A DNA stretch of 31,699 bases from a virus. Below, one piece after another: positions 1-31,699 of the stretch; position 1 is the stretch's first letter; every line of letters begins with the position of its first letter. The notes under the pieces were generated by a model. The model searched no databases and had not been told where the DNA came from. It was given only the letters and a program-made list of their open reading frames with translations. The stretch spans positions 1-31,699 of IMG/VR virus record IMGVR_UViG_3300028800_000241; one strand, given 5' to 3'. The position numbers were made by a program, and so were the translations under genes.

Positions 1-820
1 TTCCCGACTGCGCCCAAATAATAGCGTGCTTTACCTCTTTTGGTGTGTCCAAAGCGAATGAATGAGGAATAGGAATGCCGTCAGGTGATCCATACACAGG
101 ACCGGCTGTGTTAAACGCATTCCCAATCGTTTGCTGATTGGCGAGTACCGTTGGATCAACGCCAGCCCAAGTTAATACCAACCGGCAAGTCCAGTTAGGG
201 ATGTTCGCCGGAACGCTGCTCACCATCACGATTACCGGCGTCCTCAGTTTGCCTGTAGAGTTGTCATCAGGCAGTACACTGGCCGCGATTGCACCGCAGG
301 TATCGGTAACATTTGTCCCTGCTGTAGGAGTCCCTGATCCCAAAGACACCAAGGAGAACGTCTGGTTCGGGGTAGCCCCAGGCTGTCCAGCGCGCACAAG
401 CGCGTTGTCTACTTCCGCGACGACTGACGCCACATAGAGTCTACAAGGCGTGTCCACGGTTGAATCGAGACTGGGAGGCCCCGGAGCTGTTAGTACAAAC
501 GGTTGTTGGGAAGCCACATACGGCTGGACTCCGAGGTCGATGGGATACCACGAACCACCCGCTGGCGCGGAGCCACCGACCACGGCTGTCCCCACGGTGC
601 TGGATGCGGCCCCGGATTGGTCAGGCACCTCCAAATACAGGTGGCAACCGTCGAAATCTCCCGATGGTGGGGTCACGCTTACCGTCAGCGTGATAGCACC
701 TGAGAGCGGGTCAATGAAACCCGATACCTGGAGCCCAGTTACATCTGACGGAGGTGTGGTACCGGTGCCCCCGGTGCCCCCGTAAACTCCGTTAAAGTTG
801 TTTGTTAACCCTCTGCCCAT
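1..820 (-). CDS. Fibre-like or tail-tip-associated protein, partial (runs off left edge)
   Basis: An open frame starts with ATG at 820, directly next to the TAA of the upstream gene, and stays open to base 2 (273 codons) without a stop. AGGGG lies 8 bases before the ATG. After a glycine/threonine-rich linker the protein has beta-sheet-like segments (VTGLQVSGFIDPLSGAITL and later PCRLYVASVVAEVDNALVRA) that look like Ig or fibronectin-type repeats, rich in G, T, S, P and V. The position after the tail hub gene and this composition suggest a receptor-binding or baseplate accessory protein, which is inference. The C-terminus lies outside the window, so no adhesin or enzyme domain can be assessed. 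The plus-strand frames opposite it look like shadows. Confidence 0.75.
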   Translation of the reverse strand, partial: MGRGLTNNFNGVYGGTGGTGTTPPSDVTGLQVSGFIDPLSGAITLTVSVTPPSGDFDGCHLYLEVPDQSGAASSTVGTAVVGGSAPAGGSWYPIDLGVQPYVASQQPFVLTAPGPPSLDSTVDTPCRLYVASVVAEVDNALVRAGQPGATPNQTFSLVSLGSGTPTAGTNVTDTCGAIAASVLPDDNSTGKLRTPVIVMVSSVPANIPNWTCRLVLTWAGVDPTVLANQQTIGNAFNTAGPVYGSPDGIPIPHSFALDTPKEVKHAIIWAQSG

Positions 821-3800
821 TTATGCTACCCCTGTGAACTCTCTGCCCTGCCACTGGGTGTCAAACGTCCAAGATGCTTGCCCGCTGTATGTGTCCTGAA
901 CAGGTGTCCCACCACCGACAGTGGACTCAGTCCCAGCCGTGATCGTTGCGTCATGATAGCCAACCCCATTAGCTGATCCATAGGACACCAACACGCACGT
1001 GATGTTCTGCCCGATGTACGACGACGACGGCGGCAACGTCACTGTGACCGCCCCGCCCGTAGTGTCTATCTCTGCGATCAAGTCACCCACGCTTGGGGCT
1101 ACCAAGGCAGTGTCCGCTGTTACCCGAATGATCGTCGGCAGTGCTTGCAGTGGAACGTTGGGGGGCGGGAAGGCCACATGAACCGCCGCCGAGTACCTGG
1201 AATAAACCCCGCCGACACCGTTCTGAGTTTTCACATACAACGTCTCAACGGCGGTTCCGTACTCCACCGACCACCGTGTTACCTGCGCTACGGACGCAGA
1301 CATACTGGTCAAAGCCAGGGAGCAAGGAGAGCCAGCGGTGATAGGCACGGAGATACGCTGCCAACCACCCGTCGCCAGAAACACAACGTTCGGTTGTCCC
1401 GTGGCCGACGCGGTAAACTGCTGGCCAGCGGTGCCTTTGATGCTGAAGCTCCAGCACGCAGGCGAAATCCAAGCGATGGGATCGAAGTACGAACTCAGCA
1501 CCCCGATGGAGCCACCGGCCCCGAAGGTGACCGTGGACACTGTGGACAGCTTACCGTCTGGGTTCACCTGGCGAGAGTTAGCCACCGAGGCACCCGCACA
1601 CGAATACTGAGTGTGTGTCAAGTCCTCCGACCAGTCGAGGTAGTTCCAACGGCTGCACTGCCTGATAAAAAAGACCTGGCCTCGCAGCGTCTTAGGAACG
1701 CTGAAATAGCGACCATAGCCGTTGGAAGAATCGGGCACAACGTAGTTGGTACGCACTACCAGGTTGCGCCCGTCGTCGGCCCCCCAGCCACGGTTGGTGT
1801 ACCGCACTTCGAAATAGGAGCCGTGCTGATTGCGCGCCGGGGATGCGGGGGTCAACGTCTGCCCAGCGTCCATGAAGATGCTGCTATCGTCCCAGCTCAG
1901 CAGAGCCGCGTTCGTGACATCCGGCGCGAACACCAAACCAACCGCCCTAGTGTCTACGGCTGAGGGCGCTGACGCGTCAGGAGCAACCTGGAAACTACCG
2001 ACCGGGTTCTGCACTTTGTTAAGAAACACCTGGATATTGTCAGGTTTGCCAAACGAGATTGTGTGTATAAAGCTTTCCGGCACCGCGTTGTCCAACACCG
2101 TAGTAACCTGACCGATCTCCTCTGCCGTAACCGGAGCCATGCTGGACAAGTTCTGAAACTTGATGAGACTTCCGGCACGCGGCTCAACCGTGCGAGACCC
2201 AGACCGGCCAATGTACGTGGCTGAAAACTCAGAGCGCTGTTGGTACGTTCCCTGGTAATGCTGATAGGAGTTCTCAGCCACTAAGGCTTGAGCGGCGAGT
2301 TCGCACTCCACAGCCGTGCGCGGGCGCGGCGAGCAACCCATCTGAACCACTGAACGAATCCCGCTGTCTCCCCACGCTCCTGCCTCTGTGGCAACGCTGG
2401 CCATGTTGGCGGCTCTGCCAATCGCGGCACCCGCGCTGCGGTACGTCACACGAACGAGCTGGCCGACCGGAGGCACGTTGGAGGTCTGGGTGATGGAGTC
2501 CGAGAAGAACACCAACTGCCCTTGGCCGGAGTTGTACTGCGGAGCCCCTGTGTAGGTGCTCTGAGTGGACGAGCCGGAATTGGGCTGCACGATAGTAGCG
2601 ATGGGGGCCAGCCCATCAACGGCGTCAATCTCGTTAGGCCCCACAAGCTGCAATGCCCACGCCGTGGCTACCTGGATCTCGTCCACGTACACACTCTCCC
2701 CGGTGTTGGAACAGCCGGTCAGGTACACCTTCAGCGCCAGGTCGGAAGGGATGCTGGATAACGGCGTTGTCAGAACGCCACTGAACGGTAAGAACTGGCT
2801 CGTCGGAATGCTGGCCACAGGAATGGTTATCCCCGTCTCCGTGAGGCCGGTTCCATCCAACACAACCAGCAGATTTCCCGTGGTCATGCCAAGGGTCTTC
2901 CGCAACTGAACCTGCACGGTGTAAGCCTTACCCACGGCAATAGCGTCGTTCGCATACTGTGCAACGTATGGGTAAGGATCGGTCTCCTGCTTTAAGCGAA
3001 GGGCAGATCCCTCCACAACCAGGTCCGACTCCTGGTAAACTCCGTCAGCACTTTCCCCAGTCCAGGCGCTAAGGTGATTCGAGTCAACCCAGGTGTCGAA
3101 CCCAGTGTTGGCGAACGGAGCCGGTGAGGATAATGCCACCGAGGCGTTGAGAGGCACACTCACGGTGATCCCTGTCACCGTAGCAAAGAGGTTGTTAGAC
3201 ACTACAGGCGCGTAGATGGCATAGGTGTCGTTGGCACCCGTCAAGTCAGCCACATTCGTCCAGGTCCATCGGTTGGTGACCAGACCCGTAATAGGGTCAA
3301 TTTCCGTGATGAAGGTCTTCCAGGTGACGGTGTCTGCGCCGGAAGAAATCCCTGTGACCGTCTGAACCACGCCGTTACTGTCGATGTAGCTGTAGGGTTG
3401 AACCGTGCGGTTCATCTTCGTGAACTGAGCCACCGTCCGAATGCAGTAGCGCCTGCTGGTGCTTACCGTGATGGTCTGCGAACCGTCGCCGGAACCGTTG
3501 CACACTGGGTTCAGCGTAGTGCCACTCACTGCGATCCCATACAGGCAACCGGAGAAGGAGCTGTTCACAGCGCCGGTCCACAGACTGCCCACCACACCGT
3601 TGCCGCCGAGGAAGTCAAACTCCCCGTGAGTGAAGCGCAGGTTGCCCTCCATAGGAAGCGGGCAGATCGACTGCAAGTTGACATCGAACGATGCGTCGGA
3701 GCTTCCGCCGAGGCAGTTCAAATATCCGTTCAGGATTTGTAAGTACTGGGCGGAATGGTCGCGCACGTTCCATTTGGACGTGTCGATGGACGAGCTACCG

Positions 3801-4594
3801 AAGCTCTCATCAATCAGCACGGAGCTGTCTGCCCCGAACACGCTGTCGATCAACTGAAAGGCAGACTGAAGGCCGGTGCCGATGAAGTACTCCTGCACGT
3901 AGTCCTGCGGTTCAACTTGCCCGACTACCGTCACGTCATTGACGATGGGAGCCGACACCGCCGACATCTTCAGATTGGCCGGTGTGAAGTGCTTGCTGTT
4001 GCCGTCCAAAACGGTCGCAGGTAAATCGGTGTCGTCCTGCGGCGCGAAGTACAGCTTGTGATTGTTCCCGTAGAACACGTAGCTCGCGGCTTGACAAAGA
4101 TCCTGCGTCACTGCGAAGAACGTCTTCGTAGGGTCCACTACATACTGCGCTACCAGAGGGCCGTCTTGAACGTTGGACAGGTCGAACTTACCAGGACAGA
4201 TCCTAGCAGCCAACGTCTTAATGATCGTCCCCATGTGGACGTTGAAGAACGTAGGCACGACGCCGATTGGGTTTAGGCTGAGAATGTACTCATCGGCAGA
4301 CGCGTGGTAAACATACCCGTACACAGCCGCGCCGTTGTTAGACCCTAAGAATTGTAAGTCTGGATTGTTGGTGATGTAACCTGTAAACCAGTGCGGATAG
4401 GTCACGGTGTTCAGGTCTATGTACGCTCCGCGCGCCAACTTAACGAAGCTCGAATCGCCCCGCGCCAAGGCGAAGTCTAGCAGGCAAGTGCTCTTGTACT
4501 TGTCAGTCTTGGTAACCTCTTGCCCCGACCTCCACAGATATCTCATGTAGTCGGCACTGGCCCCTGCTTGCGTTGTTGTGAATGTGATCGACAT
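821..4594 (-). CDS. Multidomain tail hub/tip protein with carbohydrate-binding-like insertions
   Basis: This is a 1257-aa virion protein. Residues 1-250 and about 655-865 resemble a baseplate hub or tail-associated protein: WFTGYI near 69, then an LCQAASYVFY segment and LYFAPQDD near 181. Two beta-rich modules appear to be inserted between these halves: a concanavalin/lectin-like segment (about 265-385) and a CBM-like segment (about 495-645, ending in VYVDEIQVATAW). An Ig/FN3-like stretch follows (about 875-980). Near 983-1125 a module beginning NYLDWSEDL recalls the sugar-binding domains of phage head-spike and fibre proteins, and a final beta domain ends at 1257. It probably forms the tail tip and contacts cell-surface glycans. 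Domain assignments come from sequence appearance only. The gene starts 2 bases after the stop of the 122-aa gene. Confidence 0.75.
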   Translation of the reverse strand: MSITFTTTQAGASADYMRYLWRSGQEVTKTDKYKSTCLLDFALARGDSSFVKLARGAYIDLNTVTYPHWFTGYITNNPDLQFLGSNNGAAVYGYVYHASADEYILSLNPIGVVPTFFNVHMGTIIKTLAARICPGKFDLSNVQDGPLVAQYVVDPTKTFFAVTQDLCQAASYVFYGNNHKLYFAPQDDTDLPATVLDGNSKHFTPANLKMSAVSAPIVNDVTVVGQVEPQDYVQEYFIGTGLQSAFQLIDSVFGADSSVLIDESFGSSSIDTSKWNVRDHSAQYLQILNGYLNCLGGSSDASFDVNLQSICPLPMEGNLRFTHGEFDFLGGNGVVGSLWTGAVNSSFSGCLYGIAVSGTTLNPVCNGSGDGSQTITVSTSRRYCIRTVAQFTKMNRTVQPYSYIDSNGVVQTVTGISSGADTVTWKTFITEIDPITGLVTNRWTWTNVADLTGANDTYAIYAPVVSNNLFATVTGITVSVPLNASVALSSPAPFANTGFDTWVDSNHLSAWTGESADGVYQESDLVVEGSALRLKQETDPYPYVAQYANDAIAVGKAYTVQVQLRKTLGMTTGNLLVVLDGTGLTETGITIPVASIPTSQFLPFSGVLTTPLSSIPSDLALKVYLTGCSNTGESVYVDEIQVATAWALQLVGPNEIDAVDGLAPIATIVQPNSGSSTQSTYTGAPQYNSGQGQLVFFSDSITQTSNVPPVGQLVRVTYRSAGAAIGRAANMASVATEAGAWGDSGIRSVVQMGCSPRPRTAVECELAAQALVAENSYQHYQGTYQQRSEFSATYIGRSGSRTVEPRAGSLIKFQNLSSMAPVTAEEIGQVTTVLDNAVPESFIHTISFGKPDNIQVFLNKVQNPVGSFQVAPDASAPSAVDTRAVGLVFAPDVTNAALLSWDDSSIFMDAGQTLTPASPARNQHGSYFEVRYTNRGWGADDGRNLVVRTNYVVPDSSNGYGRYFSVPKTLRGQVFFIRQCSRWNYLDWSEDLTHTQYSCAGASVANSRQVNPDGKLSTVSTVTFGAGGSIGVLSSYFDPIAWISPACWSFSIKGTAGQQFTASATGQPNVVFLATGGWQRISVPITAGSPCSLALTSMSASVAQVTRWSVEYGTAVETLYVKTQNGVGGVYSRYSAAVHVAFPPPNVPLQALPTIIRVTADTALVAPSVGDLIAEIDTTGGAVTVTLPPSSSYIGQNITCVLVSYGSANGVGYHDATITAGTESTVGGGTPVQDTYSGQASWTFDTQWQGREFTGVA
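1610..1622 (+). promoter_or_regulatory. Intragenic CTTGACAC-family site (stoperator-like)
   Basis: AGTGTGTGTCAAG lies inside the tail hub gene. Read on the minus strand it is CTTGACACACACT, matching the core found at most of the early and late promoters in this window. No -10 box follows at 17-18 bases, so it is unlikely to be a promoter. It may be a repressor site within a transcribed region. Function is inferred. Confidence 0.35.
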
Positions 4595-4596
4595 GT

Positions 4597-4965
4597 TTAT
4601 TCCACGTTGCGTAACACGCGCATCAAAGCATCAAATCGTTCCGGCCCCACAACGTCGCGCAACTTCGCGCGCTTCTCATCGTTACCGGCAGACATAGCCG
4701 CGAGGCACATAAACAAATCAAACAGCAGTGGACTGAACTTAACATTCCGAAAACTCAAGCACTGGAGGGACAGCGTGAACCCGAGAGCATCCCGAACACT
4801 CTCAGTGTTGAACTCGGACCTGTTTAGGTCGCAGTCCCTCAAAGTCAAACCGGCCAGCTTCTCAAACACACACCCGAAGAACAATTCATTGGTGTGGTCA
4901 CCGGTCAGCGACCGGCAGTCCTTTCGGATGTGTGTGTCATCGAACTCTCTAAGTGATTCCGGCAT
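4597..4965 (-). CDS. Small tail-module protein, function unknown
   Basis: This is a 122-aa protein between the tape measure and the hub gene. A GTG at 4971 would add two residues, but AGG six bases before the ATG at 4965 supports the ATG. The middle (LTLRDCDLNRSEFN and LQCLSFRNVKFS) has a pentapeptide-like or leucine-rich rhythm, and the C-terminal third is helical and charged. I do not recognise a family. In siphoviruses the slot right after the tape measure often encodes distal tail or baseplate adaptor proteins, but this one is shorter than a usual Dit, so that role is only a guess. It is tightly coupled to its neighbours: the preceding stop is 6 bases upstream and the next start 2 bases downstream. 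Confidence 0.65.
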   Translation of the reverse strand: MPESLREFDDTHIRKDCRSLTGDHTNELFFGCVFEKLAGLTLRDCDLNRSEFNTESVRDALGFTLSLQCLSFRNVKFSPLLFDLFMCLAAMSAGNDEKRAKLRDVVGPERFDALMRVLRNVE

Positions 4966-4971
4966 GGGCAC

Positions 4972-7900
4972 CTAAATACCAAGTGTGTTACGAAGGTTCT
5001 GCTGCAACTGGTCGTCCAAGCTAGGCCCTGACGGAGTAGTAACACTGCCGTTAGGCTGAACAACGCCGGTTGCCGTTAGTGTGTAACCAGCGAGTTTCAG
5101 CTCCACATTGATCGTGCTAGGAAGCGGATTGAACAACCCCGGAGTGACGGTGAACCCACCACTCGCGGTCTTGCTGATGTCGGCGACGATCTCCTGCAAC
5201 GCCTTCCACTGAAGAATCTGTTGATTCAGCGCGTCCACCTGTAACTTGGCGTCTTGCGCGTGGAGATCGTTGATATTCGTGGCGATATCAAAGACCTTGC
5301 TCTCAAGCGTGACCTTCTGTTGAGCAAGGTCAATCTGAGAGTTCAAGGTAGTCATCTGCTGGGCGTACTGCGCGGCCAACTGCTCTAACTGCATACCTTG
5401 CGTAACAGCCCCCGCCTTACGCTGAATCGAACCCTGGTTGACGACAGCAAATACTTGCTGGTTGTACTGCATGGTTAACTGCAACCGCTGCTCCAACAGC
5501 CCGTTCAGGTTAATTGCGTCCTGAACGGCGGTGTCGTTGGCCTGGTTAAGCGCGTTCTGCGACTGAGTCTGCATCTGCTGCAAAGTCGCGTTCAACGCCT
5601 GCTGAGCCGTGGCGATGTTCCCACCAGCGCTTAGGTAATCCGCTACCTGCTGGTTGATCTGTTCCCACTCCTTGTTGACCTGGCTGAGCGTGTCGTTCTG
5701 CAACGACAGGTCGTTGGTCATGGTGCCGAAGTCGGCGATGGTCTGCGTGGCTTGCTGCGACAGGGACGCGATCTGCTGCTCTATACCGGGGAGGATCTTG
5801 TCGAGCTGATCCTGACCGCCCTTCGCACCGGACAAGCGGGAAATGGCGCTGCTCTCTTCCTGCTGCAAGGCCGCAATGGTGTCAACGAGATCGGCCTGCT
5901 TAGTAGAGTAGGCCAACATCGTATCTTTGACTTGCTTCTGAATGTCGTCGGATATGGCCTTCGCAGCCGCAGTGAACAAGCTGCCGATGGTGCTCATGAT
6001 GCTGCCAACCGCGCTAACGATGGCCCCACCCACTCCAGGGATGAGGGAACCGATCTGGCTCATCACGCCGCCGATAGCCGCCAAAGGACCGCCTTCCTTC
6101 CACTGTTGCTGGAAGTCTACGGCGGCATTGGCAATGCCTTTGAAGGCCCCGGCTACGGTCTTAGCGCCTACGGCGATCTCCGCGTCGTAGCCAGTAAACC
6201 CGCCCCCGGTGCCTTTTTGACCGGACGACTTATCGCTGTCGTCGGACTTTGCCTGCTTCCAAGCTGCGACCGGATCAAAGCCGACCAACTTGGTAAGGAA
6301 CTGCTCAATAGACTGGGACCACGTCACCGTAGACTGCGCAATGGCTTGGTTCCACGCTGTTAAAGCAGCCTCCGAACTTTGGAGAGCACTCACCAAAGCC
6401 GCGCGCTGAGCCACAAGTGCCGGGTTCACAGAGGCGGCGTTCGCCCCTCCCATGCTCGGATTAGCCCGGTCGAACTTGTCTAGTTTGTAGGCGGCGTCGT
6501 TAACACCTCTTTGTGCCTGCTCGACGCCCTCCCGAAGAATAGGAGCATCGACAATGCCCCGTAGCTGCTGATCCGGCACCAGCTTGTTCATCTGGCCGAG
6601 TCGTGCGCTGTAGTCCTTGAGCCGCTGGTTGTAGAGGTTCTGAAGTTCGACCGCGAGCTTGCGCGTCTCTACTGATTCGGCGTTCCGGGCCTGCGCGTTC
6701 TCCAAAAGCTGCTGCTTCTCGCGAATCAGGATCTCAAGCTCCCGCTCTCTGGCGGCGAACATCTGAGCTTCGCCAGCGTTGACAGAGCCGGGAGACACTA
6801 CGGCTGCGATACTGGCCTGCTGCGAAGCTGCTTCGAGTTGAGTGGCGCGGAGTTTGTCGGCGTACTCAACCGCCGCAGTGCGCTCTGTTTCAATTAAGGC
6901 GATACGCTCCTGTGAGCGCAGGCTGGTCTGTTCCGCAAACTGCCCGGTTGCCCGGTCCATCTGGCCTTGCAACTTGGCACGCTCGGCTGTGCCGGGACCT
7001 AGCTGGGACAGTGCTTCGGCGTCGTCTCTAATCTTGATCTGCCGCTGCTCTTTGACGAGAGCGGTTTCTTTGTCGAAGGCTTCGAGCTGTGTCAAATAGC
7101 CGTTCTCGGCTTGAAACTTGGTGAGGGCCAGCTCTTTCTTAACGGCGTCTTCCTGTAGTGCGATGACGGCCTTGAAGTGGTCGCGCCGGATCTCGTAGCC
7201 TTCGTTGTTAGCTGCCCGTTGTGACGCAGAAACAGACTCGTTAAGAGAGTCTACAAGCTTGGTATAGCGCGCGTTGAACGCCTGGTGGTCTGCCTCCAAA
7301 GAATCCGAGGCTTCCTTTTTCTTTAGCTGCTCCGGTCCTGTAACCCCAGGCGCACCAGCAATCTTGGCTTTGTCCTGTTCGTACCTAGCGTCTACAACCT
7401 TCTTCTCTTGCTGAAGGGAGTCGATCTCGGTAGCAACGTACCCCTTAATCCTCTCCGCTGCATCTTTGTGGGACAACGTACGCGCAGCCACAGCCTCTTG
7501 CGTGGCGTTAGACAGATACTTCTCGGTTGCGGCGATCTCCTCAGCATGTGCTGAAAAGTCCTGCTTGGCTACGTCAAAGTCTTTGCGGTAGTCCTTCGCT
7601 GGGGTAACCGTACCCGGTGGAGGTGGCGTTTTGCTGGTGACAGGTGTGTTAAGTCGGTGCGCGCTTCGGCTGTCGCTCTGCCCTGATGTGACACCACCCT
7701 CTCCCCACTGTTCTTCCATAACAGCTTGAGAAAGTGACTTATTACCAGACAACAAATCGCGCAAACGAGCGGCACGTGCGTGAATCTCGTCTTCTTTTCG
7801 GTTCTCTTCTTTAAGCAGTAAATCAAACTTATTGGTAGGCGAGGTATCGCCGAAGTCGGCGTTGTACGCAGCTTGGTCTTTAGCCCTCTGTTCGGGGGTG

Positions 7901-9756
7901 CCTTTCTTGTCTAAGACATCCTGTGCCAAAGCAGCTTGTCTAGCCCGCTGCTCACCCATCAACCTACCGCGTTCCTCCAGCGAATGTACACCGAGAGCTA
8001 GTATTCCGACATGTTCATTAACGATGTTAACTACCGAACCTAGCATTGAAAACGCAAGTATCAGCGGGTCAAGCACGGTCGAGCTAGAGCCTAGTAAAGC
8101 TAGGTTATGAGCAACGTCGATCAGCAGGTTTGAAAACATCTTCAAACCGTTTGAGATAGAGTCTTGGTTGTCCTTGAACCACTCCGACAACACTGCGAGA
8201 GCCTTGTTAATGGCGTCGTAGATCGGCTGGGCACCGGCAGCTTCAGCCCGCTTGAGCATGAGTTCCATGCTCTCCACAACAGATTTCTGATGACCTTCCA
8301 TCTGCTGTAAGGCGGCGATGTGCGCCTGCATAGAAGGGAGGTTGCCAATACGGTCAACGAGGTCGTGGTATTTCAAACCCTGGTCGCGCAGCGACACCCA
8401 TTGATCGTTCGTCAGGCCAAGCACCTGGAGCCACTTCGACGTGGGAGGAAGGGTGCCCTCCATTGCCTTGGGGATTTCCATGACGGCGCGTTGCACACTC
8501 TGCGCACTGGCACCAGACGCCTTAAGGGCCATGCCGTACATGGTGGCGAGTTGGACTAGTTGCTGGAGATCCCCCACACCGGCTGTAGCGCCGTTGTTGG
8601 CGAGAGCCTTGAAGATGTTCGTTAGCTGGTCTGGATTGAGGTGTGCGGCTATGGCGGCATCCTGCAAAGCTTTGACTACGACGGGCGCAACTTCCGCCGC
8701 GCGTTTGAAGTTCTCAGCCAGGTCGTCGGAAAAGCGAACATTAGCGTCTAGGACACCTGTGAGTTCATCAGCCTTAGCTTCCAACTCGCGCAGGTATTCG
8801 ACACCAGACTCTAACGCCTTGAACGGAGATTCCAGCGCCTTTACAACGCCGTTAATGACCTCGGACAGGAGCTTCCATATAACTACGAACTGCGCAAGCC
8901 GAGAGATGTTCTCGACTGTGAAGAAGTTCTCAACTCCCTTTCCACCGGCTCCGATAGGGTTAGCAGCCCGTTTGTCGAAGGCAGCGTTCTCGGCGTTGGC
9001 GCGCTCTTGAATAGCGGCCATCTCCTCACCAGCCCTGATGCGCGTCATCAGTAAGCGCTGTTCATCGTGAGCTACAGCAGCGTCAAAGGCAGCGTTCTCC
9101 AGGTTGGCCTTCACCTGGATTGCCTCGATCTCTTCGCCGACCCGAGTACGGGTCATCAAAAGACGCTGTTCTTCCTTTGTGGCAGCGGCGTCAAAGGCAG
9201 CGTTCTCCAGGTTGGCCTTCTCTTGGATCGCCGCCATCTCCTCTTCGTAGTTACGGATACGAGAACCCTGGACACCTTCCTGCTCGATGTCAATAACTTG
9301 CCCGAAGCGCTGTGCGGGCGTAGTCTTAACCAGGTCGTCGGCCAGCTCCCGCTTAGCGGCAATCAGCGCAGCCTGGTCGTTTAGAGAGGCAGTGACCTGG
9401 GCAGCGGCGTCGATCTCCACCTGAGCGGTGGCAACGGCGCGCTCGCGCTGTGCGAGTGCGGCGGCTTCTTGAGCAGCGTTCTGCTTCTCCAGCTCCTTAA
9501 ATTGCGCGAAGGTCGCGGCCTCGGCGTCCTCAACCGTCGTCCCAAACAGATCGGCTAGAGTCGCCTTCAGGTCTACGACGGCTTCCTTGATACCGACGAA
9601 CGCGTCCGCACCAACGGTGGCGAGAATCTCTGCACCACCTAAGCCAGCGAGAAACTTATCCCACTCAGCCCGTATCGCAGATAGTGACTCCACGAACGGA
9701 GCAAGCGGTATTGCAATCGACAGAACCTCGTTGAATTGTGCCTCTTGATCCGCCAT
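4972..9756 (-). CDS. Tail tape measure protein
   Basis: At 1594 aa this is the longest gene in the window and lies between tail chaperone and tail tip genes, as tape measure genes do. A GTG at 9771 is possible, but AAGGAA seven bases before the ATG at 9756 favours the latter. The protein is almost entirely helical. It has an N-terminal A/E-rich coiled coil, three near-identical 36-residue repeats (about residues 172-263), a long K/E/Q-rich central coiled coil, a G/A/I-rich hydrophobic stretch around residues 1230-1275 (GSLIPGVGGAIVSAVGSIM and flanks), and a Q/N-rich C-terminal coiled coil. It sets tail length and is expected in the tail lumen, where the hydrophobic segment may help membrane passage during DNA delivery. 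No lytic transglycosylase or peptidase motif was noticed. Confidence 0.95.
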   Translation of the reverse strand: MADQEAQFNEVLSIAIPLAPFVESLSAIRAEWDKFLAGLGGAEILATVGADAFVGIKEAVVDLKATLADLFGTTVEDAEAATFAQFKELEKQNAAQEAAALAQRERAVATAQVEIDAAAQVTASLNDQAALIAAKRELADDLVKTTPAQRFGQVIDIEQEGVQGSRIRNYEEEMAAIQEKANLENAAFDAAATKEEQRLLMTRTRVGEEIEAIQVKANLENAAFDAAVAHDEQRLLMTRIRAGEEMAAIQERANAENAAFDKRAANPIGAGGKGVENFFTVENISRLAQFVVIWKLLSEVINGVVKALESPFKALESGVEYLRELEAKADELTGVLDANVRFSDDLAENFKRAAEVAPVVVKALQDAAIAAHLNPDQLTNIFKALANNGATAGVGDLQQLVQLATMYGMALKASGASAQSVQRAVMEIPKAMEGTLPPTSKWLQVLGLTNDQWVSLRDQGLKYHDLVDRIGNLPSMQAHIAALQQMEGHQKSVVESMELMLKRAEAAGAQPIYDAINKALAVLSEWFKDNQDSISNGLKMFSNLLIDVAHNLALLGSSSTVLDPLILAFSMLGSVVNIVNEHVGILALGVHSLEERGRLMGEQRARQAALAQDVLDKKGTPEQRAKDQAAYNADFGDTSPTNKFDLLLKEENRKEDEIHARAARLRDLLSGNKSLSQAVMEEQWGEGGVTSGQSDSRSAHRLNTPVTSKTPPPPGTVTPAKDYRKDFDVAKQDFSAHAEEIAATEKYLSNATQEAVAARTLSHKDAAERIKGYVATEIDSLQQEKKVVDARYEQDKAKIAGAPGVTGPEQLKKKEASDSLEADHQAFNARYTKLVDSLNESVSASQRAANNEGYEIRRDHFKAVIALQEDAVKKELALTKFQAENGYLTQLEAFDKETALVKEQRQIKIRDDAEALSQLGPGTAERAKLQGQMDRATGQFAEQTSLRSQERIALIETERTAAVEYADKLRATQLEAASQQASIAAVVSPGSVNAGEAQMFAARERELEILIREKQQLLENAQARNAESVETRKLAVELQNLYNQRLKDYSARLGQMNKLVPDQQLRGIVDAPILREGVEQAQRGVNDAAYKLDKFDRANPSMGGANAASVNPALVAQRAALVSALQSSEAALTAWNQAIAQSTVTWSQSIEQFLTKLVGFDPVAAWKQAKSDDSDKSSGQKGTGGGFTGYDAEIAVGAKTVAGAFKGIANAAVDFQQQWKEGGPLAAIGGVMSQIGSLIPGVGGAIVSAVGSIMSTIGSLFTAAAKAISDDIQKQVKDTMLAYSTKQADLVDTIAALQQEESSAISRLSGAKGGQDQLDKILPGIEQQIASLSQQATQTIADFGTMTNDLSLQNDTLSQVNKEWEQINQQVADYLSAGGNIATAQQALNATLQQMQTQSQNALNQANDTAVQDAINLNGLLEQRLQLTMQYNQQVFAVVNQGSIQRKAGAVTQGMQLEQLAAQYAQQMTTLNSQIDLAQQKVTLESKVFDIATNINDLHAQDAKLQVDALNQQILQWKALQEIVADISKTASGGFTVTPGLFNPLPSTINVELKLAGYTLTATGVVQPNGSVTTPSGPSLDDQLQQNLRNTLGI
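8968..9243 (-). repeat. Tandem 108-bp repeats in the tape measure gene
   Basis: About 2.5 head-to-tail copies of a 36-codon unit. Each copy begins EE(M/I)xAIQ and contains ENAAFD, and the first two also share EQRLLMTR. The nucleotide copies are diverged but clearly related. The unit length suits a helical module, so copy number changes would lengthen or shorten the coiled coil and hence the tail. Confidence 0.85.
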
Positions 9757-9767
9757 AGTAGTTTCCT

Positions 9768-10301
9768 TCACTCGCTGTCGTATCTAACTCCGGCCAAGGA
9801 CAGAAACACGGAAGATGCTGTCTCTCCGTGAAGTCGGCCTGACTGTTTTGGGTAGGTCGGATTATCAGGTCGCGTACCTGGTAAGTCTTCCGCCATCTGC
9901 GCAGCTATGAGCGCCCTGGCTTCTTTTACCGCTTCAGCAACCGCCTGCTTCACCAGCTCCGGGTCATCAGCACCTCCGGCCTGTAACGCCTGCGTGACGA
10001 GCGCCTGCGTTTCCAGGTGAACGTCTTCCATCACGTTCTGAACGGTGTGGTGCGGCTTGATGCCCGGCCAGTCAACACTGGTTCGCAGCTCGGTGCCGCC
10101 GCCCTCGCCGGGGAACGCCAGCCGCGTAGACTCTACAGGGACGATGGTCCTGGCAGGAACTCCGTTTTCCTGGAAATACCACCACTTCAACTCATCAGGA
10201 ACGACAAGAGTGGCCGCAATCTTGTTGCCGCGCCACTTTTCAATACGCTCCTCAAGACGCCTAGCGAATGCTCCATCAGATGTAACGTTGAGTGTGAACA
10301 C
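9768..10301 (-). CDS. Conserved-looking structural-module protein, function unknown
   Basis: A 177-aa protein located between the tail assembly chaperone and the tape measure. AGGGG five bases before the GTG at 10301 marks the start. The GTG at 10307 overlaps that Shine-Dalgarno sequence and is less likely. The stop overlaps a short stretch upstream of the tape measure start. The protein has an aromatic core (ELKWWYFQENGVPA), then VDWPGIKPHHTVQNV, then an A/E-rich helix and a G/S-rich C-terminus. The WPGI.PH segment vaguely recalls HK97 gp10-like tail-completion proteins, but the position is not the usual one for that family. I treat it as an unassigned virion or assembly protein. Confidence 0.7.
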   Translation of the reverse strand: MFTLNVTSDGAFARRLEERIEKWRGNKIAATLVVPDELKWWYFQENGVPARTIVPVESTRLAFPGEGGGTELRTSVDWPGIKPHHTVQNVMEDVHLETQALVTQALQAGGADDPELVKQAVAEAVKEARALIAAQMAEDLPGTRPDNPTYPKQSGRLHGETASSVFLSLAGVRYDSE

Positions 10302-10309
10302 GGTCACCC

Positions 10310-10612
10310 CTAAAACGAGAAATACGTGGCGAACTCTTCGCTGCTCAGTTCAGACAGGCGCTTTCCGTTGTACACGACTGGGTCTTTCTCGTCCTCAACC
10401 TTCTGGGTGGCTTTCGTAGCGGTCTTGGCGTCCATCCGGTTTCGCATCCTGGCGCTGTTCACCGAGGCGGCGTGATTGAGCATGATGATCTGGGGAAGGG
10501 TCATACGCATGGCATCTTTGTACGACCAGTGGTAGGCTTGGCAGAGTTGATCCACCAGCACCAGAGGGTTCCCCAGATCATCCACTGGCTCGCCCGCTAT
10601 TTCTTCTTTTTC
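10310..10612 (-). CDS. Frameshifted C-terminal extension of the tail assembly chaperone (gpGT-like)
   Basis: This frame is open back to the slippery site at 10606-10612 and reads EKEEIAGEPVDDLGNP into a helical domain (LVDQLCQAYHWSYKDAMRMT). It overlaps the end of the upstream chaperone frame and lies in its -1 frame. A GTG at 10585 could start it independently, but no convincing Shine-Dalgarno sequence is visible there. Many long-tailed phages express such an extension by -1 frameshifting to chaperone the tape measure and recruit tail tube subunits. The location just before the tape measure module and the open frame across the overlap support that reading. Identity with lambda gpT is by layout, not by sequence. 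Confidence 0.7.
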   Translation of the reverse strand, partial: EKEEIAGEPVDDLGNPLVLVDQLCQAYHWSYKDAMRMTLPQIIMLNHAASVNSARMRNRMDAKTATKATQKVEDEKDPVVYNGKRLSELSSEEFATYFSF

Positions 10613-11067
10613 AGAAGCGGGGCGAGCTGGACGAAAAAAGCCTTGATGTCGGCGATGATGCCGTTCTGGTCGATCTGCTCCAGCACCACAGACGCGAGCT
10701 TGAAGGGCGTCTTTCCAAGCAGCTTGACCTCGGCCACCGTAATCTCAGGTGCGCTTTGGGCGCAAACGATGCGGGCCATTTCCGGCAGGGACTTTCCGCA
10801 GTACGTGATGAGGGCGGCGGGCGTCAGGGCGTCGTTAAGACCAAGGCCGCTAAGACCCGGCAGGGTGCCCAGCAAACCTTCCAGCAGGGGTTGGAGCTGA
10901 GCCAGGAACAGGGTGTACTGATCGTAGGGAAGATCCAGGACGGGGAATGTGCGATCCCCTAGAACGACCGTACGCTCAGCCAGGGACGGATCGTTGGTAA
11001 CCGCCCGCACAATGTGCAGAGCAGTCGGCTTGCTTGATTCGGTCGTGTCGATGTTTTCAGTGTCCAT
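10597..11067 (-). CDS. Tail assembly chaperone, short form (gpG-like)
   Basis: This 156-aa protein starts at ATG 11067. The frame stays open further upstream, but that stretch covers a hairpin and promoter and does not look coding. The protein has a predicted beta-rich N-terminal half (TALHIVRAVTNDPSLAERTV), a helical middle (LPYDQYTLFLAQLQPLLEGL) and a helical C-terminus ending LLKKKK. It follows the major tail protein, as expected for the gpG position. The terminal lysine run is encoded by an A-rich slippery sequence that allows -1 frameshifting into the next frame. No strong Shine-Dalgarno sequence precedes the ATG. Instead a GC-rich hairpin ends 12 bases upstream, which may set translation. 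Confidence 0.8.
   Translation of the reverse strand: MDTENIDTTESSKPTALHIVRAVTNDPSLAERTVVLGDRTFPVLDLPYDQYTLFLAQLQPLLEGLLGTLPGLSGLGLNDALTPAALITYCGKSLPEMARIVCAQSAPEITVAEVKLLGKTPFKLASVVLEQIDQNGIIADIKAFFVQLAPLLKKKK
10606..10612 (-). promoter_or_regulatory. Candidate -1 ribosomal frameshift site
   Basis: The minus strand reads CTG AAA AAG AAG AAA TAG in the chaperone frame. G-AAA-AAG allows tandem slippage of two lysine tRNAs by one base, after which the frame runs GAA AAA GAA GAA ATA into the 91-codon downstream frame. The zero-frame stop (10597-10599) lies 7-9 bases after the heptamer. Confidence 0.65.
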
Positions 11068-11078
11068 AATGTAGTTGG

Positions 11079-11115
11079 AGCCCCCGCAAAACGCGGTAAG
11101 CGAGTCGCGGGGGCT
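11079..11115 (-). promoter_or_regulatory. GC-rich hairpin before the tail chaperone start
   Basis: AGCCCCCGC and GCGGGGGCT form a perfect 9-bp inverted repeat around a 19-base loop. On the minus strand it lies between the promoter at 11139-11168 and the chaperone ATG at 11067. No U-tract follows, so it is not a normal intrinsic terminator. It may tune chaperone expression relative to the major tail protein or protect mRNA. Confidence 0.6.
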
Positions 11116-11138
11116 TTGTGGAAAGCTCCTATATTCTA

Positions 11139-11168
11139 ATGGTAGCACACACCAGAGGGGTGTGTCAA
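11139..11168 (-). promoter_or_regulatory. Promoter/operator upstream of the tail chaperone
   Basis: TTGACA (-35) and TACCAT (-10) are 18 bases apart on the minus strand, between the major tail protein and the chaperone. The spacer holds a perfect inverted repeat, ACACACC-CCTCT-GGTGTGT, that overlaps the promoter and looks like an operator. It belongs to the CTTGACAC family seen at the repressor, terminase and thyX promoters. Confidence 0.6.
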
Positions 11169-11173
11169 GGAGT

Positions 11174-11776
11174 TTAGGCGAAGTGCGACTGCACGAAAGC
11201 GGTATCCGCCCCACCCCAAGTGAAGAACAGAAACTCTCCCGTCAGCTTCACGGAGACTTCGTCGCCGGAGTTGTTGTACGCGAAAGTCATCATGGAGTTC
11301 GGGTTGTAAAGCTGAATCTCTTTACCGTCCAGAAGATTCTGAAGCACGAACAGCACCGCCTTGTTAACGATGCCTTCCTGCCCCAGTCCGAACTGCACGA
11401 TGCTGCCAGCGGTAATGACGGAAGCAGTCAGACCGGTCATCTGGGTAACGAGTGTGTCATCGAACTGCGCCAGGTCGCATTCAACGTTGGCGGTCTTTTT
11501 GTCGATGTACTCAGCGCGCAGCACTTGCTCAATACCGGTGCGAACTTCCTTCAAACTCTTGTTGTACGTGACCTTGGCCACGCCGTTCACAATGCCCAGA
11601 TCCGTCCAGCCAGCCGGAAGAGTGCCGTTGCTTTTTGTGGTGGGTGGAGCAGCCACAGTGTCTACGGCCTTCATGTACACACGGGGGCCTGCGATGAACT
11701 TAATGGATTGCGTACCGGTCTGACCGGCTACGGGGTTCGGCGTTTGTCTTGTATTAAGATTCGAAATAACAGACAT
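11174..11776 (-). CDS. Major tail tube protein
   Basis: A 200-aa protein with a strong AGAGGAG eight bases before its ATG, as expected for an abundant product. The sequence GWTDLGIVNGVAKVTYNK followed by EVRTGIEQVLRAEYIDKK and VECDLAQFD is typical of phage tail tube proteins: a turn-rich beta-sandwich with a loop naming the reference value. It is placed directly before the tail chaperone and after the tail terminator-like gene. It would polymerise around the tape measure to form the tail tube. Size and order both fit a non-contractile tail, and no sheath gene is seen nearby. Confidence 0.9.
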   Translation of the reverse strand: MSVISNLNTRQTPNPVAGQTGTQSIKFIAGPRVYMKAVDTVAAPPTTKSNGTLPAGWTDLGIVNGVAKVTYNKSLKEVRTGIEQVLRAEYIDKKTANVECDLAQFDDTLVTQMTGLTASVITAGSIVQFGLGQEGIVNKAVLFVLQNLLDGKEIQLYNPNSMMTFAYNNSGDEVSVKLTGEFLFFTWGGADTAFVQSHFA

Positions 11777-11803
11777 GATTACAACTCCTCTTATGAAAAG
11801 TGA

Positions 11804-12226
11804 TTACTGCGAAACAAACTTGAGAGACAGCAAGCATGAGTAGTGGGCATACCCCTCAGACGTGATCCGCTTGAAGGTGACCCTCTTGCGATCCCACATG
11901 ATATTGGTACCGGTCGCTACAGGAGCGGTCGGAACCGTGTAGTCCAACATCGGGCAGTAGAACGCAGAGCGCAACAGAGTAAACAACGTTCCTACCCAGT
12001 CAACAGCCGTGTTCTCGTCGTCTGCAACAACCGCTATGACAACCTGCTGCGCGCACAGCGCGGTACCATCTCCAGCGGATAGATTAAGAAACGACACGTT
12101 CACCGCGTTCATCTGCAAAGCATCCGATGCTCTGCTTGCGGGGTCTCTGCGCAGTGCGTGACACACGACACCGGTCGGAAGGTTGTCGTTGATGAAGTGA
12201 AGGAACGAGTCTCTGCTGCGGGTCAT
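11804..12226 (-). CDS. Tail terminator / tail completion-like protein
   Basis: A 140-aa protein whose ATG overlaps the upstream stop (ATGA), implying coupled translation. It has a helical start (MTRSRDSFLHFINDNL), then alternating beta strands (VNVSFLN, QVVIAVVADDENTAVDWVGT) and a C-terminal YAHYSCLLSLKFVSQ strand. This layout and its place just before the major tail protein match gpU-like tail terminators that cap the tail and join it to the head. Assignment is mainly by synteny and fold-like appearance. Confidence 0.65.
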   Translation of the reverse strand: MTRSRDSFLHFINDNLPTGVVCHALRRDPASRASDALQMNAVNVSFLNLSAGDGTALCAQQVVIAVVADDENTAVDWVGTLFTLLRSAFYCPMLDYTVPTAPVATGTNIMWDRKRVTFKRITSEGYAHYSCLLSLKFVSQ

Positions 12227-12648
12227 ACCGACCTCTGCTTGCTGGACAAGATCAACATGAAGGCGATGTCCACGCCGTTCAAGTACGATGGGGCGAAGCC
12301 TATGACGAACAGCTCCTCGACGCCCCCTGCCGCGTCCGTAAAGGTGATCGTCAGATTCGGGTCAGCCACCTCAGAACGCGACATGGCCGAGGCCGACACC
12401 GTCATCAGGTACTCAGCATCAGGGGACAGCGCCGTACCCGCGATAACCAGGGGATAATTCTTCGCTGCTACAAGCACAGACGGCGGCGGGTTAAGTGTGG
12501 TGTCCGACGTAGCAGCCATCACCCCCCTACCCAAAAGAGGATCTCCACCGGTCGTCGTAGTTATACGCTTAGACACTACGCGGTCGGTGACGTTCAAGCG
12601 GGTCAACACCCGGTCCAACTTGTTTTGAATGGAGGTTGCACGACTCAT
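12223..12648 (-). CDS. Head-closure-like neck protein
   Basis: A 141-aa protein with GGAGGG five bases before the ATG at 12648; its start overlaps the upstream stop by one base (TGATG). The N-terminus (SIQNKLDRVLTRLNVTDRVV) resembles head-closure or stopper proteins, which often open with a helix and a phrase about a reading such as TDRVVSKRITT. The rest is beta-rich, ending FAPSYLNGVDIAFMLILSSK. The order adaptor, this gene, tail terminator, tail tube fits the connector of siphoviruses (SPP1 gp15/16/17-like). Function is inferred from position; I see no diagnostic motif. Confidence 0.6.
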   Translation of the reverse strand: MSRATSIQNKLDRVLTRLNVTDRVVSKRITTTTGGDPLLGRGVMAATSDTTLNPPPSVLVAAKNYPLVIAGTALSPDAEYLMTVSASAMSRSEVADPNLTITFTDAAGGVEELFVIGFAPSYLNGVDIAFMLILSSKQRSV

Positions 12649-13232
12649 CAAGCCCTCCGAACTTCAGCGCTGGTGGACAAGAGGTACGGCCTAATTAGTT
12701 CCAGCGCAGCGGGTGAGAACTGGCTCCCGCCTTGCACGTAGTTCTGCCGAAGATGAATATTCCCGATGTTCGTGATGTCCTCGACCACACCCTGCAACCG
12801 ATTCGCGATAGCGGTGTCGTCAAAGTTCAAAGTGTAAACGGCCTGCTCACACTGCGCCATCATCACCGGCTCTGGTATGTACAGCGCACCCGTATTGAAG
12901 TCATGATCGAGATTTCGAGGAAACTGCAACCGCTGCGTCCACAACCACTTCGTGGGCATGGGCTGATCTTCCAGAGTCATCACCAAACGGGAGTGCCGGT
13001 CATAGCGATGGGGAAGGGTTTTACGCAGTGTCTTGAGGCAGGTAAACCGCGCAGTCTCAAGCACGCGGCAGGCTGCGATCAGAAGGGACACCTTTTGGCC
13101 GTCTACTAGCGCAGCCCACTGAGAAGCCTTCACGGCGCTATAATGCTGCGCCCAATAGGCATCGCAATACGCCGCATCAACGTACGAGTTGGAAAACTGA
13201 TCCGCGAGCGTAGTAATGAGCGTTAGGGCCAT
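12648..13232 (-). CDS. Head-tail adaptor (DnaT-like fold)
   Basis: A 194-aa protein. AAGGTG six bases before the ATG at 13232 decides the start over the GTG at 13241. The N-terminal pattern (YVDAAYCDAYWAQHY then a helix with LLIAACRVLETARF, then RLQFPRN) is that of phage head-tail adaptor proteins annotated as DnaT-like. These bind the portal ring and form the first connector layer. It follows the capsid gene and precedes the other connector genes, as expected. Confidence 0.75.
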   Translation of the reverse strand: MALTLITTLADQFSNSYVDAAYCDAYWAQHYSAVKASQWAALVDGQKVSLLIAACRVLETARFTCLKTLRKTLPHRYDRHSRLVMTLEDQPMPTKWLWTQRLQFPRNLDHDFNTGALYIPEPVMMAQCEQAVYTLNFDDTAIANRLQGVVEDITNIGNIHLRQNYVQGGSQFSPAALELIRPYLLSTSAEVRRA

Positions 13233-13243
13233 AGGGTTCACCT

Positions 13244-13369
13244 TTAGGAGTGTTTGTTCTTACGGGTCGGCCCCTTCGCAACAGGCGCAGGTTCCGGTTT
13301 GGCGGCGGGCGCAGAGGTCTTGGTTAAATGCGAATCGCGTTTCTCGCGGTGTTTCCATAGCATCGACAT
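13244..13369 (-). CDS. Tiny basic proline-rich protein
   Basis: A 41-aa frame lies between the capsid gene and the adaptor. GGAG nine bases before the ATG at 13369 supports translation. A GTG at 13417 sits inside a stable hairpin and directly abuts the G-rich stretch, so it is a poor start. The protein is rich in K, R, P and A (APAAKPEPAPVAKGPTRKNK) and lacks obvious structure. It could be a capsid-associated or cement-like peptide, but that is a guess. Confidence 0.5.
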   Translation of the reverse strand: MSMLWKHREKRDSHLTKTSAPAAKPEPAPVAKGPTRKNKHS

Positions 13370-13401
13370 GAGTTGGGTCTCCGTTACAGCAAGGAACTGG
13401 G

Positions 13402-13427
13402 AGAGGTGATTACTCACCCCTCCCGTC
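13402..13427 (-). promoter_or_regulatory. Stable hairpin after the major capsid gene
   Basis: GGGAGAGGTGA and TCACCCCTCCC form an 11-bp stem with one mismatch and a 4-base loop, starting 7 bases past the capsid stop on the minus strand. There is no U-tract. It probably protects the capsid mRNA 3' end or lowers read-through, giving high capsid dose compared with the connector genes. Confidence 0.55.
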
Positions 13428-13433
13428 CAAGCA

Positions 13434-14336
13434 CTAGTTGCTCTTGATCGAGACGGCGTGGATCGACTTCGCCTGCTCGTAAGCAAGCTTGCCTTCCTTG
13501 TCATCCCACCCGAACAAATGTGGTGCGAAGTGGACATCGGCGCTCACCACGTCTTCCTTCGACAGGATGTCGCGGTCGAACTCGACTTCCACCTGACGCT
13601 GATAGAACAGGGCCAGCGCGCCGGGGCCGACAATATAGGTCTGATACTTCATGACCGTGGAGTACGCGGACGCACTCACCGTGTCCGAGATCAGAATGGG
13701 CAACCCCATCAGGGTGCCAATCATGCCGGTCTTCATCACGTCGCCGTTGAACTGGTACTGATTCTGAATCGCTCCCAGGGCGACCAAGTCGCCGTAGCAC
13801 TTGGAGTGCATGATGAGCTTACCGCCCGCCATGATGTCCTGGAAGTTGTCACCCAGAGTGGCAACCAGCGCTTTGATGACCGCGTTCTGGGTCATCAGCC
13901 CAGACGTTTCCAGTCCAGTCTGGTCGAACGTATTGGGCGTCTTGTTCAGCTCCAGCACCAGCTTGGCGTCGATATAACGAGCGGCCTTCTGGGAGAGCTG
14001 GGCCACGATCTCCTCACCGGGATCGGCCTTGGACACCAACGAAGCGGTGTCGTAAACGGCGTACGCCCCACCGCCGCGAAGGACAGTGGCGTACTCGCTG
14101 AAGGTGTCAACGCCGCTCGTGGTGAGAGGCGTACCCTCTGCCATATCCACAAAGTCCGCAATGCGTTTGAACGCAGGCAGCTTGAACTCAGTACCGGGAG
14201 AACCCAGCGGAACCGTGGTGTCAATCTGCACCAGGTTGGTGTTGCCCAGCACCATCTTGTCGGGGAACTTATCGGAAACCTGATCGCCCAACACTTCGGG
14301 ATCAACGATGTCTTGAATGCGAGTAACTGCGGCCAT
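13434..14336 (-). CDS. Major capsid protein (HK97-type fold likely)
   Basis: A 300-aa protein with a strong AAAGGAG seven bases before the ATG. It follows the scaffold gene and precedes the connector genes. Features expected of a compact HK97-fold shell protein are visible: a spine-helix-like segment (PGEEIVAQLSQKAARYIDAKLVLEL), a P-domain-like MHSKCYGDLVALGAI segment, and a C-terminal beta region with ILISDTVSASAY and IVGPGALALFYQ. No N-terminal delta domain or protease is visible, and the scaffold is a separate gene. It would form the icosahedral shell. The subfamily cannot be named without a profile search. Confidence 0.88.
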   Translation of the reverse strand: MAAVTRIQDIVDPEVLGDQVSDKFPDKMVLGNTNLVQIDTTVPLGSPGTEFKLPAFKRIADFVDMAEGTPLTTSGVDTFSEYATVLRGGGAYAVYDTASLVSKADPGEEIVAQLSQKAARYIDAKLVLELNKTPNTFDQTGLETSGLMTQNAVIKALVATLGDNFQDIMAGGKLIMHSKCYGDLVALGAIQNQYQFNGDVMKTGMIGTLMGLPILISDTVSASAYSTVMKYQTYIVGPGALALFYQRQVEVEFDRDILSKEDVVSADVHFAPHLFGWDDKEGKLAYEQAKSIHAVSIKSN

Positions 14337-14370
14337 GTAATGGCTCCTTTAAGGATGACGTTATGAAAAC

Positions 14371-14393
14371 CAGCGCTGCACACTACGGCGCTG
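14371..14393 (-). promoter_or_regulatory. Small hairpin between scaffold and capsid genes
   Basis: CAGCGC and GCGCTG pair around an 11-base loop in the 122-base gap before the capsid gene. No U-tract or good promoter was seen. It may be an mRNA processing or stability element. Confidence 0.3.
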
Positions 14394-14458
14394 ATGTCTT
14401 GGGAATACTGTAAGTCGCGTGTACCGTGTGTGCAGGCTATAAGAGAGGTGCCGCGACG

Positions 14459-15271
14459 TTAGTAAATGAGACCAGACTGCTTCGCGAGGACTTTCAACCG
14501 CGCATACTCGGCGGGGTTAGACTTCTTCAGAGCGTTGGCCTTGCCACCATCGGCCTTCGGGCCAAAGATGTCTGCCAGTTCATGCTTGCCGTCGCTCGAC
14601 AAAGGACGATCACCCAGCTTGGAACCAGCGCCGCCTTTAACGTCGCCACGAACCAAGTAAGGCTTTTTAGCGGCGAACTCCTGGTAATACTCCTCCAGGC
14701 TCATCGGCTCGATAGCGTTGTTGAGGCGTACCGTACCGTTTTCGATTACAACGAAACTCTTCCTGTCTTCGTCCCAGGAAACGCTCGCCGACGTGGCTGT
14801 GGCTACGTCAGCCGGATCGTAGAAACCAACCTTTCCAGCGGCTTCTCTAATTGCTGCATCGCGCTTGTAATTCGACACCAACTCACGCGCGTCCTGCGCT
14901 TCCTTCGCTTTGAGTTCGGCGGCTGCTTTCAACCTTGCGGCCTCAGCCTTAACGCCGTCCGTAACAGTTCGCATCTCTGCGATCTGCGCCTGGAGGGCTT
15001 CCACGTCACCCTTGGCGTCCTTCTTTTCGCTGGGGGTTTTGGACTTCGCCAGATCCGCCTTCGCGGCTTCCAACTGAGCCTGTAGTGCGTCGGACGCGGC
15101 CTTCAGCGCATCGCGCTCGGCGCGCAGCTCCTTAGCGGCTTCGCCTTTCGCGGCTTTAATAAGCTCTGTCACCTTCTCCTGCTGACGCTCATCAAACGTT
15201 ACCTTCTGAGCCGCTTTCTCTGCGTCCAACAAGGCTTGCGCCGCTTCCAACTCTGCTTGTGTTGCTGCCAT
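14459..15271 (-). CDS. Capsid scaffold protein
   Basis: A 270-aa protein starting at ATG 15271 behind AGAGGA (spacing 7). The first 150 residues form a highly charged A/E/K coiled coil (ELEAAQALLDAEKAAQKVTF, AAKGEAAKELRAERDALKAA), typical of phage scaffolds. The C-terminal part (SWDEDRKSFVVIENGTVRLN, EYYQEFAAKKPYLVRG, KKSNPAEYARLKVLAKQSGL) is common in scaffold proteins that precede HK97-type capsid genes and would contact the shell. It guides capsid assembly inside the procapsid. No protease catalytic motif was noticed. Confidence 0.85.
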   Translation of the reverse strand: MAATQAELEAAQALLDAEKAAQKVTFDERQQEKVTELIKAAKGEAAKELRAERDALKAASDALQAQLEAAKADLAKSKTPSEKKDAKGDVEALQAQIAEMRTVTDGVKAEAARLKAAAELKAKEAQDARELVSNYKRDAAIREAAGKVGFYDPADVATATSASVSWDEDRKSFVVIENGTVRLNNAIEPMSLEEYYQEFAAKKPYLVRGDVKGGAGSKLGDRPLSSDGKHELADIFGPKADGGKANALKKSNPAEYARLKVLAKQSGLIY

Positions 15272-15403
15272 TGATCGTTCCTCTGCTGACCCAAGTGCTT
15301 TGTCCCAAACCGGGTTAGTGTCTGGAGCTACCCTGAAACACCTCGACCAGGCCGGGTTACTCCTGGAAGATGTACCCCTCTTCAATCCGTAAGTGGCGGG
15401 GTT

Positions 15404-15440
15404 CGGTCACTCACAGAAAACACACCCGCGCCGCGTGTCT
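15404..15440 (-). terminator. Weak terminator-like hairpin after the 60-aa gene
   Basis: On the minus strand ACACGCG-GCG-CGGGTGT forms a 7-bp stem with one mismatch, directly followed by GTTTTC, overlapping the stop region of the 60-aa gene. The U-run is short, so any termination would be partial. The remaining gap up to 15438 shows only a repeated CCGGGTTA and no further gene. Confidence 0.35.
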
Positions 15441-15621
15441 AGTAGTTGGCGGCGAGCTTCAAGTTCTTAATCTTCTTGCCTTTGAGGGCGATGGACGACT
15501 CCACACCAACACGGTCCAGGCCACTAGCGGGCTTGGAGAAGCGGGCCTGCCCCAAACTCTGAGGCGTAGCCGGAGTCTTAACCACCTTGGCGGCGGTCTT
15601 CAGTTGATTCGATACAGCCAT
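15439..15621 (-). CDS. Small basic protein between portal and scaffold
   Basis: A 60-aa protein. AAAGGAGG nine bases before the ATG at 15621 is a strong ribosome binding site. An ATG at 15630 abuts it and is unusable. It is lysine-rich and ends GKKIKNLKLAANY, with no cysteine and no membrane segment. It may be a head-associated or scaffold-assisting peptide, but no family was recognised. Confidence 0.65.
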   Translation of the reverse strand: MAVSNQLKTAAKVVKTPATPQSLGQARFSKPASGLDRVGVESSIALKGKKIKNLKLAANY

Positions 15622-15648
15622 GTTAAGCATCCTCCTTTCTGTGTTCGT

Positions 15649-17280
15649 TTAATCCTGCAACTTCACCGTTGCGTGTCCCACAGTGCCTTGATCTGATTCC
15701 CTCTCCGAGAGGGTCACATCCTTCTTAGGCTTCTGCTGCTCACCCGGCGAGGTCTTCGGAGCGCCGATAAACGCAGTCTTCTGGTCCTCAGCCCATGCCT
15801 TGAAGTCCATCTTGTCGATTTGGGCTTCAATCTCGGTCTGGTCTTCGACAGACAACTTACCGTCGAACTCATGAACCATACGCTTGAGCTGGGTCTTAAC
15901 GAAGGTCGGAGAGATGTTGCCCATCTGGAAGTCCTTAACGAGAACCTGCAATTGGGTCAGAGCGCTTGTTAGGTTAGTGAGTTCGTAACGATCCTTGTAC
16001 TTGATCTTCCCGTCCCATTCTTTACCTAACATCTCCAAAGTCGTCTGCATCAGCTTAGTCTCTACGCCCTCCAGCATGTCGGCGCGCGAAGAGATAAAGG
16101 GAACCGTACGACTAAACGACTGGGCCTGACTGAAGCCGCTGGACTTCTCACCGTTGAACAGCTCGTTCATGGTGTCCTGCGAAGCCCGCAGGTACATCTG
16201 CGTAATGATTCGCCCGCGCTCATCCTGCAAGATCTTGGCGGGGTCCACAGGCGGCGTAATGTACGACGGAGCCTTAGTGCCTCTGGGATACTCCATGAGG
16301 TTGGACGTGCCGATTAGACCCTCTTCTTGCTCGCGCAGTGGGATACCGGCGTCGGTCTCCTTAGCGAGAATGTTGAAGCACTGCCGGTACAGGAACTCAT
16401 CCAACATGCTGTTGAGGTTCAAAATGCGCCGGTTGTTGTAGGCGAAGTCGCACAGAAACGAGAGCCCGATGTGCGGGTGCTTCTTACTACGCTTGAACCG
16501 GGCTACCTCGATTGGGACGCGCCCTAATTTGTTGAGAATTTCGTGCTGACCGGCCAGTTCTGGAGCCTCATGCTTGGTCACGTCGATGCGGCTCAGAACG
16601 TAGTGATCCGGGTAGAACTCGGTGTATACCTCGAACGAGCGCCGTTCAGCGCCAACCATTTCTACTGAGGCTTGCTTGCGCTTAGCGTACACAAGCCTTC
16701 CAAAGTCATCCGTCGTCCAGTCCGTGATTTCAATCGGGTGCATCAACACCCAATAGGGACGAACGTCATGTTCCTTTTCGTACTGCTTGGAGACCGGCAG
16801 TGCATCTCCCTCTGACTCTGGCAGCGGAGGCGCGTCGGTCAATACGTACGTCATCCCATAGATCTGCGCGTCGTCCGAAACCTGGCGCATGAAGTCGTCA
16901 ATCGTCTCTCCGCGCTTTGACACGTCTCGGGAAAAGGTCTTATAGAAGTCTTCGTTCTTCCCGCCGTTGCGATCAATCGACTCCGCAAAGATGAAGTTCG
17001 TAAAGAAGGAGACGAGGGGTTCGCAGTAGTTCATGTTGTCAAGGCGCTTCACCCGCTCCTCGTAATCTTCCTGTGCCTCGCGCGCGTGCTTGAACAGATT
17101 TTCACTGGTCGCGAAGTCCTCGCCGCCGTTGTAGGCCGACAGATAGAACTCCCACCTCGGAGCGTACTGATGCCACAGCTCATGACAATAGCGCAGCCGA
17201 TCTATCTCGGGGTCACGCTTAGGTGCGTTACTGCCGGTCTGCGAAAATGCGTCAAGCGGAAGGCTGAGAGTGTCAGACAT
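15649..17280 (-). CDS. Portal protein
   Basis: A 543-aa protein with AAGGAA four to five bases before its ATG. It lies in the canonical cluster after the large terminase, with one gene between. The N-terminal half has a portal-like clip and wing pattern: the helix YAPRWEFYLSAYNGGEDF, then KRLDNMNYCEPLVSFFTNFI, then a beta-rich section (YGMTYVLTDAPP, RPYWVLMHPIEITDWTTDDF). This matches the SPP1/DUF4055-like portal layout. Long helices with ASQDTMNELFNGEKSSGFSQ and a polar K/E-rich C-terminus follow. It forms the dodecameric DNA channel and docks the terminase. Confidence 0.88.
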   Translation of the reverse strand: MSDTLSLPLDAFSQTGSNAPKRDPEIDRLRYCHELWHQYAPRWEFYLSAYNGGEDFATSENLFKHAREAQEDYEERVKRLDNMNYCEPLVSFFTNFIFAESIDRNGGKNEDFYKTFSRDVSKRGETIDDFMRQVSDDAQIYGMTYVLTDAPPLPESEGDALPVSKQYEKEHDVRPYWVLMHPIEITDWTTDDFGRLVYAKRKQASVEMVGAERRSFEVYTEFYPDHYVLSRIDVTKHEAPELAGQHEILNKLGRVPIEVARFKRSKKHPHIGLSFLCDFAYNNRRILNLNSMLDEFLYRQCFNILAKETDAGIPLREQEEGLIGTSNLMEYPRGTKAPSYITPPVDPAKILQDERGRIITQMYLRASQDTMNELFNGEKSSGFSQAQSFSRTVPFISSRADMLEGVETKLMQTTLEMLGKEWDGKIKYKDRYELTNLTSALTQLQVLVKDFQMGNISPTFVKTQLKRMVHEFDGKLSVEDQTEIEAQIDKMDFKAWAEDQKTAFIGAPKTSPGEQQKPKKDVTLSERESDQGTVGHATVKLQD

Positions 17281-17288
17281 GAGATTCC

Positions 17289-18227
17289 TTACATCGCTAT
17301 CCGCTGCTCTTTGAAGTAGACCAGCGATTCGTCCAGGGTCCTGACGCTCTTAGCGTCTAAGCGTTTGGCATAGGTCGCGCTGCGGTTGTAAGCCGTTTCC
17401 ATCAACTCGTACATGCTGGCCCCAGGATTCAGGCGCAGGTGTTTCCCGTTCAGGAAGCTGTCAAACAACCGATATAACCACTGCTCGCCGCCGATCACGT
17501 TTGCGGAGGTCAGCAGATTCAAGTAGTACTCGTCCGTGTAGTGCCGCGAGTAACCACGGTTTCCAGCGTAGTGATAATGAATCAACCGAGGGTCGATGTG
17601 ATTGGTCTTCCCCAGCCTCCACATCTTGAGGTCAAACAGCAGCTCCTCACCGCCGTAGCCTTGCAACAACTCCTCGGGACCGTAGCCGCCCACTTCGTCC
17701 CACGCGGTCTTACGCACTACAAACCCGCCGTGCCCACCCGCCGCGAGCGGATACATCGTGAACTCCTTCTGCGGAAACTGTGAACTCTCTGCCCAGAAGT
17801 TATAGTCGAGCTTCAGCGTGTAGTGGTAATGCGCTCCCTGCGACGAGTAAAACTTCGTCGTAGAGTGAAGCATGTCCAGCGGCCTGCCTTCGAAGTCGGC
17901 TACGACTCTCTCGAAGTAGCGCTTCCCAACAAGACAGTGGTTATCGAAGAAGCACAGCAGGTTACCGTCAGCGACCGAAGCGCCGCGTTGGCGGGCGGCT
18001 GGCGGGGACAACGCCACATCGGAGTGGACGTGCGCGAGCAGCCGCTTGGAACTTTCCAGATAGTGAATCGTGTTTAGGGCGTCGGCGTCTAACTTCTCTC
18101 CATTGGTGACAATGACGTAGTTATAGTCGAAGTCCAAACCGAGTAAGTCCTCTTCACAGCTATGGATTGTCGCCCAAAGCCCCAAGGCATTACCGCGATG
18201 CGGAATGATGATAGAGAAGTCAGCCAC
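17289..18227 (-). CDS. Family-2 glycosyltransferase (GT-A fold)
   Basis: A 312-aa protein starting at GTG 18227 behind AGGA (spacing 8), just 2 bases past the terminase stop. The N-terminus FSIIIPHRGN is a classic GT2 nucleotide-sugar strand. FFDNHCLVG (residues 93-101) holds a DxD-like DNH metal site. GGHGGFVVRKTAWDEVGGYG then YGGEELLFDLKMWRLG matches the galactosyltransferase/GalNAc-T-like catalytic region, with E194/E195 as likely acceptor-activating residues. No signal peptide or membrane segment is visible, so it should act in the cytoplasm. It sits between large terminase and portal, so it is co-expressed with head genes. It may glycosylate capsid protein or modified phage DNA. The acceptor is unknown. 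Confidence 0.85.
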   Translation of the reverse strand: MADFSIIIPHRGNALGLWATIHSCEEDLLGLDFDYNYVIVTNGEKLDADALNTIHYLESSKRLLAHVHSDVALSPPAARQRGASVADGNLLCFFDNHCLVGKRYFERVVADFEGRPLDMLHSTTKFYSSQGAHYHYTLKLDYNFWAESSQFPQKEFTMYPLAAGGHGGFVVRKTAWDEVGGYGPEELLQGYGGEELLFDLKMWRLGKTNHIDPRLIHYHYAGNRGYSRHYTDEYYLNLLTSANVIGGEQWLYRLFDSFLNGKHLRLNPGASMYELMETAYNRSATYAKRLDAKSVRTLDESLVYFKEQRIAM

Positions 18228-18229
18228 GT

Positions 18230-19582
18230 TTACAGTCCTGGAACCTGCCGAAAGCGATACACGAACGGGGCCTGGTCGGCCTGCCAATTACACAACGCCA
18301 AAGAGATGACGCAGTCGTCATGAGATCCGCTTGGAGCGGAGAACTTCACCGTTCCGTTCGTATTCACGATGTACTCGTAACTTTCCAGCTCACGGCGCAT
18401 AACCGTCAACTCTGCTGGAAAGGAGATTCTTGCTTTCTCGATGTTGATGCGCAGCTTGTCGATGAGCTGATGCTTCGCCGTGTTACTGGAGATCTTGTAC
18501 GGAACGACGTTCAGCCCAGCGCCTTGGATCGTCTCTACAATCGGGTCACCGATACCGGTGGAGTCGATGCAGACCTGTGCCTTGTACCGGCGCGCTACGT
18601 CGATCATGCGGGAGTATTGAATCTCCCATTCCAACTTGTTGAACCGATCCTGGTACACCACGTGGCGATTCAGACAGTCCATCACGGTCAGAACTGTGAA
18701 GTCTTTCAACTTGCCCAAGTCAACACCCAGAATGTAGCGATGACCGGGGATGTAATCCTGCAACGACCCGCGCACGCAGGATGCGATCCCGCGAAACACA
18801 CCAGCGGAATCCATCAAGAAGTGGGCAGCGACTTCCTGCCGGAACACGTCGTCAGGCAGGTTCCGTTTCATCTGCCGGATAGATTCAAGCGGTACGGTCG
18901 GGTTCGACCAGGTTGGCATCCGAATGGACAACCATTCCGGGTACTTGTCTTCGCCGGGGGCGAACTTCGGACTTCCGTCGTCAAAGAACTTCTCGCCGCG
19001 TTGATAGATGTCGTAGAACCAGTTGCGCGCGTGCGGTGTGCTGATGAAGATACCGGGCGCAAACGTTTGAGTAACTGTGGTAATCAGCGAGACAAATGAC
19101 TCGTACGGGATTCGCGCCGCTTCGTCGCAGATGAAGAAGTTGACGCCGAACCCGCGAAGTGAGTCGGGGTTATCACCAGACTTGAACTCGATTACACTGT
19201 GCTCTGCCCCATCTGGCTTTAGGATGACAATCTTCAGATCCGCCTTATACTCTGCGTATGTGTTCTTCGGAAGCATACGCTTCGTCAGGTTGTAGGCGTT
19301 CTTCGATTGTGCGAACGTGGGAGCCACCCACCAGTTCAACGAACCCTCGTGCGTCCAAGCACGCTTGATGATCGCCGTGACACAGCCGTACGTTTTGCCG
19401 AACTTCGTTCCGCAGGCACCCACGACGAACCGCAATCCGAGGATTGTGTCAAGCGCTGTAATCAGTTGGTGCTGCTTCGGATGCGCGGGCGGCAGCTTCA
19501 GGCTGACCGGTCTAACTACGGTCTTCTGCGAGAGAAGTTCAGATGTTCGAAATTCTTGTTCGGGGGGCTTCGTTCGGGCCAT
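18230..19582 (-). CDS. terL: Terminase large subunit
   Basis: A 450-aa protein starting at ATG 19582. A GTG at 19615 has no ribosome binding site. The ATPase half has Walker A GACGTKFGKT (residues 55-64) and Walker B FFICDE (149-154), with a likely coupling ISTP near 180-183. The nuclease half has the RNase H-like acidic residues D288 (ILGVDLGK), D340 (VCIDSTGIGD) and D422/D423 (SGSHDDCV). It packages and cuts phage DNA at the portal. All key residues are intact and the length is usual for the family. Confidence 0.95.
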   Translation of the reverse strand: MARTKPPEQEFRTSELLSQKTVVRPVSLKLPPAHPKQHQLITALDTILGLRFVVGACGTKFGKTYGCVTAIIKRAWTHEGSLNWWVAPTFAQSKNAYNLTKRMLPKNTYAEYKADLKIVILKPDGAEHSVIEFKSGDNPDSLRGFGVNFFICDEAARIPYESFVSLITTVTQTFAPGIFISTPHARNWFYDIYQRGEKFFDDGSPKFAPGEDKYPEWLSIRMPTWSNPTVPLESIRQMKRNLPDDVFRQEVAAHFLMDSAGVFRGIASCVRGSLQDYIPGHRYILGVDLGKLKDFTVLTVMDCLNRHVVYQDRFNKLEWEIQYSRMIDVARRYKAQVCIDSTGIGDPIVETIQGAGLNVVPYKISSNTAKHQLIDKLRINIEKARISFPAELTVMRRELESYEYIVNTNGTVKFSAPSGSHDDCVISLALCNWQADQAPFVYRFRQVPGL

Positions 19583-19620
19583 TTGGGGGTTTCTTCCCGG
19601 CCCAAACCGAAACACTGTGT

Positions 19621-20232
19621 CTAGTGGTTAGTGGCCGAAGTATCTTCGTTCTCTGTAGCGTCTACCGGCGCTTCCAACAATCTGGGCTCCAGCACGTCTG
19701 TGAACTCCGCTTCCAAAGCTTCGTCGCTGTCCGCTCGGGCGGTAACTGCTGCCGGTTTCGTTCCTTCGCCTTCCATGATGCCGACCGAAGCCGTGAACTC
19801 GAACTTCTGCGTGGTCAGCGTGCCCAGCGACTTCGGGTAGTACCCGAGGTTCTGAAGCGCCGCTACTTTGTTCAGCTCCAGGGTGAAGATCGTCTTACAA
19901 TGTTCCAGGTACGTCCTGGTTCCCGGCTTGCATTCCTTCGACTTCTTGCTGGCCTCCAGATCTTTAATCTGCCGGTCGAAGTTCATGGCGATGTCGGCGA
20001 TGACGTTCGCTATGTCGTCCTCGCGAATGAGCTGCGCCTTTTCTCTGCGAATAGCGTCTTTATCCTTGCGGATCATCCGTTCCGAGACTTGGCACAGGTC
20101 GGCAATCGACTGGTTGGTCTCGTCGGGGCGCGTGGCCATCATGTAGCGAACCACGTGCAGCCGGTCCTTGGCCACCAGGCGCTCGCCGGTCTGCGCGAGG
20201 GCGATCAGTTTTTCGGCTTTCGGGATGGCCAT
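19621..20232 (-). CDS. terS: Terminase small subunit
   Basis: A 203-aa protein upstream of the large terminase. Residues 39-65 (ETNQSIADLCQVSERMIRKD) form a helix-turn-helix, followed by a long helical oligomerisation region and an acidic C-terminal tail. It would recognise the packaging site and regulate the large subunit. No Shine-Dalgarno sequence precedes the ATG, and the leader from the promoter at 20351-20378 is about 110 bases long. The gap to terL is 38 bases. HTH and position support the call; the exact family is not identified. Confidence 0.8.
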   Translation of the reverse strand: MAIPKAEKLIALAQTGERLVAKDRLHVVRYMMATRPDETNQSIADLCQVSERMIRKDKDAIRREKAQLIREDDIANVIADIAMNFDRQIKDLEASKKSKECKPGTRTYLEHCKTIFTLELNKVAALQNLGYYPKSLGTLTTQKFEFTASVGIMEGEGTKPAAVTARADSDEALEAEFTDVLEPRLLEAPVDATENEDTSATNH

Positions 20233-20284
20233 AAGGTTGGGGTTGGGGTCGGAGAGGAAAGCAAGGTGCGCAGAGTGTGCAAAT

Positions 20285-20311
20285 CTCTAAGAGACACTTT
20301 TCCGCAAAGTG
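20285..20311 (-). promoter_or_regulatory. Hairpins in the late-operon leader
   Basis: Within the roughly 110-base leader before terS, TCTCTAAGAGA (20285-20295) is a perfect short palindrome and CACTTT-TCCGC-AAAGTG (20295-20311) a perfect 6-bp hairpin. With no Shine-Dalgarno sequence before terS, these may influence translation or RNA stability. I see no gene in 20233-20529. Confidence 0.35.
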
Positions 20312-20350
20312 GGCGTCACATCAAGCCACCCATTTCCTCTATCTACTTAC

Positions 20351-20378
20351 AATATAGCACACAAATAGTGTGTGTCAA
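20351..20378 (-). promoter_or_regulatory. Main late (structural) operon promoter
   Basis: TTGACA and TATATT are spaced 16 bases apart on the minus strand, about 110 bases before terS. CACAC-TATTT-GTGTG forms an inverted repeat in the spacer, so the site probably doubles as an operator. It has the CTTGACAC core. Confidence 0.7.
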
Positions 20379-20429
20379 GCGGTTACTGTGAGTCCTGCGT
20401 TCATGAAAGTCTGTTAATACCCACAAAAC

Positions 20430-20520
20430 AAAGGGCTTGAGAGGAGTTAAAATAGTTTGAAAATAGTTTGAAAAGACTTACGAAGGATACTATTTTGCAC
20501 TGGTAAGGACATGCTACGAT
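20430..20520 (+). promoter_or_regulatory. Upstream region and extended -10 of the zinc-ribbon gene
   Basis: AAAATAGTTTG occurs twice in tandem (around 20448-20472). TGCTACGAT at 20512-20520 is an extended -10 element with no clear -35, nine bases before the GTG at 20530. The transcript would be leaderless or nearly so, and no Shine-Dalgarno sequence is present. Confidence 0.4.
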
Positions 20521-20529
20521 CCCGATAGA

Positions 20530-20763
20530 GTGTTAGTTCAAATAGGCACGGACCCGGCGCATGTAGAGGTGTGCTCGGGATGCGGTCGAGTGTTTCAGGC
20601 AGCGGACCTTAACCTCGACTTAACCACAAATATGTGGAGCTGTGACACATGCGCGAAGGCGTTCACCCCTAGCGCGGCGGACACAGCTTATTCTTCCATT
20701 TGGTTTTGCGGTAAAGCGTGCGAAAAGAGATCTGGGCCTGCGATGTTAGACGCTACCGATTGA
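20530..20763 (+). CDS. Small zinc-ribbon protein
   Basis: A 77-aa frame starting with GTG at 20530. Four cysteines in CSGCGRVF and CDTCAKAF, about 18 residues apart, form a classic treble of zinc-binding knuckles, and a third CGKAC motif follows. Such small phage zinc ribbons often bind nucleic acid or proteins such as RNA polymerase or repressors. It is convergent with the XRE repressor and overlaps its 3' end by 11 bases. This could couple their expression, and a role as antirepressor or cofactor is a guess. The Cys pattern makes it a likely real gene despite the lack of a ribosome binding site. Confidence 0.6.
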   Translation: MLVQIGTDPAHVEVCSGCGRVFQAADLNLDLTTNMWSCDTCAKAFTPSAADTAYSSIWFCGKACEKRSGPAMLDATD

Positions 20764-21034
20764 CACGCACGGGCGTTGTGGTGGACGTTCCATATGGCCT
20801 GCCGTTCTTCTTGGGTGTGTATTGCGCAAGTCCTTCTTCAAACGGAACTCCCAGGACTCTGCACATGCGAGCCATAGTTTCTTCGGTAGGCCGGGAAACG
20901 TCCTCTCTGTAGAAATAGATGGACGACCGGGACAAATCGCATTTGCGAGCGAACAGCTCGGGTGTAAGATTCAAGCGCTCCAGGTGCGGATCAAGCCACT
21001 GCTTGATGTGATTGAAGTCTCTTTTCGTCGGCAT
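20753..21034 (-). CDS. XRE-family repressor
   Basis: A 93-aa protein with a helix-turn-helix at about residues 23-60 (LTPELFARKCDLSRSSIYFY, then RPTEETMARMCRVLGVPFEE), typical of HTH_3 regulators. It is transcribed opposite to the DNA polymerase gene. Two minus-strand promoters with the CTTGACAC core precede it. The nearer one leaves only 7 bases between -10 and ATG, so its mRNA should be leaderless. It most likely maintains lysogeny or times early expression and probably regulates itself by binding the nearby CTTGACAC sites. It lacks the C-terminal peptidase domain of LexA-like repressors, so induction would need another partner. Confidence 0.8.
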   Translation of the reverse strand: MPTKRDFNHIKQWLDPHLERLNLTPELFARKCDLSRSSIYFYREDVSRPTEETMARMCRVLGVPFEEGLAQYTPKKNGRPYGTSTTTPVRVNR

Positions 21035-21041
21035 ACTACTG

Positions 21042-21071
21042 ATTATCGGTAAGAGTAGGGGTGTGTGTCAA
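21042..21071 (-). promoter_or_regulatory. Proximal repressor promoter, leaderless
   Basis: TTGACA at 21066-21071 and GATAAT at 21042-21047 (minus strand) are 18 bases apart. The -10 ends 7 bases before the repressor ATG at 21034, so transcription should start at or next to the A of ATG, like lambda PRM. Confidence 0.65.
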
Positions 21072-21193
21072 GGGGTTAACAGAGAATACTACCTAACTAC
21101 TTTAGAATCAACAAAGCATAAAGCTAACATACACATAACAAAGCATTTACCCCATTGCTAAGCACACACTCAGCCTGGGCGACGTATAGTCTT

Positions 21194-21222
21194 ATTATGA
21201 CAGGTTTTTAGGTGTGTGTCAA
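21194..21222 (-). promoter_or_regulatory. Distal repressor promoter, strong
   Basis: TTGACA at 21217-21222 and CATAAT at 21194-21199, spaced 17 bases, make the best sigma70-like promoter in the window. It would give a leader of about 150 bases before the repressor gene, similar in layout to lambda PRE. Its -35 region carries GGTGTGTGTCAAG when read on the plus strand. Confidence 0.7.
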
Positions 21223-21281
21223 GAGGTATTCACCTGTTTGTCAAGCATTATTTTGACTTTTCCACAGGTTTCTTGAACTTG

Positions 21282-21311
21282 TTGCGCACACACATGAAAA
21301 TGGTGTATAGT
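21282..21311 (+). promoter_or_regulatory. DNA polymerase promoter, leaderless
   Basis: TTGCGC and TATAGT are separated by 18 bases. TATAGT is followed by six bases and then GTG at 21318, so the transcript should begin at the start codon. GCACACACA and GGTG flank the spacer. Confidence 0.55.
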
Positions 21312-21317
21312 GGTTAT

Positions 21318-23549
21318 GTGAGCGACATCAAGAATCTCGACGTAGCCGAGCTGAAGCCCGCCTTGAACACGACGCTGGTCACCAACCAGGCCGGTTTGGA
21401 GAAAGTAGCCCAGTTCTTCGAAAGGGTGAAGACCTTTGGGTTTGACACCGAGACGAATATCGTTCCGAGGTTTACCACCAGGAAACTGCGTACCATTCAG
21501 GTAGGAAACCGCGATGAGCAGTACGTCATCGACTTGCTTGCGTTCGCCGGTTCACCCGAAGACCTGGCCTCGGGGCAGGGGAAGAAGCAGACCTCGTCAT
21601 GGGCGAAGCCGGTCGTGGATGCGCTGCGCGCAGGTTTAGACTCTAAGGCTCACGTCAAGGTTGGGGCCAACCTGCAATTCGACTACGAAACGGTTTTGTG
21701 GTGTCTCGGGCTGCGATCTTGGAACTTCTACGACGTGCAGCTCGCAGAGAAGGTGATATACGCAGGGCAGGAAAACTTCTTTCGTGAGGGGTTCTGGGCT
21801 TTGGACGATCTGGTGGAGCGCTACTGCCACCTGAAGATCAGCAAAGATGAGCAGAAGTCGTTCGATCTGGAGACGCCCCTCACCGACCGGCAGATTGAAT
21901 ACGCTGCGCTGGACACCCGCCTGCCGCTGGCGGTAATGGCTGGTCAGCGCGCTGTGATCGAGAAGGCCAAGTTGGGGCGCATCGTCCAGGTCGAGAACGA
22001 TGCTATCCCGGCGTTCGGGGAAATGCACATCAACGGGGTGCTGATGGACGCCTCAGCCTGGACCGCGCTGGGGAAGGACAATGAGGCGGCTCATAAAGCC
22101 AACATTAAAGTCCTAGACACATTTTTCCTGCCGGTGGTTGGGAAGAAGGAGGCACCGACCGTTGACGTGGCCGGGTTGGAGGAGGCGTGGCGCGCGGAGA
22201 CCGACCGCGAGAAGCGGGCTGAGCTTCGCCGGAAGTACCAAGCCGGTTCGCGAGCGGTACGCGAGTGGACGGCGAACGCCGCGAAGTACGAGGGCGAGGC
22301 GGCTATCAACTACAACGCCACCGCCCAACTGCTCGCGGCGCTGCGCAAGCTGGGATTCGGAGCAAAGATCCTGCCCAGCACGAACGACAAGATTCTGGCT
22401 AAGCACTCCGACAGGCCGGTGATCCAGGCCATCCAGAACTACCGAGAGACGGCGCAGATCATCAAGAACTTCGGGGAAGCATGGCTGGAGCACATCGACC
22501 CGGTCACCGGGCGCATCCACTCAACGATCAACCAGATGGGCGCGGCCACCGGTCGCACCAGCTCCTCGAAGCCGAACATCCAGAACATCAAGAAGGAAAA
22601 GAAGTGGCGGCGCTGCTTCGTCGCCCGCGCCGGTCGGCGTATTGTCACTACGGACATGAGCGGCGCTGAGCTGCGCATCATGGCCGACGACAGCCGAGAT
22701 GAAACTTGGATCGTAGCGTTCGAGAAGGACTGGGATCTCCACTCCATCGGCGCGGAGATGGCCGAGCCAGCGAAGTGGGCGGCTTGTGCTTTGGAAGGGT
22801 GCAACTTCGCTGCGAAGAAGTTGAAGTGTGAATGTCCTGCCCACAAGAAGTTGAGGGACGATACGAAGTCCTTGAATTTCGGGATTGCCTACGGTATGGA
22901 GGAATCAGCAGTCGCCGCGAAGCTGCACATTTCCAAAGAAGCAGCCGGGTCGAAGTTGACGAACTGGCGTAGAGTCAATAAAGGGGTCAACGACTACCTG
23001 GCACGCTCCGGCGAGACCGCCAAGTTGCAGTGTTGCGCCCACGACATGCTGGGCCGCAGACGCTTGTTCGACAAGCCCGACTGGAAGCGCGCCGCCGAGA
23101 TCGCCGTGGAGCGCGTAACGGAAGACGCTGTTAAGAAGGAAGCAGAGCTGGCTAGGCTGGAGAAGCGGAAGCCGCGCCCAGCCGAGTTGCTTCCCCGCAG
23201 GCCGGTGGACTCCAAAGCTATCGGGCGGGTGTACTACGCCATGTTCGGTAGTATCGAGCGCGAGGGCAAGAACATGCGTGTCCAAGGCACCAACGCCACG
23301 ATTGCGAAGATCGCGATGGGGGCCGGGTTCGACAAGGATGGAAAGCCGTTCATGTGGCACCTCTTGCCTGAATACGACGCGCTGCTTGAAAATTTCGTTC
23401 ATGACGAGTTCGTCAATGACGCACCTGAAGAGAGGGCGGAAGAGGTTCGCCTCATGGTTGAGGACTGTATTCTGCGCGCCGGGGCGGAAGTGCTGCGCCG
23501 GGTGAAGATGTTGTCGGAGAGCCACATCGGGGAGTGCTGGACGAAGTAA
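21318..23549 (+). CDS. Family A DNA polymerase with 3'-5' exonuclease
   Basis: A 743-aa protein read from GTG 21318, chosen because the -10 lies 6 bases upstream and no Shine-Dalgarno sequence supports earlier starts (in-frame starts exist at 21216 and 21294). The exonuclease half has ExoI GFDTET (D43/E45), ExoII VGANLQFDYE and ExoIII YAALDTRLP. The polymerase half has motif A DMSGAELR (D446), motif B KSLNFGIAYG (K517) and motif C VHDE (D696). A Cys/His-rich insertion between motifs A and B (C490, C495, C504, C506, H509) may bind zinc. There is no 5'-nuclease domain. It replicates the phage genome and is divergent from the repressor. All catalytic residues are intact. Confidence 0.95.
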   Translation: MSDIKNLDVAELKPALNTTLVTNQAGLEKVAQFFERVKTFGFDTETNIVPRFTTRKLRTIQVGNRDEQYVIDLLAFAGSPEDLASGQGKKQTSSWAKPVVDALRAGLDSKAHVKVGANLQFDYETVLWCLGLRSWNFYDVQLAEKVIYAGQENFFREGFWALDDLVERYCHLKISKDEQKSFDLETPLTDRQIEYAALDTRLPLAVMAGQRAVIEKAKLGRIVQVENDAIPAFGEMHINGVLMDASAWTALGKDNEAAHKANIKVLDTFFLPVVGKKEAPTVDVAGLEEAWRAETDREKRAELRRKYQAGSRAVREWTANAAKYEGEAAINYNATAQLLAALRKLGFGAKILPSTNDKILAKHSDRPVIQAIQNYRETAQIIKNFGEAWLEHIDPVTGRIHSTINQMGAATGRTSSSKPNIQNIKKEKKWRRCFVARAGRRIVTTDMSGAELRIMADDSRDETWIVAFEKDWDLHSIGAEMAEPAKWAACALEGCNFAAKKLKCECPAHKKLRDDTKSLNFGIAYGMEESAVAAKLHISKEAAGSKLTNWRRVNKGVNDYLARSGETAKLQCCAHDMLGRRRLFDKPDWKRAAEIAVERVTEDAVKKEAELARLEKRKPRPAELLPRRPVDSKAIGRVYYAMFGSIEREGKNMRVQGTNATIAKIAMGAGFDKDGKPFMWHLLPEYDALLENFVHDEFVNDAPEERAEEVRLMVEDCILRAGAEVLRRVKMLSESHIGECWTK

Positions 23550-23552
23550 ACG

Positions 23553-23570
23553 GTGTCAAAAACCTGACAC
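23553..23570. promoter_or_regulatory. Inverted repeat GTGTCA-TGACAC after the polymerase gene
   Basis: GTGTCA and TGACAC are separated by six bases (AAAACC), three bases after the polymerase stop. It could be an operator built from the same half-site as the CTTGACAC family, or a small hairpin. No U-tract follows. Confidence 0.45.
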
Positions 23571-23605
23571 GTTCTTGGTGTGACCCACACTCCCACAAAA
23601 AATGC

Positions 23606-23634
23606 TTGACATACACCCTTTCGTGGGGTACTCT
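23606..23634 (+). promoter_or_regulatory. Promoter of the second XRE regulator
   Basis: TTGACA and TACTCT are 17 bases apart, with a CTTGACAT core. CTTCCC-TTTA-GGGAAG (23633-23648) is a perfect dyad around the expected transcription start and covers the ribosome binding site, so it may act as an operator or a hairpin that limits translation. Confidence 0.6.
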
Positions 23635-23658
23635 TCCCTTTAGGGAAGGTGATAGAAG

Positions 23659-24069
23659 ATGCCAAACATTGAGAAGGTCAACACCAGGCTGAGCGAGATC
23701 ATCAACGCCAAGATGGAGGAGCGTGGTGTAAGCATCAACGACGTAGCCAAGAGCACTGGTGTATCGTACGAGCACATGCGGCGGGTCGCTCGCGGTGTGG
23801 TTCCCTCCAGGTTCATCTTGAAGGCCATCTGCGACGAGCTGAAGCTGCCCTTCAAGCAGCTCCAAGAACTGGCTGACGAGGCGAAGATGCGGGAGAAGTA
23901 CGGGGACTTGCCGTTGAAGCTGGCTGGCAAGACCCCGTCCTTAGAGCCGTTGGAGAGGATCTGGAGCAAGTTGTCTGAGCAGCAGCAGGAAGACCTCATC
24001 TACATGGCGAAGAGTTGGTTGAGGCGTGGTCCCGCCGCCGTCGCCAACAGCAAGGTAGCGGCGGTTTAG
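23659..24069 (+). CDS. XRE-family transcriptional regulator
   Basis: A 136-aa protein starting at ATG 23659 behind a purine-rich GGGAAGG. The HTH lies at about residues 22-58 (VSINDVAKSTGVSYEHMRRV, then VVPSRFILKAICDELKLPFK), and the C-terminus is helical and basic (LIYMAKSWLRRG). It sits directly before attP and the integrase. It is probably a second switch regulator controlling integration or antagonising the repressor at 20753-21034. Its first bases share 18 of 19 positions with the start of the HNH gene at 27990. Confidence 0.8.
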   Translation: MPNIEKVNTRLSEIINAKMEERGVSINDVAKSTGVSYEHMRRVARGVVPSRFILKAICDELKLPFKQLQELADEAKMREKYGDLPLKLAGKTPSLEPLERIWSKLSEQQQEDLIYMAKSWLRRGPAAVANSKVAAV

Positions 24070-24143
24070 GTGCGGTACAATTCCTTTATAGAACAAGTAG
24101 CTCTAACTTTTCGCTGTTTTGGCGTTTTTGCTGCTAAGTTCTT

Positions 24144-24204
24144 TAAAATGTTAAGCCTACAAGCGCCCGTAGCTCAGTTGGATAGAGCGGCTGGCTTCGA
24201 ACCA
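24144..24204 (+). promoter_or_regulatory. attP core: 5' half of a tRNA-Arg gene with its own promoter
   Basis: From 24163 the sequence is GCGCCCGTAGCTCAGTTGGA and on through the D-arm and the anticodon stem-loop to 24204, where tRNA similarity stops. The loop CTTCGAA implies anticodon UCG (arginine). There is no T-arm or 3' acceptor strand, so it is not a functional tRNA. TAAAAT at 24144-24149 is a plausible -10 for it. Tyrosine integrases often recombine within anticodon loops, and the integrase gene starts 160 bases downstream. After integration the phage would supply the promoter and 5' half and the host the 3' half. Crossover at the anticodon loop is inference. Confidence 0.75.
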
Positions 24205-24212
24205 TCGCCTAT

Positions 24213-24316
24213 CAAAACACACACATGCGGTGTCTTTTTTACACACAAGCACCTGCGTAGCGTGTACAAAACAGTGTATTTACCCCGTATTTTCATCGGT
24301 TTCCAAAACACACACA
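24213..24316. repeat. Direct repeats near attP, candidate integrase arm sites
   Basis: CAAAACACACACA occurs exactly at 24213-24225 and 24304-24316, 91 bases apart, on the integrase side of the tRNA-like core. Arm-type sites for tyrosine integrases are short direct repeats flanking the core, so this is a good candidate. A T6 run follows a weak hairpin near 24221-24240. Confidence 0.5.
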
Positions 24317-24325
24317 AAAAGACTG

Positions 24326-24355
24326 TTGCATCACACATAAACCGCGTGCTATCAT
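24326..24355 (+). promoter_or_regulatory. Integrase promoter, leaderless
   Basis: TTGCAT and TATCAT are spaced 18 bases apart. The -10 ends 7 bases before the GTG at 24363, with no Shine-Dalgarno sequence for that start. This is the same geometry as at the repressor and polymerase genes. It lies inside the attP region, so integration may disconnect or alter expression. Confidence 0.55.
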
Positions 24356-24362
24356 CAGAAAC

Positions 24363-25334
24363 GTGGTTGGTGGGGTGATGCTAGTAGCTCTAGCCGAGGA
24401 AAAAGCGATGACGTTGACCGAAATGACGGCCCTGTTTATGGATTCTAGGAAGCGCGGCACGACCGGTGCCAGAACACAGTGCTCCGAGAAGACTTTGAAG
24501 ATCTACGACCAAAACCTGCACGTGTTCGTCGGTTACTTGGAGAGTGAAGGCGTGGTGGCGTACGAGAACATTAAGCGAGCGCACATGCTGCACTTCCGTG
24601 ACTGGTTAGACACTAAGGGCTGGGCGAAGGCGTCCATCTATCAAGTGTTGCGGACCCTGCGCACGTTGTTTCGATGGGTAGAGAAGGACGAGGACTGCCA
24701 GCTTCAGGATTTGGAGAACATCCAGCGCTGGTTGCCCGCGATCCCCATGAACCCGAGGCGGTTGGACATCCCAGACAACAAGGTCTTGAAGAAGTTCAAG
24801 AACACGTTCAACACCAGCGACCGCTGGGAGTATCGCGACTACATCGCGATCTGCCTCATGATGACGAACGGGATGCGCCTTGGCGAGTTGTGTGGTTTGA
24901 AGGTAGCGAACATCGGGTGGACCGACCACGTCCTGTTCGTGGATGGCAAGCAAGGCGAGCGGTTCGTGCCCACCACGGCTGCGATGCTGCGTCTGCTGAA
25001 GGGCTGGCTCAAGAAACGTGAAGGCTGCGCCCAGGCGAAGAACAGTCCGTATGTATTCGTCAGCAAGCGTTCGCCGCAGATCAGCGTAGAGGCGTTCGGA
25101 AACGCCTTGCGCAAGCACCGAAAGAAGTACGATCTGCCGCGCGTTACGGCGCACACGTTTCGCCACGCCTTCTGCACGCAGTATCTACGAGGGGGCGGCA
25201 ACATCGCCAAGCTGATGGGTGTAACCGGCCACAAGAGGGTGGATCAGTTACTCGCGTACACCCACCTGGCCGAGCTTGGAAAGAAGGAAGCGCGAGAAGA
25301 GTTGGAGAAGGTAAATCTTTTGAAGGAGTGTTGA
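24363..25334 (+). CDS. int: Tyrosine integrase
   Basis: A 323-aa site-specific recombinase. Start is GTG 24363 by leaderless promoter geometry; an in-frame ATG at 24378 is an alternative. The N-terminal SAM-like core-binding domain (about residues 15-110) contains LKIYDQNLHVFVGYLE. The catalytic domain has R172 (NGMRLGELCGL), K196 (VDGKQGERFVP), the HTFRH box (H264, R267), H290 (VTGHK) and nucleophile Y299 (LLAYTHL). All active-site residues are present. It would integrate the phage at the host tRNA-Arg matched by the attP just upstream. No separate excisionase gene was recognised, although the adjacent small gene is a candidate. Confidence 0.93.
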   Translation: MVGGVMLVALAEEKAMTLTEMTALFMDSRKRGTTGARTQCSEKTLKIYDQNLHVFVGYLESEGVVAYENIKRAHMLHFRDWLDTKGWAKASIYQVLRTLRTLFRWVEKDEDCQLQDLENIQRWLPAIPMNPRRLDIPDNKVLKKFKNTFNTSDRWEYRDYIAICLMMTNGMRLGELCGLKVANIGWTDHVLFVDGKQGERFVPTTAAMLRLLKGWLKKREGCAQAKNSPYVFVSKRSPQISVEAFGNALRKHRKKYDLPRVTAHTFRHAFCTQYLRGGGNIAKLMGVTGHKRVDQLLAYTHLAELGKKEAREELEKVNLLKEC

Positions 25335-25337
25335 GAC

Positions 25338-25617
25338 GTGTCTGAAGAAAAGCTCATAAACGTGATCGCCGCACAGGACGCCTATATACTGCGGTTGCGC
25401 CAGTTGGTCTACGCGCCCCCGCATATCAAAGTACGGGCAGAGAAAGAGATTGATGAGCTGTCGCTGGCTTCCAATGTGACCCAGGCCAAAGAGGACGCTG
25501 GTCTTTCCTTGCACGCGGAGCCTCCCTCAAAATGACGCACCCGAGGCCGACTACCGAGCCTTGGACGATCTGCTGGAGTACTTCGACGCCTGTGAGAAGT
25601 GCAAGTGGGTGTGTTAG
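25338..25617 (+). CDS. Small integrase-linked protein with probable +1 frameshift
   Basis: AAGGAG nine bases before GTG 25338 begins a 65-codon frame that ends at TGA 25533-25535. The +1 frame continues from TCA-AAA-(T)-GAC without a break to TAG 25615-25617 and reads DAPEADYRALDDLLEYFDAC, which looks like genuine acidic helical coding sequence. The junction UGA C is a weak stop context like that of prfB. Either a programmed +1 shift, a natural frameshift mutation, or a sequencing error explains it. Without the shift the product is 65 aa; with it about 92 aa, ending in CEKCKWVC. It lies 3 bases after int, so an excisionase or accessory role is possible but unsupported. Confidence 0.5.
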
Positions 25618-25625
25618 CAAGGTTT

Positions 25626-25644
25626 GGCGCGGCTGGTTCGCGCC
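25626..25644 (+). terminator. Hairpin after the small integrase-linked gene
   Basis: GGCGCG and CGCGCC form a perfect 6-bp stem around a 7-base loop, eight bases after the TAG. Only TCTATT follows, so it is a weak intrinsic terminator insulating the next promoter. Confidence 0.45.
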
Positions 25645-25657
25645 TCTATTAAAGTGC

Positions 25658-25687
25658 TTGACACGCATCTAAAGTGTGTGCTATAGT
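25658..25687 (+). promoter_or_regulatory. thyX leader promoter/operator
   Basis: TTGACA and TATAGT are 18 bases apart, a strong sigma70-like promoter with the CTTGACAC core. CACGC...GTGTG in the spacer partly repeats the operator-like symmetry. The predicted start, about 25694, coincides with the 5' edge of the structured leader RNA. Confidence 0.75.
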
Positions 25688-25693
25688 TAAATA

Positions 25694-25777
25694 GATGGGG
25701 AACGACGCACGAGCGACGAGTGACCTTACCGGCAAAGCCGAGGGGATCTGCCAGTCGGCGCGTGTCGTTGCCCCACC
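25694..25777 (+). ncRNA. Candidate aptamer: structured leader upstream of thyX
   Basis: TGGGGAACGACGC (25696-25708) pairs with GTGTCGTTGCCCCA (25762-25775): five base pairs, one bulged G, then eight more including one G-U. Inside, CGAC (25714-25717) pairs with GTCG (25754-25757) and CGGC-AAA-GCCG (25730-25740) forms a hairpin. The 3' arm of the outer helix, GCCCCA plus CC, can instead pair with GGTGGGGC at 25809-25816, which overlaps the terminator's left arm. Thus the outer helix, antiterminator and terminator are mutually exclusive, as in transcriptional riboswitches. When the outer helix forms, the terminator is expected, so this would be an OFF switch. I do not recognise a known class. 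Ligand unknown. Confidence 0.6.
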
Positions 25778-25811
25778 TTCGTTCTGTTCATATTCTCCTC
25801 TCTCATTGGGT

Positions 25812-25841
25812 GGGGCGGTTTCGCAAGCCGCCCCCTTTTTT
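25812..25841 (+). terminator. Intrinsic terminator in the thyX leader
   Basis: GGGGCGG and CCGCCCC form a stem extended by T-G, T-A and T-A pairs (10 bp in total) around a CGC loop, followed by C and six Ts. It lies between the promoter and the thyX ribosome binding site, so it must be bypassed for thyX expression. Its left arm competes with GCCCCACC at 25770-25777. Confidence 0.85.
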
Positions 25842-25861
25842 AGTGTCTACGAAAGGGCATC

Positions 25862-26479
25862 GTGCAGATAGTCAAAGCCAGTTTCAGCATCGAAGACGAG
25901 ATCGACGGCGAGGCAATGCTGAAGCGCATTGAACGAGCTGGGCGTACGTGCTACAAGTCCGAAATGAAGATCACCGACTCCACCGCTCACGCGTTCGTGG
26001 CGAGGGTGATTGCCAGCGGGCACGAGTCGGTGATTGAGCATGAGAAGGTCACCGTTCGCATCGTCTGCGACCGTGGCGTGTCCCACGAGCTGGTGCGACA
26101 CCGCATCGCCAGCTACAGCCAGGAGAGCACCCGGTATGTGAACTACGGGAAGCGCGGAGGCGTGGCCTACGTTCTGCCGGTCTGGGTGACTCCTGATACC
26201 GCTGAGTGTCGGCTATGGCAGGCAGGCTGTGCCGCCAACGAGCGGGAGTACCTGGACGCGCTCTCAAGAGGCTGGAAGGCACAGGAAGCCAGAGGGTTCC
26301 TGAATCACTTCGTGAAAACGGAGTTGGTGAGCACCTTGAACTTCCGGTCCTGGCGAAACTTCTTCCGACTGCGCTCTGTGTTCGCAGCTCACCCCTCGAT
26401 GCGGGAGATCGTCGTTCCGATGCTGGCGGCATTCAAGCAGTTGATCCCGGTAGTGTTCGATGACATCTGTGTTGCTTAA
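25862..26479 (+). CDS. thyX: FAD-dependent thymidylate synthase
   Basis: A 205-aa protein starting at GTG 25862 behind AAAGGG. It has the ThyX signature RHRIASYSQESTRY (residues 79-92; RHRx7S with R79, H80, R81, S89) that binds FAD and dUMP. It converts dUMP to dTMP using methylene-tetrahydrofolate and a reduced flavin. Residue content and length are normal for the family, and the preceding SGHESVIEH helix is typical. It supports phage DNA replication. It is controlled by a promoter, a structured leader and a terminator, and followed 10 bases later by a coiled-coil gene. Confidence 0.95.
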   Translation: MQIVKASFSIEDEIDGEAMLKRIERAGRTCYKSEMKITDSTAHAFVARVIASGHESVIEHEKVTVRIVCDRGVSHELVRHRIASYSQESTRYVNYGKRGGVAYVLPVWVTPDTAECRLWQAGCAANEREYLDALSRGWKAQEARGFLNHFVKTELVSTLNFRSWRNFFRLRSVFAAHPSMREIVVPMLAAFKQLIPVVFDDICVA

Positions 26480-26489
26480 AGGAAAAGGA

Positions 26490-27068
26490 ATGTACTCAGA
26501 CGCTATTACGTTGTACGGTGAGCCGATTGAAAAGATCTGTGAGATGCTGGCGATTCTTCGCACCGAAGGCTGCGGCGACCCCATTTTCACGCTGAAGCGC
26601 ATCATCCAGCAGCGTGACGGAGTGGTGAAGCCGCTCATGTGGTCGAGAGACTTGCAGATCAGCGTGTTGGAGCGCCAGCTCGCCGCCGAGCAGCAGGAGC
26701 ACCTTCATACTGCCGAGAAGCTGTTCGAGGTGGTGGAGGAGCTGGATAGCGTGACAGAGGAGTTGGAGCGCGTCGGAGAACTCGCTACAGGCGCGCTGGA
26801 AGATCTGGCAGGCGCTGATGCGCTTGTGGACGAGTATCAGCAAGCCATAAAGATAGTACAGACGATGGTCGGCAACGTGGATGAGGGTACCGGGGAGGAC
26901 TACGCTAGGCTCTACCGGCGCGTGGCCAGCGCAGTGATCGGTGCAGCACCGGTTCCCCCCAGAGACGATCTCAAGCAGCGTTTGGACGCGTGGGCAGCGG
27001 AGCGAAAGGCGGCGGTGACGAGTAACGTCACCACGGCTAGGCTGGACCGCGACCTGACGATGTTCTAG
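26490..27068 (+). CDS. Coiled-coil protein of unknown function
   Basis: A 192-aa protein starting at ATG 26490, with AAAGGAAAAGGA directly upstream. An earlier ATG at 26460 lies inside thyX and is not needed. Residues about 55-125 form an acidic coiled coil (VLERQLAAEQQEHLHTAEKL, VEELDSVTEELERVGEL), and the C-terminal part (DYARLYRRVASAVIGAAPVP) is helical. It is co-transcribed with thyX. No enzymatic motif, cysteine cluster or membrane segment was seen. It may be a structural or scaffolding partner in replication; no better assignment is possible. Confidence 0.75.
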   Translation: MYSDAITLYGEPIEKICEMLAILRTEGCGDPIFTLKRIIQQRDGVVKPLMWSRDLQISVLERQLAAEQQEHLHTAEKLFEVVEELDSVTEELERVGELATGALEDLAGADALVDEYQQAIKIVQTMVGNVDEGTGEDYARLYRRVASAVIGAAPVPPRDDLKQRLDAWAAERKAAVTSNVTTARLDRDLTMF

Positions 27069-27105
27069 GCACCACGCCGTTCACCTTCTATTCGTCTTCG
27101 TGTGA

Positions 27106-27148
27106 TACAGTACTAAGGGAGCCCCCGTAAGGGGGTTACCGGAGTACT
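27106..27148 (+). promoter_or_regulatory. Hairpin over the ribosome binding site of the LuxR-type gene
   Basis: AGTACT at 27109-27114 pairs with AGTACT at 27143-27148, enclosing AA/GG mismatches, GG/CC, G-A and then A-GCCCCC (27120-27126) pairing with GGGGGTT (27131-27137) around a GUAA tetraloop of GNRA type. The GGAG ribosome binding site at 27141-27144 is inside this structure. TGATACAGT near 27103-27111 is an extended -10-like element, so the full stem may depend on which promoter reads the gene. Its role as a translational control element is inferred. Confidence 0.45.
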
Positions 27149-27156
27149 CACATCGA

Positions 27157-27447
27157 ATGAATAAGACTATTCCTATTGGAAGTTCAAGTAGCAAACGGGA
27201 TGCAAATGTGTTGGGGTCGTTCACCGCTGCGCAGATACGCACGGCAGGGCTGGCGGCGCAGGGTCTAGCGACGAAGACCATCGCTGACCGGGAAGGCGTA
27301 ACTGAGCGGAGCGTCAAACAGCGCTTGCACATCGTGATGGAACGTGTAGGCGCTACGACCCGGGTGGAGTTGGCGCGCTGGTGGATGGTGAACGCGGAGC
27401 GATATGGCGACTGCCATCATTGCACCCTGCGGCGGTGCATGGCGTAG
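27157..27447 (+). CDS. LuxR/GerE-type HTH regulator
   Basis: A 96-aa protein. Residues 22-78 (FTAAQIRTAGLAAQGLATKT, then EGVTERSVKQRLHIVMERVG, then TRVELARW) match the LuxR_C_like DNA-binding domain with its GLATKTIA turn. There is no receiver or autoinducer domain, so it is a stand-alone DNA-binding module. A C-terminal CHHCTLRRC may bind metal. GGAG lies 12 bases upstream of the ATG, inside a hairpin. It could activate phage genes or interfere with host regulators; targets are unknown. Confidence 0.8.
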   Translation: MNKTIPIGSSSSKRDANVLGSFTAAQIRTAGLAAQGLATKTIADREGVTERSVKQRLHIVMERVGATTRVELARWWMVNAERYGDCHHCTLRRCMA

Positions 27448-27460
27448 CCGGGAGGCATAG

Positions 27461-27646
27461 ATGGCAAAGAACTTAGTGAACAACCTGGCGATACGGGACG
27501 CAATCGAGCGGTGGCTCCGCGTCTGCGCCTTCCTGGGACCGAGCAACGAGGCGCTGACAACACCCTGCACGGCGGCAGACCTGGCCGACGACACCACCAA
27601 GATCGACGCCTTGGCCATCGAGTTGGAGCAGAGATGGCTCGCGTGA
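27461..27646 (+). CDS. Small acidic helical protein, function unknown
   Basis: A 61-aa protein with GGGAGG about five bases before the ATG at 27461. It is mostly helical (IRDAIERWLRVCAFLG, DTTKIDALAIELEQRW). It follows the LuxR-type gene by 13 bases and overlaps the next gene by 13 bases, so the three are probably one operon. No motif recognised. Confidence 0.65.
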   Translation: MAKNLVNNLAIRDAIERWLRVCAFLGPSNEALTTPCTAADLADDTTKIDALAIELEQRWLA

Positions 27647-27870
27647 GGATGGATGACTACCCTGCCCTAGAATACGCGCTCGCCGGAGACCGCGTGGAGT
27701 TCTACTTCCAAGGTGAGTTGATCGTGGAGGGCATAGCGCGGTACGACCACTACACAGCGTGCGTCGATGCCATGCGGCTCGCTTGGGGAGGTATCTCCGG
27801 GGAGTGGGACGCTGGCCGCACGAACGCGGTGCGCGCCTGGGAGCAGCGTAGAGAAAGGCCGGAAGTCTGA
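27634..27870 (+). CDS. Small protein, function unknown
   Basis: A 78-aa protein starting at ATG 27634, with GGAG five bases upstream. A GTG at 27643 overlapping the upstream TGA is a weaker alternative. Its alternating strands (RVEFYFQGELIVEGIARY) are followed by a helix (YTACVDAMRLAWGGI) and a basic tail. It resembles many small phage proteins that modulate the host, but I cannot assign a family. The gap of about 120 bases that follows holds the site at 27965-27977 and no gene. Confidence 0.6.
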   Translation: MARVRMDDYPALEYALAGDRVEFYFQGELIVEGIARYDHYTACVDAMRLAWGGISGEWDAGRTNAVRAWEQRRERPEV

Positions 27871-27964
27871 CGCCAGAGCCCCTCCACTAAAACGGGGCCA
27901 CCATCACCCCGCTTAGGCTAAAGAATCCAGCCAGCAGGCCCCAGTAAGCGGCGTTGGGCACACT

Positions 27965-27977
27965 GGTGGGTGTCAAG
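27965..27977 (-). promoter_or_regulatory. Stoperator-like site GGTGGGTGTCAAG
   Basis: This 13-mer differs from the mycobacteriophage L5 stoperator consensus (GGTGGMTGTCAAG) at one degenerate position. It reads CTTGACAC on the minus strand. No -10 follows at 17-18 bases. It lies just before the HNH gene, so it may block transcription reading into it. Confidence 0.45.
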
Positions 27978-27989
27978 AGACGCTAGAAG

Positions 27990-28940
27990 ATGGCAAACAT
28001 TGGAAAACAATCATCAGAGTCGCTAAGCAGGCGCAAGCGTCTCAACCAAGGCAGACGCTTTGGAATGCTTGTAGCGACGGAGTGGTTAGGCAACAACGTA
28101 TGGCGTTGTCGGTGCGACTGTGGCGGTACGGTAGACACCAAAAGCCGAAGGTTAGCAGGCAGAAAAGGTGGCAAAGGTGCAACGCACTGCGGGTGCCGGT
28201 TAGAGATGCGGCTGAAGGAGATGTACAGCGCACTGACAGTGGACTTGGTGGGAAAGACGTTTGGGGCGTGGGAAGTGGTTGCCAGAGCCGGATCAACACC
28301 AGGTGGGAGCGCCAAGTGGCGCTGCCGGTGTGCTGCGGGTCATTGGCGGATAGCGGCTGGCAAAGATGTAAAGCGGAGGGGTAGGGTCTCCAAGTGCGAA
28401 CTGTGTGAAGCGGGAGTAGCGGCGCGGCGGAACAGGCTGTGGGAAGAGGCGGATAGGTCGCTGAAAGAGGCCCTGGCGGCGTGCGTGTGGTTAGAACGAG
28501 CCGACGAGGCGTGGCACAAGCGACAACTAGACCATCGAAGGGCGAAAGGCAGGGAGTGGAAGAAGTTAAACCCTGATAAAGTGGCTGCTGCGGGGAAGAA
28601 CAAAGCAAAACCCGCGTGGTTGCCCCGGCTGGCGCTGGACGAGGTGTACGCCAAGCGCCGAGAAGTGAGCGAAAGGACTGGTGTGGAGCACCACGTTGAC
28701 CACATCGTGCCACTACACGGTAAGACGGTCTGCGGTCTTCATGTACCGTGGAACCTTCAGGTGCTTCCGGCGAAGGAAAACCACACAAAAAACGACCGGT
28801 TGCTGCCGTGGGTGGCGCGCGGCGAGTGGGGGGAGTGGCGGAACTTCGAATTGGGTCCGAAACCCGCCTCGGAACTGCCAAGTTTGGCTCTGTTAGCGTC
28901 TATGCGGGTGCTTCCTTCCAGCGAGGTTTACGCACCCTAA
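27990..28940 (+). CDS. HNH homing-type endonuclease
   Basis: A 316-aa protein. Two zinc-ribbon-like repeats occupy the first half: W-CRCDCGG with a later HCGC (residues about 38-68), and KWRCRCAAGH with a later CELC (about 108-138). A basic helical linker follows. The C-terminal HNH nuclease reads HHVDHIVPLHGKTVCG, then WNLQVLPAKENHTKND (residues about 229-265), with H, D, H, N and N of the beta-beta-alpha-metal motif in place. Such proteins are common mobile or packaging nucleases in phages. Its start region shares 18 of 19 bases with the XRE gene at 23659. It is followed by a strong terminator. Confidence 0.88.
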   Translation: MANIGKQSSESLSRRKRLNQGRRFGMLVATEWLGNNVWRCRCDCGGTVDTKSRRLAGRKGGKGATHCGCRLEMRLKEMYSALTVDLVGKTFGAWEVVARAGSTPGGSAKWRCRCAAGHWRIAAGKDVKRRGRVSKCELCEAGVAARRNRLWEEADRSLKEALAACVWLERADEAWHKRQLDHRRAKGREWKKLNPDKVAAAGKNKAKPAWLPRLALDEVYAKRREVSERTGVEHHVDHIVPLHGKTVCGLHVPWNLQVLPAKENHTKNDRLLPWVARGEWGEWRNFELGPKPASELPSLALLASMRVLPSSEVYAP

Positions 28941-28965
28941 AAAAATACAGCGGAATCAAGAACTT

Positions 28966-29012
28966 AGCCCTTGTCAAATGCACATTCGTGTTCATTTGTC
29001 AAGGGCTTTTTT
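28966..29012 (+). terminator. Strong intrinsic terminator after the HNH gene
   Basis: AGCCCTTGTCAAATG and CATTTGTCAAGGGCT form a 15-bp stem with a single T-T mismatch and a 12-base loop with a CAC/GTG inner pair, ending in six Ts. It separates the early operon from the unusual right-hand region and is probably bidirectional. Confidence 0.9.
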
Positions 29013-29839
29013 GCGCTTAGATACTAACAGTTGACAGTTCGGTCGGACCAGGCTCGAACGCGCCCGCGAACCGCCTATGTTCCGGCCTCGTATGTCAGTG
29101 TAAGGACATGGCTTAGCGTCGTTTAGAACAGCGCAAAACTTGAGACTACCCTGCGCAAGCCCCCCACCACGTCGTAACCCCTACCATTACTTCGTCTGGA
29201 CGGCGTACGGACTAGGTACCACGTCGAAACACAGTAGAAACAATGTCTTTAGCCTAGACTTAAACGACATGTGTTGTTTATACGACGTGTGACGCTGTTG
29301 TAACGGCGTTATAGGGGCGTGTAGACCGAGGGTTAACCAAGCTGGTACCTCAGTTCATACGCCGTACGCCGTCGATACGCCGTCCCAACGAAGTGAACCC
29401 GGTTAGACGCTATGCACCAGCTATGCTCTGGTGTTCCTGGTACCCTCGCACACTACCTACATATAAAGGATAGCTGCGGGTATGGTAGGGCGCTTTGGCA
29501 TACCACGTGCTAGTGTGAGCAAGTGTAGGGCCGTTCCTGTGTTGGGGCGGATTGCACAGTATTCAATGGCGAACATAAGGCGTATAGACCACGTCATTCT
29601 ACGTTGCATGATGTAAAGGGCCATTCTCGTTACATAGGGGTATAGGATGTTAGGTACCTCCCGACGCGTCGGACGCGTGGCAAGGCTCGCAGGCGGCAAT
29701 ACGCGGGTATTCAGCTTGACACACATGGCGCGTGCGAGTGACACACGCACATTAAGACATTTTAATATGGCCATACGCTTGCTACGCGTGCGCGCGTTCA
29801 TTTTCCCTGTATGCGTGCTGGCTTGCTAACAGAAACCAC
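29013..29839. other. Non-coding, inverted-repeat-rich region
   Basis: No convincing gene was found in about 830 bases. GACGGCGTACGG (29199-29210) is the exact complement of CCGTACGCCGTC (29362-29373), and GGACGGCGTA also matches TACGCCGTCC (29376-29385). Shorter dyads include TAAACGACA-TG-TGTTGTTTA (29261-29280), CACCAG-CTATGCT-CTGGTG near 29414, CCGACGCGTCGG (29661-29672) and TATGGCCATA (29766-29775). GGTACC occurs four times within about 450 bases. A CTTGACAC site is at 29715-29722 and TAGACGCTA at 29404-29412. This may be a structured RNA, a replication origin or a cluster of regulatory sites. I cannot choose between them. Confidence 0.6.
29715..29727 (+). promoter_or_regulatory. CTTGACACACATG site without a -10
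   Basis: The core matches the promoter/operator family, but the base 17-18 positions downstream is TGACAC rather than a -10. GTGACA at 29738 with TAATAT at 29763 is a weaker alternative promoter nearby. It may be a repressor site. Confidence 0.35.
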
Positions 29840-29870
29840 TTGACACCATACTCCGCAGTGTGCGTATACT
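29840..29870 (+). promoter_or_regulatory. Promoter of the right-end operon
   Basis: TTGACA and TATACT lie 19 bases apart (or 18 to the overlapping GTATAC), with the CTTGACAC core. It precedes the 91-aa gene by 52 bases, with GGAAGGA in between as the ribosome binding site. Confidence 0.6.
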
Positions 29871-29921
29871 TCAATTGTGCTTGTTTCACACACACAGCAT
29901 GTGGAAGGACTCTAAGACGAT

Positions 29922-30197
29922 ATGACGATACAGATTAGAACATTCGCGGAATTGGACGGCGTGCGTATGTGGTCGCGCACGTTCGACGCTAACGGACGCG
30001 TTACCCGCTGGTACTCTCACGGGTTATTCAATGATGCTGCGGAGGTTCGCGCATCCATTGAGATGCACTACGATCATTCCGGACTGACCGATTCACAGCT
30101 TGAACACTCCGCTAAACACGCCGCGTACGTTGTTACCACGTTGGCGCATCCATACCCCAGCTATTCAACAGTTTGGACACTTTCTAAGGAGAACTAG
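29922..30197 (+). CDS. Small protein of unknown function
   Basis: A 91-aa protein with GGAAGGA about 12 bases before its ATG. It starts MTIQIRTFAELDGVRMWSRT, has a Y/W-rich middle and ends LAHPYPSYSTVWTLSKEN. Fold looks alpha/beta; no motif recognised. Alanine codons here and in the next gene favour GCT and GCG/GCA rather than the GCC/GCG of the left-hand genes, which suggests a different origin. It is 5 bases upstream of the 409-aa gene and shares its promoter. Confidence 0.7.
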   Translation: MTIQIRTFAELDGVRMWSRTFDANGRVTRWYSHGLFNDAAEVRASIEMHYDHSGLTDSQLEHSAKHAAYVVTTLAHPYPSYSTVWTLSKEN

Positions 30198-30202
30198 ACG
30201 CC

Positions 30203-31432
30203 ATGACACACAATGCTCTTTCATCATTGGTTACGCTGGTAACGATACCGGATACGTTGTTACACGCGTCCGTAGCACCGGCTAAGACTGCTAAGCGTAC
30301 CATTGACACTACACCACGTACCGCCATGTCCAGACTGGAACGGCGCGCGCAGTCTGCTATGCTCATGCGGCAAATGCGGGCAGAACGAAAGCTTGCTACG
30401 CTTGCTAAGGCTACGGACTACATGAGTGAGGACAAGACCTGTAAGCTCACGCGCCAAGAGGCAATAGACAAGGCAATCGCCAACACGCCGGCGTATCAGG
30501 CGCGCATCCGGTATACGGACTATGCTAAGACGCGTGCAGAGCATACGGCGCGTGGTGAATACGGACCCTTCCTGCGCGCAGTATGGCAAGATCCACAACC
30601 ACATGACATGATGTGGGATGAAACGCCCCACGCACGCGTTACCCGTGAAGCTACAGCGGTGCGCGATAGTGTCTTGAACCACTTTCGAGGGTTTAGCGCC
30701 ACGCAAGGGAAAACACGCGGTAACTATCTGAGTCCCTGGCGGATTGAGAACATTACCAGGAACGAAGTGATTTACCGCAACATGGTGGAACATAACGAGG
30801 TTAGCCATGCGAACCCCTTACACCACGTTCGCATCATTGACCGAGCCTACAGCGTACCATCGTGGGCGGCGATTGGTTCCACCGTTCAAGAGTCTAAAGA
30901 GAATAAAACCAAACGGTTACGGGTATTCGGACATGCGCGCATTATGGGTTCTAAGCACACCACGCTAGACACCATGCAAGCGGCGTTTACTCCCACTTCC
31001 CCCGTGGTGTTTACTCAATCCGAGAGACAAGATAAATCACACATGGCGCTAGACTTGACTATGACAAGCAAGGTCCCTGACTTTGGCGCTATGCCACCTT
31101 ACGCACACCAGCTAAAGGCGGCGGCACCAGAGCTTTCCCGTAACGCCCTGTACATCCCACGCATGTACAAGGTAGAAGCTAAACTCGCACGTGAAGCAAT
31201 GTCTCAAGCTGGTACGCCTGTTATGTGTACTCAAGACTTGCACACTGAGACGGGGTTCGCCGATGGACCTTATAGTGTGTACCCTCACTACATGGTAATG
31301 CCCAATCGAAAGCCAGCACCTACACCAGCACCTAAGCACGGTTTAGAGGTGCTGGCGGTGACGTACGGCGCGGTAACGTCTCAAGATTTAGACGGTTCGA
31401 AGATTGAGCGTATCTTTATCTCACACGTTTAA
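30203..31432 (+). CDS. Large right-end protein of unknown function
   Basis: A 409-aa protein with AAGGAG 11 bases before its ATG. It is basic and helical at the N-terminus (RLERRAQSAMLMRQMRAERK), then has a Y/R-rich central region (YLSPWRIENITRNEVIYRNM, DRAYSVPSWAAIGS) and a P/T/A-rich C-terminal part ending SQDLDGSKIERIFISHV. There is no clear catalytic motif, cysteine cluster or membrane segment. It could be a DNA-binding or replication-linked protein, but this is not supported. Its codon choice matches its partner gene and differs from the rest of the phage. Confidence 0.7.
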   Translation: MTHNALSSLVTLVTIPDTLLHASVAPAKTAKRTIDTTPRTAMSRLERRAQSAMLMRQMRAERKLATLAKATDYMSEDKTCKLTRQEAIDKAIANTPAYQARIRYTDYAKTRAEHTARGEYGPFLRAVWQDPQPHDMMWDETPHARVTREATAVRDSVLNHFRGFSATQGKTRGNYLSPWRIENITRNEVIYRNMVEHNEVSHANPLHHVRIIDRAYSVPSWAAIGSTVQESKENKTKRLRVFGHARIMGSKHTTLDTMQAAFTPTSPVVFTQSERQDKSHMALDLTMTSKVPDFGAMPPYAHQLKAAAPELSRNALYIPRMYKVEAKLAREAMSQAGTPVMCTQDLHTETGFADGPYSVYPHYMVMPNRKPAPTPAPKHGLEVLAVTYGAVTSQDLDGSKIERIFISHV

Positions 31433-31435
31433 CCT

Positions 31436-31448
31436 CTTGACACCCACG
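31436..31448 (+). promoter_or_regulatory. CTTGACACCCACG site after the 409-aa gene
   Basis: The site starts three bases after the stop. No -10 element is found at the right distance, and GCGTGT follows, giving partial symmetry. It is another member of the CTTGACAC family and may act as a stoperator. Confidence 0.4.
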
Positions 31449-31460
31449 CACGGCGCGTGT

Positions 31461-31494
31461 AACGCCCTATAGTCCAAACGGATTATGGGGCGTT
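31461..31494 (+). terminator. Hairpin after the 409-aa gene
   Basis: AACGCCCTATA and TATGGGGCGTT pair over 11 positions (one G-U) around a 12-base loop. Only TTCC follows, so it is a weak or factor-dependent terminator. Confidence 0.55.
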
Positions 31495-31628
31495 TCCATG
31501 TTTGAACCCCTTGAATCCTGCTAGAACCCCGTCTCTACCCTGCTAGTAACCCCGTGGTACGTTCCTAAGACCTTGCCTGATACCCTGATACCCCTTGCTT
31601 AGGCGCTATAACCCTGCTAACAGTTCGT
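31495..31628. repeat. Short direct repeats at the right end
   Basis: CCTGCTAGAACCCCGT (31517-31532) and CCTGCTAGTAACCCCGT (31539-31555) are near-identical, and CCTGCTAA recurs at 31613. TACCCTGA-type repeats (31576-31594) lie between. No gene is visible. They could be iteron-like binding sites. Confidence 0.45.
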
Positions 31629-31657
31629 TTGGAAGTTAGGGGAACATGCGTTATACT
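31629..31657 (+). promoter_or_regulatory. Promoter near the right edge
   Basis: TTGGAA and TATACT are 17 bases apart, reading rightwards off the window. AGGGGAA and TTCCCCT form an inverted repeat around the -10, so it may be an operator. Its gene lies outside the window. Confidence 0.5.
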
Positions 31658-31699
31658 TCCCCTGTTCGAAAGCAGCACGGGGTTCGCACAAGCGGCCCG

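Follow-up and report, generated by a model that had tools for sequence, protein, structure and literature searches.

The thyX gene of a soil phage, whose host probably lies within the Acidobacteria, is preceded by a promoter, a structured leader and an intrinsic terminator. These parts are read here as a promoter-proximal termination unit of a temperate phage, which sets the level of thyX operon expression or acts as a gate for it (probability about 0.45). The window, meaning the whole stretch of DNA analysed, is the complete IMG/VR entry IMGVR_UViG_3300028800_000241 (positions 1–31,699, 31.7 kb). As read from the sequence, no fact in the case carries more weight than the order promoter, leader, terminator, thyX. 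The initial annotation had described the region as an OFF riboswitch or attenuator. The attenuator half holds by architecture, an intrinsic terminator being located between promoter and coding region, and an attenuation or antitermination reading has a plausibility of slightly less than one half, whereas the OFF riboswitch half was not upheld. The parts of the unit and its operon are as follows.

25658–25687 (+), promoter TTGACA-18-TATAGT, sigma-70-type, with 11 of 12 consensus matches and an extended −10
25696–25775 (+), leader hairpin of 80 nt, a 13-bp outer helix plus inner helices in one unbranched rod
25770–25777 (+), 5' strand of the candidate antiterminator, GCCCCACC
25776–25808 (+), spacer, unstructured and pyrimidine-rich
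25809–25816 (+), 3' strand of the candidate antiterminator, GGTGGGGC, overlapping the 5' arm of the terminator
25812–25841 (+), intrinsic terminator, about −19 kcal/mol, six Ts
25833–25857 (+), CCCTTT/AAAGGG hairpin, which would mask GAAAGGG, the Shine-Dalgarno sequence of thyX, in read-through transcripts
25862–26479 (+), thyX (Thy1, PF02511), GTG start
28966–29013 (+), operon-end terminator (about 29007), closing the operon opened by thyX

The leftward genes of the window are those for terminase, portal, scaffold, capsid and tail proteins; DNA polymerase, an XRE regulator, integrase, thyX and more small genes run rightward. The 5' half of a tRNA-Arg (anticodon TCG, about 24164–24205) is located between regulator and integrase, just upstream of the latter. 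An exact 42-nt match to it was found in 24 genome contigs, 20 of which are titled as Acidobacteriota groups, the remaining four being three Elusimicrobia and one titled just ‘bacterium’. This tRNA half is a probable attP core and host marker and, together with the integrase, points to a phage that is probably temperate and a host that is probably an acidobacterium, in a phylum where phage regulation has, to our knowledge, been little studied. The closest isolated relatives of the polymerase are Tunturiibacter phages (37.6% and 31.7% identical). Upstream of the LuxR/sigma-like small gene at 27157, the region 27105–27157 carries a hairpin, CCCCCGTAAGGGGG, within an AGTACT...AGTACT repeat.

Relatives of the phage were found via terminase, portal and capsid only: G413 (41 kb), G415 (68 kb, capsid 81%) and a 5.7-kb fragment. 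The portal and capsid searches led to one relative, the same contig in both, and the terminase search to two more; searches with integrase or DNA polymerase gave none. G413 has polymerase, XRE regulator and integrase in the same order as the window. By tblastn, thyX is absent from both G413 and G415, so thyX plus its leader may have been acquired locally. A glycosyltransferase family 2 gene (17289–18287, minus strand), between terminase and portal, is present in G413 and G415 at about 60% identity. The XRE-family gene at 21034–21071 (minus strand) has its ATG 7 nt past a good −10 box and lacks a Shine-Dalgarno sequence; it is conserved in G413 from the first residue onward, and its mRNA is likely leaderless.

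The promoter is located where the initial annotation had placed it, with a predicted start at about 25694, next to the 5' edge of the outer helix. Its spacer holds a dyad, CACnCA-N7-TGTGyG, which recurs in G415 and could be an operator, part of it being accounted for by the −35 box and the extended −10 (TGTGC). A pattern derived from the window and the G415 copies, CTTGACACnCA-N6-KTGTGYGnKATAnT, occurs four times in G415, all of them copies used to build it, and was absent from every other IMG/VR contig and from the genomes of the host class (0/399). By these sequences, the thyX promoter is no accident. Promoters with the −35 CTTGACACnCA and the dyad partner TGTGyG before the −10 were seen in the window at 25658, 20378 (minus strand) and 11168 (minus strand), and in G415 at 13427, 16040, 27105 and 33130; they are possible operator sites. 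The window further contains 11 CTTGACACnCAC-like sites, with 0.7 expected. In G415, a stretch of about 330 nt with no evident gene (L135 13457–13795) follows a strong promoter; as a homologous long leader the sequence behind the promoter at 13427 was rejected, showing no excess structure (z +0.7) and no Rfam match.

The terminator with its six Ts, likewise at the position first proposed, is one of two convincing terminators on the plus strand of the record, the other being that at 29007. The thyX start follows 20 nt past the T-tract, and no promoter was found between terminator and gene. Because thyX homologues align from residue 1, GTG 25862 is taken as the start, so that a promoter would not fit downstream of the T-tract; every thyX transcript must therefore cross the terminator. 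Pairing of the CCCTTT in the terminator tail with the AAAGGG of the Shine-Dalgarno sequence is a possible second layer, and may be due to chance.

The outer helix proposed earlier is real, with 13 pairs between 25696–25708 and 25762–25775, G25770 being bulged and one pair being G-U, and the inner helices (25714–25717/25754–25757 and 25730–25733/25737–25740) are both part of the minimum free energy fold. On its own the hairpin reaches −40.7 kcal/mol (z −3.6; none of 200 shuffles as stable) and ranks 8th among the 12,646 85-nt windows of the record, within the most stable 0.1%; most of the other top-ranked 85-nt windows fall in GC-rich genes. The fold offers no recognisable binding pocket.

A stable 5' hairpin, a single-stranded pyrimidine-rich middle and a terminator make up the typical shape of a terminated small RNA, and the unit could accordingly be a gene for a discrete trans-acting RNA of about 147 nt, with thyX expressed by read-through. 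Below the Rfam threshold, the two top-scoring matches are to small-RNA families, at chance level (E 0.6 and 2.1). In G415, copies of the promoter pattern stand before genes and directly before a tRNA-Trp, which shows that promoters of this family are able to drive an RNA gene. The small-RNA explanation is nevertheless doubtful: pairing of the spacer to translation starts of the phage was no better than that of shuffled spacers, so that a trans-acting seed on these starts was rejected, no homologue was found, and a terminator directly upstream of thyX is odd for the end of an unrelated gene.

The 8-bp perfect antiterminator of the initial annotation exists as a helix, and by itself it is weak evidence. 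Shuffling yields at least 8 bp against the terminator arm in 1.4% of cases for the leader and in 2.7% for the spacer, and the window contains 44 perfect inverted repeats of at least 8 bp at comparable distances. These figures favour a terminator that leaks constitutively and does no more than reduce thyX expression or shield the gene from transcription of the integrase operon, downstream of which the terminator also lies, the antiterminator then being a product of chance. The dedicated promoter upstream, and not downstream, of the terminator argues against this explanation, as does a stable hairpin whose 5' edge nearly coincides with the predicted transcription start, and we consider it rather improbable.

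The helices had also been described as mutually exclusive. This is correct for six nucleotides of the outer helix (25770–25775), which clash with the antiterminator, but not for the inner helices. The antiterminator state lies 1.7 kcal/mol above the best fold, and in the predicted ensemble of the free terminated RNA the terminator has a probability of 0.95 and the antiterminator one of 0.016. The hairpin thus closes unaided, and the free RNA is predicted to terminate already. With the 5' arm blocked, the antiterminator reaches a predicted probability of about 1.0 in transcripts ending at 25816–25830, in which the terminator is still incomplete; once the terminator is complete, it regains 0.93 at equilibrium and the antiterminator is back to 4%. 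Since the terminator wins at equilibrium when just the 5' arm is blocked, a switch would have to be kinetic. With the first 46 nt blocked, folding predicts an antiterminator probability of 0.89 in the complete RNA. The predicted logic of the leader is default-OFF, and ON when a factor occupies the 5' arm.

Under the gated-termination reading, a nascent RNA left alone would fold its 5' hairpin, after which transcription would stop at the terminator. Read-through might increase when an agent alters RNA polymerase close to the promoter, in the manner of lambda Q. Alternatively, a protein, a ribosome or an RNA might occupy the 5' arm, which would free GCCCCACC to hold GGTGGGGC until the polymerase has gone by.

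A ribosome could occupy the arm on the following open frame.

25695–25871 (+), open frame of 58 codons with its ATG at the predicted 5' end and coding statistics at chance

Translation of a leaderless leader peptide from ATG 25695 would bring a ribosome over the 5' arm or across the terminator, giving read-through and coupling to thyX. The ATG is located 7 nt past the −10, the same geometry as at the XRE gene at 21034 (minus strand), the 58 codons are open through the terminator, the stop codon (25869–25871) overlaps the thyX start, and the folding result for the first 46 nt agrees with such coverage. Openness and codon use are both at chance, however: 23% of shuffles stay open, 43% of those equal the codon score of the frame, and this score is under the 5th percentile of real genes. 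Protein homologue searches gave no match. These results lend no support to a coding leader, and the leader-peptide mechanism is quite unlikely.

An OFF riboswitch is unlikely as well, and a metabolite riboswitch for a nucleotide, a folate or a flavin with transcriptional OFF logic is highly improbable. The function of thyX and the partly exclusive helices make up all the positive evidence for it. The statement that no known riboswitch class was recognised in the leader was borne out by the Rfam covariance search proposed with it, which gave no matches at the gathering score; at E≤10, two small-RNA families and one protein-gene leader appeared, all far below the cutoff. The fold is an unbranched rod. 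As the ligand-free RNA is predicted to terminate already, a ligand that stabilises P1 is left with nothing to do, and a leader that stops transcription unless its 5' arm is held behaves in the reverse of the way such a ligand needs.

Homologous thyX leaders, which were to be compared for covariation, were found neither by BLAST nor by pattern or covariance model. This holds for phages, plasmids, IMG/VR and a GTDB pattern scan, and for a sample of Acidobacteriota genomes searched by BLAST or with a covariance model built from one sequence; the six leader matches at E<0.01 in 399 genomes are about the number expected. A general thyX leader was rejected after a scan of 350 nt upstream at 46 IMG/VR loci from the thyX search. 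A strong terminator-like site close to thyX was present at two of these loci and missing from the other 44, which also speaks against a riboswitch. Two further loci, identical to each other, have a weak terminator-like site further up, and none of the four has a promoter. An origin of the gene with the host thyX was likewise discarded, the best host ThyX sharing about 38% identity across most of its length; 22 of the 121 sampled genomes of the class match at all. The open-access literature found reports no thyX riboswitch or attenuator.

A second unit was seen at a tail gene, namely the gene downstream of a major-tail-like gene.

11067–11169 (−), promoter-like site and leader hairpin before the tail gene, position and hairpin common to G413 and G415

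Its counterparts are located at L137 19329–19443 (minus strand) and L133 281–392 (plus strand). In G415 and G413 a promoter is followed by a leader of 56–62 nt, a T-tract terminator and then the tail gene. At the window site the promoter-like sequence has a weak −10, the hairpin is kept and the T-tract is missing. All three hairpins consist of a GC stem of 10–11 bp, a 2×2 internal loop and an upper stem (z −5.3 to −5.7). Read by eye, the outer pairs and upper stems diverge between G413 and G415, yet still pair. The unit is best regarded as analogous rather than homologous to the thyX leader. Its occurrence in the relatives suggests that this lineage makes use of promoter-proximal terminators, and with paired stems kept in three phages it is a second testable case.

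Gated termination of thyX is thus argued for by the promoter and terminator with no other promoter before thyX, by a hairpin more stable than all 200 shuffles and by the folding probabilities. The two relatives, whose tail gene is preceded by the same order of parts, and the window, whose hairpin occupies the matching position, point in this direction too. Counted against it are the singleton status of the thyX leader, the weak significance of the antiterminator alone, the return of the terminator to 0.93 once complete, and a tail-gene unit that matches in part order and not in sequence and that in the window has no T-tract. No PHROGs or Pfam match to a Q- or N-type antitermination protein was obtained among the ORFs scanned, which took in part of the small ORFs of a perhaps incomplete record. 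If the unit is regulated, a temperate phage would silence a nucleotide-synthesis gene in the lysogen or in early infection via termination and not via initiation. A wider proposal, in which promoter-terminator modules of an acidobacterial phage lineage would be regulated gates at the tail gene and at an acquired thyX, opened by a phage antitermination factor of an undescribed type or by ribosome entry at a leaderless AUG, is speculative and has a low probability.

Phage riboswitches are described as rare; methylophage Melnitz carries a glutamine riboswitch of a known class at ssrA, with thyX nearby (PMC9004378). Melnitz and the present phage both carry thyX; the present leader differs in fitting no known class. 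As in T-box and trp leaders and in purine-class riboswitches, terminator and candidate antiterminator share strands, but the thyX leader has no recognised aptamer, T-box or binding site and no Rfam match, and unlike transcriptional riboswitches and attenuators its default would be termination without ligand.

In phage lambda, the promoter PR' makes the short 6S RNA, which is ended by the intrinsic terminator tR' directly before the operon served, and Q antiterminates. The thyX unit resembles PR'-tR' in having a phage promoter, a short transcript and, immediately ahead of the operon concerned, an intrinsic terminator, and may be similar in logic. It differs in the gene, thyX in place of lysis genes, and no Q homologue was recognised among the ORFs scanned. 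The mechanism of antitermination by Q is treated in PMC6606751. For HK022 put, the account in PMC9378689 describes a nascent phage RNA that acts on the polymerase that made it. By that description, a folded RNA close to the beginning of an early phage transcript could influence its own polymerase here as well; put makes the polymerase ignore distant terminators, whereas here the terminator is located within the same leader. Going by these accounts, lambda Q and HK022 put may be considered the nearest phage precedents for read-through control.
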